The notes under the pieces were generated by a model. The model was given only the letters and a program-made list of their open reading frames with translations. It ran no database searches and was not told where the DNA came from. Position numbers and translations under genes: made by a program. From the NCBI GenBank assembly GCA_903894295.1, contig CAITPI010000131.1:1-51865 (forward strand): DNA of 51,865 nucleotides, read 5' to 3'. This document shows, piece after piece, positions 1 to 51,865 of the stretch (position 1 is the stretch's first letter; every line of letters begins with the position of its first letter). This stretch comes from an uncultured Acidimicrobiaceae bacterium (lineage in GTDB: Bacteria > Actinomycetota > Acidimicrobiia > Acidimicrobiales > RAAP-2).

Positions 1-519
1 AGGAGGTGGATGTTCGCCCATCGCCAGGAAGAGCGAGTGTTGAATCCCGGGTTCGTGGCGGTGACGGAAACGCATCCCCGGACACTCCCGGGCGCTGGCG
101 CCGTTTGAACTGGCGTCACGGGAGATCGGGACCACCAGGCGGCTTTTCCGAGGTCGTGTCCTTCCCGAGACCGCCGATCAGCATCCAGTGGAATGTCCGG
201 GTAAACGGGTGGACGGCCAGCAGTGGAGCTGTCCGGGGTCGATCATCGTTGTCTGCGGCAGGACCGCATCGGGGACCTTTCGGGTGCAACAGGTTGAGGT
301 GGCGAGACTGCGGGTGAGGCAAACCGGTTGTGTTCCACATCGACACCAGAGCCCCGACGTGACCGGTCCCCCGACAGTGCCTGTCAGACATCCGGATTGC
401 CGACATCGCCGTTGACTGGATACAGGTGGACACCGTGGAGCGAAGGCACCGAGTTGGCGGTTGGGTCAACCACTACCGAGGTCCCGTGACCGACTGCCGG
501 TTGGTGAACCTGGAACAGA

Positions 520-550
520 AGAACCCCGGCCCGTGAGGGGCCGGGGTTCT
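520..550 (+). terminator. GC-rich hairpin, probable terminator
   Basis: A perfect 13-bp stem (AGAACCCCGGCCC paired with its complement, 520-532 with 538-550) closes a 5-nt loop. The sequence after it is TCCCTGTGG, so the U-tract is poor. It would end transcripts entering from the left edge or a small RNA made in 1-520. Because the stem is symmetric it could also act on the other strand. Confidence 0.6.
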
Positions 551-1402
551 TCCCTGTGGCCAGTCAACGCAGGAGAACCACCGTGGGAAAGAGGCCATGT
601 CGAAGCCCACCCCGAAGGGCCACGGCTGTGGGAACCCTTTACCGGCGATGAAACACCATGGAGCCGGAATTGACGTTGACGGCGAGAACGCCTCACAACT
701 TTACAGCATCGGTGTTTCAGACCTCCAGTCGTCACGTCCATGACAGCAAACCCGAACGGCTGGTTTCAGGGACGTTCCGGCCGAACAACGGTCATGAACG
801 CGCCTGGGTGTTTCTGGCACGCCGGCGACCCTGCGTCAAAGATCCGGTTGGTACCAGAAGGTCAAGTCATCATGGAGTGGCCGGAGAAGCCCATGTGGTT
901 GTCCGGAACCGGATGGGGTCCCCGCCGAACCGACGCGACGGACAACTCCTTCTCCCTGGTCCAACTGGCGACATCTCCGAATGAGTTGGGTTGTTGCGAT
1001 GTTCACCCGGCGCCGGTTCCCAGCGGGACATCGTGGTCCGGTGCATGGCCCGTCGACGTTTGTGGTGCCGAAGAACCGGGGGAGTAGGTGATCCGGTCGG
1101 GTGGGCTTCCTTTCCGACAGCGTTGGGGTCGGCTCGATCCGCATCCTTGTTCGATGTTCGTTGGCCGCCGTCACTCCCCCATGCGGGTTGCCGGGAGTTG
1201 CTGGCCGCCGTCACCACGTCTGGTTCCGGGAGGCCGGAGACCACAGGTCGCTGCTGGGATATTCCCGTTTGTTTGGGTGGTTGCACCCGAACCCGCCGAG
1301 TTGCCCATGGGATACCGGTTGGGCGTTGGAGTGGGTACCTGGAACACGACCATACCGGTCGGCCCGGTCGGACCCTGAAGTGGTTGGGGCAGGAGATTCA
1401 CG

Positions 1403-1418
1403 TGTTTCACGTGGAACC
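1403..1418. promoter_or_regulatory. parS-like centromere site
   Basis: The 16-mer TGTTTCACGTGGAACC matches the bacterial parS consensus TGTTTCACGTGAAACA at 14 of 16 positions. Its reverse complement fits the looser TGTTNCACGTGAAACA form with a single terminal mismatch. It lies about 140 bp upstream of the parA start and is the only such site seen in the window. ParB-CTP clamps load at parS and spread, so a site beside parAB is expected for an origin-proximal segregation locus. Confidence 0.82.
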
Positions 1419-1557
1419 ATGAGGAAAGGCTTGACCTCGTCTCCTGAAGGGTGAAGGATGGGCGGCAGCGCGTATCCAGCCGGGTCGACCGACGAACGTC
1501 TTGTGCTTCGGCCCGGCCGGGAGGGTAGACAAACTCCGGGATCCCGGAGGAGTCACT

Positions 1558-3108
1558 TTGGAACGGGAACTACAGAAGGAGCTTCTGTTGGCGGCTCGAC
1601 GTCGGGGACGATCTGGCTCACCCATCTTTCGGCATCGGGGGGAACCGCGTGTGGAAGGGCCGACGACATCGGAACCAACGGTGCGTCTGGTGGACGAAAG
1701 CTCCGGCCTGTCGCCGGTCGATGGTTCAGCGGCCGGACACCAGGAAGGCGATCAGGGAGAGCGTGCAGTGAGTGACGAGGCAGGGTTTGTGGCCGGGGAA
1801 GAATCCAACGCTGGGAAGGTTGTGGAGAACGGAGTGGAGGACAGCGAAGAAGAGTCGGAGGCATCTCCCCCGGTTGTCATCAAGCAGTCGTCGGTGGTGG
1901 CGACTCTGCTGGCCCCGATGGCCCAGAGCAGCCAGCCAGAGGTAGGCGATACAGATCAGGAGACCACTGCCGGCGCAGTCGATCCCGGAGCAGGAGCCGG
2001 AGCGAGCGGATCCGACGGTGGCGATGAGCCAACGTCATCGGATGTTGCCCTTGGAGAGGGTTCTGAAGAGGGGCACACCGGTGTGTCCGAGGATGGATCG
2101 GCGACCGAAGCGGAGGTGGACGGCGATGTGGCTGCTGCCGATGCACCCCCACCCCCGACCGGTTCGTCGCAAGGAGATGAACCTGTCGGGAATGTTGCGG
2201 ACATGCCTTCGTCAGTTGTGACGTCGGATTCGGGCCCGGATGCAGTGGAGCCAGGTTCCGAACCGGCCCAGGAAACGACAGTGGTGGAGCCGGTGGAGCC
2301 GGTGGAGCCGGCGGTCATGGTTCAGGCCGGGTCCACCAATCCTCTCCCCCGGATCATCGCCGTGGCCAACCAGAAAGGTGGCGTCGGAAAAACCACCACG
2401 TCGGTCAATCTTGGTGCGGCACTCGCCGAGTTGGGCTTCCGGGTTCTGGTGGTCGATCTCGATCCTCAAGGGAACGCCACCACCGGACTGGGGATCGATG
2501 CCCGGAACTTCGAGCTCTCGATGTACGACGTACTGATGCGGGACGTCTCCATGGAGGACTGCATCGAGCCAACCAGCATGAAAAACCTGTTCGTGGCGCC
2601 GGCCACCATTGCCCTGGCTGGTGCCGAGATCGAGTTGGTCCCGGCCTTCAGTCGGGAGTTGAAGCTGAAGCGGGCCATCGGCGCGATCATCGAGGATTTC
2701 GACTTCGTGATGATCGACTGTCCCCCGTCGCTCGGTCTCATCACGGTGAACGCCCTGGCGGCCGCCACCGAAGTGCTCGTTCCGATCCAGTGCGAGTACT
2801 ACGCACTGGAGGGGCTGAGTCAGTTGTCGACCAACGTCCATCTGGTCAAGAACAACCTCAATCCCCAGTTGGACATCTCGACGATCGTGCTGACGATGTA
2901 CGACGCCAGAACCAACCTTTCCGAGCAGGTGGCGACCGACGTTCGCCAGCACTTCGAAAACCGGGTCTGTCGGACGGTCATTCCTCGGACGGTTCGACTG
3001 TCGGAGGCGCCGTCGTTTGGTCAGCCCATTACCGCCTTCGACCCATCGTCGCGGGGGGCGCTTGCATATCGGGAACTAGCCAAGGAGGTCAGCGGTGGCG
3101 CGTCGTAG
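1558..3108 (+). CDS. parA: Chromosome-partitioning ATPase ParA (Soj) with long acidic N-terminal extension
   Basis: ParA is the Walker-type ATPase that moves ParB-parS complexes over the nucleoid. The C-terminal ~255 residues (from about 2338) are a complete ParA: deviant Walker A KGGVGKTTT, A' motif DLDPQGNAT, Walker B FVMIDCPPSLG, and the ending typical of Soj. The preceding ~260 residues are low complexity, rich in Asp/Glu/Gly/Ser/Pro with VEPVEPVEP repeats, and have no recognisable domain. The TTG start at 1558 is chosen because GGAGGAG (1546-1552) sits 5 nt upstream and a possible promoter lies just before it. GTG at 1768, with AGGGAG upstream, is a real alternative giving a shorter extension. 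The stop overlaps the parB start by 14 nt, so the two are translationally coupled. Function of the core is sure; the start is not. Confidence 0.88.
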   Translation: MERELQKELLLAARRRGRSGSPIFRHRGEPRVEGPTTSEPTVRLVDESSGLSPVDGSAAGHQEGDQGERAVSDEAGFVAGEESNAGKVVENGVEDSEEESEASPPVVIKQSSVVATLLAPMAQSSQPEVGDTDQETTAGAVDPGAGAGASGSDGGDEPTSSDVALGEGSEEGHTGVSEDGSATEAEVDGDVAAADAPPPPTGSSQGDEPVGNVADMPSSVVTSDSGPDAVEPGSEPAQETTVVEPVEPVEPAVMVQAGSTNPLPRIIAVANQKGGVGKTTTSVNLGAALAELGFRVLVVDLDPQGNATTGLGIDARNFELSMYDVLMRDVSMEDCIEPTSMKNLFVAPATIALAGAEIELVPAFSRELKLKRAIGAIIEDFDFVMIDCPPSLGLITVNALAAATEVLVPIQCEYYALEGLSQLSTNVHLVKNNLNPQLDISTIVLTMYDARTNLSEQVATDVRQHFENRVCRTVIPRTVRLSEAPSFGQPITAFDPSSRGALAYRELAKEVSGGAS

Positions 3109-4123
3109 CGGACTAGGCAAGGGGCTCAGTGCCCTGATCCCGGCCGAGGTTTCGGGCAGTAGGGACTCGGCGCTTCGGGAAGTGCCGATCGCCAACATCC
3201 ACCCGAACCCCAGACAGCCGCGTACCCACTTCGATGACGAGGCGCTGGCGTCGCTGGCCGCTTCGATCAAGGAGATCGGCGTGCTCCAGCCGGTGCTGGT
3301 GCGCGAGGCTCCGGGGTCAGCTGTCGGTGAGTTTGAACTGATTGCCGGCGAACGTCGCTGGCGGGCGGCCCGACGGGCCGGGTTGCAGACGATCCCGGTG
3401 CTGGTGCAGACGGCCGACGACACCGGAAGTCTTGAGCAGGCGCTGGTGGAGAACCTCCACCGGCAGGACCTCAACGCGATCGAAGAGGCGGCCGCCTACC
3501 AACAACTCATCGAAGAGTTCCAGTTCTCCCACGAGCAGGTGGCGAAACGGGTGGGGAAGAGCCGGGCTGCCGTGACGAACACCTTGCGACTGCTGCAACT
3601 GCCGAGCGGTGTGCAGAAGTACGTCGTCGAAGGACAGATCTCCCCCGGTCATGGCCGGGCGCTGCTCGGAACGCCCGACCGGGCCTTCCAGGAGGAGTTG
3701 GCCCGCACCATCATCCGGGAGGGGCTGAACGTCCGAGCCACCGAAGAGGCGGTCCGACTTCACGGTGAACCGGCCGTCGGCGTGGACGAGGCGATGGGTC
3801 AGGCCGACCGACCGGTGACGTCAACCCAACCCGACTCCCCGCCCACCGCCTTTGTTCCCGCTTCGGTGGTTCACCCTCCAACGCCAGTGCCGGCGGCCGG
3901 ATCGTATGCCCAGCCAGGTGGCTCCGGTGGCACCGAGCCCCCGGGCGGTCAGGTGCTGCCAGCGGCCGGACTTCTGGAACTCGAAGAGTTGTTGGCCGGC
4001 TATCTCAACACCCGGGTCAAGGTGGAGATGGCCAACAAGAGGGGACGGGTGGTCATCGACTTCGCAACCCTCGAAGATCTCGAGCGGATCTACAAGCTGG
4101 TGGTGGCCCCGCCGGGAGCTTGA
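3095..4123 (+). CDS. parB: Chromosome-partitioning protein ParB, CTP-dependent clamp
   Basis: ParB binds parS, hydrolyses CTP and spreads along DNA to organise the origin region for ParA and SMC. The 342-residue protein starts with the conserved RSGLGKGLSALIP box that contacts ParA. The N-terminal CTPase domain follows, with GERRWRA and ENLHRQDLN motifs (about residues 84-135). After it come the helix-turn-helix (VAKRVGKSRAAVTNTLRLL), a Pro/Gly-rich linker (about 230-290) and a C-terminal dimerisation domain (LEELLAGYLNTRVKVE). The GTG start has a strong AAGGAGGT ribosome site inside the end of parA. Length and domain order are normal for the chromosomal family. Confidence 0.97.
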   Translation: MARRSGLGKGLSALIPAEVSGSRDSALREVPIANIHPNPRQPRTHFDDEALASLAASIKEIGVLQPVLVREAPGSAVGEFELIAGERRWRAARRAGLQTIPVLVQTADDTGSLEQALVENLHRQDLNAIEEAAAYQQLIEEFQFSHEQVAKRVGKSRAAVTNTLRLLQLPSGVQKYVVEGQISPGHGRALLGTPDRAFQEELARTIIREGLNVRATEEAVRLHGEPAVGVDEAMGQADRPVTSTQPDSPPTAFVPASVVHPPTPVPAAGSYAQPGGSGGTEPPGGQVLPAAGLLELEELLAGYLNTRVKVEMANKRGRVVIDFATLEDLERIYKLVVAPPGA

Positions 4124-4247
4124 CCAGTCCGCTTCTTGAGGTGGACGCTATATGACACCTGACATAACATAAAGGTTCCGGACCCTTGGGGTGCTGCCTG
4201 TCCGCATGGTTGACGGTGATGGTTGCGCCTAACGCGCGAGTTGAGGT

Positions 4248-4280
4248 TTCTCCACAACCTGTGCATGAGGTTGTGGATGA
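4248..4280. repeat. Inverted repeat with two DnaA-box-like 9-mers
   Basis: In the gap between the convergent parB and cwlM-like genes, CCACAACCT (4252-4260) and AGGTTGTGG (4268-4276) form a perfect 9-bp inverted repeat around GTGCATG. The arms overlap TTCTCCACA (4248-4256) and, on the other strand, TCATCCACA (complement of 4272-4280). Each is 8/9 to the DnaA box TTATCCACA. As RNA it is a hairpin without a U-tract, so a weak bidirectional terminator is the other reading. The rest of 4124-4414 shows nothing else. Confidence 0.45.
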
Positions 4281-4414
4281 AGGATGTTGCCCTTGTCGGG
4301 CGGGGTAAACCATCGACCGGTTGTTGAGGAGTGGCCACTTCGGCGCCCGAAGTGTTCCGTCGCACCGGAGATGCACCCGATTCCTTGCCGGTTCGGGTGG
4401 TCGACGTCGGTGGT

Positions 4415-5404
4415 TCAGTCCCAGGGGGTTTCGATCCACCGGGTGATGGCGGTGACGACGCTGTCGGCGATCTCGTTCCGTTGGGCCGCCATGTCCTCGA
4501 TGGAGGAGATGTCGCAGATGACCGCCGGCATACGGGTTTCCCGGAGCAGGGGAATGGCCATGCCCACGCTCTCGAGGCCGGTCAGGGAGGTGTGGCGGCA
4601 CAGTTCTTCCACCAGGAGGTCGGCGAAGCGGTGACCCCCGGCCGAGGTGTAGCGGAAACCGGTGTAGTAGGCGGCCCGGCCGGGCGGTGACGAGCCTTCC
4701 GAGGTGAAGCCCAGATAGAGGTCGGCCCGACAGGCGTTGGCCTCGGCCGCCTGGATCGTCGGATCGGGATGGTGGTGGGTGGAGACGGTGACCCCCTGGT
4801 CCAGGATGGTCTGGCGGAGGGCCTCGATACACAGCTGGAAACCGGCATCGGCACCGAGCGCCACCCGCAGTCCGGCCAATGAGTTGGGCGAGCTGCGCAT
4901 GGACTCGCGGTCCCGGACGTTGGTCACCAACTCCGAGTCCTGGTGGCGCGTCCCGAACCTCAACAGGGCGCTGACGGTGTCGGCTCCGGCCAGTCCGTCG
5001 ACCGGCAGGCCGGCGTTGCGCTGGAACTCTCCGAGGGCCGTCGACGTGAGGTCGCCGAAGATGCCGTCCACCCGGCCGGCATCGAAACCCAGGGCGCTGA
5101 GGCGTTGCTGGAGTTCGGCGACGTCGTCTCCCCGCAGCATGGGAGTGCGGCGGAAGAGGAACCGGTCGCCGAGGGAGAACCCGGCCTCGATCAGCCCCGA
5201 CCAGGTCTGGGGCCCACAGATGCCGTCCACCCGGAGGCCCCTCCGATACTGGAAGGCTTCCACGGCGGCCCGGGTGCCCGCCCGGAACGAGCCGGCGGGA
5301 TCCATTCCGGTGGGACAGCCCTGGGCCTCGAGGCGGGCCTGCAGATCGGCCACCTCGGGCCCGGATGCCCCGAACTGGAGGACGGAGTGGTCCGAGGCCT
5401 TCAT
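4415..5404 (-). CDS. CwlM-like protein: two peptidoglycan-binding domains plus degenerate amidase_3 domain
   Basis: The 329-residue protein has two PG_binding_1 repeats (about residues 10-70, with VADLQARLEAQG and AVEAFQYRRGLRVDG; and 88-155, with VAELQQRLSALGF and FQRNAGLPVDG). An N-acetylmuramoyl-L-alanine amidase_3-type fold follows (about 175-329). There is no signal peptide, so the protein is probably cytoplasmic, like mycobacterial CwlM, which regulates peptidoglycan precursor synthesis. The zinc ligands expected of active amidases are absent: the usual DPGHGG strand reads LGADAG, the SIHAN strand reads LGFTSE, and the catalytic Glu strand near the end reads VICDIS. The position between parB and trxA/trxB is the same as for CwlM in other actinobacteria. 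A catalytically dead regulator is inferred. Confidence 0.85.
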   Translation of the reverse strand: MKASDHSVLQFGASGPEVADLQARLEAQGCPTGMDPAGSFRAGTRAAVEAFQYRRGLRVDGICGPQTWSGLIEAGFSLGDRFLFRRTPMLRGDDVAELQQRLSALGFDAGRVDGIFGDLTSTALGEFQRNAGLPVDGLAGADTVSALLRFGTRHQDSELVTNVRDRESMRSSPNSLAGLRVALGADAGFQLCIEALRQTILDQGVTVSTHHHPDPTIQAAEANACRADLYLGFTSEGSSPPGRAAYYTGFRYTSAGGHRFADLLVEELCRHTSLTGLESVGMAIPLLRETRMPAVICDISSIEDMAAQRNEIADSVVTAITRWIETPWD

Positions 5405-5488
5405 GATCCGGACCTTCCGGCGCGCAGCATCGAGTTCACGTTGCTTATGCGATGCCCGGTCGGCTGGCGGGACGGACCGAAGGCCGGT

Positions 5489-5815
5489 CTAGAGGTGGGC
5501 AGAGATCTCCTGGAGCAACTGGCCCTTGCCCTTGGCTCCAACCATGCGGGCCTGGGGCTCGCCGTCCTTGAAGAGAATGAGGGTGGGAATGCTCATGACG
5601 TCGAACCGACGGGTGATGTCGAGGTTGTCGTCGATGTTGAGCTTGACGATCTCGAGCTTGTCACCGTGCTCGGAGGCGATCTCTTCCAGAATGGGGGCGA
5701 TCATCTTGCACGGTCCGCACCACTCGGCCCAGAAGTCCACCAGAACGGGGAGATCGGCCGACTTCACGTGCTCGTCGAAGCTGGCATCGGTCAGGTTGGT
5801 GATGTGTTCACTCAT
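5489..5815 (-). CDS. trxA: Thioredoxin
   Basis: This is a small cytoplasmic disulfide reductant of 108 residues, the standard length. It contains the active site WAEWCGPCK, the cis-proline segment MSIPT, and the strand LILFKDGEPQARMVGAKGK. The ATG at 5815 is chosen because GAGAGGAG lies 9 nt upstream and the protein then starts just before the first thioredoxin strand; a longer in-frame extension to 5935 has no thioredoxin character. It is downstream of trxB on the same strand and is reduced by it. Confidence 0.96.
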   Translation of the reverse strand: MSEHITNLTDASFDEHVKSADLPVLVDFWAEWCGPCKMIAPILEEIASEHGDKLEIVKLNIDDNLDITRRFDVMSIPTLILFKDGEPQARMVGAKGKGQLLQEISAHL

Positions 5816-5956
5816 GGGATGGACTCCTCTCGGCCCCGGGGGCCAATTATGACCCGGGGCGGGCCCTGGTGTCGTTGGTTTGGTGTCGTTGGTTTGCGTC
5901 TTCGGTTGGTTCAACCACCGCCGGGTGCGTTTCATTCCCGACGCTCCGGGCCATGG

Positions 5957-6919
5957 TCAGCCGGCCCGGCTCTCCAGCCACCGTTCCACGTCGATGGCGG
6001 CCATGCAGCCCGAACCGGCGGCCGTGATGGCCTGACGGTAGCGGTGGTCCTGGACGTCACCGCAGGCAAAGACCCCGTCGATGTTGGTGGCCGTGGTGGC
6101 GGCTTCGGTGACCAGGTAGCCGGTGTCTTCCATGGTGAGCTGACCCTTGAACAGGTCGGTGTTCGGCCGGTGGCCGATGGCCACGAACACGCCGGAGACA
6201 TCGAGTTCGTCCCGTTCGCCGTTCACGGTGTCTTCCAGGATGATGCCGGTGACCTTGTTCTCGCCGAGGATGTCGACCACGGTCGAGTTCCACCGCACGG
6301 TGATCTTCGGATGTTCGAGGGCCCGCTGCTGCATCACCTTGGAGGCCCGGAACTCTTCCCGGCGGTGGACGATCGTCACCGAGTTGGCGAAACGGGTCAG
6401 GAACAGGGCTTCCTCGAGGGCCGAGTCACCACCGCCAACCACGACAATCGGCAGGTCCCGGAAGAAGAATCCGTCGCAGGTGGCACAGGTCGACACCCCA
6501 TGGCCCAGCAGCCGTTCCTCGTTGGGCAGTCCGAGCATGAGGGATTGGGCGCCGGTGGCCACGATGACGGCGTCCGCTTCATAGGTCGGCTCGGCGGCGT
6601 CCGGATCTCCGATCCAGAGCCGGAAGGGACGGGATTCGAGGTCGATCCGGGAGACCTTGGCCGTCTCGAACTCGGCGCCGAATCGGGCCGCCTGACCACG
6701 GAAGGCCTGCATGAGCTCGGGACCCATGATGCCGTCGACGAAGCCGGGGAAGTTCTCCACCTCGGTGGTCAGCATGAGCTGGCCCCCCGGTTGGTCGCTG
6801 GTGGATGAAGGTTCGCCCTCGATGACGAGGGGTTCGAGCTGGGCCCGGGCCGTGTAGATGGCAGCCGTGAGGCCGGCCGGGCCGGAGCCGACGATGATGA
6901 CGTGGCGGGACTGGGTCAT
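5957..6919 (-). CDS. trxB: Thioredoxin-disulfide reductase
   Basis: This FAD flavoenzyme transfers electrons from NADPH to thioredoxin. At 320 residues it is of normal length. Visible motifs are the N-terminal FAD site GSGPAGLTAAIYTARA, the redox-active CATC in STCATCDGFFF, the NADPH site VVVGGGDSALEEA with downstream HRREEFRASK, and the C-terminal FAD motif GVFACGDVQDHRYRQA. The start ATG overlaps the stop of the upstream small membrane-protein gene by four bases (ATGA), so the two are co-translated. In relatives this position follows sigM and its anti-sigma factor, which are absent here. Confidence 0.97.
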   Translation of the reverse strand: MTQSRHVIIVGSGPAGLTAAIYTARAQLEPLVIEGEPSSTSDQPGGQLMLTTEVENFPGFVDGIMGPELMQAFRGQAARFGAEFETAKVSRIDLESRPFRLWIGDPDAAEPTYEADAVIVATGAQSLMLGLPNEERLLGHGVSTCATCDGFFFRDLPIVVVGGGDSALEEALFLTRFANSVTIVHRREEFRASKVMQQRALEHPKITVRWNSTVVDILGENKVTGIILEDTVNGERDELDVSGVFVAIGHRPNTDLFKGQLTMEDTGYLVTEAATTATNIDGVFACGDVQDHRYRQAITAAGSGCMAAIDVERWLESRAG

Positions 6920-7275
6920 GAGGACTCCTCGGCGGTGAATCGGGGATCGGTTCGCTTCCGCCAGATCACGAGGCCGACAATGACGAAGAGGGCGCCGATC
7001 ACGAGGTCGGACGGCCAGACACGGCCCCGGAAGGCATAGACGGTGAGCAGGCGGACCGAGGCGACCGAGACGAGCACGGTGGTCACCAGGGTGGCGGCCA
7101 GGATGATGATGCCGAAGACCAGTGCCCGGGCCACGAGCGTGAGAGGCCGGACGGTCTTGTCCCGGAGGGTCTCCACCACCATGTCGACCACGCCCATGGC
7201 GCTGTCGGCGAGGTCGGCCCCCGAGGGAAAGGGACCGGAGTGGGCGTCGGAATCCTTGACCGGAGGGTTGTCCAT
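6916..7275 (-). CDS. Small two-helix membrane protein of unknown function
   Basis: The 119-residue protein has a polar N-terminus and an amphipathic stretch (SAMGVVDMVVETLRDKTVRPL). Two hydrophobic helices follow (about 48-75, ALVFGIIILAATLVTTVLV; and 88-108, LVIGALFVIVGLVIW), then a basic-to-acidic tail. No family is recognised with confidence. The start appears leaderless: TATCCT lies 6 nt upstream of the ATG and no Shine-Dalgarno sequence is present, making this the probable first gene of the trxB operon. It overlaps trxB by ATGA, which hints at a link to redox or envelope functions, but nothing in the sequence proves that. Confidence 0.8.
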   Translation of the reverse strand: MDNPPVKDSDAHSGPFPSGADLADSAMGVVDMVVETLRDKTVRPLTLVARALVFGIIILAATLVTTVLVSVASVRLLTVYAFRGRVWPSDLVIGALFVIVGLVIWRKRTDPRFTAEESS

Positions 7276-7345
7276 GGCCCAAGGATAGCCGGGCCGTCCC
7301 GGGAAACCGGCGTGGCCGAAGTGGGCCGGGCCGGCTCCGGGGTAT

Positions 7346-8188
7346 TCAGTCAGCCAGGATCATGGACAGGCCGATGGTGCCGGGCCCGGTGTGGGTTCCG
7401 ACCACCGGGCCGAGATCGGTGACCACCAGGGGGAACTCGGTGGGGACGTCCTTCACGAGGGCCAGGAAGTCGTCGAGATCGGCCGCCGCCCCGTTGCTGA
7501 CGGCCAGTCGGCTCAGAGGAGGCGCGTTGCGGGCCTTGTCGGCCAGGTAGGCGAGTGACCGGGACCGGGTGCGCTGCTTGGACTCCTCGGCCACCATTCC
7601 GTCCACCAGCGACACGACCGGCTTGATGCTGAGGAGGGAGCCAAGCATCTTCTGGGCGCCGCCGATCCGGCCTCCCTTGGCCAGGTGGTCGAGGGTGTCG
7701 AGCACGCCGAACACCTGGGTGCGGGGAATCAGAAAGGCGATGCGTTCCTGCAACTCGGCCATGGTGGCACCGGCCGCCGCCCGGTCGGCCAGGTCGAGGG
7801 CCATCAGCCCGAGGCCCATCGTGAGGGAACGGGAGTCGACAGCCACCACCTCGATGCGGTCGGCCACTGCCGTTGCCGCCGTCGTGGCCGACTGGTGGGT
7901 GGCCGAGACCCCTCCGGAGAGATCGAGGCAGATCACGCCGTCGTAGCCTTCGTCGGCGGCGGCCAGGAAGGCCGCCTGGAAGGCTCCCGGGGACGGGGCG
8001 GAGGTTTCGGGCAGCACGGCCGAGTCGGCACACCGGGCCCAGAACCCGTCGGTGGTCAGGTCGACGCCGTCGGTGAACTCTTCCTGGCCGAACCGGATGG
8101 AGAGCGGGACGATGGTGATGCCGGCCTCGTCGGCCACCTTCGTGGAAAAGTCACAGGCGCTGTCGGTCACGATCTTGATACGGGCCAT
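7346..8188 (-). CDS. DegV family fatty-acid-binding protein
   Basis: DegV (FakB-like) proteins bind a single fatty acid and in Firmicutes present it to the FakA kinase. The 280-residue protein starts with the family signature IVTDSACDFS and continues with IVPLSIRFG, TSAPSPGAF (ligand-loop Ser), LSGGVSATHQSA, VVDSRSLTMGLG-type and LDHLAKGGRIGGAQKMLGSLLSIKPV segments, all typical. The start has GAGGAGAG upstream. No FakA/Dak-type kinase is in the window, so the partner is unknown. Its place between the trx genes and murJ is not part of the usual actinobacterial order. Confidence 0.92.
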   Translation of the reverse strand: MARIKIVTDSACDFSTKVADEAGITIVPLSIRFGQEEFTDGVDLTTDGFWARCADSAVLPETSAPSPGAFQAAFLAAADEGYDGVICLDLSGGVSATHQSATTAATAVADRIEVVAVDSRSLTMGLGLMALDLADRAAAGATMAELQERIAFLIPRTQVFGVLDTLDHLAKGGRIGGAQKMLGSLLSIKPVVSLVDGMVAEESKQRTRSRSLAYLADKARNAPPLSRLAVSNGAAADLDDFLALVKDVPTEFPLVVTDLGPVVGTHTGPGTIGLSMILAD

Positions 8189-8284
8189 GGTGATCGGTCT
8201 CTCCTCGGGCAGGGTGGTGGGCAGGGATGCAAGCGGACTCTCCCCGCCACCGGTCCGGATCGTTGGCTCCGGTGACCTACCGGA

Positions 8285-10048
8285 TCAAGGACTTCCCTCT
8301 GGCGGCGGAGACCGGTGGTCGATCACCCGGAGGTGTCGACCACGCGGTGATGGATCATCGGAGTCGAGTCTGTCACGGAATGCCGGTGGGCCGGGGCGAT
8401 CTCGACCGGTGGGCGATGGACCGTTCGTCATCCGGCCCGCCCGGCCCGCCTCGGCCCGTCGACCCAGCACCAGGGTGGAGGCAAGGAAGGCTCCGGTCCC
8501 GAGGAGCAGGGCGACCACGATCTCGACGAACAGGGAGAACAGGCCGGAGCCGGGCAGGAGAATGGTGACCACGAGGACGATGACCCCCATCACGACCGAG
8601 GAGATGACGACCCGGGAGATGGGTTCAGTCGTGCGGCGGCCGCCGAGACCGCCGATCCGTTCGCCGATCTGGCGCAGGGCAACGACGGCCATGACCGAGT
8701 AGGCCACCGATCCCGCCAGGGCCAGTCCCTCCACGCCGAAGGGCCAGACCAGGATGACGCCGAGGGCGATGGTGATCACGTTCTCGGCCAGATAGAGCTT
8801 GAAGGCGCTCTTTGTGTCCTGCATGGACTGGAAGATGCGGAAGGCGTAGAGGAAGACACAGAAGCCCGGGAGTCCGAGGGCGAACATGACGAGCGTCGAG
8901 GCGGTGGCCGAGGCCTGGGCGGAGGTTTCGGCCCCGTGCTGGAGGACGAGGCCGATGATCGGGTGGGCGAGGAGGACAAGGCCAACCGCAGACGGCACGA
9001 TGATGGCGAGGATGGACCGCAGGCCGAATCCGAACCGGTGCCGGAACCCGGCGAGGTCGCCCTGGGCCCACCGTGCCGAAAGCGACGGGGTCACGGCGCT
9101 CATCACGGAGACCGTGATGATGCCGTAAGGGAGCTGGAAGAAGGCGTAGGCGTAGGTGTAGGCGGTGACGCCCCCGGCCACCGCCGTCCCGTCGGCCAGG
9201 GCCAGGATCACGATGAACGAGACCTGGTTGCTCAGGACGATCCCGAAGGTCCATCCGGCCAGCCGGGTGATGGTGCGCACGGCCGCATGGGTGGGTTGCC
9301 AGAGCAGGCGCAGATGGAGGTCGGCCCGCCGGAGGTCGGGGACCAGCAAGGCGGCCTGGACCACAACGCCGAGGGTGGTCCCGATGCCGAGCAGGACCAG
9401 GCCCCGGTGGTGGGCGGCGATGCTGGCCAGTGACGGATGGGGCACGAGGGCGTGGAACCACAGCAGGACGATGATGACCACCACGTTGTTGGCGATGGGC
9501 ACGAACATCGGGGCGGCGAACCGGCGCCGGGCGTTCAGCAGGGCGGTGATCAGGGCGATCAGGCCGTAGCAGGTCAGTTGGGGCACGAACCACCGCAGGA
9601 GGAAGACCGCCACCTGCTGTTGTTGATGGAGGTCGGCCCGGTGGTTGGTGACGGTGTAGAGGTCGATGATCTCGGGGGCGAGGATGAAGAAGACCACGGT
9701 GGACAGTGCCAGCAGGACGAGGGTGACGGTCACCACGGCCGAGATGGCCCGCCAGGCTTCCTCGGACTTCCGGGTGGCCAGGTAGTCGGAGAAGACCGGT
9801 ACGAAAGTGGCCGAGAGCACGCCGCCGATCACGATGTCGGTGATGATGTTGGGGGTCGTGTTGGCCAGGTTGTAGGAGTCGGCGAATCCGGCTCCGGCCA
9901 GGGCGAACGCCAGGGCTACGATCCGGCCGAGGCCGGTGATGCGCGACAAGGTGGTGCCGACCGCCATCAGGACGGTCGACCGGGCGACCCGTTTGGACGA
10001 GTCGGCCAGGATGGTCGGTTCGCCGTCCTCCTCGAAGGTTCCGGTCAT
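8285..10048 (-). CDS. murJ: Lipid II flippase MurJ (MviN family)
   Basis: MurJ moves lipid II across the cytoplasmic membrane for peptidoglycan synthesis. The 587-residue protein has about 14 hydrophobic helices. It shows the family N-terminal pattern SRITGLGRIVALAFALAGAGFADSYNLANTTPN followed by GGVLSATFVPVFSDYL, and the mid-protein YAYAFFQLPYGIITVSVMSAVTPSLS segment. The last ~55 residues are a basic, Pro-rich cytoplasmic tail; no kinase-like domain is fused as in mycobacterial MviN. The DUF6049 gene ends 16 bp upstream, giving the conserved DUF6049-murJ pair. Confidence 0.95.
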   Translation of the reverse strand: MTGTFEEDGEPTILADSSKRVARSTVLMAVGTTLSRITGLGRIVALAFALAGAGFADSYNLANTTPNIITDIVIGGVLSATFVPVFSDYLATRKSEEAWRAISAVVTVTLVLLALSTVVFFILAPEIIDLYTVTNHRADLHQQQQVAVFLLRWFVPQLTCYGLIALITALLNARRRFAAPMFVPIANNVVVIIVLLWFHALVPHPSLASIAAHHRGLVLLGIGTTLGVVVQAALLVPDLRRADLHLRLLWQPTHAAVRTITRLAGWTFGIVLSNQVSFIVILALADGTAVAGGVTAYTYAYAFFQLPYGIITVSVMSAVTPSLSARWAQGDLAGFRHRFGFGLRSILAIIVPSAVGLVLLAHPIIGLVLQHGAETSAQASATASTLVMFALGLPGFCVFLYAFRIFQSMQDTKSAFKLYLAENVITIALGVILVWPFGVEGLALAGSVAYSVMAVVALRQIGERIGGLGGRRTTEPISRVVISSVVMGVIVLVVTILLPGSGLFSLFVEIVVALLLGTGAFLASTLVLGRRAEAGRAGRMTNGPSPTGRDRPGPPAFRDRLDSDDPSPRGRHLRVIDHRSPPPEGSP

Positions 10049-10064
10049 GGTCGGAGCGTCCCCG

Positions 10065-12341
10065 TCACGGCACCGTCACCCCGTCATGGTGGGGTGTGTC
10101 GAAGACGGGATCGGGATCGTCCCCGTCTTCGGCCCGGGCGGCCCGGCGCCGTCGCCGGGCCGTGCGGAACCACCACCACCCGAGTACGGCCAACGCCCCG
10201 ATGGTGAGGGCGATCCCGACCAGCGAGGAGATGGATGAGTGGACGGTGATCTGGGCGCTCCCGAGCAGGAACCCGGAGTGGGGGGCGTAGAGGTTGACGG
10301 TGACCGGGTAGGAGTCGGTCGTCCGGTTGGTGACGTTCACGTAGACGACGGTGGTGTGGTTGGCCCCGACCGAGACGGGCTGCTGCCAGTTCGTGGTCCC
10401 GTTGGCGAAGAGCAGCTTGTCGTTGGTGATCGACAGGGTTCCGTTGAAGGCATACGGGGCCGACGAGACCAGGGTGACCGGCAATCTTCCGTGCTGGGAG
10501 GTGAGGGTCACGGTCTTGTCGCCCGAAGAGATGCCGAGCTGGCCCAGTTGGGCGTCGAGGGCAGCCCTGGCGTTGGCCAGGATGCCGTTCTGGGCGGACG
10601 CCCCGAGGGTGGCGGCCTCGCTGGCGAGGGTCACTTCGGTGAGGTCGTGGGTCACGGCGTGGGCGCCTGGCGCGCTGAGGGTGAAGGCTGCGATGTCCCC
10701 GATCTGGCGGTGGACACCGGCCCCGTTCACCGTGGTGCTGCTCCGGCCGGCCAGCAGACGACAGGTGTGGTTGCAGGACACCGGTTCGGGCAGGGAGGCG
10801 AAAAGGCCGGCCAGCGAGACCGGCTGGACCACCGGGGCGTCGGTCAGACCCTGGAGCAAGGTGGACACCAGAGCGGGATTCTCCGGGGCGTCGCCCAGGG
10901 CCTGGACCGCGAGGCCCCGGATCGCGGGAGAATTCGGGGCCTCGAAGTAGATCTGGGCCAGTTCCGCCAACAGCTGGTGGGCGGCGAGTACCGGGTCGTT
11001 GCCGTTCGTCGCCAGGCGGGCATCGAGGTCCGTGTTGGACGGCATGACCGTCACCGGACCGGAACTGCCGGCGAGCGAGAGGGGAACCTGGGTCGAGCCC
11101 ACACCCGACGCCTGGGTGATGTCCGCCTGGGGCAGGACGAACTCCCGGTAGCCGAGGGACGACAGGGCCGTCATCGCCGAGGGAGACAGGGGTTGTGAAC
11201 TCGACCAGATCGTCGTGGCACCCCGGGCCACGGCCGGGGGATGGGAGTGGTCCGCCAACGCCGTCGCCGTCAAGGTTGCCCCCATGCGGACCTGGGAGAC
11301 GAGGGTGCCGGGCACGGTGCTGCGGAGCAGGGCCGAAGCGTCGGTCGGCACCAGGGTGGTGTTGGCCAGGTCGTGGCCGGTGGTACTGCTCCAGGAAGCC
11401 ACGGATGTGGCGAGGGAGCCGTGCAGGGCGAGCGGTGGATCGAGGGTCTGGCCGGTGGTGACCACGGTGGCCGGCACGGCGTTGTGGGCCAGCAAGGCGG
11501 CCATGGTGCCGTTGGCCGCGGCCTGTTCGCCGGACGACGGAGGGGCGAGCGCCTCCATCGGATGGGCGAGGAGTCCACCGGGCCCGACCTTCTGGTTGGC
11601 CGTCCAGGTCTCGGTGACCGGCAGGACCAGAGCCAACCGCAACTTCTGGGTGGTCGCCGCGATGTCCGTGTAGACGAGGTGGGTGGTGAAACCGCCTACC
11701 TCGGAGCCCGAGGCGAGGTTCACCACGCCCACCCGCACCGGATAGACCCCGCCGGGGTAGGCGCCACACTCGTTGGCGCCCGGGGTGAGGGCGATGGTGA
11801 AGTGGCCGGAGGCGGCCTCGGGATAGCCGACGGTGACCGGAACGTCGATCTGGTAGTCGCCGGTTCTGGGGTCGGAGCCGCCGGCCAGTGACGTCAGCGG
11901 AATGGCTTCGGTGGTCCGGTCGATCGGATTGGACGGTGGGCCGGCCGCCGTCAGTGACCGGTCGAAGGATGAAAGGTCGGACAGGCACGGGTAGACCGCC
12001 ATGGTGAGCCCGAGACCGGTCCCGGGAGCGTGGAAGCGGAGATCGAAGGCCTGACCGGGCTGGACCCAGGTGGTCTGGCCGGCGAGGGTGACGCCGGACG
12101 GACCGGTCTTGTGTTCCAGGGCAGCGGTGGCCGGCCGGTCCCAGCCGAAGGCCAGGGTGCCGAGGACTCCCGCCACCACGGTGGTGGCGGCCACCACGGC
12201 CGTCAGCAACCGACGGGAGGACTCCCGTCTGGCTGTCGCCCGAGGTTGCGCCTCGCCGGCCCGGACTGTCCCGACCGTCAAGGACCCGCCCATGTCGGCG
12301 TGGCTACCGGTGGGGTGAAGGTTGCCTCGTTCCCGATCCAC
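10065..12341 (-). CDS. DUF6049 family secreted/membrane-anchored protein
   Basis: The 758-residue protein has an N-terminal membrane anchor (about residues 44-66, LLTAVVAATTVVAGVLGTLAFG), a long extracytoplasmic region of beta-type repeats, a C-terminal transmembrane helix (about 705-735, LVGIALTIGALAVLGWWWF) and a basic RRRRRAAR cytoplasmic end. Two cysteine pairs lie outside. This matches the large protein lying between murJ and pcnA in actinobacteria (Rv3909 type); its function is unknown but the location suggests cell-wall work. The GTG start at 12341 is favoured because TAGGCT lies about 10 nt upstream, giving a nearly leaderless transcript. An ATG at 12293 is the alternative. Confidence 0.85.
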   Translation of the reverse strand: MDRERGNLHPTGSHADMGGSLTVGTVRAGEAQPRATARRESSRRLLTAVVAATTVVAGVLGTLAFGWDRPATAALEHKTGPSGVTLAGQTTWVQPGQAFDLRFHAPGTGLGLTMAVYPCLSDLSSFDRSLTAAGPPSNPIDRTTEAIPLTSLAGGSDPRTGDYQIDVPVTVGYPEAASGHFTIALTPGANECGAYPGGVYPVRVGVVNLASGSEVGGFTTHLVYTDIAATTQKLRLALVLPVTETWTANQKVGPGGLLAHPMEALAPPSSGEQAAANGTMAALLAHNAVPATVVTTGQTLDPPLALHGSLATSVASWSSTTGHDLANTTLVPTDASALLRSTVPGTLVSQVRMGATLTATALADHSHPPAVARGATTIWSSSQPLSPSAMTALSSLGYREFVLPQADITQASGVGSTQVPLSLAGSSGPVTVMPSNTDLDARLATNGNDPVLAAHQLLAELAQIYFEAPNSPAIRGLAVQALGDAPENPALVSTLLQGLTDAPVVQPVSLAGLFASLPEPVSCNHTCRLLAGRSSTTVNGAGVHRQIGDIAAFTLSAPGAHAVTHDLTEVTLASEAATLGASAQNGILANARAALDAQLGQLGISSGDKTVTLTSQHGRLPVTLVSSAPYAFNGTLSITNDKLLFANGTTNWQQPVSVGANHTTVVYVNVTNRTTDSYPVTVNLYAPHSGFLLGSAQITVHSSISSLVGIALTIGALAVLGWWWFRTARRRRRAARAEDGDDPDPVFDTPHHDGVTVP

Positions 12342-12351
12342 TTCGGACCGC

Positions 12352-12375
12352 AGCCTACGCCACGCGCACTACCCT
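12352..12375. promoter_or_regulatory. Divergent core promoter elements for DUF6049-murJ and pcnA
   Basis: On the minus strand TAGGCT (12352-12357) lies 10 nt before the DUF6049 GTG. On the plus strand TACCCT (12370-12375) lies 7 nt before the pcnA GTG. Neither start has a Shine-Dalgarno sequence. The two hexamers are 12 bp apart, so the promoters overlap and would compete for polymerase. No good -35 is seen for either. Confidence 0.5.
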
Positions 12376-12382
12376 CGGCAGC

Positions 12383-13777
12383 GTGCTTCCCACCCGACTG
12401 GAACCGTTGGTCGACGCCACGAAGGAAATCGCGGCCCGTTTCACAGCGGCCGGCTTCACGCTCTATCTGGTGGGCGGCTCGGTGCGTGACGCCATCGTGG
12501 CCGACGGAGAGGATCCCGGGATTCCGGGCGACCTCGACTTCACCACCAACGCGCGACCCGACGACATCGAGGCCGTCCTGTCCGGCTGGGCGGATGCCAT
12601 CTGGACCCAGGGCAAGCGGTTCGGCACGATCGCCTGTCTGCACCAGGGTCAGAAGTACGAGATCACGACCCACCGGGCCGAGGCCTACCACGCCGATTCC
12701 CGCAAGCCCGAGGTGGCCTTCGGCGACTCCATCGAGGACGATCTCGCCCGGCGGGACTTCACCATCAACGCCATGGCGCTCCGGTTGCCCGACCTCGAGC
12801 TGATCGACCCGTTTGACGGACTCGCCGATCTCGCCGTGCGTCGGCTGCGGACGCCGCTCGATCCGGAGACTTCCTTCGCCGACGACCCACTTCGGATGCT
12901 GCGGGCCGCCCGGTTCATTGCCAAGCTGCAGCTCGAGCCCACCAACGAACTGGTGGCTGCCGTGCGGGCCGGCCACGAACGCCTTTCGATCGTCTCGGCC
13001 GAGCGGATCCGGGACGAGCTCGACAAGATGATGGTGACTCCGGTGCCGTCGGTGGCGCTCTGGTTTGCGGTGAGGACCGGTCTGGCCGACGAGTTCCTGC
13101 CCGAACTGCCCGGGCTCGCCCTCGAGCAGGACCCCATCCACCATCACAAGGACGTGCTGGCCCACACCCTGGCAGTGGTCGACAAGACCAGCCCGGACCG
13201 CCTGCTGCGACTGGCCGCCCTCTTTCATGACGTCGGGAAACCCCGGACCCGGGCGTTTGTCGATGGTGGGGTGACCTTCCACCACCACGAAGTGGTGGGG
13301 GCCCGGATGACCAGGAAGCGGATGACGGCCCTCAAGTATCCGGGAGACGACATCGAGGTGGTGAGCGAACTGGTCAACCTCCACCTGCGCTTCCACACCT
13401 ACCGGTTGGGCTGGACCGACAAGGCGGTCCGTCGCTACGTGCGTGACGCCGGTCCGTTGCTGGGCCGGCTGAACGAGTTGACCCGATGTGACTGCACCAC
13501 CCGGAACGCCCAGAAAGCGAAGGCCCTCGACCGGCGGATGGACGAACTCGAGCTGCGCATCGCCGAACTGCGGGCGCAGGAAGAGCTTGATGCCATCCGG
13601 CCCGACCTCGACGGCCAGCAGGTCATGGACCTGCTGGAACTGAAGCCGTCCCGGGCCGTGGGCGAGGCACTCGACTTCCTGTTGGAACTCCGGATGGACG
13701 AAGGCCCCCTCGGAGAAGAGGAGGCCCGTCGTCGGTTGTGGGAATGGTGGCGGACCCGGGAGCTCGAGGGCTCCTGA
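12383..13777 (+). CDS. pcnA: CCA-adding tRNA nucleotidyltransferase with HD domain
   Basis: The enzyme adds or repairs the 3' CCA of tRNAs. The 464-residue protein has the class II nucleotidyltransferase head: LYLVGGSVRDAIV, the metal-binding pair in GDLDFTTNARPDDIE, RFGTIACLHQGQKYEITTHR, and the RRDFTINAMAL motif. Next is the RNA-binding domain (DDPLRMLRAARFIAKL). A C-terminal HD phosphohydrolase domain follows (H...HDVGKP...HHEVVGA), as in other actinobacterial members annotated PcnA. The GTG start appears leaderless (TACCCT 7 nt upstream). It is divergent from DUF6049-murJ and convergent with ino1, which begins 19 bp beyond the stop. Confidence 0.95.
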   Translation: MLPTRLEPLVDATKEIAARFTAAGFTLYLVGGSVRDAIVADGEDPGIPGDLDFTTNARPDDIEAVLSGWADAIWTQGKRFGTIACLHQGQKYEITTHRAEAYHADSRKPEVAFGDSIEDDLARRDFTINAMALRLPDLELIDPFDGLADLAVRRLRTPLDPETSFADDPLRMLRAARFIAKLQLEPTNELVAAVRAGHERLSIVSAERIRDELDKMMVTPVPSVALWFAVRTGLADEFLPELPGLALEQDPIHHHKDVLAHTLAVVDKTSPDRLLRLAALFHDVGKPRTRAFVDGGVTFHHHEVVGARMTRKRMTALKYPGDDIEVVSELVNLHLRFHTYRLGWTDKAVRRYVRDAGPLLGRLNELTRCDCTTRNAQKAKALDRRMDELELRIAELRAQEELDAIRPDLDGQQVMDLLELKPSRAVGEALDFLLELRMDEGPLGEEEARRRLWEWWRTRELEGS

Positions 13778-13796
13778 GTCCCGTCCCGTTCCGGGC

Positions 13797-14894
13797 TCAG
13801 TCCTCGGGCCAGACGGGTCCGGCGTCACCGTCGGCGAACGACTCGACCATCTCCATGGCCACGTCATCGTGGAACTGCACGGGCGGGGACTTCATGAAGT
13901 AGGCGCTCGGGCCCAGCAGCGGTCCACCGATGCCCCGGTCCAGGGCCAACTTGGCACACCGGACGGCGTCGATGATGACGCCGGCCGAGTTGGGGGAGTC
14001 CCATACCTCGAGCTTCAGTTCGAGATTCAGCGGCACGTCGCCGAAGTTGCGACCCTCCATGCGGATGTAGGCCCACTTGCGGTCGTGCAGCCACGGCACG
14101 TGGTCCGACGGTCCGATGTGCACGTCTTCGGCTGCCAGCGTGGTGTTCTCGATCTGGCTGGTGACCGCCTGGGTCTTCGAGACCTTCTTGGACTCCAGAC
14201 GCTCGCGCTCGAGCATGTTCTTGAAGTCCATGTTGCCACCGACGTTCAACTGGTAGGTGTGGTCGAGGGCCAGACCCCGGTCCTCAAAGAGGCGGGTAAG
14301 GATCCGGTGCACGATGGTGGCGCCGACCTGGCTCTTGATGTCGTCGCCCACGATCGGAACCCCGGCTTCCCGGAACCGGCGGGCCCAGACGGGATCCGAG
14401 GCGATGAACACCGGGATGGCGTTGACGAAGGCGACGCCGGCTTCGATGCAGGCGTTGGCGTAGAACCGCTGGGCCTCTTCCGACCCGACCGGCAGATAGC
14501 TCACCAGCACGTCGGCGTTGGCTTCCTTGAGGGCCGCCACCACATCGACCGGTTCGGCCGGAGACTCCTCGATGGTCTCGCGGTAGTACTTCCCGAGACC
14601 GTCAAGGGTGGGGGCCCGCAGCACCGGAATGCCGAGTTCGGGCACCGGGGCAAAGCGGATCGTGTTGTTCTGGCCGGCGAAGATGGCCTTCGAGAGGTCG
14701 GAGCCGACCTTGGCCGCATCCACGTCGAAGGCGGCGACGAACTCGAGGTCACCGACGTGGTAGCCGCCGAGGACGACGTGCATGAGTCCGGGGACCGAGA
14801 GATCGGGTTCGGCGTCCCGGTAGTACTCGACGCCCTGGATGAGGGAGCTGGCGCAGTTGCCCACGCCGGCGATGGCTACTCGGATCTTGTTCAT
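13797..14894 (-). CDS. ino1: Inositol-3-phosphate synthase
   Basis: The enzyme converts glucose-6-phosphate to 1L-myo-inositol-1-phosphate with NAD, the entry step for phosphatidylinositol lipids and mycothiol. The 365-residue protein shows the Rossmann start [16 protein letters not shown], the segments [11 protein letters not shown] and [15 protein letters not shown], the [12 protein letters not shown] motif, and SKTQAV with the conserved lysine. Length matches the actinobacterial/archaeal short form. AGAAGGGAAACCACC precedes the ATG. padR lies immediately upstream on the same strand, 65 bp away, so PadR may control it. Confidence 0.97.
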
Positions 14895-14922
14895 GGTGGT
14901 TTCCCTTCTGGAAGGTTGGTGT

Positions 14923-14946
14923 CGGTTGATCGGTTGATCGGTTGGG
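14923..14946 (+). repeat. Short tandem repeat of CGGTTGAT between padR and ino1
   Basis: Two exact copies of CGGTTGAT and a third, degenerate copy CGGTTGGG lie head to tail in the 65-bp gap upstream of ino1. It could be a regulator's half-site array or simple slippage. No further support is visible. Confidence 0.5.
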
Positions 14947-14959
14947 GTCTTTGGTGCTC

Positions 14960-15658
14960 TCAGGTCGATGCGGGCGCCCGCTCGTCGTCGCCGGCGCTGT
15001 CGGAGGTTCCCCCGTCAGGTGGCCCGGACGGGATCTGCCGGTCGGACTCGTCGAGTTGGCGTCGTTCGTAGGAGATCAGTCGGTCCAGCCAGGCGATGTC
15101 GTGCTCGGTGGCCTCGGTGGTGTGCTCGACGAGCGACCGGGCGTAGATGTCGAGGCGGTGGCCACTGGAGCGCACCTGGTCGGCATCGAGGCGCTCGGCC
15201 AGCTCGGCCCGGCGACGTTCCAGCAGGGCCAGACGGGCCTGGGGAGCCAGGTGGCGGGCGAAGGCCAGCCGCAGGCTGAAGCTGCGGGCCTCGTCGGCGC
15301 CGTTCGGATCCCGGGCCTGGAGCAGCTGGTCGAAGTGGCGGCGACCGGCTTCGGTGATCCGGTAGACCTTGCGGGCCCGGCGGGATCCCCGGGACGAGGC
15401 GGCCATCCGGACCCGGAGGCCGGCCCGCTCGCCACTGAGGGATCCGGTGAAGGGCATCGGGATCGGTCGGGGTCCCGATCCGGTCTCCTCGGTGACCGAG
15501 ACCGAGCCGGCCTTCTCCAGCCGGGACAGGGCCGGATAGAGCGATCCGAAGGAGATGTTGGCGAACAGGCCCAACTCGTCGCGCAGACGCCGACGGATCT
15601 CGTAGCCGTGCATCTCCTGCTCATGGAGGAGGCCGAGAATGGCGAAGTCGAGCATCAC
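14960..15658 (-). CDS. PadR family transcriptional regulator
   Basis: The 232-residue protein opens with the PadR winged helix: [48 protein letters not shown], and after an insert [22 protein letters not shown]-terminal helical dimerisation region follows (about 130-205), then an acidic-polar tail. The insert between wing strands (about residues 60-95) is longer than in minimal PadRs. The start is GTG at 15658 or the adjacent ATG at 15655; TATCGT lies 7 nt upstream of the GTG and no Shine-Dalgarno is seen. A near-perfect palindrome overlaps this core promoter, so autorepression is likely. ino1 is probably in the same transcript, as in other actinobacteria. Confidence 0.93.
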
Positions 15659-15666
15659 GGGTGATA

Positions 15667-15689
15667 CGATATATCAATTCGATATATCG
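15667..15689. promoter_or_regulatory. Palindromic operator in padR promoter
   Basis: CGATATATC (15667-15675) and GATATATCG (15681-15689) form a perfect 9-bp inverted repeat separated by AATTC. This AT-rich block stands out sharply in a GC-rich sequence. It covers the predicted -10 (complement of 15666-15671) of the leaderless padR transcript. PadR dimers typically bind such AT-rich palindromes at their own promoters, so this is the likely PadR operator. It may also affect the divergent DUF5318 gene about 140 bp away. Confidence 0.75.
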
Positions 15690-15827
15690 GTCCAGTCATG
15701 TGGGCCCGATCGTCCGATCGGGTGGCCGTCCGGTCACCGGGTGCGGTGTCGGAACCCGGTGCTTCCTTACCGGTACTGTCAGAATGAACAATGTCGAACC
15801 TTCCCTCCGGGGCGGTAAACTGGTCCG

Positions 15828-16283
15828 ATGGCGTTTCGACCGAACGGTGAGCCGAGAGCGGGCGGGATTCCCACATCCCCCGACGGCGGCCAGGTCGAGT
15901 ACCGGCTGGCGCGCAACTCGGTGATCCGGGAGTTCCACAAGGGCCGACTGTCCCGTCTTGACGTCTGTGATGCCCACCCGGAGCTGCTCCGGGCCGGAAG
16001 GAACCTTGGCCGGCCCACCGGTGACGGGTGCCCGATCTGTGAACAACACGAGTTGGTCGAGGTCACGTTCGTCTTTGGTGCGAAGCTGCCGCCCGGAGGG
16101 ATCTGCGTGACGAGCCAGAAGGAACTCCGGTCGTACTGGCGCCGGGAAGATCCGGTGGTCTGCTACGCCATCGAGGTCTGCGTCGACTGCTCCTGGAACC
16201 ATCTGATCCGGATGTATCCGGGCCGATCGGCGACCCGGAAACCGGCGTCGCGTCGTTCACCGGCCCGGACGGGCCGGTCCTGA
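15828..16283 (+). CDS. DUF5318 family protein
   Basis: The 151-residue protein contains the conserved core VEYRLARNSVIREFHKGRLSRLDVCDAHPELLRAGRNLG, then CPIC and, about 55 residues later, CVDC, which together look like a four-cysteine zinc site. WRREDPVVCYAIEVCVDCSWNHLI is typical of the actinobacterial DUF5318 family (Rv0049 type), found between the padR and ponA/rpsF genes. The function is unknown. The basic tail after residue ~130 is variable. The ATG appears leaderless: TAAACT (15816-15821) lies 6 nt before it. The ponA gene that usually follows is missing. Confidence 0.88.
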   Translation: MAFRPNGEPRAGGIPTSPDGGQVEYRLARNSVIREFHKGRLSRLDVCDAHPELLRAGRNLGRPTGDGCPICEQHELVEVTFVFGAKLPPGGICVTSQKELRSYWRREDPVVCYAIEVCVDCSWNHLIRMYPGRSATRKPASRRSPARTGRS

Positions 16284-16298
16284 CGCACCCCTAGTTTC

Positions 16299-16324
16299 CC
16301 CGGCTGCTGCCGGGTAGTGTTTTT
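16299..16324 (+). terminator. Rho-independent terminator after DUF5318
   Basis: CCCGGC (16299-16304), loop TGCT, GCCGGG (16309-16314), followed by TAGTGTTTTT. This is a compact GC stem with a U-rich tail 15 bp past the DUF5318 stop. It separates that gene from panB. Confidence 0.75.
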
Positions 16325-16406
16325 GTCGGGTGCACAGGTGGCGCCCCGCACTTCCGAGGAAATCCGCCGGCAGCATCCGCGCTGGACGGGCGAACAGGAG
16401 GCTTTC

Positions 16407-17261
16407 ATGTCGTCATCAGATCCCTCTGCGGCAGCGTCCGCATCAACCGGAACCTCTCCCCGTCGGGCCACCACGGTCCCCGGCGTAAGGGGTCACAAGG
16501 TGCGCGATGCCAAGGCGCCGTTGGTCATGGTGACCGCCTACGACGCTCCGGGCGCCCGGATGGCGGATGCCGGCGGGGTCGACCTGATCCTGGTGGGCGA
16601 CTCGGTGGCCAACAACGTCCTGGGCTTCGACGACACCCTGCGGGTGACGATCGAGGACATGGCGTACCACACCGCCGCGGTGGCCCGGAGCCGACCGCTG
16701 GCCCTGGTGGTGGGCGACATGCCGTGGATGAGCTACCACGTCGAGGCCGCCGACACGGTCCGCAACGGGGCCGCCCTGATCCGCGCCGGCGCCGGCGCCG
16801 TCAAGCTCGAGGGAGGTGCGGTCCGGGCCCCGATGGTCGAGGCCCTGGTGGCGGCCGAGATTCCGGTGATGGGCCATCTCGGTCTCACCCCACAGTCGGT
16901 GAACGCCATGGGCGGCTACAAGGTGCAGGCCCGCGATGATGCCGGCGCCGAAAGACTGCTGGCCGATGCGAAACGGCTGGTGGACGCCGGATGCTTCTCG
17001 ATCGTGCTGGAAGGGGTGCCCGAAGCGGTGGGGGCCATGGTGACCGACGAGATCGATGTTCCCACCATCGGCATCGGCGCCGGAGCCCGGTGTGACGGCC
17101 AGGTCCTCGTCCTCCACGACCTGCTCGGCATGAATCCCCGCACCCCGAAGTTCGTCCGACGGTACGCCGAGCTTGGGGACGCGGCCGTCTCGGCCATTGC
17201 CGCCTATGCCGCCGACGTGCGCTCGGGAGCCTTCCCGGCCGCCGGGGAGACGTATCACTGA
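16407..17261 (+). CDS. panB: 3-methyl-2-oxobutanoate hydroxymethyltransferase
   Basis: PanB transfers a hydroxymethyl group from 5,10-methylene-tetrahydrofolate to 2-ketoisovalerate, the first committed step to pantothenate and CoA. The 284-residue protein has the metal-binding strands VMVTAYDAPGARMADAGGVDLILVGDS, VVGDMPWMSY, VKLEGG, VMGHLGLTPQSV, FSIVLEGVP, IGIGAG and the LVLHDLLGM end. AGGAGG sits 6 nt upstream of the ATG at 16407; the protein then begins with a ~25-residue disordered Ser/Ala leader. panC and panD are not nearby. It sits where ponA lies in other actinobacteria. Confidence 0.97.
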   Translation: MSSSDPSAAASASTGTSPRRATTVPGVRGHKVRDAKAPLVMVTAYDAPGARMADAGGVDLILVGDSVANNVLGFDDTLRVTIEDMAYHTAAVARSRPLALVVGDMPWMSYHVEAADTVRNGAALIRAGAGAVKLEGGAVRAPMVEALVAAEIPVMGHLGLTPQSVNAMGGYKVQARDDAGAERLLADAKRLVDAGCFSIVLEGVPEAVGAMVTDEIDVPTIGIGAGARCDGQVLVLHDLLGMNPRTPKFVRRYAELGDAAVSAIAAYAADVRSGAFPAAGETYH

Positions 17262-17286
17262 CGCTCCCGGGAACACACCGGCGACC

Positions 17287-17340
17287 TCGGGGAGCGGGAT
17301 CACCGGGTCTCGGGGAGCGGGATCACCGGGTCTCGGGGAG
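17287..17340 (+). repeat. 23-bp tandem repeat, two full copies and a partial
   Basis: Two exact copies (17287-17309 and 17310-17332), each beginning TCGGGGAGCGGGATCACC, lie just after panB. A third partial copy (TCGGGGAG) starts at 17333. They sit between the panB stop and the rpsF promoter, outside any coding region. The unit contains no clear palindrome. Confidence 0.75.
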
Positions 17341-17360
17341 ACGTACCGGCGATCCTCGGC

Positions 17361-17471
17361 TACAGTGTTCCCTTCAACACGTACCGCAGTCTTGCGGTCG
17401 AACGAGTTCCGACCTGCTCCACGCCGTGGAGCTCGGGCTTTGGTGTCCGATCCAGAGGGAGGTGAGCCGCA
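17361..17471 (+). promoter_or_regulatory. rpsF operon promoter and structured leader
   Basis: TACAGT (17361-17366) is a good -10, giving a leader of about 100 nt before rpsF. The leader holds two perfect short hairpins: ACCGCA-GTCT-TGCGGT, and GCTCCACG paired with CGTGGAGC around the sequence GTTCCGACCTGCTCCACG. In many bacteria the S6:S18 complex binds a CCG-containing stem in the rpsF leader and represses translation; a CCG is present here in the right area, but this identity is a guess. The operon also encodes S18, consistent with such feedback. Confidence 0.45.
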
Positions 17472-17867
17472 GTGCGGCCCTACGAAACAATGGTGATTTT
17501 CGATACGTCGGTTGACGAGGCTGCCGTGAACGGCGTCCTCGACCGGGCGTTGGCGGCCTTGAAGGCCAAGGACGGGAACCCTGGGCGCGTCGAGCGCTGG
17601 GGCAAGCGGACCTTCGCCTACGAGGTCGACCACAAGCGGGAGGGCTACTACGTCCTCATCGAGTTGACCTCCGAGCCGCCGGCAGTGGCCGACATGGAGC
17701 GGGTGTTCGTCCTGGCCGACGAAGTCATCCGCCACAAGGTGATCCGCCTGCCCGAAAAGGTCGCCGGTCGCCGGGCTGCCATGGCCGCTTCCGGCCAGAG
17801 CGCCCCGACCCCTCCGCCGCTGGTGCAGGAAGTGGTTGTCGAGAAGGAAGACGACGGGGAGGCCTGA
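17472..17867 (+). CDS. rpsF: 30S ribosomal protein bS6
   Basis: bS6 binds 16S rRNA in the platform together with bS18. The 131-residue protein has the typical start RPYETMVIFDTSVDEAAV, followed by GRVERWGKRTFAYEVDHKREGYYVLIEL and VIRHKVIRLPEK. The C-terminal ~35 residues are an Ala/Pro/Glu-rich tail longer than the ~95-residue minimal protein, as in several actinobacteria. The GTG start at 17472 follows GAGGGAGGTGAG. ssb starts 3 nt after the stop. Confidence 0.97.
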   Translation: MRPYETMVIFDTSVDEAAVNGVLDRALAALKAKDGNPGRVERWGKRTFAYEVDHKREGYYVLIELTSEPPAVADMERVFVLADEVIRHKVIRLPEKVAGRRAAMAASGQSAPTPPPLVQEVVVEKEDDGEA

Positions 17868-17869
17868 GC

Positions 17870-18349
17870 ATGTCGAACGGAAACACCGTGACCCTCGTGG
17901 GCAACGTGACCCGCGATCCTGAACTCCGGTTCACCAACACCGGACAGGCCACCGCCACCTTCGGTCTGGCCGTGAACCGACGTTGGCAGAACCGGCAGTC
18001 CCAGGAGTGGGAAGAAGCCACGTCGTTCTTCGACGTCGTCTGCTGGCGCGAGATGGCCGAGAATGCCGCCGAGTCCCTGGTGCGCGGCGCCCGGGTCATC
18101 GTCACCGGCCGGCTCGAGCAGCGCAGCTGGGAGACGCCGGACGGAGACAAGCGGTCGAAGATCGAAGTGGTGGCCGACGAGGTCGGACCCAGCATCCGGT
18201 GGGCCACGGCCCAGGTGACCAAGAACGAACGCCGGACTCCCGGTGACGGTGGTGCCCCTGGTGGCGCCCCGTCCGGTGGGGGTCGCAGTGGTGGAGGCGC
18301 CCCGGCGTCTGGTGGATACGACAGTGGATACAGCGAGGAGCCCTTCTGA
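17870..18349 (+). CDS. ssb: Single-stranded DNA-binding protein
   Basis: SSB coats single-stranded DNA and recruits repair and replication partners through its C-terminal tip. The 159-residue protein has an OB fold (about 1-112: [60 protein letters not shown]). A Gly/Pro-rich linker follows, ending in the acidic-hydrophobic tip SEEPF, comparable to the usual DDIPF. It is the second gene of the rpsF operon, and its TGA overlaps the rpsR ATG (TGATG). Confidence 0.97.
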
Positions 18350-18885
18350 TGGCGCGTAACAACGATCGAAGCACGAGTACCAGCACCCGGCGCATTCCGA
18401 AGGACAACGGCCGCCGGATCAAGAAGAAGCCGTGTGCCCTGTGCAAGGACCGCGTGGAGTGGGTTGACTACAAGGACGTCGGCCTGCTGCGGAAGTACAT
18501 GAGCGACCGGGGCAAGATCCGGGCCCGTCGGGTCTCCGGCTGCTGCGTCCAGCACCAGCGGGACGTCGCCATTGCCATCAAGACTGCCCGCGAACTGGTG
18601 CTTTTGCCCTATACCCAGCGCACGACCACGGAACGTCCGGGTGGCCGGGGTGGCCGGGGTGGCGCCGGAGGCGGACGACGGGGTCGTGACGAAGAGCGGA
18701 CGCTGTCCGCCGATGCCACCTCGTCGGCGGTCATCGAGAACGAGGAAGTCATCATCGACGTGGTTGACGCCGAAGGGAACGAGACCGTCTACGACGTGGA
18801 AGCGGCCGTGGTCGAGCTCGACACCGGAGAAGAAGCGGTCATCATCGAGTCGGTGGACGAGATCACGATGGACGGTGACAAGTAG
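18349..18885 (+). CDS. rpsR: 30S ribosomal protein bS18 with ~85-residue acidic C-terminal extension
   Basis: Residues ~20-90 are a complete bS18: [64 protein letters not shown]-type sequence with the zinc-binding C-x2-C and C-C-x2-H of the C+ form. Ordinary bS18 is 75-90 residues; this one is 178. The extra part is a Gly/Arg-rich hinge ([21 protein letters not shown]) and then a Glu/Asp/Val-rich segment of about 70 residues with no recognised fold. The frame stays open with matching codon use up to 2 nt before rplI, so the extension is real rather than an annotation artefact. Confidence 0.95.
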
Positions 18886-18887
18886 CC

Positions 18888-19334
18888 ATGAAGGTTCTCC
18901 TGCGCACAGATATCGAAGGGGTCGGCAAGCGAGGCGACATCATGGAGGTGGCGGACGGTTTTGCCCGCAACCACCTGTTGCCGGCGGGCAAGGCCATCAA
19001 GGCGTCCGAAGGCGTCGAGGAGCAGGCGGGCGCCATGCGGCGTTCCCGTGACCTGCGTGATGCCCGGGACCGTGAGTCGTCCGAGACGGTGGCCAAGGCC
19101 CTCGTCGGCAACGAGATCATCATCCGGGCCCGGGCCCAGGGTGAGCGGCTGTTCGGCTCGGTCTCGGCGGCCGATGTGGTCCGCCACGTCGAGGAGCAGT
19201 ATGGAGCGGTGATCGACCGCAAGGACCTCGTGCTGGCGGATCCGATCAAGTCGGTGGGCCAGTACGACGTCCGGGTCGAACTGGTCGGAGGCGTGGTCTT
19301 CGAACTCACCGTCCAGATCCAGCCCGAAGACTGA
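18888..19334 (+). CDS. rplI: 50S ribosomal protein bL9
   Basis: bL9 binds 23S rRNA near the L1 stalk. The 148-residue protein has the N-terminal domain MKVLLRTDIEGVGKRGDIMEVADGFARNHLLPAGKAI, the long connecting helix, and the C-terminal domain (LFGSVSAADVVRHVEEQYG, IDRKDLVLADPIKSVGQYDVRVEL). The length is standard. It starts 2 nt after the rpsR stop and is the last gene before a strong terminator. Confidence 0.98.
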   Translation: MKVLLRTDIEGVGKRGDIMEVADGFARNHLLPAGKAIKASEGVEEQAGAMRRSRDLRDARDRESSETVAKALVGNEIIIRARAQGERLFGSVSAADVVRHVEEQYGAVIDRKDLVLADPIKSVGQYDVRVELVGGVVFELTVQIQPED

Positions 19335-19381
19335 CAACACCGGGCACCGGCCCGGCCACCAGGTTCACCAACCACATGTAG

Positions 19382-19421
19382 AACACCGCCCTGTCCGGAG
19401 TGCTCCGGATGGGGCGGTGTT
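19382..19421 (+). terminator. Strong terminator after the rpsF-ssb-rpsR-rplI operon
   Basis: AACACCGCCC (19382-19391) pairs perfectly with GGGCGGTGTT (19412-19421), and inside it TCCGGAG pairs with CTCCGGA around a TG loop, with a small TG/TG internal mismatch. The outer A/T ends make it work on either strand. It lies 48 bp after the rplI stop. Confidence 0.88.
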
Positions 19422-19589
19422 GCACTTCCGGTGGCAACGAGATCACGGGATGTACCTGCCGTTCTTCTGCGGCCGGTTTCCGGTGGTGGCGCCGGCCATT
19501 GGCCGAGGTGCTCCGGCTTCCGGCGGTGGGAAAACGGTTGTGACACCCGTGGGCCAAACTGCCCTTCTGTGTAGTCGTGTTGTCACTCC

Positions 19590-19719
19590 CTGTGGGAAGT
19601 CACCTTGTGTTTACCCCCCGTTCATCCACAGCCAGCGAGGGGTTTTCCACCCGCTATCCACAGGTAAGACCCCTGATTTCACCAGTGTTTCACCCTTACT
19701 ATCCACAGGCTTGTGGGAC
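19590..19719. promoter_or_regulatory. Cluster of DnaA-box-like sites upstream of dnaB
   Basis: Three 9-mers in the same orientation match the DnaA box TTATCCACA at 8 of 9 positions: TCATCCACA (19622-19630), CTATCCACA (19654-19662) and CTATCCACA (19699-19707). Weaker relatives are TTTTCCACC (19643-19651), CTGTGGGAA (about 19590) and TTGTGGGAC (19711-19719). The third box overlaps TACTAT (19697-19702), a plausible dnaB -10. This is the most AT-rich intergenic stretch of the conserved half. It suggests DnaA control of the replicative helicase or a DnaA-binding locus; no dnaA/dnaN is here, so a full origin is less likely. Confidence 0.65.
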
Positions 19720-19733
19720 AAGGATGGGCCGTC

Positions 19734-21122
19734 ATGAGCCAAGCATTTGATGAAAATCGTTCACCATCGCTCAGCCTGAGCCGGGGCGGGGGTGGATCCT
19801 CCATCGGCCGGGTGCCTCCGCACAACCTCGAGGCCGAGGAGTCCCTGCTGGGCTCGATGCTGCTGTCCCGGGAAGCGATCGCCTCGGCGTTGGAGATCTG
19901 CGGGTCCGACGACTTCTACAAGCAGTCGCACGGCGCCATCTTCCACGCCATCTCCGAGCTCTACAGCCGGGGGGAGCCGGCCGACTGGGTGACGGTCTCC
20001 GAGGAGTTGCGGACGGCCGGCAAGCTCGACACCATCGGCGACCAGTCGGTCTTCGTGTCGCTGCAGGCCAACACGCCGTCGGCCGGAAATGCCGAGTACT
20101 ACGCCCGGATCGTGGAGGAGAACGCCCTGCTGCGACGACTGGTGGCGGTGGCGGGCGAGATCAACGAGCTCGGTTACTCCCGGCCCGGTGACGTGGCCCA
20201 GGTGCTTGACCGGGCCGAAAGCATGGTCTTCGACGTGGCCCAACGCCGGGTGACCGATTCACTGACCTCGTTGAGCGACCTGTTGGGGGAGAGCCTCGAC
20301 CACCTTGAGCGCCTGATGGGTCGGGAGGAAGGAGTCACCGGCCTCGCCACCGGCTACATCGACCTCGACGAACAGCTCTCCGGACTCCAGCCGTCCAACC
20401 TGATCGTGGTGGGGGCGCGCCCGGCCATGGGCAAGACCGCGTTCGCGCTGGGCATGGTGGCCCACGCCGGCGTCCGCCTCAACCAGCCGGTGCTGCTCTT
20501 CTCCCTCGAGATGAGTCATCTCGAACTGACCCAGCGCATGCTGAGCTCCGAGTCCCGGGTCGACGCCTCGCGGATGCGCAACGGCAGCCTGCGCGACAAT
20601 GACTGGGCCAAGATCTCGACGGCCATCAGCCGGATGAACGAAGCTCCCATCTTCATCGACGACAACCCGCAGCTCACCATCATGGACATCCGGGCCCGGG
20701 CCCGCCGGATGAAGAGCCGGCACGGACTCTCCCTGGTCGTTGTCGACTACCTGCAACTCATGACCGGACGCTCGAGTGCCGAGAGCCGTCAGGTGGAAGT
20801 GGCCGAGATCAGCCGGGGCCTCAAGATCCTCGCCCGTGAGCTCGAAGTGCCGGTGGTCGCCCTCTCCCAGCTGTCCCGCACGCTCGAGAGCCGCACCGAC
20901 AAGCGGCCGATGCTGGCCGACCTGCGCGAGTCGGGCTCGATCGAGCAGGACGCCGACGTGGTGCTGTTCCTCTACCGCGACGAGATCTACCATCCGGAAG
21001 CGACCGAGTCCCAGGGCACGGCCGAGGTGATTGTGGCCAAGCACCGCAACGGCCCGGTGGGCACCACCCGTCTGGCCTTCATCGGGAACAACGCCCGCTT
21101 CGACAACATGGCCCGGGTCTGA
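19734..21122 (+). CDS. dnaB: Replicative DNA helicase DnaB
   Basis: DnaB is the hexameric 5'-3' helicase of the replication fork. The 462-residue protein has the N-terminal primase-interacting domain (VPPHNLEAEESLLGSMLLSREAI...) and the RecA-type motor: Walker A GARPAMGKTAFALGM, Walker B LVVVDYLQLM, LSQLSRTLESR (arginine finger region), and the end AEVIVAKHRNGPVGT. No intein is inserted, unlike in mycobacteria. The ATG at 19734 is preceded by AAGGATGG. It follows rplI as in other actinobacteria, with its own regulatory region. Confidence 0.97.
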   Translation: MSQAFDENRSPSLSLSRGGGGSSIGRVPPHNLEAEESLLGSMLLSREAIASALEICGSDDFYKQSHGAIFHAISELYSRGEPADWVTVSEELRTAGKLDTIGDQSVFVSLQANTPSAGNAEYYARIVEENALLRRLVAVAGEINELGYSRPGDVAQVLDRAESMVFDVAQRRVTDSLTSLSDLLGESLDHLERLMGREEGVTGLATGYIDLDEQLSGLQPSNLIVVGARPAMGKTAFALGMVAHAGVRLNQPVLLFSLEMSHLELTQRMLSSESRVDASRMRNGSLRDNDWAKISTAISRMNEAPIFIDDNPQLTIMDIRARARRMKSRHGLSLVVVDYLQLMTGRSSAESRQVEVAEISRGLKILARELEVPVVALSQLSRTLESRTDKRPMLADLRESGSIEQDADVVLFLYRDEIYHPEATESQGTAEVIVAKHRNGPVGTTRLAFIGNNARFDNMARV

Positions 21123-21298
21123 CGGCACCAGCCCGGCCACCCGGGCGGGAGGCGCCACGTCATCCGGGCCCGGGGTGCATTCAGTGGTCGGGAGGCCGGC
21201 ATGAAGTACGTCCGGGATCCGCCACCCCACGTTGGCCCAACGGCAGAATGGCAACTGCCAGTCGCCTCAGACGGTTCGACGGAAGGGGAGAATCAACC

Positions 21299-21802
21299 AT
21301 GACCGACACGTCCGCACCTGACCCGTCGGGCGGATCGCCGGCCGTTCCGGCGACCACCGGTGAGAACACCCCGTCCCCGCAGTTCCCCCCGGGCAGTTCG
21401 GGCCGGCGCGACCTGCTGGTGGCGGCCATCTTCGTCGTCATACTGGTCCTGGCCATCCTCATCGCCATGATCGGCGGACTACGCCACTGGTTTGCCCTCC
21501 ACACCGGGATCGTCCACGGTGGCCCCGATCCCTACTACAACTTCTGGTCCGGATTCGGCTCCGACCTCGGGGAAGCCACCCTGATCACGGCGGTGTTCCT
21601 CGGTGTCTACACCGGACTGAGGCGGATGAACTGCCACTCCAAGGGATGTTGGCGGATGGGCCACCATCCCCTGCAGGGCACGCCTTACATCCTCTGCCGG
21701 CACCATCATCCCGACGTGCCAAACGGTGGAGCGAGCCACGAGCACATCCTGGCGGCCCACGAGAAGTTCAAGGCCGAGGAGGCGGCCCGGCAGAACTCCT
21801 GA
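21299..21802 (+). CDS. Membrane protein with C-terminal Cys/His cluster
   Basis: The 167-residue protein starts with a ~35-residue Pro/Ser-rich segment and has two hydrophobic helices (about 40-62, LLVAAIFVVILVLAILIAMIGG; and 90-106). A short C-terminal soluble part holds a compact Cys/His motif (NCHSKGCWRMGHHP, then LCRHHHP), likely a metal site. Similar CxxxxC...CRxHHP tails occur in actinobacterial and actinophage membrane proteins of unknown role. The start at 21299 is chosen for GGAAGGGGAGAA upstream; an earlier ATG at 21248 lacks a ribosome site. Confidence 0.8.
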   Translation: MTDTSAPDPSGGSPAVPATTGENTPSPQFPPGSSGRRDLLVAAIFVVILVLAILIAMIGGLRHWFALHTGIVHGGPDPYYNFWSGFGSDLGEATLITAVFLGVYTGLRRMNCHSKGCWRMGHHPLQGTPYILCRHHHPDVPNGGASHEHILAAHEKFKAEEAARQNS

Positions 21803-21882
21803 CATGGGGGCGGGACGGACCCAAGGGGCGGCCTCTCCCCGGAGGCTCCGGATGGATCCATCGGGTCGAAACCCGGTTGGAC

Positions 21883-22356
21883 CTATCGGGTTGGAAGCAG
21901 GGCAGTCGAGACGAGGATGGCCGTTCGGGCCAGACCGGCGTCCCGGTGGACCAGGATGTCCCGGTAGGCGGGGTCCCGGATCATGTCGATGAAGGTCCCG
22001 GCTTCGGGATACTGCATGATCGCCACCTGGTCCCAGGGACCGATGTCGCCGATGAGCACCTGGTGGACCTGGTTGAACAGGGTCACCGTGGCGCCCCGCG
22101 CCCCGGCCAGAGCCATCACCGCCATGCTGTAGCGGCCATAGGCGTCCGCCCCCGAGATTCCCGAGCCGGCCAGCTCGTGGCCTTCGGGGTAGGTGGCGAT
22201 CTCGTGGTAGCGGAGGAGGTTGACGAACTGGAGTGGTCCGGGCCGCTCCACCCTGACCAGTTCGCCCAGGGCCTCAAGGTCGGGGTTGATCCCGCCGAGC
22301 CCGTGGCCGGCGAGCTCCTCGAGCAGCGCAGTGATCTCGGCTTCGGACCGTTCCAT
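21883..22356 (-). CDS. DUF1330-like dimeric alpha/beta-barrel protein
   Basis: The 157-residue protein has the pattern of ferredoxin-like DUF1330 proteins: LQFVNLLRYHEIATYPEGHE, SGADAYGRYSMAVMALAGARGATVTLFNQV, WDQVAIMQYPEAGTFIDMIRDPAYRDILVHRDAGLARTAIL. The biochemical role of the family is not established. The start at 22356 opens the recognisable region; there is no clear Shine-Dalgarno sequence. It lies 29 bp downstream of the desaturase gene on the same strand, so it may be co-transcribed. A second, longer member is at 48182-48856. Confidence 0.85.
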   Translation of the reverse strand: MERSEAEITALLEELAGHGLGGINPDLEALGELVRVERPGPLQFVNLLRYHEIATYPEGHELAGSGISGADAYGRYSMAVMALAGARGATVTLFNQVHQVLIGDIGPWDQVAIMQYPEAGTFIDMIRDPAYRDILVHRDAGLARTAILVSTALLPTR

Positions 22357-22385
22357 GGCCGGTTTCCGGGATCTCTCGACTCGAC

Positions 22386-23501
22386 TCAGGCGTCCTGGCT
22401 CACCGGTCGGTCGCCGATGACGTCGGCCACGGTCAGACGCTTGCGGTCCCGGTAGGTCAGCCAGCGGCCCGTCTCGAAGTCGTAGAGCTTGCACGCCCGG
22501 GTGTTGGCCATGAAGTCCCTGAACCGGAGCGGCTTGTCGATGATGGTGCCCGGGAAGTTCTCCTCGATGGCTTCGGTGGCCGCTTCCAGGTTGTACATCG
22601 GGATTCGCATGTCCACATGGTGGGGGACGTGGACCATGATCCAGTGGAAGAAGAAGTTGAAGCCCTTGAAGCCCCGAAGCACGGTGGTGCCCTCCATCTG
22701 GGCCTTGAACTTGGTCCACTCGTCCTTCTTCCACCAGCGGATGTCGGGGGCTACGTGGTGCACATGGACGAAGGAGCCCATGACGTACATGAAGCACAGG
22801 AAGGGCAGGACCACGGTGCGGACATCCAGCCAGAGGATGCCCCAGAAGGAGTCGCCCATCAGGACACCGACCAGGCTGAAGAGGGTGGTCAGGCCACCGA
22901 TGTAGGCGGTGACGATCCACCGGTCCCGGCGGATGCCGGACGCCCAGCGGGAGGGGGACTTGCCCACCATCATCTTCTTCCACCAGACCTGGTGCATGAA
23001 GTAGAGGCCGGGGCCGATCCACGACCACTCCAGGCGGTGGATGGTGCGACGCCACCAGCCGAGGCGGCCGTACTCCTCGGGGGTGGTGGGGTGCCAGACG
23101 AAGTCGAAGCCCTGGCGCACGGTGAAGCCGTGGTGGACCCGGTTGTGGCCGAGGATCCAGCCTTCGTAGACGTGCCAACCGGGCAACATGGCGATGTGGC
23201 CCACCAGTGAGGACATCCGCTTGCTCTTGAAGAGGGCGCCGTGGGCGGCGTCGTGGGCCACGATGAAGAGCCCCGAGACGACCAGTGCCATCAGGACCTC
23301 GAGACCGGCCACGAGGAAGACGTTCGACACGAAGACGAGAGCCACCAGGAGGGCCACGTACATGGCGGCGTCACGGGCGAAGTAGGAGAGACCCTTCCAG
23401 GTGGGGTTCTCGTAGACCGAGTCCGGAAGGACGTCGATCACAGGTTTCAACGATCCGGACCGCGCCGGCGGATCTATCGTCGTCTCAGCCGATGTGCTCA
23501 T
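22386..23501 (-). CDS. Membrane fatty acid desaturase
   Basis: A di-iron integral membrane desaturase or hydroxylase of 371 residues. The three histidine boxes are visible: HDAAH (after LFIVAHDAAHGALF), HNRVHHG and HVPHHVD. At least four membrane helices surround them, including AAMYVALLVALVFVSNVFLVAG and LMALVVSGLFIV. HVHHVAPD in the middle may add a ligand. The start has AAGGTGAAGGG upstream. It is divergent from the MMPL transporter gene, with a CACCTG-GGTT-CAGGTG palindrome between them, which fits joint control of lipid modification and export. Substrate and regioselectivity cannot be read from the sequence. Confidence 0.92.
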   Translation of the reverse strand: MSTSAETTIDPPARSGSLKPVIDVLPDSVYENPTWKGLSYFARDAAMYVALLVALVFVSNVFLVAGLEVLMALVVSGLFIVAHDAAHGALFKSKRMSSLVGHIAMLPGWHVYEGWILGHNRVHHGFTVRQGFDFVWHPTTPEEYGRLGWWRRTIHRLEWSWIGPGLYFMHQVWWKKMMVGKSPSRWASGIRRDRWIVTAYIGGLTTLFSLVGVLMGDSFWGILWLDVRTVVLPFLCFMYVMGSFVHVHHVAPDIRWWKKDEWTKFKAQMEGTTVLRGFKGFNFFFHWIMVHVPHHVDMRIPMYNLEAATEAIEENFPGTIIDKPLRFRDFMANTRACKLYDFETGRWLTYRDRKRLTVADVIGDRPVSQDA

Positions 23502-23582
23502 CGTGACCCTTCACCTTGCCTTGCCCCGGAGGCGGGTCCGGTTGACCCCGGACGCCCACGAAGGTGTGGGCTGACCTCCGAC

Positions 23583-23598
23583 CACCTGGGTTCAGGTG
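23583..23598. promoter_or_regulatory. Palindrome between divergent desaturase and MMPL genes
   Basis: CACCTG-GGTT-CAGGTG is a perfect 6-bp inverted repeat about 80 bp from the desaturase start and 245 bp from the MMPL start. It could be a TetR-type operator, but no regulator gene is adjacent. The rest of 23502-23843 contains no gene that I can support. Confidence 0.4.
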
Positions 23599-23843
23599 TG
23601 TGCCCTGATCCTAGGCGAAGCGCACGGGGACCGGAACGCCGCCACCGGCCGGATCCGCCCTGATCCGGCAAAAATCGACAGAGTTGGCCACCGACCTCCC
23701 CGTCAATCTCGCGACCCGACCACCCGCCGACGATGTCATGGCGCGGGCCCCGGGGGCAACGTTTCACTGGATGTGTGCGCTTTGTCCGCTGTCGTGCGAG
23801 ACTCACGGCGTCGCTCCGCGCTCCAAAGATTGGAACCTGCCCC

Positions 23844-26081
23844 ATGTTCGCATCGCTCAGCCGTTCGGTCGTCAAACATTCCTGGTGGTATGTGGTCGGC
23901 TGGATCATCCTGGTTCTGATCTGCAAGTTCGCCTGCCCGAGCCTGGCGGACTACACGACCAGCAGCGCCGGAGCCGGCCTCAGCAGCCACTACGAGTCGA
24001 CCCAGGCGACCAACGTGGCCAACAAGTACTTCCCCTCCACGGTGAACGCTTCGGGCTCGCTGGCCATCTCGAACACCAACGGATCGGCGATCACGACCGA
24101 CCAGCAGACCTCCACGACGGCGCCGTCGATCGCCGGCCTGGTCACCTACCTCAACGACAAGAAGATCGACGGCGTGGCCGGGGTGAAGACCAACAACGGG
24201 GTCTATCCCAACGGCTACTTCTCGGCCAACGGCAAGGTCCAGATCGTGGCCGTTTCGTTCTCGGCGGCCTCCGGCTCGACCAACGTCAACAACGCCGTGA
24301 CCACCGTGCGCAACGACGTCAACTCCTACTTCAAGGGCACCACCCTGCGGGGCCAGCTCACCGGCAACGCGGCGATCGCCGTCGACACCACCAGTGCCTA
24401 CGCCAGCGCCCAGACCATCCTCACGATCTTCACGGTGCTCGGGATCGTGGTGGTTCTCCTTCTGGTCTTCCGGTCACCGATCATCGCCTTCACGCCGGTG
24501 GTGGTGGTGGGTGTCTTGCACATCGCGGCGGCCAGCCTCACGGCCCTGCTGGCCAAGCTTCTCAACTTCCAGGTCGGGACCGACCTCGATCCGTTGCTGA
24601 TCGTGGTGATGTTCGGCGTGGGAACCGACTACGTCGTGTTCCTGCTGTTCAAACACCGCGAGAACGTGATCAACATGATCCCGAAGGACCGGGTGGCGCT
24701 GCGCAAGGTGATGGACAAGTCCCTCAGCCAGATGAGCATCGTGATCCTGTCGGCGGCCATGACGGTGACCATCGCGTTTGCCGCCCTGTTGACCGCCAAC
24801 CTGGAATCCCTCAAGACCCTGGGACCCGGCCTCATGATCGGCGTGATCCTGATGGGTCTGGCCGGTGTCACGCTGCTGCCGGCCATCTTCAACCTCGCCG
24901 GCAATGCGCTGTTCTGGCCGGTCAAGCCCAAGGCCCGGCCGGCCGATGCCAAGCACCGGACCCAGTCCGAGTACTTCGCCGATTCGGTGGGTCGCCACCC
25001 GTTGCTCTGGGTGACCGGTGTGGCGGTGTTCATGGCCATCTGCTGCCTCGGCATGATCTCCTACCTCGGCCCCAACGGCAAGACCTACAACACCCTCTAT
25101 GAGCTGCCGACCAGCACCTTGTCCCAGCAGGCCACCAACACGATTTCGGGTGCCTTCCCGGCCGGCTTCATCGGCCCGACCCAGATCTACATCGCCTCGG
25201 ACAACTCGAAGGCACTCAACCTGACCGATGTGACCAACCTCCAGACCGAGGTCAAGGGCATCAGCGGGGTCTCGAGTGTGACCCAGTTGGTGGGGAACAA
25301 CACCTCGGATCCGACGGCCAGTACGGCGGCGTACTTCAACGTGATCCTGGAGGCCAACCCGTACACCATTCCGGCCATCAACCTCATCCAGGACACCATC
25401 GAGCCCAAGGTCAACCTCTCCATCCCCGGAGCGGTGGTGAACGTCGGAGGGACCAGTGCGACCTTTGTCGACGTGCGGGACTCGGTGCTGCTGTCGCTCA
25501 AGTACGTGGTTCCCACCGCCATCGTGCTGATCGGTATCGTGCTGTTCTTCCTGCTGAAGCGGACCATCGTGGCGTCCCTGTGGATCCTGCTGGCCGTGGT
25601 GTTCCTCTACTTCGCCGTCCTCGGCCTCGTGAGCATCATCTTCCTGAAGCTCCTCGGCTACGACGGCCTCGACTTCTCGGTGGTGATGATCGCCTACCTC
25701 TTCGTGATGGCCGTGGGTTCGGACTACAACATCCTGGTTTCGGACTACATCCGCTCGGCCCACGACAGTGGCAAGAGCGCCCTCGATGCCGCGAAATATG
25801 CCATGGTCCAGGGTGGGCCCTCCATCTCGGCCGCGGCGGCCATCCTGGCCGTGACGTTCGCCTCCATGCTGGTCACCAACATCCAGCTGCTCGAGGAGAT
25901 CGGGGCTTCGGTCATGGCGGCCTGTCTGATCGCCTCGTTCCTGCTGGTGTCCAAGGGGATCACCGGGATCTCGATCCTCAACCGGAAGTCCTACTGGTGG
26001 CCGTCGAGAATCCATCCACCCGCCGCGGAAGAAGATGGTCCGCCCCCGGCCGAAGCCACCAAGGAGCCGGTGTCGGTCTGA
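23844..26081 (+). CDS. MMPL family RND-type lipid/hydrophobic transporter
   Basis: The 745-residue membrane protein has two RND halves. Each has one N-terminal helix, a large external loop (about 35-180 and 405-565) and a five-helix bundle. Signature segments are FRSPIIAFTPVVVVGVLH and FGVGTDYVVFLLFKHREN in the first half, and AVGSDYNILVSDYIRSAHDSGK in the second. MmpL proteins export lipids or siderophores using the proton gradient. The length and loop sizes are on the small side for mycobacterial MmpLs. The start at 23844 places the first helix (VVGWIILVLICKFA) correctly; upstream in-frame codons look non-coding. The last residues are a charged cytoplasmic tail. Confidence 0.9.
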   Translation: MFASLSRSVVKHSWWYVVGWIILVLICKFACPSLADYTTSSAGAGLSSHYESTQATNVANKYFPSTVNASGSLAISNTNGSAITTDQQTSTTAPSIAGLVTYLNDKKIDGVAGVKTNNGVYPNGYFSANGKVQIVAVSFSAASGSTNVNNAVTTVRNDVNSYFKGTTLRGQLTGNAAIAVDTTSAYASAQTILTIFTVLGIVVVLLLVFRSPIIAFTPVVVVGVLHIAAASLTALLAKLLNFQVGTDLDPLLIVVMFGVGTDYVVFLLFKHRENVINMIPKDRVALRKVMDKSLSQMSIVILSAAMTVTIAFAALLTANLESLKTLGPGLMIGVILMGLAGVTLLPAIFNLAGNALFWPVKPKARPADAKHRTQSEYFADSVGRHPLLWVTGVAVFMAICCLGMISYLGPNGKTYNTLYELPTSTLSQQATNTISGAFPAGFIGPTQIYIASDNSKALNLTDVTNLQTEVKGISGVSSVTQLVGNNTSDPTASTAAYFNVILEANPYTIPAINLIQDTIEPKVNLSIPGAVVNVGGTSATFVDVRDSVLLSLKYVVPTAIVLIGIVLFFLLKRTIVASLWILLAVVFLYFAVLGLVSIIFLKLLGYDGLDFSVVMIAYLFVMAVGSDYNILVSDYIRSAHDSGKSALDAAKYAMVQGGPSISAAAAILAVTFASMLVTNIQLLEEIGASVMAACLIASFLLVSKGITGISILNRKSYWWPSRIHPPAAEEDGPPPAEATKEPVSV

Positions 26082-26171
26082 GTCGGCCACCGGGTCAGGA
26101 CGACCTGGAAGAACGGTCGGTGTGACGGGATTCGCCGGCGGGTCGCCGACGGTGGCCCTACATTGGTCTCC

Positions 26172-27386
26172 GTGAGCGCCCAGCTTGATGTCAGCCGGTG
26201 GGATCCGTCCGACCCCGCCTTCCGGGCCGACCCCTATGCCTGGTATGGGGCGTTGCGACGGGACTCCCCGGTCCACTACCGGGAGGACGTCGGCTGGGTG
26301 GTCTCCCGGTTCGACGACGTGGAGGCGATCCTGCGCGACGACCGGTTCCAGGTGGCGACCCCGTCGCCCTGGCGGGAAGCCGTGGCGGCGGCCACGTCTC
26401 CGGCCCTCGGACTGCTCGGCGAGCACTCCCTGCTGTTTCTCGATGCCCCGGACCACACCCGGGTGCGCTCGGCCGTCTCGGGATCCTTCAGCCGGAGCCG
26501 CATCGCCCGGCTCCGGGACCAGGTGTCGGCCACCGTGGACCACCTGCTGGACCAGGTCGACGACGGGGAGGATTTCGACCTGGTGAAGGCGGTGGCCGAA
26601 CCCCTGCCCACCCTGACGGTCACCTCGATGCTGGGGGTGCCCGATGCCGACTGGTCACAACTCCACTCGTGGACGGTCGACATCACCGGGTTCGACGAGT
26701 TGCCCATCGCCTGGGACAAGCTGGCCGCGGCCGATGCCGCCGCCACCGAGTTCAAGGCCTACTGCGACGAACTTCTCGCCGAGCGCCGGCAGCATCCGGG
26801 AGACGACCTCGTCTCCGCCCTGGTGGCCTCAACCGTCCCGGGCGGGGGACTCGACGACGATGAAGTGGTGGCGCTGCTGATGCTGCTGCTGATCGCCGGC
26901 CACGACACGACGCTCTCGCTCGTCTCGTCGGGCATCAACGTGCTCCTCGAGCATCCCGGGGAAGCGGAGCGCCTGAGGGCCGACCCCGGTCTCGTGGTGT
27001 CGGCAATCGACGAGCTCCTGCGCTTCGAGAGTCCGCTGCAGGTGGCATCCGGCGGTGGGCGGTGGCCCACAGAGCCGGTCACCATGCACGGCATCACCAT
27101 GGAACCGGGCACGCCGGTCCGGCTGCTGTTGGGTTCGGCCAACCGGGACCCGGACGCCTATGAAGCGCCCGAGGTGCTCGACCTCTCCCGTCAGGGCCGA
27201 CCCCACCTGGCGTTCGGGCGGGGCACCCACTTCTGTCTGGGATCGGTGCTGGGCAAGCTCGAGGCCCAGGTGGCCATTCCGAAGATCCTTGACCGCTTTC
27301 CCCACCTGACCCGGGCGGTCGAAAAGGTCGAATGGCGCCCGTCCTTCACGGTCCGCCAGCTCACCGGCCTGATGGTCCGGCCCTGA
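26172..27386 (+). CDS. Cytochrome P450
   Basis: A soluble bacterial-type P450 of 404 residues. Visible are the I-helix oxygen-activation motif AGHDTT, the K-helix ELLRF (ExxR), and the heme-binding loop FGRGTHFCLGS with the cysteine ligand. FLDAPDHTRVRSAVSGSFS in the C-helix is typical. The substrate cannot be told; neighbours suggest hydrophobic compounds. The GTG at 26172 appears leaderless (TACATT at 26159-26164, 7 nt upstream, no Shine-Dalgarno). No ferredoxin gene is adjacent. Confidence 0.95.
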   Translation: MSAQLDVSRWDPSDPAFRADPYAWYGALRRDSPVHYREDVGWVVSRFDDVEAILRDDRFQVATPSPWREAVAAATSPALGLLGEHSLLFLDAPDHTRVRSAVSGSFSRSRIARLRDQVSATVDHLLDQVDDGEDFDLVKAVAEPLPTLTVTSMLGVPDADWSQLHSWTVDITGFDELPIAWDKLAAADAAATEFKAYCDELLAERRQHPGDDLVSALVASTVPGGGLDDDEVVALLMLLLIAGHDTTLSLVSSGINVLLEHPGEAERLRADPGLVVSAIDELLRFESPLQVASGGGRWPTEPVTMHGITMEPGTPVRLLLGSANRDPDAYEAPEVLDLSRQGRPHLAFGRGTHFCLGSVLGKLEAQVAIPKILDRFPHLTRAVEKVEWRPSFTVRQLTGLMVRP

Positions 27387-27444
27387 GGCGAATCCCGGGG
27401 TCGCCCCGGTGACCGGCCGGTTCCCGGCCAGACCAACTACTCGG

Positions 27445-28014
27445 TCACTCCGTCCCAGGCGCCCCGTTGCCCGGTCCGTCTTCGACCGGACCGCCTTCGA
27501 CCGGGCCGGGTCTGCCATCAGTGGCGTCCTGTCCCGGCCGGCCGGTCGCTTCGATGTTCATGGCCGTCTGCAGGGTCAAGAGCTGCTGGAGGATCTTCTC
27601 GATGGCAAGATCCTGGGCTTCGAGGTGGGCCTGGATCTCCTCCGACTCATGGAGGATGGCGTCCGCATCCTTGTAGGTCGCCTCGGCCCGGATGTCCGAG
27701 GCGGCGCTCAGGATGTTCTGGCCGACGATGATGATGGAGAGCAGGACCAACTGCAGGAAGGTCTGGGCGATCCACGAGATGATGGTGATCACGTTGCCGC
27801 TGGCCAGGGCGGACGGCAGGGAGATCAGGGCGATGATGGCGAAGATGTAGGCGCACCACATGGTGCCCACCCCGGCCGTGATCTTGAGGGCCAGCCACGA
27901 GTTGAACCGGGCCATCGCACTCTGGCTCGGCAGTTGCTCCGCCACCGTCACCGGGGCGTGGGCCTTGCGCACCTCGATGTGCGGGTGCGGCTGGTGTTGG
28001 AAGAGTTTCGACAT
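27445..28014 (-). CDS. Two-helix membrane protein, DUF1003-like
   Basis: The 189-residue protein has two hydrophobic helices (about 52-78, AGVGTMWCAYIFAIIALISL; and 85-110, VITIISWIAQTFLQLVLLSIIIVG), followed by QNILSAASDIRAEATYKDADAILHE and a helical region. This layout (two helices, then a QN motif and a charged coiled region) resembles DUF1003 proteins, but the match is only by pattern. The last ~30 residues are Gly/Pro/Glu repeats (GPVEGGPVEDGPG). The start at 28014 opens MSKLFQHQ. Function unknown. Confidence 0.7.
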   Translation of the reverse strand: MSKLFQHQPHPHIEVRKAHAPVTVAEQLPSQSAMARFNSWLALKITAGVGTMWCAYIFAIIALISLPSALASGNVITIISWIAQTFLQLVLLSIIIVGQNILSAASDIRAEATYKDADAILHESEEIQAHLEAQDLAIEKILQQLLTLQTAMNIEATGRPGQDATDGRPGPVEGGPVEDGPGNGAPGTE

Positions 28015-28094
28015 GTCCGCATGGTCCCACTGCGTCCGCAACGGGACCGGGATATCCGACCCGAAGGTCCGGCGGTATCCGTCGGCGGATGGGA

Positions 28095-28889
28095 TCAGGG
28101 GAGCAGCCGGTCCCGGAAGAAGGTGAGGACCTGATCGAGGGCGTCGCGGGTGGGCGTCCCGGGCCGGTCGTCGAGGTCTTCGGTCAGGACCGAGTGGGCC
28201 TGGGTCTTGTGGCCGTGGGGATTGCCCGGCGACGAGTCCAACTCGACTCCGATGAAGGACTCCCCGAGCAACGTTCGCAGCGAGTCGAAGCGCTCGGGCG
28301 GGCTGGCCTTGTCACCACTGAAGCGGAGTCCGAGCACGCACACGCCCGCCGCCGCCCGTTCCCGGACCCGGGCCAGGTCTTGCGGTGACAGTCCGACGTC
28401 CCGCTTGCGGGCCAACCCCAACGGGAAGGGCACACTCGGCTGGGAGAGCACCGGGGCGATGACGTGGTCGTCGACCATCATGCCGAGGGCAAAGCCTCCT
28501 GTGAAGCACATGCCGACCGCGCCCACCCCCGGACCGCCACAGGTCTCGAACTCGTGGCGGGCGAGGGCCTTCAGCCAGGTGGTGATCGGACTGGTGGTGT
28601 CGAGGGCGAGACAGTTGAACTCACGGGAGATGCAGACCTGGGTCATGGAGCGGCCGACGTATCCCCCGGTGCGGGCCCGGCCGTCCTCACCGAACAGGTG
28701 GGGCAGCACGGCGGTGAGACCGAGGTCGGCCACCATGCGGGCAAATCGCAGCACGGCCGGAGTGATGCCGGGGATCTCGGACATGATGATGACGGCCGGT
28801 CCGGAGCCGAGCCGGTAGATCGTGCGGGTGGCACCATCTGCGGTGAACGACGTGGTTTCGAATCCGGCAAACACATCTTCGGTGACCAT
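28095..28889 (-). CDS. Dienelactone hydrolase family protein
   Basis: An alpha/beta hydrolase of 264 residues in the DLH subclass, which uses a Cys-His-Asp triad. GMCFTGGFAL holds the nucleophile Cys, FSGDK the likely Asp, and KTQAHSVL the likely His. IIMSEIPGITPAVLRFARMVADLGLTAVLPHLFG is the typical N-terminal part. DLH enzymes open lactones in aromatic or chloroaromatic breakdown, but many members have other substrates. The ATG is predicted leaderless: TAGGTT lies 6 nt upstream on the minus strand, without Shine-Dalgarno. Confidence 0.9.
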   Translation of the reverse strand: MVTEDVFAGFETTSFTADGATRTIYRLGSGPAVIIMSEIPGITPAVLRFARMVADLGLTAVLPHLFGEDGRARTGGYVGRSMTQVCISREFNCLALDTTSPITTWLKALARHEFETCGGPGVGAVGMCFTGGFALGMMVDDHVIAPVLSQPSVPFPLGLARKRDVGLSPQDLARVRERAAAGVCVLGLRFSGDKASPPERFDSLRTLLGESFIGVELDSSPGNPHGHKTQAHSVLTEDLDDRPGTPTRDALDQVLTFFRDRLLP

Positions 28890-28978
28890 GGGTCCAACCT
28901 AGTGTTTGCCCCGGTCGCCTGTCGGCCTGACCGGTTCGGCGCCGGCCGGTCGTGATCGCCCGGATGGAACCGTGGTGC

Positions 28979-29788
28979 TCAGGCGAGAGCGAGATCGACC
29001 ACCACCGGTCGGTGGTCGGATCCCGAGTGGGGTCCCACCCGGGCCGAGGTGACCCGGACCGGCGGGGTGACGAGCACGTGGTCGAGTTGGCTATGGGGCC
29101 GGTGCGTCGGCCACGTGGGTTGGGCGATGGCCCGACGCCATCCGGGCAGCATCAGGCTGACGGGTGGCCCCCAGCAGTTCATGTCTCCGGCCACCACCGC
29201 CGGAGTCGTCGTGGCCGGGAGCAGGTGCCACAGGCGCCGGAAGTGGAGCGGGGACCCGAAGGTCAGGTGTGACATGTGCACTCCGGTCACGAGCAGGGAG
29301 CGGGCTCCGAGCGGAGTTTCGGCGAACAGTACGGCCCGGGCCGACCGGTCCCGGCGAAGTCGGGGGAGGTCGGTGGCCGAGGCGTTGGTCATGGTCACCC
29401 GGGCCAGGAGGGCCATGCCCCAGGTACCGGGCACGGCCGGCCGGTCCCGCCGGGGCCGTTTGGCCCGACTGCCCTCCAGACGCATGGCGTCCGCCATCTG
29501 GCCGGGCCGGGGTCCCCACCGCCCGTCGGCGTCGGGGTCCGGAGCAAAACGCACACCCCGGGCAAGGGGAACCTCGAGAACCGCCTGATAGCCGAGGGTC
29601 GCCACCAGCTGGTCCACCAGTCCCGACCCGTCATCGGGGGTCCAGCACTCCTGAAGCACCAGCACGTCGGCATCAAGGGCCGCCACCGTGGCCACGACGT
29701 CGTAGGGGCGGGCCCAGCCATCGACGCCGAGGTGCAGGTTGAAGGTGGCCAGCCGGAGGGAGTCGGGTCCCGACGGTGACGAAGCCAT
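28979..29788 (-). CDS. Endonuclease/exonuclease/phosphatase family protein
   Basis: The 269-residue protein has the metal-dependent EEP fold: LRLATFNLHLGV (Asn of the metal site), DVLVLQECW (Glu), VTGVHMSH, VVAGDMNCWGPP (Asp/Asn) and GSDHRPVVVDLAL (terminal Asp-His). The substrate may be a nucleic acid, sugar phosphate or phospholipid; the sequence does not decide. There is no signal peptide. The start at 29788 is chosen because the family fold begins within 15 residues. It is divergent from the LLM oxidoreductase gene; a CCCGGACG/CGTCCGGG hairpin lies between them (29820-29839). Confidence 0.88.
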   Translation of the reverse strand: MASSPSGPDSLRLATFNLHLGVDGWARPYDVVATVAALDADVLVLQECWTPDDGSGLVDQLVATLGYQAVLEVPLARGVRFAPDPDADGRWGPRPGQMADAMRLEGSRAKRPRRDRPAVPGTWGMALLARVTMTNASATDLPRLRRDRSARAVLFAETPLGARSLLVTGVHMSHLTFGSPLHFRRLWHLLPATTTPAVVAGDMNCWGPPVSLMLPGWRRAIAQPTWPTHRPHSQLDHVLVTPPVRVTSARVGPHSGSDHRPVVVDLALA

Positions 29789-29893
29789 GGCCCAGTGTGT
29801 CACCACCACCCCGCCCTCACCCGGACGTCTCCGTCCGGGCCGCATCTTCACCTTTCCGTCCCTGTCCACATGACGCCGTGTCAACATGAAGAG

Positions 29894-30919
29894 GTGAAGA
29901 TCGACACGCAACTCCTGGGCCTGGCCGATGCCGCCGACCATGCCCGCCGTCTCGAGTCGATCGGCGTGGACGGGGCGTTCACCTTTGAAGGTCCCCACGA
30001 CGTCTTTGTGCCCCTCGTCCTGGCGGCACCGGCCACGACCACCCTGGAACTGGCCTCCAACATTGCGGTGGCCTTCCCCCGCAACCCGGTCCAGCTGGCC
30101 CATCTCGCCTACGACCTCCAACTCCTGGCCCAGGGTCGCTTCACCTTGGGCCTCGGCACCCAGATCCGGGCCCAGGTCGAGAAGCGCTACGGCGCCGCCT
30201 TCGAACGGCCGGTGGCGAGGATGCGGGAACTCATCGCGGCACTGCGGGCCATCTTTGCCACCTGGGAGACCGGGGTGCCGCTCGATTTCCGGGGCGAGTT
30301 CTACTCCCACACCCTGATGCCGCCGCTCTTCAACCCGGGCCCCCACCCCTTCTCCATGCCGCCGATTGCCCTTGGAGCGCTCGGACCCCAGATGGTCGCT
30401 CTGGCGGCCGAAGTGGCGGACGGCCTGCTGGTCATGCCGTTCAACTCGGCGGACCACCTGCGTCAGCGCACCTTGCCGGCCATGGAACAGGGTCTGGCCC
30501 GGGCCGGCCGGGACCGTTCGAGCCTGGTCGTGACCGGGGAGGTCATCGTCTGCTGTGGACGGAGCGACGAAGAGCTCGAGATGGCCCGGACGGCCGGGAA
30601 GTGGCTGCTTGCCTTCTACGGCTCCACCCCGGCCTACCGTCCGGTGCTCGAAGTGGAGGGGTGGGCGGACCTGCAGGGAGAACTCAACCGACTCTCCAAG
30701 GCCGGACGGTGGGACGAGATGCCGGGCCTGATCAGCGACGAGATCCTCGATACCCTGGCTGCCGTCGGGTCGCCCCAACGGGTCGCCGAACGGATTGTCG
30801 AGAGGTTTGGCTCGCTGGTCGACCGGGTGGCCTTCTACACGCCCTACGTTGTGGCCGAGGAGACCCTCGCCGAACTGGTGACCGCCTTGCGTTACGCAGT
30901 CAAAGGAGTGACGTCATGA
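29894..30919 (+). CDS. LLM-class F420-dependent oxidoreductase
   Basis: A luciferase-like TIM-barrel flavin/F420 oxidoreductase of 341 residues. It begins KIDTQLLGLADAADHARRLESIGVDGAFTFEG, with the family segments TLELASNIAVAFPRNPVQLAHLAYDLQLLAQGRFTLGLGTQI and PPIALGALGPQMVALAAEVADG. This pattern fits an actinobacterial F420-dependent subfamily (TIGR03617 type). The GTG at 29894 is chosen by alignment to the family start; CAACAT lies 6 nt upstream as a weak -10. An ATG at 29870 is possible. Its stop overlaps the next gene by ATGA, so the two act together. Confidence 0.88.
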   Translation: MKIDTQLLGLADAADHARRLESIGVDGAFTFEGPHDVFVPLVLAAPATTTLELASNIAVAFPRNPVQLAHLAYDLQLLAQGRFTLGLGTQIRAQVEKRYGAAFERPVARMRELIAALRAIFATWETGVPLDFRGEFYSHTLMPPLFNPGPHPFSMPPIALGALGPQMVALAAEVADGLLVMPFNSADHLRQRTLPAMEQGLARAGRDRSSLVVTGEVIVCCGRSDEELEMARTAGKWLLAFYGSTPAYRPVLEVEGWADLQGELNRLSKAGRWDEMPGLISDEILDTLAAVGSPQRVAERIVERFGSLVDRVAFYTPYVVAEETLAELVTALRYAVKGVTS

Positions 30920-31854
30920 CCGGACTTCCCTATCCCCCCGCACCGGGCCCCGATGCCCCCTACGACGAGTTCGCCTACTTCACCGAGAACGCCCGGGAAG
31001 CCGGTCTGCCCTGGAGAGGCCAGCCGACGGTGGCCCGGCACTTCGTCGAGGTGGCTCCGGGCCAGTCGGTAAGCGCCTTGCGCTGGGGCACATCCCCGGT
31101 GGAACTGGTGCTGCTCCACGGTGGGGGCCAGAACGCACACACCTGGGACACCGTCGCCCTGGCTCTCGACCGGCCACTGGTCGCCCTCGACCTGCCGGGC
31201 CACGGGCACTCGGACTGGCCGGGCCAGGCCAACGGACTGAGCCCCGATGGCATGGCCGACAACGTGGCGGCCGCCCTGGTGGCACTCGGAACCGGCCCCC
31301 GCCCGGTGGTCGGCATGTCCCTCGGCGGCGCCACGGCGATCGCCCTGGCCGCCCGGCACCCCCACCTCGTGGCTCGCCTGATGCTGGTCGACATCACCCC
31401 GGGGGTCGACCGGGAGAAGACGTCGGACATTGCGGCGTTCCTGTCCGGGCCGGAGACCTTTGCCACCTTCGACGAGATCCTCGAACGCACCATCCAGTTC
31501 AACCCGACCCGGTCGGTGGCTTCGTTGCGGCGCGGTGTCCTCCACAACGCCGTCGAGCGCGAAGACGGCACGTGGACCTGGCGCCACCAGATCGGCCGAC
31601 CCACCGCCCAGACCGGACTGCACGTCGAACGGGTCGAGTTCGCTTCACAGTGGGACGACCTCGGGGAAATCGCGGTGCCGGTCATGCTGGTCAGGGGATC
31701 GCGTTCGCCGGTGGTTGACGACGCCGACGTGGCCGAGTTCACCCGGCGTCGACCCGACGACCGGGTGGTGGTCGTGGAAGACGCCGGCCACAGCATCCAG
31801 GGCGACCAGCCCCTGGAGTTGGCCCGCCTCGTCAACACGTTTCTGGACGCCTAG
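30916..31854 (+). CDS. Alpha/beta hydrolase
   Basis: The 312-residue protein has the fold's oxyanion strand VLLHGGGQNAHTW, nucleophile elbow VVGMSLGGATA (Ser), acid-bearing strand VMLVRGSRSPVV and catalytic His in VVVEDAGHSIQGD. Such enzymes hydrolyse esters, amides or C-C bonds; the substrate is not evident. AAAGGAGTGACGTC precedes the ATG and overlaps the end of the LLM oxidoreductase gene (ATGA). The pair may oxidise and then cleave one compound, which is inference from the coupling. Confidence 0.9.
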   Translation: MTGLPYPPAPGPDAPYDEFAYFTENAREAGLPWRGQPTVARHFVEVAPGQSVSALRWGTSPVELVLLHGGGQNAHTWDTVALALDRPLVALDLPGHGHSDWPGQANGLSPDGMADNVAAALVALGTGPRPVVGMSLGGATAIALAARHPHLVARLMLVDITPGVDREKTSDIAAFLSGPETFATFDEILERTIQFNPTRSVASLRRGVLHNAVEREDGTWTWRHQIGRPTAQTGLHVERVEFASQWDDLGEIAVPVMLVRGSRSPVVDDADVAEFTRRRPDDRVVVVEDAGHSIQGDQPLELARLVNTFLDA

Positions 31855-31892
31855 AGCCCGACGCCTGAGGCACCGGTCCAAAGGGCGGAGGT

Positions 31893-32678
31893 TCAGGTGG
31901 CCCGGCCCGCCGGATCGAGGCGGAAGCCCACGCCCCGCACCGTGACGATGTAGCGCGGCCCCCCGGGGTTGGGCTCGAGTTTGTTCCGCAGACGGTAGAT
32001 GTGGGTGTCCAAGGTGCGCGAGTCGGTGAGTTCGGTGTCCGGCCACAACAGGTCGATCAACTCCTCGCGCCGACGGACCCGCCGGGCCGGATGGAGCAGC
32101 AGACCGAGCAGGTCGAACTCCTGACGCGAAAGGTGCACGGTCTCGCCGCTGCGTCGTACTTCCCGCCGGTGGAAGTCCACCTCGACGTCGCCGAACACCA
32201 TCCGGTCCGGGCTCTCCCCCGAATCGGCCGGGGGACCGGCCGCCGGGCCGGATACGGTGACCGGGCCGGGCATCGGCGGAAGCGGAGCGGAGGCCCGACG
32301 GAGGATGGCGTGGATGCGGGCCACCAGTTCGCGGAGCCGGAACGGTTTGGTCACATATCCGGCGGCCCCGAGCTCGAGCCCGAGCACAACGTCGAGTTCG
32401 GAGTTGATGGCACTGACCATGATGATGGGCACCGGCGAGATGTTCTGGAGGCGCCGGCAGACTTCGGTCCCGTGGATGCCCGGCAGCATCAGGTCGAGCA
32501 GGACGATGTCGGGCCGCTGCTCCTCGAAGGCCTCGATACCCTGCCGTCCGTCCTCGGCGACCCGGACGTGGAACCCTTCACGGCTGAGGCCCAAGGTCAG
32601 GGCCTCCCGATAGGACTCTTCGTCGTCGATGACGAGGACGGAGATGGTGTCGCTCGGCGCAACCAGGGACGGCGTCAT
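31893..32678 (-). CDS. OmpR/PhoB-family response regulator (canonical receiver)
   Basis: The 261-residue protein has an N-terminal receiver with VLVIDDEESYREAL (acidic pocket), phospho-acceptor Asp in IVLLDLMLPGIHG, PIIMVSA (Ser/Thr) and YVTKPF (Lys). A Pro/Gly-rich linker (about 130-165) leads to a C-terminal winged helix (LSRQEFDLLGLLLHP, DSRTLDTHIYRLRNKLEP, VRGVGFRL). No histidine kinase is in the window. The start is ATG 32678, or the adjoining TTG at 32681; TACGAT (complement of 32688-32693) is the probable -10. GGTGAAGTGAAC (32698-32709) just upstream could be its own operator. Confidence 0.93.
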   Translation of the reverse strand: MTPSLVAPSDTISVLVIDDEESYREALTLGLSREGFHVRVAEDGRQGIEAFEEQRPDIVLLDLMLPGIHGTEVCRRLQNISPVPIIMVSAINSELDVVLGLELGAAGYVTKPFRLRELVARIHAILRRASAPLPPMPGPVTVSGPAAGPPADSGESPDRMVFGDVEVDFHRREVRRSGETVHLSRQEFDLLGLLLHPARRVRRREELIDLLWPDTELTDSRTLDTHIYRLRNKLEPNPGGPRYIVTVRGVGFRLDPAGRAT

Positions 32679-32808
32679 CAAGGGAGAATCGTAAAGAGGT
32701 GAAGTGAACCCGAAGCGAGTTTCGGGCGTCCGGGACGTGATCCTTGCGTGAATTCGGGGGCCGGTCGCCCCGAATCACCAGCGAGCAGGCCAATCGGTCC
32801 GGGACGGA

Positions 32809-33186
32809 TCAGAGATGGATGCCGAGGGCCAGGCCAAGGGCCACGCCGGCCAGGGAGAACACCAGCGAGAAGGCCACGTTCCGGCCCGCCGTGGCCCACC
32901 GGCCGCTTTCGGCCAGGGCCACGGTGTCGTAGGAGAAGGTGGAGAACGTGGTGAACGCTCCGGTGATGCCGGTGCCGCCGAATGTCTGCCAGGAGGCGGA
33001 GACGCCGTGGTGCTCGGCCCATCCGGCCAGAAAGCCGAGCAGGAAGCTGCCGGAGACGTTGATGACCAGGGTGCCCAGCGGAAAGTTCCGCCGGTGACGA
33101 TCCTGGACCAGCCGGTCCACGAAGTGACGGAGACAGGCCCCGGCCGCCCCACCCACCAGGAGCCCGGCGACGATCATGACGGGCAT
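32809..33186 (-). CDS. crcB: Fluoride exporter subunit CrcB/Fluc
   Basis: Fluc channels are dual-topology dimers of four-helix subunits that let fluoride leave the cell. The 125-residue protein has GGAAGACLRHFVDR, LGTLVINVSGSFLLGFL and GITGAFTTFSTFSYDTV, including the polar-track Asn and the Phe-box phenylalanines. The start at 33186 overlaps the end of the other crcB by 13 nt. The two genes form the two-subunit arrangement common in Gram-positives. Confidence 0.95.
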   Translation of the reverse strand: MPVMIVAGLLVGGAAGACLRHFVDRLVQDRHRRNFPLGTLVINVSGSFLLGFLAGWAEHHGVSASWQTFGGTGITGAFTTFSTFSYDTVALAESGRWATAGRNVAFSLVFSLAGVALGLALGIHL

Positions 33187-33713
33187 CCGTCCGAAGGGTC
33201 GTGCCCATTGGTCGGATGTCCCCGGTCGCCGGCGTCGCCCAGGTCACCCAGGCTGTCCGGGTCCGGAACAGGGAGGGAAGGTTTCCCTTCGGCCCCGATG
33301 CGGCCTACGGCAATGCCGGCCACCACGGCCCCGAAGCCCACCACCAGCGTGATGGCGAGGTAGGCGACGGCCAAGCCGGGATCGCCGTGGCGGCCCCGTT
33401 GGGCGATCTCGAGCATCAGGGTGGACCAGGTGGTGAGGCCACCGCAGAAGCCGATGGCCACCAGCGGCCGCAAAGCTGTCGTCGGCCGCCAGCGCTCGAC
33501 CACCAGGGTGAGGATCAGGCCCAGGACGAAACCGCCCCCGACGTTGGCCACCAGCGTGGCCCAGGGGAACCCGTTGGTAGCCACCGGCCAGAGGCGGGCC
33601 AGGCCGTAGCGGGCGAGCGTGCCGGCCGCCCCACCCACGGCGATCAGTCCGTAGCGGCCGAGCGGTTCGCTCCAGGTAGTCGGCCGGGCCGATCGGGAAT
33701 CCGTGGGCATCAC
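33174..33713 (-). CDS. crcB: Fluoride exporter subunit CrcB/Fluc, second subunit
   Basis: The 179-residue protein has the Fluc core GGAAGTLARYGLARLWP, WATLVANVGGGFVLGLIL and GFCGGLTTWSTLMLEIAQRG. In this copy the Phe-box positions read TTWSTL rather than TTFSTF, so the two subunits are not equivalent and a heterodimer with the downstream CrcB is likely. A ~40-residue acidic/polar C-terminal tail is unusual for the family. GTG at 33713 appears leaderless (TAGCCT about 8 nt upstream). No fluoride riboswitch motif is visible upstream. Confidence 0.92.
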   Translation of the reverse strand: MMPTDSRSARPTTWSEPLGRYGLIAVGGAAGTLARYGLARLWPVATNGFPWATLVANVGGGFVLGLILTLVVERWRPTTALRPLVAIGFCGGLTTWSTLMLEIAQRGRHGDPGLAVAYLAITLVVGFGAVVAGIAVGRIGAEGKPSLPVPDPDSLGDLGDAGDRGHPTNGHDPSDGCPS

Positions 33714-33788
33714 CGGCGGTCAGGCTATCCCCAACCGGGCCGGGGCCGGGGCCCCGGTGGGTGCGGACCGTCGGAAGCGCGGCGGCCG

Positions 33789-34571
33789 TCAGGCCTTGAA
33801 GCGGAAACCGATGCTCCGCACCGTGACGAGGTGCACCGGATCCGATGGTGTGGCCTCGATCTTCTTGCGCAACCGTTTGACGTGGGTGTCGAGCGTCCGG
33901 CTGTCGGCCTTCGAGGCGTCGCGCCAGATCCGGTCGATGCACTGTTGTCGGGTGACCACCCGCCCGCCCTGGGAAACGAGCAGGGCCAGCAGGTCGAACT
34001 CCTTGCGGGAGAGGTCGAGCAGCCGACCACCGGACCGGGCTTCCCGGGTGGAAAGGTCGATCGTGATCGGGCCCACGGAGAAGGAAGTGGCGGCGGCGAC
34101 AGGGGTGTGGGGCACGAGATCGATCCGGCGCAGGACGGCCCGGATGCGGGCCACCAGTTCCCGCGACCGCAGGGGCTTGACCATGAGATCGGCCGCTCCC
34201 GCCTCGAGGCAGTTGGCAACGTCGACGGTCGCCGACGGGGTGGACATCATGATGACCGGACAGGCCGGCAGGTAGGTCGTCAACGTCCGGAACACCTCGG
34301 TGGCGGTCCCGGCGGGAAGGTCCATGTCGAGCAGGATCAGGGCGGGCGAGTGGGCCCGGGCGAGAGCGACTCCCGATTCGGCTTCGGTGGCCGTGATGAC
34401 GTGGTAGCCCTCCAGGGCGAGGTCGACCGCCAACAACTCCCGGATGGCGTGCTCGCCACTGATGACGAGAATCGAGGTGACCCGGCGCTCGTCACCACCG
34501 GCGTTCCGGTCCGGGCCGGAGGGAGAGGCTACGACCTGTTCGGAGCCGGAAGGCATCGCCACTCCGGTCAT
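33789..34571 (-). CDS. OmpR/PhoB-family response regulator with degenerate acidic pocket
   Basis: The 260-residue protein has a disordered ~30-residue N-terminus, a receiver domain and a winged helix (LSRKEFDLLALLVSQ, DSRTLDTHVKRLRKKIEA, TVRSIGFRFKA). The phospho-acceptor region ALILLDMDLPAG and the lysine in LMVKPLRSRELVARIR are kept. The first strand, normally V-D-D-E, reads LVISGEH, so the metal-binding Asp pair is missing. Such receivers usually do not follow the normal phosphorylation cycle. The start at 34571 is chosen because a leaderless micro-ORF ends on it with an ATGA overlap. No kinase is nearby. An 11-bp direct-repeat operator candidate lies about 135 bp upstream. Confidence 0.88.
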   Translation of the reverse strand: MTGVAMPSGSEQVVASPSGPDRNAGGDERRVTSILVISGEHAIRELLAVDLALEGYHVITATEAESGVALARAHSPALILLDMDLPAGTATEVFRTLTTYLPACPVIMMSTPSATVDVANCLEAGAADLMVKPLRSRELVARIRAVLRRIDLVPHTPVAAATSFSVGPITIDLSTREARSGGRLLDLSRKEFDLLALLVSQGGRVVTRQQCIDRIWRDASKADSRTLDTHVKRLRKKIEATPSDPVHLVTVRSIGFRFKA

Positions 34572-34651
34572 TCCGGGTCGCCCCGGCGCGGTGCCACCAT
34601 GGCCGCCGGGTAGGACGGGATCGGCCGGATTTCGCACCCACTGGCGGTCAT
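34568..34651 (-). CDS. Putative leaderless micro-ORF upstream of the response regulator
   Basis: A 27-codon frame (beginning MTASGCEIRP, ending RRGDPE) starts with ATG 8 nt after TAGGTT (complement of 34660-34665) and has no Shine-Dalgarno sequence. Its TGA overlaps the ATG of the response regulator (ATGA). It has no similarity I recognise and may act only to feed ribosomes to the regulator gene. The same arrangement occurs at 39813-39872 and 49924-49935. Confidence 0.4.
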   Translation of the reverse strand: MTASGCEIRPIPSYPAAMVAPRRGDPE

Positions 34652-34705
34652 GCCCGAAGAACCTAAGAAAGCCAGGTAAACCGTCCGCCATTTTGTTGTC
34701 ACAGT

Positions 34706-34724
34706 TTGGTGATCAGTTGGTGAT
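34706..34724. promoter_or_regulatory. 11-bp direct repeat, candidate OmpR/PhoB-type operator
   Basis: TTGGTGAT occurs at 34706-34713 and again at 34717-34724, an 11-bp period. Read on the minus strand this is ATCACCAACTG followed by ATCACCAAACT. PhoB/OmpR-family dimers bind tandem 11-bp direct repeats, so one of the two nearby response regulators is the likely binder. The site lies between the regulator gene (-) and pgi (+). The surrounding 34652-34903 has no gene apart from the predicted leader. Confidence 0.55.
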
Positions 34725-34903
34725 TTTCACCCCGGAAGGCCTGGTAAGGGCCTACGGCCGGAAATCCGGCCAATCTGCGCGAAGATCGGGACCGGACGTT
34801 GCGGTGGCACACCTGGTGTTGCGTGCATCAGGAAAGCCCCGAATCCGCCACAACATGACGCGACATCGATCCGGGTGCGGATCAGAAAGAACCGAGGACC
34901 ACC

Positions 34904-36559
34904 GTGCCAAGCGAACCCGTACTGGACATCACCACCACCGACGAGTGGAAGGCCGTGGGGTCGTTTGTCGACTCGGTGGGCGCCCAACACCTGCGCGACC
35001 TCTTTGCCCGGGATGCCGACCGGGCCGACAAGATGACCGTCGAGGCGGCCGATCTGGTCCTGGACTACGCCAAGCACCGGGTGGACGACGATGTGCTGGC
35101 CGCCCTGATGGCGGTGGCCCGTCGGGCCGGTGTCGAGCCGCGCCGCGACGCCATGTTCGCCGGGGACCGCATCAACACCACCGAGGACCGGTCGGTGCTG
35201 CATGTGGCGCTGCGGATGCCGAGGGGCAGCCAGCTTGTGGTCGACGGCACCGATGTGGTGGCCGAGGTGCACGACGTCCTCGACCGGATGGGAGCGGTCG
35301 CCGACCAGATCCGCACCGGCGCCTGGACCGGGGCCACCGGAGAGCGGATCAATGCCGTGGTCAACATCGGCATCGGTGGCTCGGACCTCGGGCCGGCCAT
35401 GGCGTATCGGGCATTGGCCGACGTGGCCGATCCGGACATCGAGTGCCACTTCGTCTCCAACATCGACCCGGTCGATCTCTACGCCGAGACCCACAACCTC
35501 GATCCGGCCCGCACGATGTTCGTCATCAGCTCGAAGACGTTCACCACGCTCGAGACCCTGACCAATGCCCGGGCGGCCCGGGAGTGGCTCCTGGCCGGCC
35601 TCGGCGGCGCCGGCGGTGACGGTGCGGTGGCCAAACACTTCGTGGCCGTTTCCACCAACGCCGAAGCGGTGGAAGCGTTCGGAATCGACACGACCAACAT
35701 GTTCGGCTTCTGGGACTGGGTCGGAGGCCGCTACTCGTATGACTCGGCGATCGGCTTCTCCCTGATGGTGGCGATCGGCCCGGACGCCTTCTCGGACATG
35801 CTGGCCGGCTTCCACGCCATGGACCACCACTTCCTGACCACGCCGTTGGAAGAGAACATGCCGGTCATCCAGGGCCTGTTGAACGTCTGGTACAACAACT
35901 TCCTTGGTGCCCAGACCCACGCCGTGCTGCCCTACAGCCAGCGCCTGGGCCGCTTCCCCGCCTACCTCCAGCAGTTGACCATGGAGAGCAACGGCAAGTC
36001 GGTCAAGCGGGACGGCACGCCGGTGGGCACCCAGACCGGAGAGATCTTCTGGGGTGAACCGGGCACGAACGGCCAGCACGCCTTCTACCAGTTGATCCAC
36101 CAGGGGACGAAACTGATCCCGTGCGACTTCATCGGCTTTGCCCACTCGACCCATGAGAACGGGGAGCAGCAGGACCTGCTGATGGCGAACTGCTTCGCCC
36201 AGTCCCAGGTGTTGGCCTTCGGCCGGACGGCCGAAGAGGTGGCGGCCGATGGCACGCCGGCCGACACGGTGCCCCACAAGGTGATGCCCGGCAACCATCC
36301 GAGCTCGACCATCGTGGCACCCTCGTTGACGCCCTCGGTGCTCGGGCAGCTGGTGGCGCTCTACGAGCACACGGTCTTCGTCGAAGGCGCCATCTGGGGG
36401 ATCGACTCGTTCGACCAGTGGGGCGTGGAGCTCGGCAAGAAGATGGCCGTGCAACTGGCCCCGGCCCTGTCCGACGAGGCGGCCCCGGACCTTTCGGCGG
36501 TCGACTCGTCAACCGCCTCGCTGGTCCGTCGCTACCGGACCATGCGGGGCCGGGCCTGA
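34904..36559 (+). CDS. pgi: Glucose-6-phosphate isomerase
   Basis: PGI interconverts glucose-6-phosphate and fructose-6-phosphate. The 551-residue protein has the phosphate-binding [37 protein letters not shown], the [18 protein letters not shown] motif, the signature segment [29 protein letters not shown] with the catalytic His, and the conserved Lys near LGKKMA. Length is normal for the long form. The GTG start follows CCGAGGACCACC. The last 51 bp overlap the end of the convergent desaturase gene. Confidence 0.98.
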
Positions 36560-37498
36560 CGTCAGGTTGCGCCACAGGGCCCGGTAGTTCGGGTAGGTGA
36601 GGGACGGCGTCACATAGCCGGCCCGCACCAGTTCCTCGTGGAAGCGGGGCAGGTTCCGCCACGGAATGCCCATGTCCACATGGTGGGCCAGGTGCCAGCC
36701 GGTGTGGAACGGCACGATCCAGAAGCGGGCCAGCCAGTTCTGGCGGACGTGGTGGGTGGTGACCCGCCGGTCCCCGCCGGCGATCAGCCCACCGTGTTCG
36801 GCGATGGCCCGCAGGCGGTTCAGCACCCGCCACTCGGTCATCCACGGGAGCCACCAGAGCACCGGGTAGATCCACCAGCGACCGGTGGCCAGCCACAGTG
36901 CGGCCCACAGCCCCAGCTGTACGGCGATGATGGACAACGAGATCCGGCGGAAGGCGCTCGATTTCAGGCCCCGGAACAGCGGGACGAAGTTCTTCCAGCC
37001 CGAGATGCCCACGGCGTCCCGAACCAGGCGGCGCCGCAGGGCGGCCCGGTCGCACGGGTAGCCACCGTAGAAGGCGATGTCGGGTTCGTTCGGGCCGAAC
37101 TCCTCCTTGTGGTGGGCGAAGTGGCCCCGGCGATAGAGCGAGATCGGGGTGAAGGTGGGATAGGCCAGCAACCAGGTGCCCACCCAGTCGTTCCAGCGCT
37201 TGTTGGAGAAGAGCAGCTTGTGGGCGGCCTCGTGCATGAGGATGAGAAACCGGGAGTAGAGGGGGCCCATCAGCACGAAGGCGATGACCACCACCCACCA
37301 GGTGTCAACCACCACCGTGGCGGTCACCAGTGCCGCGAAGCATGCCCACAGGGAGAAGACGCTCAGGGCGTTCCGGCCGTTGGCGATCTTGCGGAGGTTG
37401 GAGCGCATCTCCGGCCGGAGCATGCCGTTGACCAGGAGCCGGTCGGTGGGCAGGACGTCGGGCCGGGCGGCGGGGTCGGCGACCACCGGCGAACTCAC
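36509..37498 (-). CDS. Membrane fatty acid desaturase
   Basis: The 329-residue protein has di-iron histidine boxes HEAAH (in [13 protein letters not shown]), HFAHH ([11 protein letters not shown]) and HLAHHVD ([12 protein letters not shown]), with membrane helices around [28 protein letters not shown] and [18 protein letters not shown]. It is distinct in sequence from the desaturase at 22386. The 3' end runs 51 bp into pgi on the other strand, so the two mRNAs would be antisense there. It is divergent from a PaaX-type gene, which is its probable regulator. The GTG start at 37498 lacks a clear Shine-Dalgarno. Confidence 0.92.
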
Positions 37499-37556
37499 CG
37501 GGTGCTCCCGGTGACGGTCCGGTGATCCGTGGGCGAAGCGGAGAGCCTCATGACTT

Positions 37557-37573
37557 CATATTACAGTATCTGG
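37557..37573 (+). promoter_or_regulatory. Shared 17-bp promoter motif, copy 1 (PaaX/desaturase)
   Basis: CATATTACAGTATCTGG lies 4 bp before the PaaX-type start. It matches CATACTGCAGTATCCGG at 39794-39810 in 14 of 17 positions, all differences being transitions. CAGTAT ends 8 nt before the ATG and could serve as a -10. The motif is AT-rich within GC-rich DNA and partly palindromic, so it is a promoter with an overlapping operator. Confidence 0.55.
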
Positions 37574-37577
37574 TCAG

Positions 37578-38387
37578 ATGAGCGAAATACGTCACAAGCC
37601 GTTCACGGCCCGGTCGGTGCTGGCCAGTGCCCTGTTGGGAGAAGACCCGCCGGAACTGCCGGTCAGCCACCTGGTCGAGCTGGCCGGACTGTTCGGCATC
37701 AGTGGAAACCGGGCCCGGGTGGCCCTCAGCCGGATGGTGGCGGCCGGAGAGGCCACAACGGACGGCTCGGGTCGCTACCGGCTGGCCGGCAGGCTGTTCG
37801 AGCGTCACCTCCGCCAACAGGCCAGCCGGCTGGGTGGACCCCGTACGGGCTGGTCGGGCGGTTGGTGGGTGGCCATGGTGCTCGAGCCGGCCCGGTCGGC
37901 CGACGAACGCAGCACCCGACGTCGCCGGCTGTCTTCGGCCCGGATGGCCGAAGCCCGTGAGGGCGTCTGGATGCGGCCGGACAACCTGGACCTTCCGGCC
38001 GGGGTGACCGGCGACCCGGGACTCGGTTGGCTGACCGGCGGGCCAACGGGCGACCCGGCCGGGTGGGCGGCCCGTTTGTGGGATCTTCCGGCCTGGTCGG
38101 CGAAGGCCGAGGTGTTGCGGGCCGGGCTCACCCGACAGCCCACGCGTGACGTCGGGGATCTCGCTCCGGGCTTTGCCCTCTCGGCGGCGGTCCTGCGGCA
38201 TCTCCAGGCCGACCCGTTGCTGCCCACCGAGTTGTGGCCACCTGGCTGGGCCGGAGAGACCCTGCGGCGGGAGTATGACGAGTGGGACCGGGCCTACCGG
38301 GACGTGCTCACCACCTGGGGCCGGTCCCGTTCCCCGGAGACCAGGGGAACCGGGCCGGGGGCGAAGCCGACTCCTAGGATGACCTGA
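37578..38387 (+). CDS. PaaX-type transcriptional regulator
   Basis: The 269-residue protein starts with a winged helix typical of PaaX: TARSVLASALLGEDPPELPVSHLVELAGLFGISGNRARVALSRMVAAGEATTDGSGRYRLAGRL. A middle domain follows and then a C-terminal domain with LPTELWPPGWAGETLRREYDEWDRAYR, also PaaX-like. PaaX represses phenylacetate genes in E. coli by binding phenylacetyl-CoA; here no paa genes are present, so the acyl-CoA sensed is unknown. It is divergent from the desaturase. Its TGA overlaps the ATG of the SDR gene (TGATG), although that SDR also has its own -10. Confidence 0.87.
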   Translation: MSEIRHKPFTARSVLASALLGEDPPELPVSHLVELAGLFGISGNRARVALSRMVAAGEATTDGSGRYRLAGRLFERHLRQQASRLGGPRTGWSGGWWVAMVLEPARSADERSTRRRRLSSARMAEAREGVWMRPDNLDLPAGVTGDPGLGWLTGGPTGDPAGWAARLWDLPAWSAKAEVLRAGLTRQPTRDVGDLAPGFALSAAVLRHLQADPLLPTELWPPGWAGETLRREYDEWDRAYRDVLTTWGRSRSPETRGTGPGAKPTPRMT

Positions 38388-39271
38388 TGGACACACGTGG
38401 ACCGGTGGTGGAACCCGACGCACGGCCGGATCCGGCCCGGGAACTCGCCGGCCGGGTGGCGGTGATCACCGGAGGCGCCCGGGGACAGGGCCGGAGCCAT
38501 GCCGTCACGTTGGCCCGCATGGGAGCCGACATCGCCATCACGGACCTGGGCCACGATCTCGGAACGGTCGCCTACCCGCTCGGAACGGCGGACGAACTGG
38601 CCGAGACGGTGCGGTTGGTGGAAGCCGAGGGCCGGCGCTGCATCGCCTCGCTGGTGGACGTCCGGGACCTTGGCGCCATGATCTCCTTTGTGGACGAGGT
38701 GGCAGCCGAGTTCGGTGGTCTGGACATCGCCGTGGCCAACGCCGGGGTCTCGTCTCTCGGTTCGATTATGTCGATGACGGCGTCCGATTGGTCGGAGACG
38801 GTGGAGACGAACCTGACCGGAGTCTTCAACACCCTGCGGTCGGCGGCCCCCCATCTTCGGCGCCGCCGATGGGGCCGCATGATCGGCATCTCGTCGATGA
38901 TGGGCCGGTCGTCGAACCCGGGCATCGCCGCCTACACGGCGTCCAAGTGGGGAGTGATCGGCCTGTGCAAGTCGGTGGCCCAGGAGATGGCGCACTTCTC
39001 CGTGACGGTGAACGCCATTGCTCCGGGGAACATCTCGACCCCCATGATCCACAATCCGGCGCTCTATCAGCTCATGCGACCGGACCTCGAAGATCCCGGG
39101 CCGGACGACGTGGCTGCCCCCATGACGGGCCTGCACGTGCAGCCGGTGCCGTGGCTGGAGCCCGACGAGGTTTCGGCGGCCGTGGCCTACCTCTGTTCCC
39201 ACGGGGCCCGCCACGTCACCGGGACGGTCCTGAACGTGGACGCCGGTGCCTCGGCCCGCTTTACCGGCTGA
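38387..39271 (+). CDS. Mycofactocin-type short-chain dehydrogenase/reductase
   Basis: An NAD-dependent SDR of 294 residues: VAVITGGARGQGRSHA (cofactor loop), NAG in VANAGVSSLG, YTASKWG (Tyr and Lys), and a C-terminal NVDAGASARFTG. The long insertion after the second strand (TDLGHDLGTVAYPLGTADELAETVRLVEAEGRR) is the mark of the subfamily that keeps its NAD bound and passes electrons to mycofactocin. No mycofactocin genes are in the window. TAGGAT lies 6 nt upstream of the ATG, a leaderless pattern, in addition to the overlap with the PaaX stop. Confidence 0.9.
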   Translation: MDTRGPVVEPDARPDPARELAGRVAVITGGARGQGRSHAVTLARMGADIAITDLGHDLGTVAYPLGTADELAETVRLVEAEGRRCIASLVDVRDLGAMISFVDEVAAEFGGLDIAVANAGVSSLGSIMSMTASDWSETVETNLTGVFNTLRSAAPHLRRRRWGRMIGISSMMGRSSNPGIAAYTASKWGVIGLCKSVAQEMAHFSVTVNAIAPGNISTPMIHNPALYQLMRPDLEDPGPDDVAAPMTGLHVQPVPWLEPDEVSAAVAYLCSHGARHVTGTVLNVDAGASARFTG

Positions 39272-39389
39272 GGGTTGACCGCCGGTTCTCCCACCGGCTG
39301 TGCGGCCACTGGCGGATCCGTTCGGCAACGACACCGCCCGCCTCCCGGTCCTTCCTGCCGCCACAGGAGTTCCAGGACCGGGCCGGACC

Positions 39390-39411
39390 CCACCGTGGTT
39401 AGCCACGGTGG
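39390..39411 (+). terminator. Hairpin after the SDR gene
   Basis: CCACCGTGG (39390-39398), loop TTAG, CCACGGTGG (39403-39411) form a perfect 9-bp stem with no U-tract. It lies about 120 bp after the SDR stop and is probably a non-canonical terminator. Upstream (39272-39389) nothing is seen. Confidence 0.5.
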
Positions 39412-39435
39412 CAGGCCAGGTTGGCCAACGACCAT

Positions 39436-39483
39436 GGGCAACGGCTGTACTTCATGCAGCTGCCCATGATGCAGCCGTTGCCC
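39436..39483. repeat. 12-bp inverted repeat with structured 24-nt loop
   Basis: GGGCAACGGCTG (39436-39447) and CAGCCGTTGCCC (39472-39483) are perfect complements. The loop contains CATGCAGCTGCCCATG, so several pairings are possible. It is too long-looped for a simple terminator and lies in a 600-bp gene-free gap (39272-39868), in which no protein-coding frame is convincing. A structured RNA element or regulatory DNA site is possible. Confidence 0.6.
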
Positions 39484-39793
39484 ACAACGACCGGTTCCCG
39501 CGTCAACGACAACCTACCCGATGGTTACCCAAAGATGCAACCAGATATCGCAGCAGGTCGGTCCTTGGCCTGTGGACCGCGAATCGTCGGAGACCTGCGG
39601 GGGTTCGGGTCAAGGGCGAAGACCTGTGGGTGGAGGAGGTGATCCTGCCCGGTCCGGCTGGCAGCGGCCCGGCCCATCCCGGCCTATCCCCGGGCCGGTG
39701 GTGCCCTTTGAACGGAACCGGCGTCAGGTAACATGGGGAGTGGTTTCGGGCCCCGAGGTCCGAGACGACAGGGTCAGGTTGGTGGAATGGTCC

Positions 39794-39810
39794 CATACTG
39801 CAGTATCCGG
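39794..39810 (+). promoter_or_regulatory. Shared 17-bp promoter motif, copy 2 (tandem TetR-like genes)
   Basis: CATACTGCAGTATCCGG contains the perfect 12-bp palindrome ATACTGCAGTAT (39795-39806). CAGTAT sits 6 nt before the ATG of a micro-ORF that leads into the first TetR-like gene. The match to the PaaX/desaturase promoter (37557-37573) suggests one regulator for both, most simply one of the TetR-like proteins encoded here. Confidence 0.6.
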
Positions 39811-39812
39811 AC

Positions 39813-39872
39813 ATGGATGACGGCATCCGGCGGGGAGAGCCGAAGATCCATGGGTCGACAACCAGAAAGTGA
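39813..39872 (+). CDS. Putative leaderless micro-ORF upstream of the first TetR-like gene
   Basis: A 19-codon frame (MDDGIRRGEPKIHGSTTRK) starts 6 nt after CAGTAT with no Shine-Dalgarno sequence. Its TGA overlaps the GTG of the TetR-like gene (GTGA). It resembles no known peptide. Its role may be to deliver ribosomes to the regulator start, which itself has only a weak site. Confidence 0.4.
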   Translation: MDDGIRRGEPKIHGSTTRK

Positions 39873-40693
39873 CAAGGCCTGACGTGCCCTCCCAACCTAC
39901 CGCCACCATGAAACGTCAACCCCGGTTGCGCCGGGAAGAGTTGCGTTCACTGATGCTTGAAGCCGGCCGGGCCATCCTGTTCGAAGACGGCCTTGGGCTG
40001 TCCGCCGAATCCCTCACCTTCAAGAAGGTCTTCGACCGGGTGGAGGCGGAAACGGGCATCCGTATCACCAACGCTTCGGTCATCGGTCGGGTGTGGAGCG
40101 GTCAGGACGCGTACCGGGTGGACGTGGTGGACCGGCTGGCGACCACCATGGCCGCCGAAGACGGAAGCCTGCTGGACACCGAGTACGAGGCCGTCTTCAT
40201 CTCGGTGGCGGTGGCCCTCGAGGGTCTGGACCTGACCGATCCGGACGACCGGGCGTTTGGGTTGCAGGAGATCGCCCGTCGGTCGACCCGGGTGGGTTCA
40301 GGCGCCATGGAAGAGTCACGATGGGTCTTTCGCACCGTCGCCTGGATGATGACGGTCTTCGGCGTCTCCGGACAGAAGGACGTCGATGTGTTGCAGCACA
40401 CCATGGGCACGGCCTATACCCGATCCCTCGAGCGTTTTCGGGAGTTGAACTCGACGTTGATGACCTTGCTCGGGTTGCGGATGCAGCCGGGTCTCAGCAT
40501 CGACGATTTCACCCGGGCCCAGATGGCGTTCCTGGAAGGGTTCCAGTTGCGTCAGGCCATCGAGGGCCCGTTGCCGGACGTGATCCTGCCGACCGGGCAC
40601 GACGGAAGTGACCAGGAGTGGTCGATGGCGGCCATCGGAGTCCAGGCATTGGCCCAGCGGTACTTCGAGGTTGATCCGGAGCACTCGTGGTGA
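39869..40693 (+). CDS. TetR-like regulator, tandem copy 1
   Basis: The 274-residue protein starts with a helix-turn-helix region of TetR character: LRREELRSLMLEAGRAILFEDGLGLSAESLTFKKVFDRVEAETGIRITNASVIGRVWSGQDAYRVDVVDRLA. The rest is helical with no recognised ligand domain. It closely resembles the next gene in the HTH (SLTFKxxFxxxE, TNASVIGRxWSGxDxYRxDV), so the pair arose by duplication. The start at 39869 is chosen because the micro-ORF ends on it; GTG 39884 (after AAGG) and ATG 39908 remain possible. It overlaps the next gene by GTGA. Confidence 0.8.
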   Translation: MTRPDVPSQPTATMKRQPRLRREELRSLMLEAGRAILFEDGLGLSAESLTFKKVFDRVEAETGIRITNASVIGRVWSGQDAYRVDVVDRLATTMAAEDGSLLDTEYEAVFISVAVALEGLDLTDPDDRAFGLQEIARRSTRVGSGAMEESRWVFRTVAWMMTVFGVSGQKDVDVLQHTMGTAYTRSLERFRELNSTLMTLLGLRMQPGLSIDDFTRAQMAFLEGFQLRQAIEGPLPDVILPTGHDGSDQEWSMAAIGVQALAQRYFEVDPEHSW

Positions 40694-41493
40694 CGCCGGC
40701 CACGAAGAAGACGACGTCCACCCGTCAACGCCGGGAACGGCTGAGCCGGGAGGAGTTGCGTGAACTGCTGTTGGCCACCGGGGAGGAGATCCTCCGGAAC
40801 GAAGGTATGGCGGCCGGGGTAGGGAGCCTCACCTTCAAACGCGCCTTTGAGTGGATCGAGGAGCACCGGGACCTTCGGTTCACCAATGCCTCGGTGATCG
40901 GACGGATCTGGAGTGGCCTCGACGAGTACCGGGCCGACGTGCTGGCCCTGGTGGCCGACGACTTCGCCAGCGGGGAGATCGACGCGGTGGCCGAATCCCT
41001 GGCGCCCTACTTCGAAGCGGTCGACCTGACCGATCCGGCGTCGCGGTTGGCCACCATCCGTCAGCTCTGCCGGGCCGGCGCCGCCGCCGCCCTCCTGCCA
41101 CTGGACGACGGCGATGCCTGGGTGCCGTGGCTTGGTGTGCTGCTGGCCCACTGTTTTGACGGACAACAACCCGGAATGGACCGCCTGGGCGAAGCGATCC
41201 GGCGGAGCGTGTCGATCAGCAACTCGTCGTGGGAAGTTGTCTACACCGAGGTGTGCCAGGCCGTGGGCTGGCGGTTCCGCCCACCGCTCACCGCCTCCCA
41301 GTTCGTCCGGCTGGTCGGCGCCCTGGCCGACGGTTTCGTCAGGGCAAATTCCGTGGTCGAACCCGGGCCGATGATCACGCTGGCGACCGGGGAAGACGGC
41401 GCCAACGAGGAGTGGCACAACTTCGCCGTGGCCTTCGAAGCCCTGACCTTTGCCTTCTTCGAACCGGACCCGGACTGGACGCCACCGGTCTGA
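40690..41493 (+). CDS. TetR-like regulator, tandem copy 2
   Basis: The 267-residue paralogue of the preceding gene has the same N-terminal unit: LSREELRELLLATGEEILRNEGM, SLTFKRAFEWIEEHRDLRFTNASVIGRIWSGLDEYRADVLALVADDF. The C-terminal half has diverged strongly but has similar length and the same ending pattern (LATGEDGANEEWHNFAVAFEAL against LPTGHDGSDQEWSMAAIGVQAL). GTG at 40690 overlaps the previous stop; GTG 40687 is equally open. Coupled expression suggests that the two proteins may form a heterodimer. Confidence 0.82.
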   Translation: MTPATKKTTSTRQRRERLSREELRELLLATGEEILRNEGMAAGVGSLTFKRAFEWIEEHRDLRFTNASVIGRIWSGLDEYRADVLALVADDFASGEIDAVAESLAPYFEAVDLTDPASRLATIRQLCRAGAAAALLPLDDGDAWVPWLGVLLAHCFDGQQPGMDRLGEAIRRSVSISNSSWEVVYTEVCQAVGWRFRPPLTASQFVRLVGALADGFVRANSVVEPGPMITLATGEDGANEEWHNFAVAFEALTFAFFEPDPDWTPPV

Positions 41494-41514
41494 TTCCGGC
41501 TACGTTGGCGCCCC

Positions 41515-42261
41515 ATGGGTGCGCCACCGTTTGTGCTGGTTCCTCCCTCCGAGGGAAAGGCCGAAGGAGGCAGACCCGGTCACAAGCCCGGTTCGTTTGA
41601 CGATCAACTGGCCGCGCCGCGCCAGGCCGTCGCCACGGCCGTGCGCCGGTTGCTCGACGAGGGTGACAATGCCACGTGGGCCCGGGTCTTCAAGGCCCGA
41701 GGAGACCTGTTGGAGCGGGCGGTCTCGGCCTGGCGGACGACCCTTGCCGGCGAGGCGCCCGTTCTACCGGCGTGGCGGCGTTACACCGGGGTGGTCTGGG
41801 GTGGTCTGGATCCCGGAAGCCTCTCGTTGGCCCAACGGCGACGCCTGCTCGTGCCCTCCGCCTTCTACGGCATCACCACCGCGGAAGATCCGGTCGTCGA
41901 CTACCGCCTGACCTTCCTCGTCTCCCTGACGGGCCCGGGGCCGTTGGCCCGTTACTGGCAGCCGATGCTCACCGAGGCGCTGGCGGCCCGGGTGGGAAGG
42001 AGACCGGTGGTGGACCTGTTGCCGGCCGAACATGCCGGCGCCATCGACTGGGTCCGACTGGGCGGGCGGGCCCGGATCTGCCGGGTACGTTTTCTTGCCG
42101 TTGACGGCCAGCGGGCGGCCGGTCACGCCGCCAAGGCGGCCAAGGGTGCGCTGGCCCGCCTGGTCGTCGACGAGGGGACCGACGCCATTGCGTCGTTTGG
42201 ATGGGAAGGTTGGCGGGCCTTTGCCGACGGTGACTCCTGGGTCGTGGTGGCTCCGTCCTGA
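41515..42261 (+). CDS. yaaA: YaaA family peroxide-stress protein
   Basis: The 248-residue protein begins with the family signature VLVPPSEGKAEGG and has GVVWGGLDPGSL, LLVPSAFYGITTAEDPVVDYRL, VVDLLPAEHAGAIDW and the basic segment VDGQRAAGHAAKAAKGALARLV. E. coli YaaA lowers free iron and DNA damage during peroxide stress and binds DNA. The ATG is predicted leaderless (TACGTT at 41501-41506, 8 nt upstream). It stands alone between the TetR pair and the thiol operon. Confidence 0.93.
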   Translation: MGAPPFVLVPPSEGKAEGGRPGHKPGSFDDQLAAPRQAVATAVRRLLDEGDNATWARVFKARGDLLERAVSAWRTTLAGEAPVLPAWRRYTGVVWGGLDPGSLSLAQRRRLLVPSAFYGITTAEDPVVDYRLTFLVSLTGPGPLARYWQPMLTEALAARVGRRPVVDLLPAEHAGAIDWVRLGGRARICRVRFLAVDGQRAAGHAAKAAKGALARLVVDEGTDAIASFGWEGWRAFADGDSWVVVAPS

Positions 42262-42559
42262 GCGGGACGACCCGGGTTCGACCCGGAACGTCCCCCTCCT
42301 CTCGAACACCGGCCCGTGGGAGGACAACCTTGGCCGTCCCGGCCGGACGCATTACTGTCATAGGGAGTGCCAATAGGTCACGGTCACCGCAGACCGGTCC
42401 GCCCTCTTCTGTCACGGTGGCCGTCGGATGACGACGACCGACGACGGCCGAGACGACGGGACGCAGGACGGTGAACCCGGTGAAGAGTTCAATGGAGAGC
42501 TCAATGGAGTCCAGGTTGGAACACACGTTGACGAGCAGGATGGAAGGAAAGGTGGAGCG
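42262..42559 (+). promoter_or_regulatory. Promoter and long leader of the thiol/GST operon
   Basis: TACTGT (42353-42358) is the best -10 candidate, giving a leader of about 195 nt. GGTCACGGTCAC (42376-42387) is a tandem GGTCAC pair just downstream of the start and could bind a regulator. TCAATGGAG occurs twice (42489-42497, 42501-42509). A possible leaderless GTG at 42367 opens a basic 35-codon frame with no known match. The SDR itself has a good ribosome site, so the leader is probably regulatory. Confidence 0.4.
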
Positions 42560-43375
42560 ATGGAACTGAACGATCGGGTGGCCGTGGTGACCGGTGCGGC
42601 GTCAGGAATCGGGTTGGGCCTGGCCCGGAGGTTTCTCGACGAGGGGATGAAGGTCGTCATGGCCGACATCGAGGCCGACGTTCTGGCCGAACGGGCGAAC
42701 GAGTTGGCCGGAGCTGGAGGCAGGGTCGAAGCCGTGGTGTGTGACGTGTCGGATCCCGACCAGATCGCCGCCTTGCGGGAGAAGACCCTCGAGGCCTTCG
42801 GTGCGGTCCACCTCCTGTGCAACAACGCCGGGGTGGCCTGTGGACGACCCAACGTCAAGACCCGGCCCGACATGTGGCAGTGGGTGGTGGGTGTGAACCT
42901 GCTGGGTGTTGCCTATGGTGTCAGCGCCTTTGCGCCCCTGATGGTCGAACAGGGTGAGGGGCACATTGTGAACACCGCATCCGAAGCGGGACTCACCGCG
43001 TCCCCGTTCCTCGGCTCCTACCACGCCACCAAGTACGCCGTGGTGGGACTCTCCGAGTCCCTTGCCATGGAACTGGCGGACACCGGCGTGGGCGTGAGCT
43101 GCCTCTGCCCCGAGTTGGTGCGCACCCGGATCTTCGAGTCCACCCGCAACGCCCCGGACGCACTGGGTCTGCCCGACCCGGGCACCATCCCCTTCGACCA
43201 GGTGGAGAAGATGATGGACTCGGTCGGCATGGAGCCGGCCGACCTGGCCGGCCGGGTGGCCTACGCCGTCAAGACCAACCGGTTCTGGGTCCTGACCCAC
43301 GACGCCACCAAGAGCCGGGTGGCCAATCGGAACCGGGCGCTCGAGAACCTCCAGAATCCGAAGTTCGGGCGATGA
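42560..43375 (+). CDS. Short-chain dehydrogenase/reductase, first gene of the thiol operon
   Basis: A classical SDR of 271 residues: VAVVTGAASGIGLGLARRF, DIEAD after the second strand, LCNNAGVACG, YHATKYAVVGLSESLAMEL (Tyr and Lys), and a C-terminal FWVLTHDATKSRVANRNRALENL found in many actinobacterial members. AAGGTGGAGCG precedes the ATG at 42560; in-frame codons back to 42428 look non-coding. In glutathione-dependent isoprene and styrene pathways an SDR oxidises the glutathione conjugate; a similar role is inferred here from context only. Its stop overlaps the next start by ATGA. Confidence 0.9.
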   Translation: MELNDRVAVVTGAASGIGLGLARRFLDEGMKVVMADIEADVLAERANELAGAGGRVEAVVCDVSDPDQIAALREKTLEAFGAVHLLCNNAGVACGRPNVKTRPDMWQWVVGVNLLGVAYGVSAFAPLMVEQGEGHIVNTASEAGLTASPFLGSYHATKYAVVGLSESLAMELADTGVGVSCLCPELVRTRIFESTRNAPDALGLPDPGTIPFDQVEKMMDSVGMEPADLAGRVAYAVKTNRFWVLTHDATKSRVANRNRALENLQNPKFGR

Positions 43376-44001
43376 GGGCCACCGTGGAGAAACCGGTGCT
43401 GGCCACCGGCCCGGTGGACGGTCGTTCGGCTCGACGGGACCGGAACAAGACGGCCGTGCTCGACGCCGTGCTGGAACTGTTCCAGGAAGGGTCCCTCTCG
43501 CCGGGACCGGTCGAAGTGGCCCAACGGTGCGGGCTCTCTCCCCGCTCGGTCTACCGCTACTTCGACGACGCGGACGAACTGGTCCGGGCCGCCGTCGACC
43601 GCCATCTGGAGTTGACCCTGCCCTACTTCCACCTTTCGGCCATCGGCCAAGGTCCCCGGGACGAGCGCATCGATCGGTTCGCCGAGCGCCGGGTGACCCT
43701 CTTTTTCAAGGTGGGCGACGTGAACCGGGCGGCCCGGCTGCGGGCCGCCACCAGCGAGGTCATGGCCAACACCCTGGCCATGACCCGCCGCGAGCTGAAG
43801 GCCCAGGTCGAACGGCACTTTGCTCCCGAGTGGGCCACCCTGAAGCCCGCTCTACGTCGCCGGCGACTGGCGCTCGTCGACACGCTCACCCAGTTCGAGA
43901 CCCTCGACACCTACCGCCAACTGCACGGCATGGACCAGGAGTCCACCACCACGATGGTGGCCGAAGCCCTGGAGGATCTGCTGCCTGGTTCGGCGAGATG
44001 A
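43372..44001 (+). CDS. TetR family regulator of the thiol operon
   Basis: The 209-residue protein has a clear TetR HTH: RDRNKTAVLDAVLELFQEGSLSPGPVEVAQRCGLSPRSVYRYFDDADELVRAAV. A helical C-terminal ligand domain without named subfamily follows. The gene lies inside the operon with ATGA overlaps on both sides, so it is made along with the enzymes and probably regulates the operon by sensing its substrate. No relation to the tandem TetR-like pair is seen. Confidence 0.9.
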   Translation: MRATVEKPVLATGPVDGRSARRDRNKTAVLDAVLELFQEGSLSPGPVEVAQRCGLSPRSVYRYFDDADELVRAAVDRHLELTLPYFHLSAIGQGPRDERIDRFAERRVTLFFKVGDVNRAARLRAATSEVMANTLAMTRRELKAQVERHFAPEWATLKPALRRRRLALVDTLTQFETLDTYRQLHGMDQESTTTMVAEALEDLLPGSAR

Positions 44002-45059
44002 CCTCTCCGGTGCCTTCCCCGTCGGGGCCGACCGCCGAGCGGCCGTTGCGTCTGGGTGGAGCCTTCTCTTCGCCGTATTCGATCAAGATGCGGGCCGTGC
44101 TCCGCTACCGGCGGATCCCCTTCGTCTGGGTTCCCCGGGACTCGAAGTGGGACGACCTCCCGCCGGTGCCGGTCCGGATCATTCCGGCCATCGCCTTCCC
44201 GGACGAAGACGGTGCCTATCGGGAAGCTGCCGTGGACTCGTCGCCGTTGATCCTCCGTCTGGAGGAACTGGTCCCGACCCGCCGGGTCGTCCCGGCCGAT
44301 CCGGCGCTTGCCTTCCTCGATGCGCTGATCGAGGACTACGGCGACGAGTGGGTGACCAAGGCGATGTACCACTACCGCTGGTACTACCCGGAGTGCATCG
44401 CCAAGGCCGGCCACCTGTTGCCACTCGAGCTGGACCTGCAGATGGAGGATCGGACCTGGGGGCGGTCCAACGAGTACGTCACCGACCGTCAGATCTCCCG
44501 GCGGGCGCTCGTCGGCTCCACCGAGGAGAACCGGCCGGTGATCGAGGGCTCGTACGGGCGGCTGCTCGACCTCATGGAACGACATCTGGCCGAAGAGTCT
44601 TTCTGGCTCGGGCAACGGCCGGGCTGCGGTGACTTCGGAATCTTCGGCCAGCTGAGCCAGCTGGTGCTGTGGGATCCGGTCCCGGCGAAGTTGGCGGTCG
44701 ACCGGGCGCCCCGGGTGGTGCCCTGGTGCCTGCGAACCGACGACGCCTCGTGGTGGCCGGTGGTTGACGACGAGGGCTGGAACGACCGGGATTCTCTGGC
44801 CCCGACCGTCGGGGAACTGTTGGCCGAGATCGGCTCCACCTATGTCCCGTTTCTCGTCGCCAACGCCGCAGCCCTCGAGGAGGGACGCAACGAGGTGGTC
44901 TCCGCTTCGCCCGACGGCCCCTACCGTCAGGCCCCGTTCCGTTACCAGGCCAAGTGCCTGGGTTGGCTGAGGGACCGCTTTTCCGCCCTCGGTCCGTCCG
45001 ACCGGCAGTGGGTGAAGGCCACGCTCGCCTCGACCGGCTGCGAACCACTGCTGCCGTGA
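43998..45059 (+). CDS. Glutathione S-transferase-like protein, long form
   Basis: The 353-residue protein starts with a thioredoxin-like GST domain (LRLGGAFSSPYSIKMRAVLRYRRIPFVWV, RIIPAIAFPDEDGAYREAAVDSSPLILRLEEL), in which a Ser/Tyr pair stands where Cys sits in omega-type enzymes. The all-helical C-terminal domain includes HLAEESFWLGQRPGCGDFGIFGQLSQL. An extra ~100-residue tail ends PFRYQAKCLGWLRDRFSALGPSDRQWVKATLASTGCEPLL. Long GSTs of this type occur in proteobacteria and some actinobacteria. It overlaps its neighbours by ATGA and GTGA. Substrate unknown. Confidence 0.85.
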   Translation: MTSPVPSPSGPTAERPLRLGGAFSSPYSIKMRAVLRYRRIPFVWVPRDSKWDDLPPVPVRIIPAIAFPDEDGAYREAAVDSSPLILRLEELVPTRRVVPADPALAFLDALIEDYGDEWVTKAMYHYRWYYPECIAKAGHLLPLELDLQMEDRTWGRSNEYVTDRQISRRALVGSTEENRPVIEGSYGRLLDLMERHLAEESFWLGQRPGCGDFGIFGQLSQLVLWDPVPAKLAVDRAPRVVPWCLRTDDASWWPVVDDEGWNDRDSLAPTVGELLAEIGSTYVPFLVANAAALEEGRNEVVSASPDGPYRQAPFRYQAKCLGWLRDRFSALGPSDRQWVKATLASTGCEPLLP

Positions 45060-45754
45060 GTTCCGTCCTGGCCCCGGAGTCCGAAGTGGCCCTGTTCGGC
45101 CACTGGATCTGTCCCTTCTCCACCCGGGTCGAGTTCGCCCTGGTGGAGCGGACCATCCCCTTTGCCCTCGTGGACGTCCCGCCGACCGCGGCCCGACCGC
45201 CCGGTTACGTCGTCCCCGACGAGTTCGTCCGGCACAGCCCCCGGGGGGAGATTCCGATGGTGCGGGTGGGTGACCGGTACCGCGCCGACTCCCTGCCGAT
45301 CCTGGCCTGGCTCGAAGAGGTACGAAACGAGCCGTCACTGGTGCCCGAGGGGGCCGGACCGGCCGGCCTCGCCTGGGAGCGGGCCGGATGGCTGGACGCC
45401 AACCTCTATCCGGCCATGATCGGCATCTACTACGGCACGGACGACCGGCTCGTTGCCGGGGCCTCGGACGCCCTGGGCGACACCCTCGTCGAGATCGACC
45501 GTTGGCTCGGGGATGGAGAGTGGCTGGCCGGCGAGCGCATCTCGGTGGCCGAGGCGGTCATGGTGCCCTTCTACGTCCGGCGTCGTGGCCTCGAGCGGCT
45601 CGGACTGCGGGCCGAACTGCCTGACCGGGTGGCTCGCCACGAGGCGGCGACCATGGACCGGCCCGCCGGTCGGGCCGTGGCCTGGAGCGGGGAACAGACC
45701 GAAGAGTTCGTCGGGCGTTTCGAGCGCTACCGCGTCTCCCGCCGATCCCGCTAG
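45056..45754 (+). CDS. Glutathione S-transferase-like protein with CPFS site
   Basis: The 232-residue protein has an N-terminal thioredoxin-like domain with ALFGHWICPFSTRVEFALVERTIPF and HSPRGEIPMVRVGDRYRADSLPILAWLEE (Pro-cis and the glutathione gamma-Glu-binding region). A helical domain with DRWLGDGEWLAGERISVAEAVMVPFY follows. A single redox Cys in CPFS is typical of omega/beta-like GSTs that reduce or cleave glutathione conjugates. GTG at 45056 overlaps the preceding stop (GTGA). It is the second GST-like protein of the operon and different in sequence from the first. Confidence 0.88.
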   Translation: MSSVLAPESEVALFGHWICPFSTRVEFALVERTIPFALVDVPPTAARPPGYVVPDEFVRHSPRGEIPMVRVGDRYRADSLPILAWLEEVRNEPSLVPEGAGPAGLAWERAGWLDANLYPAMIGIYYGTDDRLVAGASDALGDTLVEIDRWLGDGEWLAGERISVAEAVMVPFYVRRRGLERLGLRAELPDRVARHEAATMDRPAGRAVAWSGEQTEEFVGRFERYRVSRRSR

Positions 45755-45765
45755 GGCGACGCGGG

Positions 45766-46704
45766 ATGGAGATGGTGGTGCTGGCCGATCCCCTCGAGGG
45801 ACTCGATCCGGGTTCGGACACTTCGTTGTGCCTGATGGGGGCCGCGCTGGAACGGGGCCATCGGGTCTTCCATACGACGCCGGGTGCACTCACGTTGGCC
45901 GACGGTCGCCTTGCGGCGGCGGTGACCCCCATGCGACCGGGGAGGGGTCGGTCCGGCCCGGAACCGGAAGGACACGAGGACCTCGTCCGGGACCTGGCCT
46001 CGGTCGATCTGGTGATGCTCCGGGCCGACCCACCGGTGGATGCGGCGTTTGTGGCGATGACGCTCCTGTGTGAGACCGTGCGGGGCCGCACCGTCCTCGT
46101 GAACGATCCCCGCGGCCTGCGGGAAGCGAACGAGAAACTCCTGGCCACCCGGTTCCCCGACCTGATGCCGGCCACGGTGGTCACCGGCCGGTGGAGCGTG
46201 TGCGAGGAGTTTCTGGCCGAACATCCCGAGGCGGTGATCAAACCCCTCGACGGTCATGGCGGCCGGGACGTGGTCCGGCTGCACCGGGATGGACGGGGGG
46301 CGGAGGCTTTCGGGCGGTTGACCGGCCACGGTCGGAGGCCGGTCATGGTCCAGGAGTTTCTCGATGCGGTGCGGGACGGTGACCGCCGGGTCCTCCTGCT
46401 CGACGGAGAGCCGATCGGAGCCCTGCTGCGCCTACCGGCGCCCGGGGAGTTCCGGGCCAACCTAGCCCTTGGCGCCACCGGCCACGTGGTGGAACCCGAT
46501 GCCGACGACCGCAGGATTGCCGCCCGGCTGGCCCCGGAGTTACGGGCCCGGGGCCTGGTGTTGGTCGGAATCGACGTGATTGGTGGTCGACTCACCGAGG
46601 TGAACGTCACCAGCCCGACCGGTCTGGTGCCCATGGTGGGCCCGTCCCGCCGGCCCGACCACGAGATCGTGGCCTGGCTGGAACGGCGGGTGGCAGAGAG
46701 TTGA
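45766..46704 (+). CDS. gshB: Glutathione synthetase-like ATP-grasp ligase
   Basis: GshB joins gamma-glutamylcysteine to glycine with ATP. The 312-residue protein has the family's landmarks: VDLVMLRADPPVDAAF, VLVNDPRGLREANEKLLATRFPDLMP, VIKPLDGHGGRDVVRL (ATP loop), VMVQEFLDAVRDGDRRVLLLDGEPIGALLRLP, GEFRANLALG, LVGIDVIGGRLTEVNVTSPTGL (metal ligands). Length is that of proteobacterial GshB. Mycothiol-using actinobacteria normally lack this enzyme. It overlaps the next gene, a glutamate-cysteine ligase, by TTGA, so the two steps are co-made. The last substrate could be an amino acid other than glycine. Confidence 0.92.
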   Translation: MEMVVLADPLEGLDPGSDTSLCLMGAALERGHRVFHTTPGALTLADGRLAAAVTPMRPGRGRSGPEPEGHEDLVRDLASVDLVMLRADPPVDAAFVAMTLLCETVRGRTVLVNDPRGLREANEKLLATRFPDLMPATVVTGRWSVCEEFLAEHPEAVIKPLDGHGGRDVVRLHRDGRGAEAFGRLTGHGRRPVMVQEFLDAVRDGDRRVLLLDGEPIGALLRLPAPGEFRANLALGATGHVVEPDADDRRIAARLAPELRARGLVLVGIDVIGGRLTEVNVTSPTGLVPMVGPSRRPDHEIVAWLERRVAES

Positions 46705-48128
46705 GGGAGGACGACGAAGCGTCGGTGTCCCTCACGGAGATGGAGGCCACCCGGCTGATCCTGGCCCAACTGCCTGCGGCCGGACATGCCCGGGACCAGA
46801 TCGCCGTGGAAGCCGAGTGGCTGGTGGTCGACCGGAAGGAAGGAACCCGGGTGGTCACGGTGGCCGAAGGGAGAGCCGCCGTGGGCCGATCGCCGCTGCC
46901 CGCCGGTGGCGTGGTCACGTTCGAACCGGGGGGCCAACTCGAGGTGAGTACGAAGGCGACCACCGATCCCGACGAGTTGGTGGAACGACTGGAAGTGGAC
47001 ACCAGAGAAGTGGCGGCCCGGCTGGAACCGGCCGGTCTGGCCATGGTGCCTCTCGGCCGGGATCCCCTCCGGCCGCCGGTGGCATCGCTCGATCTTCCCC
47101 GCTACCGCCTGATGCGCCAGGCCTTCGACCGTCAGGGTCCTTCCGGAGCCGTGATGATGTGCAGTACGGCGTCCCTCCAGGTGAACATCGATCCGGGGCG
47201 GGACGCCTGGTCCTCGTGGGTGACGCTCTCCCGTTGGGCCCCGGTCATCGCCGCCCTGTTTGCCAACTCGCCAACGTTCGCCCCGGATTCCCGGTGGTCG
47301 CCCGGGGGACGGGGGACAGGGTTGGCACCCGGGAAGTCGTTCCCGTCACCGTGGGGCGCGCCGACGGACGTGACGACCATGTCACAACGTCGTGGTTCCG
47401 GTTCGACCGATGGGTCCCGGATGGCCAACTGGTGGTTGATCGATCCGTCCCGCACCGCTCCGGTGCCGGTGGACGGTCCGGACCGGTGGGTCGACTATGT
47501 CTTCGGCGCCACGCTGTTGTTCCGGGCGGATTCTTCGGGCGATCTCGTGGCGGCCCCGGGTGGGACGACCTTCCGGGAGTGGCTGGCCGGTCCGGGTGAT
47601 TTCCGGCGACCGGACGCCACCGATCTTGCCCGGCACCTTTCGACCCTGTTTCCTCCGGTGCGTCCCCGTCGGTGGCTGGAGGTCCGGATGATCGATGCGG
47701 TCCCCGAAACGGTCCGGTCCGTGGTGGTCGGTGTGGTGTGGGCACTGCTGCACGACGATGAACTGGCGTCCCGGGCCATGGCGGCACCCGACGGACCCGG
47801 TGGGGAGGGTCTTCCCGGCCGTGATGGTTGGCGCCGCGGATCATGGAGGGGCCTGCCGGGGTGGGAGGCGGCGGCGTTGTCTCCGGATCATCCGGCGATC
47901 CAGGCGGCCGGTGGGTTTCTGCTTGATCGGGCGGTGGCTGTCCTCGACCAGGCCGGCATCCGCCTGGGAACGGCCGTGCGCCGGTGGCGGGACGGGCCGT
48001 TCCGGTCGGGTCTCAGTCCGGCGAGGATCAGCCGCGGGCGGTTCAACCCCGAGGCTCCGGGGTGGTCACTGGCCGAAGATTCCCGCCCGCCAGGCCCTGA
48101 TCCCCAGGCCCTGATCCCGGGACCCTGA
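46701..48128 (+). CDS. Glutamate-cysteine ligase, EgtA/GshA family
   Basis: The enzyme makes gamma-glutamylcysteine from Glu, Cys and ATP. The 475-residue protein has EAEWLVVD, VTFEPGGQLEVSTKATTDPDELVERLEVDT, LDLPRYRLMRQAFDRQGPSGAVMMCSTASLQVNID, ALFANSPTF, WWLIDPSRTAPV and RWLEVRMIDAVP, all characteristic of the actinobacterial GCS2/EgtA group. A Ser/Gly-rich insert of about 40 residues follows NSPTF. No EgtB, C, D or E is present, and GshB is adjacent, so glutathione rather than ergothioneine is the likely product. The start may be TTG 46701 (coupled to gshB), GTG 46725 or ATG 46740. The last codons are made of a 14-bp tandem repeat. Confidence 0.88.
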   Translation: MREDDEASVSLTEMEATRLILAQLPAAGHARDQIAVEAEWLVVDRKEGTRVVTVAEGRAAVGRSPLPAGGVVTFEPGGQLEVSTKATTDPDELVERLEVDTREVAARLEPAGLAMVPLGRDPLRPPVASLDLPRYRLMRQAFDRQGPSGAVMMCSTASLQVNIDPGRDAWSSWVTLSRWAPVIAALFANSPTFAPDSRWSPGGRGTGLAPGKSFPSPWGAPTDVTTMSQRRGSGSTDGSRMANWWLIDPSRTAPVPVDGPDRWVDYVFGATLLFRADSSGDLVAAPGGTTFREWLAGPGDFRRPDATDLARHLSTLFPPVRPRRWLEVRMIDAVPETVRSVVVGVVWALLHDDELASRAMAAPDGPGGEGLPGRDGWRRGSWRGLPGWEAAALSPDHPAIQAAGGFLLDRAVAVLDQAGIRLGTAVRRWRDGPFRSGLSPARISRGRFNPEAPGWSLAEDSRPPGPDPQALIPGP

Positions 48129-48165
48129 TTCCGGGATCCTGATTCCGGGACCCTGATTCCCGGTT
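48096..48165 (+). repeat. 14-bp tandem repeat spanning the end of the glutamate-cysteine ligase gene
   Basis: Five head-to-tail units of the type CCTGATTCCGGGAC (starting at 48096, 48110, 48124, 48138, 48152) with a few changes in the outer ones. The stop codon TGA lies inside the third unit. Because 14 is not a multiple of 3, gain or loss of a unit would shift the frame and change the C-terminus. Adjacent units can pair through CCCGGG/GATTCC segments, so the array may also act as a terminator. Confidence 0.85.
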
Positions 48166-48181
48166 GCCGGCCCGGCCCGGC

Positions 48182-48856
48182 TCAGGTGTTCCGGGAGTCC
48201 CCGAGGGAGGCGGCAATCAGGGTCGAGAGCCGGTCGATCGACGGACGGGTCCGCACCTCCATGGCCCCATCGGGCAGGTCGTCGTGCCGGTCGGCCCACG
48301 AGACGAGGATGTGGCTCCAGATCCGCTCGTCGCCGATCACGGTGCCCTCCACCTCGAGCAGGACACCTTCTTCGGGGACGGGGACCTCGCTGCCTTGCCG
48401 GTAGGCGACGAAGCGAACCACGCCGGATCCGTCGGGCCCGCCGACGACCTGGACCCGGGGCCGGCAGCCACTCACGATGGTGAACTCCATGCCGGCTTCC
48501 TTGTGGACGACCTTCTCCTTGAAGTCCTGTCTCGACTGCATGTCGATGAAGGACTTGCGGGTCGGGTAGCGGACGATGCCCATGCGGTGCCAGACGTCGG
48601 CCGACGCTCCCTCGGGACCTTCGACGTCACCGAAGAACGCCACGTCGGCTCCGATGGCGGCCAGAACGTTGACCGGGGCGTAGCGGTCGTCGGCTTCCCG
48701 GCCCGAGATGGTCCCGGACTCCCCGTCGCCGTAGGAGGCGCGTTCCTTGTACCTCATGAAGTTGACCATGAAGATCGGGCCGTCGTCCCTGGGTGCGGTC
48801 ATGGCCATCTGGCCGGCGTAGGCCATGTTCACGGTGCCGAAATCGTCGTATCCCAT
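48182..48856 (-). CDS. DUF1330-like protein with C-terminal extension
   Basis: The 224-residue protein carries the same ferredoxin-like pattern as the gene at 21883 (IFMVNFMRYKERASY, SGREADDRYAPVNVLAAIGADVAFFGDV, WHRMGIVRYPTRKSFIDMQSRQDFKEKVVHKEAGMEFTIV). An added ~85-residue part follows with no known domain (VVRFVAYRQGSEVPVPEEG, WSHILVSWADRHDDLP). The ATG is predicted leaderless: TACCCT (complement of 48864-48869) lies 7 nt upstream. Function unknown. It converges on the thiol operon, ending 53 bp from its stop. Confidence 0.82.
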   Translation of the reverse strand: MGYDDFGTVNMAYAGQMAMTAPRDDGPIFMVNFMRYKERASYGDGESGTISGREADDRYAPVNVLAAIGADVAFFGDVEGPEGASADVWHRMGIVRYPTRKSFIDMQSRQDFKEKVVHKEAGMEFTIVSGCRPRVQVVGGPDGSGVVRFVAYRQGSEVPVPEEGVLLEVEGTVIGDERIWSHILVSWADRHDDLPDGAMEVRTRPSIDRLSTLIAASLGDSRNT

Positions 48857-48992
48857 GCTCCGGAGGGTAACCGTTGGCAGTTGGATTGACAATTGTTTGG
48901 TGGGCGGCTTCCCGGGCCGTGGGCCTGCCCCGGCGGTGGAAGGGGGGAGCAAACAAGTGGCAGCAGGTTTGTCACCAGCCTAAGGTTCGGGC

Positions 48993-49868
48993 ATGAAGTT
49001 CGGAATCGTCTTTGCCAACACCGGCCCCTTCGCCCGGGCGGACAAGGCCCGGGAGATGGCGGTCGAGGCCGAGGCCGCCGGTTTCGAGTCGCTCTGGACC
49101 GTGGAACACGTGGTCGTGCCGGCCGGCTACGAGTCGCCCTACCCTTACGACCGCTCGGGCCGGATGCCCGGTGGAGACGATTCACCCATCCCCGATCCGC
49201 TCATCTGGCTGACGTACCTGGCCGCCGTGACCTCCACGATCAGGTTGGCCACCGGCATCCTGATCCTTCCCCAGCGGAATCCCCTGGTGCTGGCCAAGGA
49301 GTTGGCCACCCTGGACCGGATGTCCGAGGGCCGGATGCTGCTGGGCACCGGCGTGGGCTGGCTGGAAGAGGAGTTCAAGGCCCTGGGCGTTCCCTTCGCC
49401 GACCGGGGACGGCGGAACGACGAGTACCTGGCGGCCATGCGGGCCCTGTGGTCGGAAGACCAGGCCAGCTTCCACGGAGAGTTTGTGGACTTCGACAACT
49501 GTCTTCTGCGGCCCCGACCGGTCGATCACGGGATCCCGGTCCACATCGGCGGACACACCGACATCGCCGCCCGGCGGGCCGGCCGACTGGGCGACGGATT
49601 CTTCCCGGCCAAGGGAAGCCACGACGAGTTGGCCCGCCTGTTCGACGTGGTGCGCACGACGGCCGAGGAGGCCGGCCGGGATGCCTCGACCATCGAGTTC
49701 ACCGCCGGTGGCAACGGGGTCTTCGGGCCGAACGCCCTCGACGAGGTGGCGGCGTTGGAGGCCATCGGCGTGGACCGGGTCGTGGTGCCGTCCTTCCTGT
49801 TCTGGGAGAACACGGCCGAGGCGCTGGCCGCCTACGGGAACGACGTCATCGCCCCGTCCCGGGGTTGA
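48993..49868 (+). CDS. LLM-class F420-dependent oxidoreductase
   Basis: The 291-residue luciferase-like TIM barrel begins MKFGIVFANTGPFARADKAREMAVEAEAAGFESLWTVEHVVVP. It contains TSTIRLATGILILPQRNPLVLAKELATLDRMSEGRMLLGTGVGWLEEEF and GIPVHIGGHTDIAARRAGRLGDGFFP, all typical of the TIGR03619-like F420 group. The substrate is unknown. The ATG is predicted leaderless (TAAGGT at 48981-48986, 6 nt upstream). It is divergent from the DUF1330-like gene. Confidence 0.93.
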   Translation: MKFGIVFANTGPFARADKAREMAVEAEAAGFESLWTVEHVVVPAGYESPYPYDRSGRMPGGDDSPIPDPLIWLTYLAAVTSTIRLATGILILPQRNPLVLAKELATLDRMSEGRMLLGTGVGWLEEEFKALGVPFADRGRRNDEYLAAMRALWSEDQASFHGEFVDFDNCLLRPRPVDHGIPVHIGGHTDIAARRAGRLGDGFFPAKGSHDELARLFDVVRTTAEEAGRDASTIEFTAGGNGVFGPNALDEVAALEAIGVDRVVVPSFLFWENTAEALAAYGNDVIAPSRG

Positions 49869-49931
49869 CGCCTTGGTTCTCTCGCTTCCGGGCCGGACGG
49901 AAGGGGCCGGTAGGGTGGGAGTGATGCGGGC

Positions 49932-50354
49932 ATGACCGAACCCCAAAACCCTTCTGGCTTCCACGATCCCGCCGCCGATGCGGTGGACGACGGCTGGTTG
50001 ACCGGAACCGGCCAGGTTGACCACGAGCCCGACGTCCGTTTCACCTACGCCAACGAGCGCACGCTTCTGGCCTGGAACCGCACCGCACTGGCCCTCCTGG
50101 CCACCGGCGTGGCCGCCACCCAGTTGTTGCCGGACCTCCACGTCCCCGGTGGCCGCCGGATCCTCGGACTGCCCCTGATCATCCTCGGGGCCATCGTGAC
50201 GATGACCAGCTACTTCACGTGGCGGGCCAACCAGCGGGCCATGCGTCGCAACGAACCGCTGCCGTCGTCACCGATGCCGTTGGTGCTCTCGGTCGGGATC
50301 GGGGTCATCGCCGTGATCGCGGTGGTGCTGGTCCTGCTCGGGGCCAAGGCGTGA
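49932..50354 (+). CDS. DUF202 (YidH-like) membrane protein, first copy
   Basis: The 140-residue protein has the DUF202 start PDVRFTYANERTLLAWNRTALALLATGVA and three hydrophobic helices (about 48-62, 76-96, 115-138). The family is of unknown function. TAGGGT (49911-49916) lies 7 nt before an ATG at 49924 that opens a three-codon frame (Met-Arg-Ala-stop); its TGA overlaps this gene's ATG (ATGA). The next gene is a second DUF202 protein overlapped by GTGA. Confidence 0.9.
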   Translation: MTEPQNPSGFHDPAADAVDDGWLTGTGQVDHEPDVRFTYANERTLLAWNRTALALLATGVAATQLLPDLHVPGGRRILGLPLIILGAIVTMTSYFTWRANQRAMRRNEPLPSSPMPLVLSVGIGVIAVIAVVLVLLGAKA

Positions 50355-50740
50355 ACCAGGGTCCGGTGCCCGGCGGCACCCGGGCGCCCCACCCCACCGT
50401 CCTCGCCCCCGGCGAAGACGCCAACCATCGCAACGATCATGGAGTGGCCCGGGAGCGGACCGAGTTGGCCTGGAGCCGCACCGCCCTCTCCATGCTGGCC
50501 GTGCTGGCCATCCTCTGTCGCCGTCTGGGCTCGGACCACCGGGTCTCCCTTCTGGTCCTTGTGGCGGTGGCCGTTGTCGGGGCCGGACTCTGGATCGCCG
50601 GCCTGACCCACTCCCGGCGGACCCGGGCCTACCTGGTGGCCCACGGCGTCCTCGGTGACCCGACCGGGATGCTGATCATGGTGGGCACCCTGATCGTGGC
50701 CGCCTCGGCCTTCACCTTCGCCCTCGTCGCCTCGGGCTGA
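50351..50740 (+). CDS. DUF202 membrane protein, second copy
   Basis: The 129-residue protein has GVARERTELAWSRTALSMLAVLAILCRRLG, the DUF202 signature, with three hydrophobic helices and a ~30-residue polar N-terminus. The GTG at 50351 overlaps the stop of the first copy. DUF202 proteins often occur as unlike pairs, so they may form a heteromeric membrane complex; the function is unknown. Confidence 0.9.
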   Translation: MNQGPVPGGTRAPHPTVLAPGEDANHRNDHGVARERTELAWSRTALSMLAVLAILCRRLGSDHRVSLLVLVAVAVVGAGLWIAGLTHSRRTRAYLVAHGVLGDPTGMLIMVGTLIVAASAFTFALVASG

Positions 50741-50765
50741 ACCCGATCGGGTCACGGGCGACTGC

Positions 50766-51865
50766 TCAGGAGTTGTCGGGACGACGCTTTCCGCCGAGCA
50801 GCCGGGACAGTCGGGACGGGGAAGCCCCCGAAGCCGGCGACCCGGGTGGGGTGCGGGGGACCTCGCCAACACCTCCGGCCTTCTCCGGCCGGTCCGAGGG
50901 CCGGTCGGCCATCATCTCCTCGCACTCGGCCTCCACGGCGTTCGCCAGCAGCGCCCGCCGTTCGTCATCCCTCGCCGGGTCCCCCGGGCGGTTGACGGGC
51001 GCCGAAGGTGGTGCCCCGAGCAGACTTTCGGCGAAGGCTGCCATGACGGAGGCCACCACCGGCTCGCGCACCGACCGGAGGTCGGACTCGAACGGTGTCT
51101 CCTGGTTCTGGGGTCCGACGACGATCTCGTAGGCCGGGAAGTAGAGGACGTCCGGATGGCGCTGGACGAGCTGGTCGGCCGCCACCCGCAGGGCCGACTT
51201 GGAGTAGGTGGTGGCGCTCAGCACGTGTCGGCCGGTGGCGGTGGCGACGAGCGGGACCGGCGAGACGGTGAGGATGATCCGCACCAGTGGGTTGAGGGTC
51301 CTGAGGTGGCGGACCATCACCTCGAGGTCCTCGGTGATCTCGGCCACCGTGAAGTTCACGAACTCGTGCCGGTCGGGATCGAATTCGCCGGACACGGTCC
51401 CGGGACAGGCCGGAAAGACCGCCCCGTCGCTCCGGGACCGCCATGCTTCGGTCAGGCCGAGGGTGAACACGAACACGGTGGCTTCCTCGACGGCCCGCCT
51501 GACGGCGGCCAGATGCCGGTCGGTCAGGGCCCGGAACTCGGCGACCGACCAGGCCCGGTGGGCGAGGCCGGGCCGGAACGGGTCGATGAACTCGCCGTCG
51601 GCGGTCTCCCAGTACTCCTCGTCCGGCCGGAAGGTGCCCATGACCCGCTCCAGCAGCTGGGCCATCTGGCGGGCGGTGTAGACGTTGCCGTAGCGGGCGG
51701 AGAAGGCGTCGTAGTAGAGGGTCTCCGCCGATTCCGGCCACTGGGCGTGGGTCGATTCGGTGGCGACGTAGTGGTAACCCCACGATTCGAGGTAGCGCCG
51801 GACGTTGGAGGCGAAGCAGGAGCCGGCCGACATGAACCGGTCCTCGGGGCCAAGCTGGAAGGGAG
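50766..51865 (-). CDS. GSCFA family protein, 5' end cut by the window
   Basis: The frame contains the family-naming motif in MSAGSCFASNVRRYLESWGYHYVATE. Other segments include YYDAFSARYGNVYTARQMAQLLERV, VFVFTLGLTEAW, RIILTVSPVPLVATATGRHVLSATTYSKSALRVAADQL and YFPAYEIVVG. These fit a GDSL/SGNH-like hydrolase fold of unknown substrate. The frame stays open to the right edge (FQLGPEDRF before the first Met), and the family normally has residues before GSCFA, so the true start lies beyond 51865. The C-terminal ~75 residues are disordered and basic. Confidence 0.88.
   Translation of the reverse strand, partial: PFQLGPEDRFMSAGSCFASNVRRYLESWGYHYVATESTHAQWPESAETLYYDAFSARYGNVYTARQMAQLLERVMGTFRPDEEYWETADGEFIDPFRPGLAHRAWSVAEFRALTDRHLAAVRRAVEEATVFVFTLGLTEAWRSRSDGAVFPACPGTVSGEFDPDRHEFVNFTVAEITEDLEVMVRHLRTLNPLVRIILTVSPVPLVATATGRHVLSATTYSKSALRVAADQLVQRHPDVLYFPAYEIVVGPQNQETPFESDLRSVREPVVASVMAAFAESLLGAPPSAPVNRPGDPARDDERRALLANAVEAECEEMMADRPSDRPEKAGGVGEVPRTPPGSPASGASPSRLSRLLGGKRRPDNS

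Follow-up and report, generated by a model that had tools for sequence, protein, structure and literature searches.

A predicted glutathione synthesis operon with two unlike GSTs in an uncultured Acidimicrobiaceae bacterium

A six-gene operon in the window (the whole stretch of DNA analyzed, 51,865 nucleotides from an uncultured Acidimicrobiaceae bacterium) probably encodes an inducible module for glutathione-dependent catabolism or detoxification in a lineage of the Actinobacteria, which usually depend on mycothiol. The genes, all on the plus strand at 42560-48128, encode an SDR, a TetR regulator, two GSTs (GST1 and GST2), GshB, and GCL; four of the junctions are 4-nt overlaps, and 11 nt separate gshB from the gene before it. 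The best reading, by analogy, is that the module would work like the isoprene and styrene clusters, with different GSTs. The Pfam matches of all six genes were judged by curated cut-offs and all passed, and these domains, together with the ORF coordinates, bore out the gene set and junctions on one strand claimed in a sequence-only reading of the same DNA. That reading ended the operon at 48128 and missed two conserved neighbors 3′ of it. The computed families and layout are as follows:

42405..42414, plus strand: operator-like core TCTTCTGTCA, 155 bp 5′ of the SDR start; second half-site degenerate
42560..43375, plus strand: SDR family oxidoreductase, 271 aa; PF00106 (adh_short), 173.8 bits
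43372..44001, plus strand: TetR family regulator, 209 aa; PF00440 (TetR_N), 26.0 bits, cut-off 24
43998..45059, plus strand: GST1, long GST-fold protein, 353 aa; GST_N_3 and GST_C_2 above cut-off
45056..45754, plus strand: GST2, 232 aa, GTG start; GST_N_2 and GST_N_3 above cut-off
45766..46704, plus strand: GshB, predicted glutathione synthase, 312 aa; GSH-S_N 90.5 and GSH-S_ATP 185.3 bits, NF003573, tree
46701..48128, plus strand: GCL, GCS2-type glutamate-cysteine ligase (predicted), 475 aa, TTG start; PF04107 (GCS2), 134.2 bits
48182..48952, minus strand: conserved protein with a distant likeness to DUF1330; retained next to relatives' clusters
48993..49868, plus strand: predicted luciferase-like oxidoreductase, TIGR03619 F420-dependent type; also present in relatives' clusters

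The SDR was 68-69% identical to the cluster SDRs of the five genomes compared, and TetR homologues were found in the clusters of G301, G305, G246, G306, and G307 (G numbers denote comparison genomes); the G297 cluster gave no TetR match. The GC3 of the six genes ranged from 0.78 to 0.86, with GCL (0.78) about 2 SD below the other called genes of the window (0.864, SD 0.041). Mis-assembly or mis-binning appears unlikely, since the gene set recurs in four further genomes of the genus and its GC3 resembles that of the window. A tRNA-Leu called by ARAGORN at 48093-48186 was rejected as spurious, being a 14-bp tandem repeat with no match to an Rfam tRNA family, and a promoter/terminator scan found no signal exceeding shuffled sequences. 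A peroxide-stress YaaA gene lies close 5′ of the operon, at 41515-42261.

GshB is a predicted glutathione synthase. It scored 301.0 bits with NF003573 (cut-off 272) and 295.6 bits with TIGR01380, 3.4 bits under the cut-off of 299.05, and all six of its orthologues were over the cut-offs of both models. Homology to E. coli GshB (1gsa) extended over residues 4-287 (E 8e-55); the window gene differs from it in sitting inside a GST operon and in its diverged C-terminal end. In a tree of 29 rows, the window protein fell inside a 17-row GshB group (support 96/97) and apart from the RimK-type proteins, and its branch was longer than any other in its genus group; of the four RimK-type rows, three were fragmentary, and the window row departed from the model in composition. 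This placement with glutathione synthases, and not with the ATP-grasp enzymes of unrelated function that the sequence-only reading had named as a refuting outcome, rules out a RimK-type ATP-grasp ligase.

GCL is a divergent protein, and the alignment shows that it carries an insertion of some 36 residues. Its best NCBIfam match was EgtA (TIGR03444), for which its 212.6 bits lay far under the cut-off of 370.8, although it shares the GCS2 family with the EgtA of actinobacterial ergothioneine clusters. It would have to be considered whether GCL is the genome's EgtA, feeding ergothioneine synthesis with GshB as a side branch, since EgtA is that best match, EgtB and EgtD are both present elsewhere in the source genome, and GCL was the only GCS2 gene found there. 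A ligase tree of 14 rows, retained from 17 after a mis-framed G302 row and two distant G303 rows were left out, did not split the cluster ligases from EgtA proteins with support and left the window GCL unplaced. On the other hand, the EgtA-like gene adjoins EgtB and EgtD in all four reference actinobacterial loci, whereas neither was found anywhere in the window, or beside the ligase in the five relatives' clusters searched. Across the genus, GCL accompanies GshB and not EgtD, occurring in the cluster of four of the five GshB-bearing genomes and none of the nine others, while EgtD is present in 12 of 14. With its score far below the cut-off, no egtB or egtD nearby, and this tracking of gshB, a standard EgtA is thought unlikely, and the ergothioneine reading as a whole appears very improbable. 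We infer that the product of GCL and GshB would be glutathione.

The distribution of GshB was patchy: it was present in 5 of the 14 genus genomes and in 6 of the 150 genomes sampled from the family. Matches at E 0.001 were found in 105 of 296 genomes, but only those of the source genome, G246 (46%), and G021 (39%) were clear by identity; the G021 protein may be foreign sequence: its contig is 11 kb long, its genome shows 5% contamination, and in the tree it sits with E. coli GshB. GST1-GST2 was followed directly by GshB in all five GshB-bearing genomes of the genus, and since this adjacency recurs in all four besides the source genome, it is more than chance. GST1 likewise occurred in 5/5 genus genomes with GshB and 0/9 without. 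Gene order in G359 was GST2-GshB-GCL-GST1. In G305, which is 71% complete, GshB was present and no GCS2 match was found. G306 and G307 keep the SDR, TetR, and other cluster genes without GshB, GST1, and GCL, and G306 also retains GST2.

The two GSTs appear to be of different types, GST1 carrying the N-terminal motif SPYS (Ser/Tyr-type; kept in 6/6 orthologues) and GST2 the motif WxCPxS (Cys-type; kept in 7/7). A proline followed by an Asp-Ser pair, at the position that in GSTs holds the gamma-glutamyl moiety of glutathione, was found in seven of seven GST2 and five of six GST1 sequences, the sixth (G301) being unmatched by the pattern used. A single-sequence fold of GST1 had a pLDDT of 37. In G043 and G003, members of two other genera, the GST1-GST2 pair also occurs but no GshB match does, suggesting that the two GSTs may work with a different thiol or with an imported one; GST1 is further found in G027 and G075 without a clear GshB match. 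It is conceivable, although quite improbable, that the GSTs use mycothiol, ergothioneine, gamma-Glu-Cys, or imported glutathione, and that GCL and GshB are a recent add-on. Such a history would fit the pair in G043 and G003, the retention of GST2 and the rest of the module in G306, and the lack of a GCS2 match in G305, and for the styrene and isoprene degraders the available text of PMC8552685 likewise allows for another thiol. However, within the genus GST1 occurs only alongside GshB, and the same gene order across diverged genomes suggests a lasting link. The pair in two other genera and the relatives keeping GST2, SDR, and TetR without GshB would nevertheless argue against a strict make-and-use unit.

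The conserved neighborhood extends 3′ of GCL. The product of 48993-49868 is a predicted F420-type luciferase-like oxidoreductase (TIGR03619, 280.2 bits, cut-off 166.9) and forms part of that neighborhood, with copies in the clusters of G297, G300, G301, and G305 (65-72% identical) and in G306 (74%). The sequence-only reading had stated that no monooxygenase of the isoprene or styrene pathways was present, which is too strong because this oxidoreductase, which might oxygenate a substrate, lies right 3′ of the operon and is conserved in the clusters of all four other GshB-bearing genomes of the genus; its picture of a genome that has mycothiol-type genes and also encodes GshB and GCL homologues next to two dissimilar GSTs stands. 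A profile search with PF02332 (diiron IsoA-type monooxygenase) gave no match in the genome, nor in any control genome. The protein at 48182-48952 had no Pfam match of its own, was 29% identical to a DUF1330 protein at 21883-22356, and had homologues in the clusters of G297, G301, G305, G306, and G307. The relatives' GshB clusters also hold an SDR, the luciferase-like oxidoreductase, and a DUF2855 protein, and those of G301 and G305 a haloalkane-dehalogenase-like hydrolase.

The motif TCTTCTGTCA occurs once in the window (0.09 expected; 9 of 100 shuffles had one), in an operator-like site with a poor second half-site. In seven loci of relatives it was found nine times, each time at one of two cluster promoters (0.025 expected), joining the glutathione unit to the SDR/TetR unit. 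This shared promoter motif supports co-regulation of the two units, with TetR as the putative factor binding the motif and sensing the substrate. It also bears on whether glutathione from GCL and GshB is a general redox or stress thiol, the GSTs being broad detoxifiers with no single-substrate pathway. The YaaA gene just 5′ of the operon (41515-42261) would suit such a role, and the scanned cluster genes included no identifiable gene for uptake, a CoA-transferase, or an aldehyde dehydrogenase. However, a promoter motif private to the cluster points to a dedicated regulon, the patchiness of GshB (5/14 and 6/150) is at odds with a general thiol, and GshB is accompanied by particular GSTs and, in relatives, by the SDR, the luciferase-like oxidoreductase, the DUF2855 protein, and, in G301 and G305, the dehalogenase-like hydrolase. 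We therefore regard a general thiol as unlikely.

In the preferred reading of a dedicated module, GCL would couple glutamate and cysteine, and GshB would then add glycine. GST1 would join the glutathione to an electrophile formed or processed with the help of the luciferase-like oxidoreductase and/or the SDR, and GST2 would remove it again via thiol exchange. TetR would leave the operator 5′ of the operon in response to the substrate or an intermediate, so that the second thiol would be made only when needed, atop standing mycothiol-type and ergothioneine systems. The genes for both of these are located elsewhere in the genome than the operon; the MshA-like (420 bits) and MshC-like (413 bits) proteins each scored under the curated cut-off. 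The ino1 gene, which the sequence-only reading had recognized in the window, was confirmed by a PF01658 match at 13797-14894.

More tentatively, and with somewhat less than an even chance in our estimation, the module may represent a third kind of glutathione pathway in Actinobacteria, next to the isoprene and styrene ones, having its own GSTs, an F420-type oxidoreductase, and an SDR, with the DUF2855 protein and haloalkane-dehalogenase-like hydrolase of relatives, perhaps acting on a halogenated compound and making glutathione on demand from one operator atop mycothiol and ergothioneine. If so, such a conserved but patchily distributed module, with GSTs of unrelated kind and in an uncultured lineage, would mean that the solution arose more than once. 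The operon, its operator, and its host group would then be a defined system for asking why an organism that uses mycothiol makes another thiol as well, and which compound that thiol serves. Our literature search found no such operon described, nothing on DUF2855, and, for gshB in Acidimicrobiia, a paper on Acidithiobacillus only; the available text of PMC12008989 mentions glutathione, not gshB.

Glutathione in Actinobacteria is described, in the available text of PMC8552685, as rare and mostly serving unusual carbon sources, and the authors leave another thiol possible in the styrene and isoprene degraders. The isoprene cluster of Rhodococcus sp. AD45, as given in the available text of PMC4676930, is inducible and comprises isoABCDEFGHIJ with gshA, gshB1, and gshB2. 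Like the window operon, it combines glutathione synthesis genes with two unlike GSTs (IsoI and IsoJ) and a dehydrogenase (IsoH), but its regulators are of the MarR and not the TetR family, and no isoA-F-like or CoA-transferase (isoG) gene was identified in the window cluster. The styrene cluster on pGCWB2 of Gordonia rubripertincta CWB2 likewise groups gshB with a GCS2-type ligase gene, an SDR, and a pair of dissimilar GSTs. Unlike the window operon, it also carries genes for StyA/StyB, an aldehyde dehydrogenase, and a CoA transferase. GshB and GCL are 38% and 34% identical to their pGCWB2 counterparts. Against the two pGCWB2 GSTs, GST2 reached E 0.01 at best and GST1 had no match at E 1, which rules out orthology with them (IsoI and IsoJ were outside this comparison); the SDRs did not match at E 1 either. 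The likeness to the isoprene and styrene clusters proposed in the sequence-only reading thus holds as an analogy, in that gshA and gshB lie beside two unlike GSTs and an SDR.

Translation of the window placed all six genes of the proposed glutathione operon on one strand, as the sequence-only reading had it, and the names it gave them agreed with the Pfam and NCBIfam results.

42560-43375, +, SDR
43372-44001, +, TetR
43998-45059, +, GST1, a long GST-fold protein of 353 aa
45056-45754, +, GST2, an unlike second GST-fold protein
45766-46704, +, GshB
46701-48128, +, GCL, a GCS2-type glutamate-cysteine ligase

Four of the junctions are 4-nt overlaps, and an 11-nt gap precedes gshB. The boundary drawn around these genes was too tight, since two genes behind them recur in the clusters of relatives (whose genomes carry G-numbers here). 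One (48993-49868, +) encodes a TIGR03619 luciferase-like oxidoreductase, with copies of 65-72% identity in G297, G300, G301, and G305 and of 74% in G306. The other (48182-48952, −), distantly DUF1330-like, has cluster homologues in G297, G301, G305, G306, and G307; the G300 contig stops short of that point. A 14-bp tandem repeat (48090-48160) runs through the end of GCL and the following gap, and it caused a spurious tRNA-Leu call there, which we discarded. The neighboring proteins encoded at 39869-40693 and 40687-41493 are of similar length and look alike by eye; neither had a match in Pfam or NCBIfam.

By family, the window GshB is a predicted glutathione synthase. With NF003573 it scored 301.0 (cut-off 272) and with TIGR01380 295.6 (cut-off 299.05); it matched E. 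coli GshB at E 8e-55 and fell inside a 17-row GshB group (support 96/97) of a 29-row tree, apart from the RimK-type proteins, which made up four rows, three of them fragments. Its branch (0.75) was the longest of its genus group (others, 0.24-0.33). The orthologues of G297, G300, G301, G305, G359, and G246 exceeded both cut-offs. Other class members (loci L006, L007, L008, L010, and L014) encode a PRK12458-type GshB-like protein that scores below the cut-off of that model.

The ligase GCL is most like EgtA (212.6 bits; cut-off 370.8). An EgtA-like gene adjoins EgtB and EgtD in 4/4 reference actinobacterial loci; neither of the two was found in the window or in the clusters of five relatives (G297, G300, G301, G359, and G246). 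In the window's own genome, EgtB (568 bits) and EgtD (340 bits) share a different contig, and no GCS2 gene besides GCL was found in that genome. EgtD occurs in 12 of the 14 genomes of the genus, and the cluster GCL in four of the five that bear GshB. No GCS2 protein was found in G305; the GCS2 proteins of G302 and G303 are different ones, encoded away from any such cluster. A ligase tree gave no resolved placement. The window GCL is divergent, with 36-41% identity to five relatives, and in the alignment some 36 residues are inserted after FANSP and the tail is longer than that of the relatives; the frame may have changed locally in this region.

Mycothiol-type genes appear to be present too, if not beyond doubt. 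The ino1 gene that had been noted in the window is there, and the own genome encodes an MshA-like protein of 420 bits (cut-off 462.5; next glycosyltransferase, 103). For an MshC-like protein, the MshC model gave 413 bits (cut-off 485.1) and the cysteinyl-tRNA synthetase model 341, just above its cut-off of 340; another such gene, scoring 247 bits, is located at the end of a contig. The MshC model was matched in all 31 relatives searched, at 390 bits or more in 27 and above the cut-off in none.

The linkage of GSTs with GshB is conserved. The order GST1-GST2-GshB is intact in G297, G300, and G305, and in G301 GST1-GST2 and the start of GshB share a contig whose end overlaps the contig with the remainder (428 bp at 98.6%). 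G359 has the order GST2-GshB-GCL-GST1, and G246 has GshB-GCL beside a DUF2855-like protein, an alpha/beta hydrolase, and a TetR. The genus clusters also hold a DUF2855 protein (PF11017) and a second long GST (GST1b, 390 aa). In G301 and G305 they further include a hydrolase with a match to PRK00870, a haloalkane dehalogenase subfamily (G305: 402 bits, cut-off 265); this hydrolase was not found within the window. The own genome has its GST1b orthologue (70%) away from the glutathione cluster, on contig C70, and its one DUF2855 protein shares only 47-48% identity with the type found in the genus clusters. This GST1b (L093:3293-4957) adjoins a small DUF1330 protein. Upstream of GST1, G301 has three tandem copies of a protein of about 205 aa, u206 (L095:2134-4398), and G300 and G305 have one each; there is no copy in the window.

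The distribution of GshB is patchy. Of 150 genomes sampled from the family, six had it at E 1e-30 (own, G297, G300, G301, G305, and G359), all except G359 among the 14 of the genus, while a class sample of 296 gave a clear GshB by identity in the own genome, G246, and G021 only. Much of the next tier in the class is PRK12458-like, below that model's cut-off; five of six proteins scanned scored best on PRK12458, the sixth being the GshB of G021. Within the genus, GST1 occurs in 5/5 genomes with GshB and 0/9 without (Fisher 0.0005, kinship ignored). GST1 at 51-61% identity turned up in five of the 395 other genomes sampled from the phylum, four of them in the same class. The GST1-GshB link breaks outside the family, since G043 and G003 (GST1-GST2 together) and G075 (GST1) lack any GshB match, and in G027 GST1 is accompanied only by a 29% RimK-like match. 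In G043 (L118:8188-17141), GST1-GST2, a TetR, another long GST, and the DUF1330-like protein surround a sulfatase gene, without GshB.

No solved structure matched GST1 at E 0.001. GST2 is similar to GSTs and to dehydroascorbate reductases. WxCPxS, which we take to be the catalytic Cys motif, is kept in 7/7 GST2 orthologues, and SPYS, presumably the catalytic Ser/Tyr motif, in 6/6 of GST1. A proline followed by an Asp-Ser pair, by our assumption the glutathione-binding pair, occurs in 7/7 GST2 and 5/6 GST1 proteins.

The clusters share a promoter motif. A site like TGTATCTTCTGTCAGATACC lies in the divergent promoter between the GCL/GST1b and DUF2855/luciferase/SDR units at six loci (G297, G300, G301, G305, G306, and G307), overlapped by the palindrome CTGTCA-N7-TGACAG; five of the six copies are exact, and that of G297 deviates by one letter. 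The core of the site, TCTTCTGTCA, also precedes the u206-GST1-GST2-GshB unit in G300, G305, and G301 and GST2 in G306. Seven loci hold nine copies, 9/9 at these two cluster promoters against 0.025 expected there; G301 has eight-letter copies upstream of two further u206 genes. The window has one copy (42405-42414, +), 155 bp before the SDR start (0.09 expected; present in 9/100 shuffles), for which a proper second half-site was not found, and the loci of G359, G246, G043, and G003 lack the 10-mer. The G297 site is the weakest (24.9 bits versus 30.2-33.0) on a model made from the six divergent-promoter sites, whose scores are hence not independent; the second-promoter and window sites were left out of the model. 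No TetR match was found in the G297 cluster. We infer that TetR binds the motif, and the cluster genes probably form a regulon.

A formate-tetrahydrofolate ligase and an MFS transporter gene (83-87% identical) adjoin the clusters of G300, G301, G305, G306, and G307, which these common neighbors identify as one locus; the window cluster sits outside it. G306 and G307 have GST1b, SDR, TetR, the DUF1330-like gene, and the hydrolase there, and G306 additionally GST2 and the luciferase-like gene. In neither genome was GshB (at E 1e-30), GST1, or any GCS2 match found, so the glutathione part is separable from the rest.

Among known systems, the Rhodococcus AD45 isoprene plasmid is described as carrying gshA, two gshB, IsoI/IsoJ, IsoH, and IsoG (PMC4676930). 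The Gordonia styrene plasmid holds gshB, a GCS2-type ligase, two GSTs (called StyI and StyJ by place), an SDR, a CoA transferase, an aldehyde dehydrogenase, and StyA/StyB; the authors of the Gordonia study mention known degraders that lack GshA and allow for another thiol (PMC8552685). GshB and GCL of that plasmid are 38% and 34% identical to those of the window, but its GSTs match the window's at E 0.01 at best and its SDR has no match to the window SDR at E 1. The likeness to isoprene and styrene clusters drawn earlier thus holds for how the cluster would work, but by its GSTs, compared with those of the styrene plasmid, it is not a member. The window cluster is real and conserved, and its sequences mark it as a putative variant like the styrene/isoprene glutathione clusters but with other GSTs.
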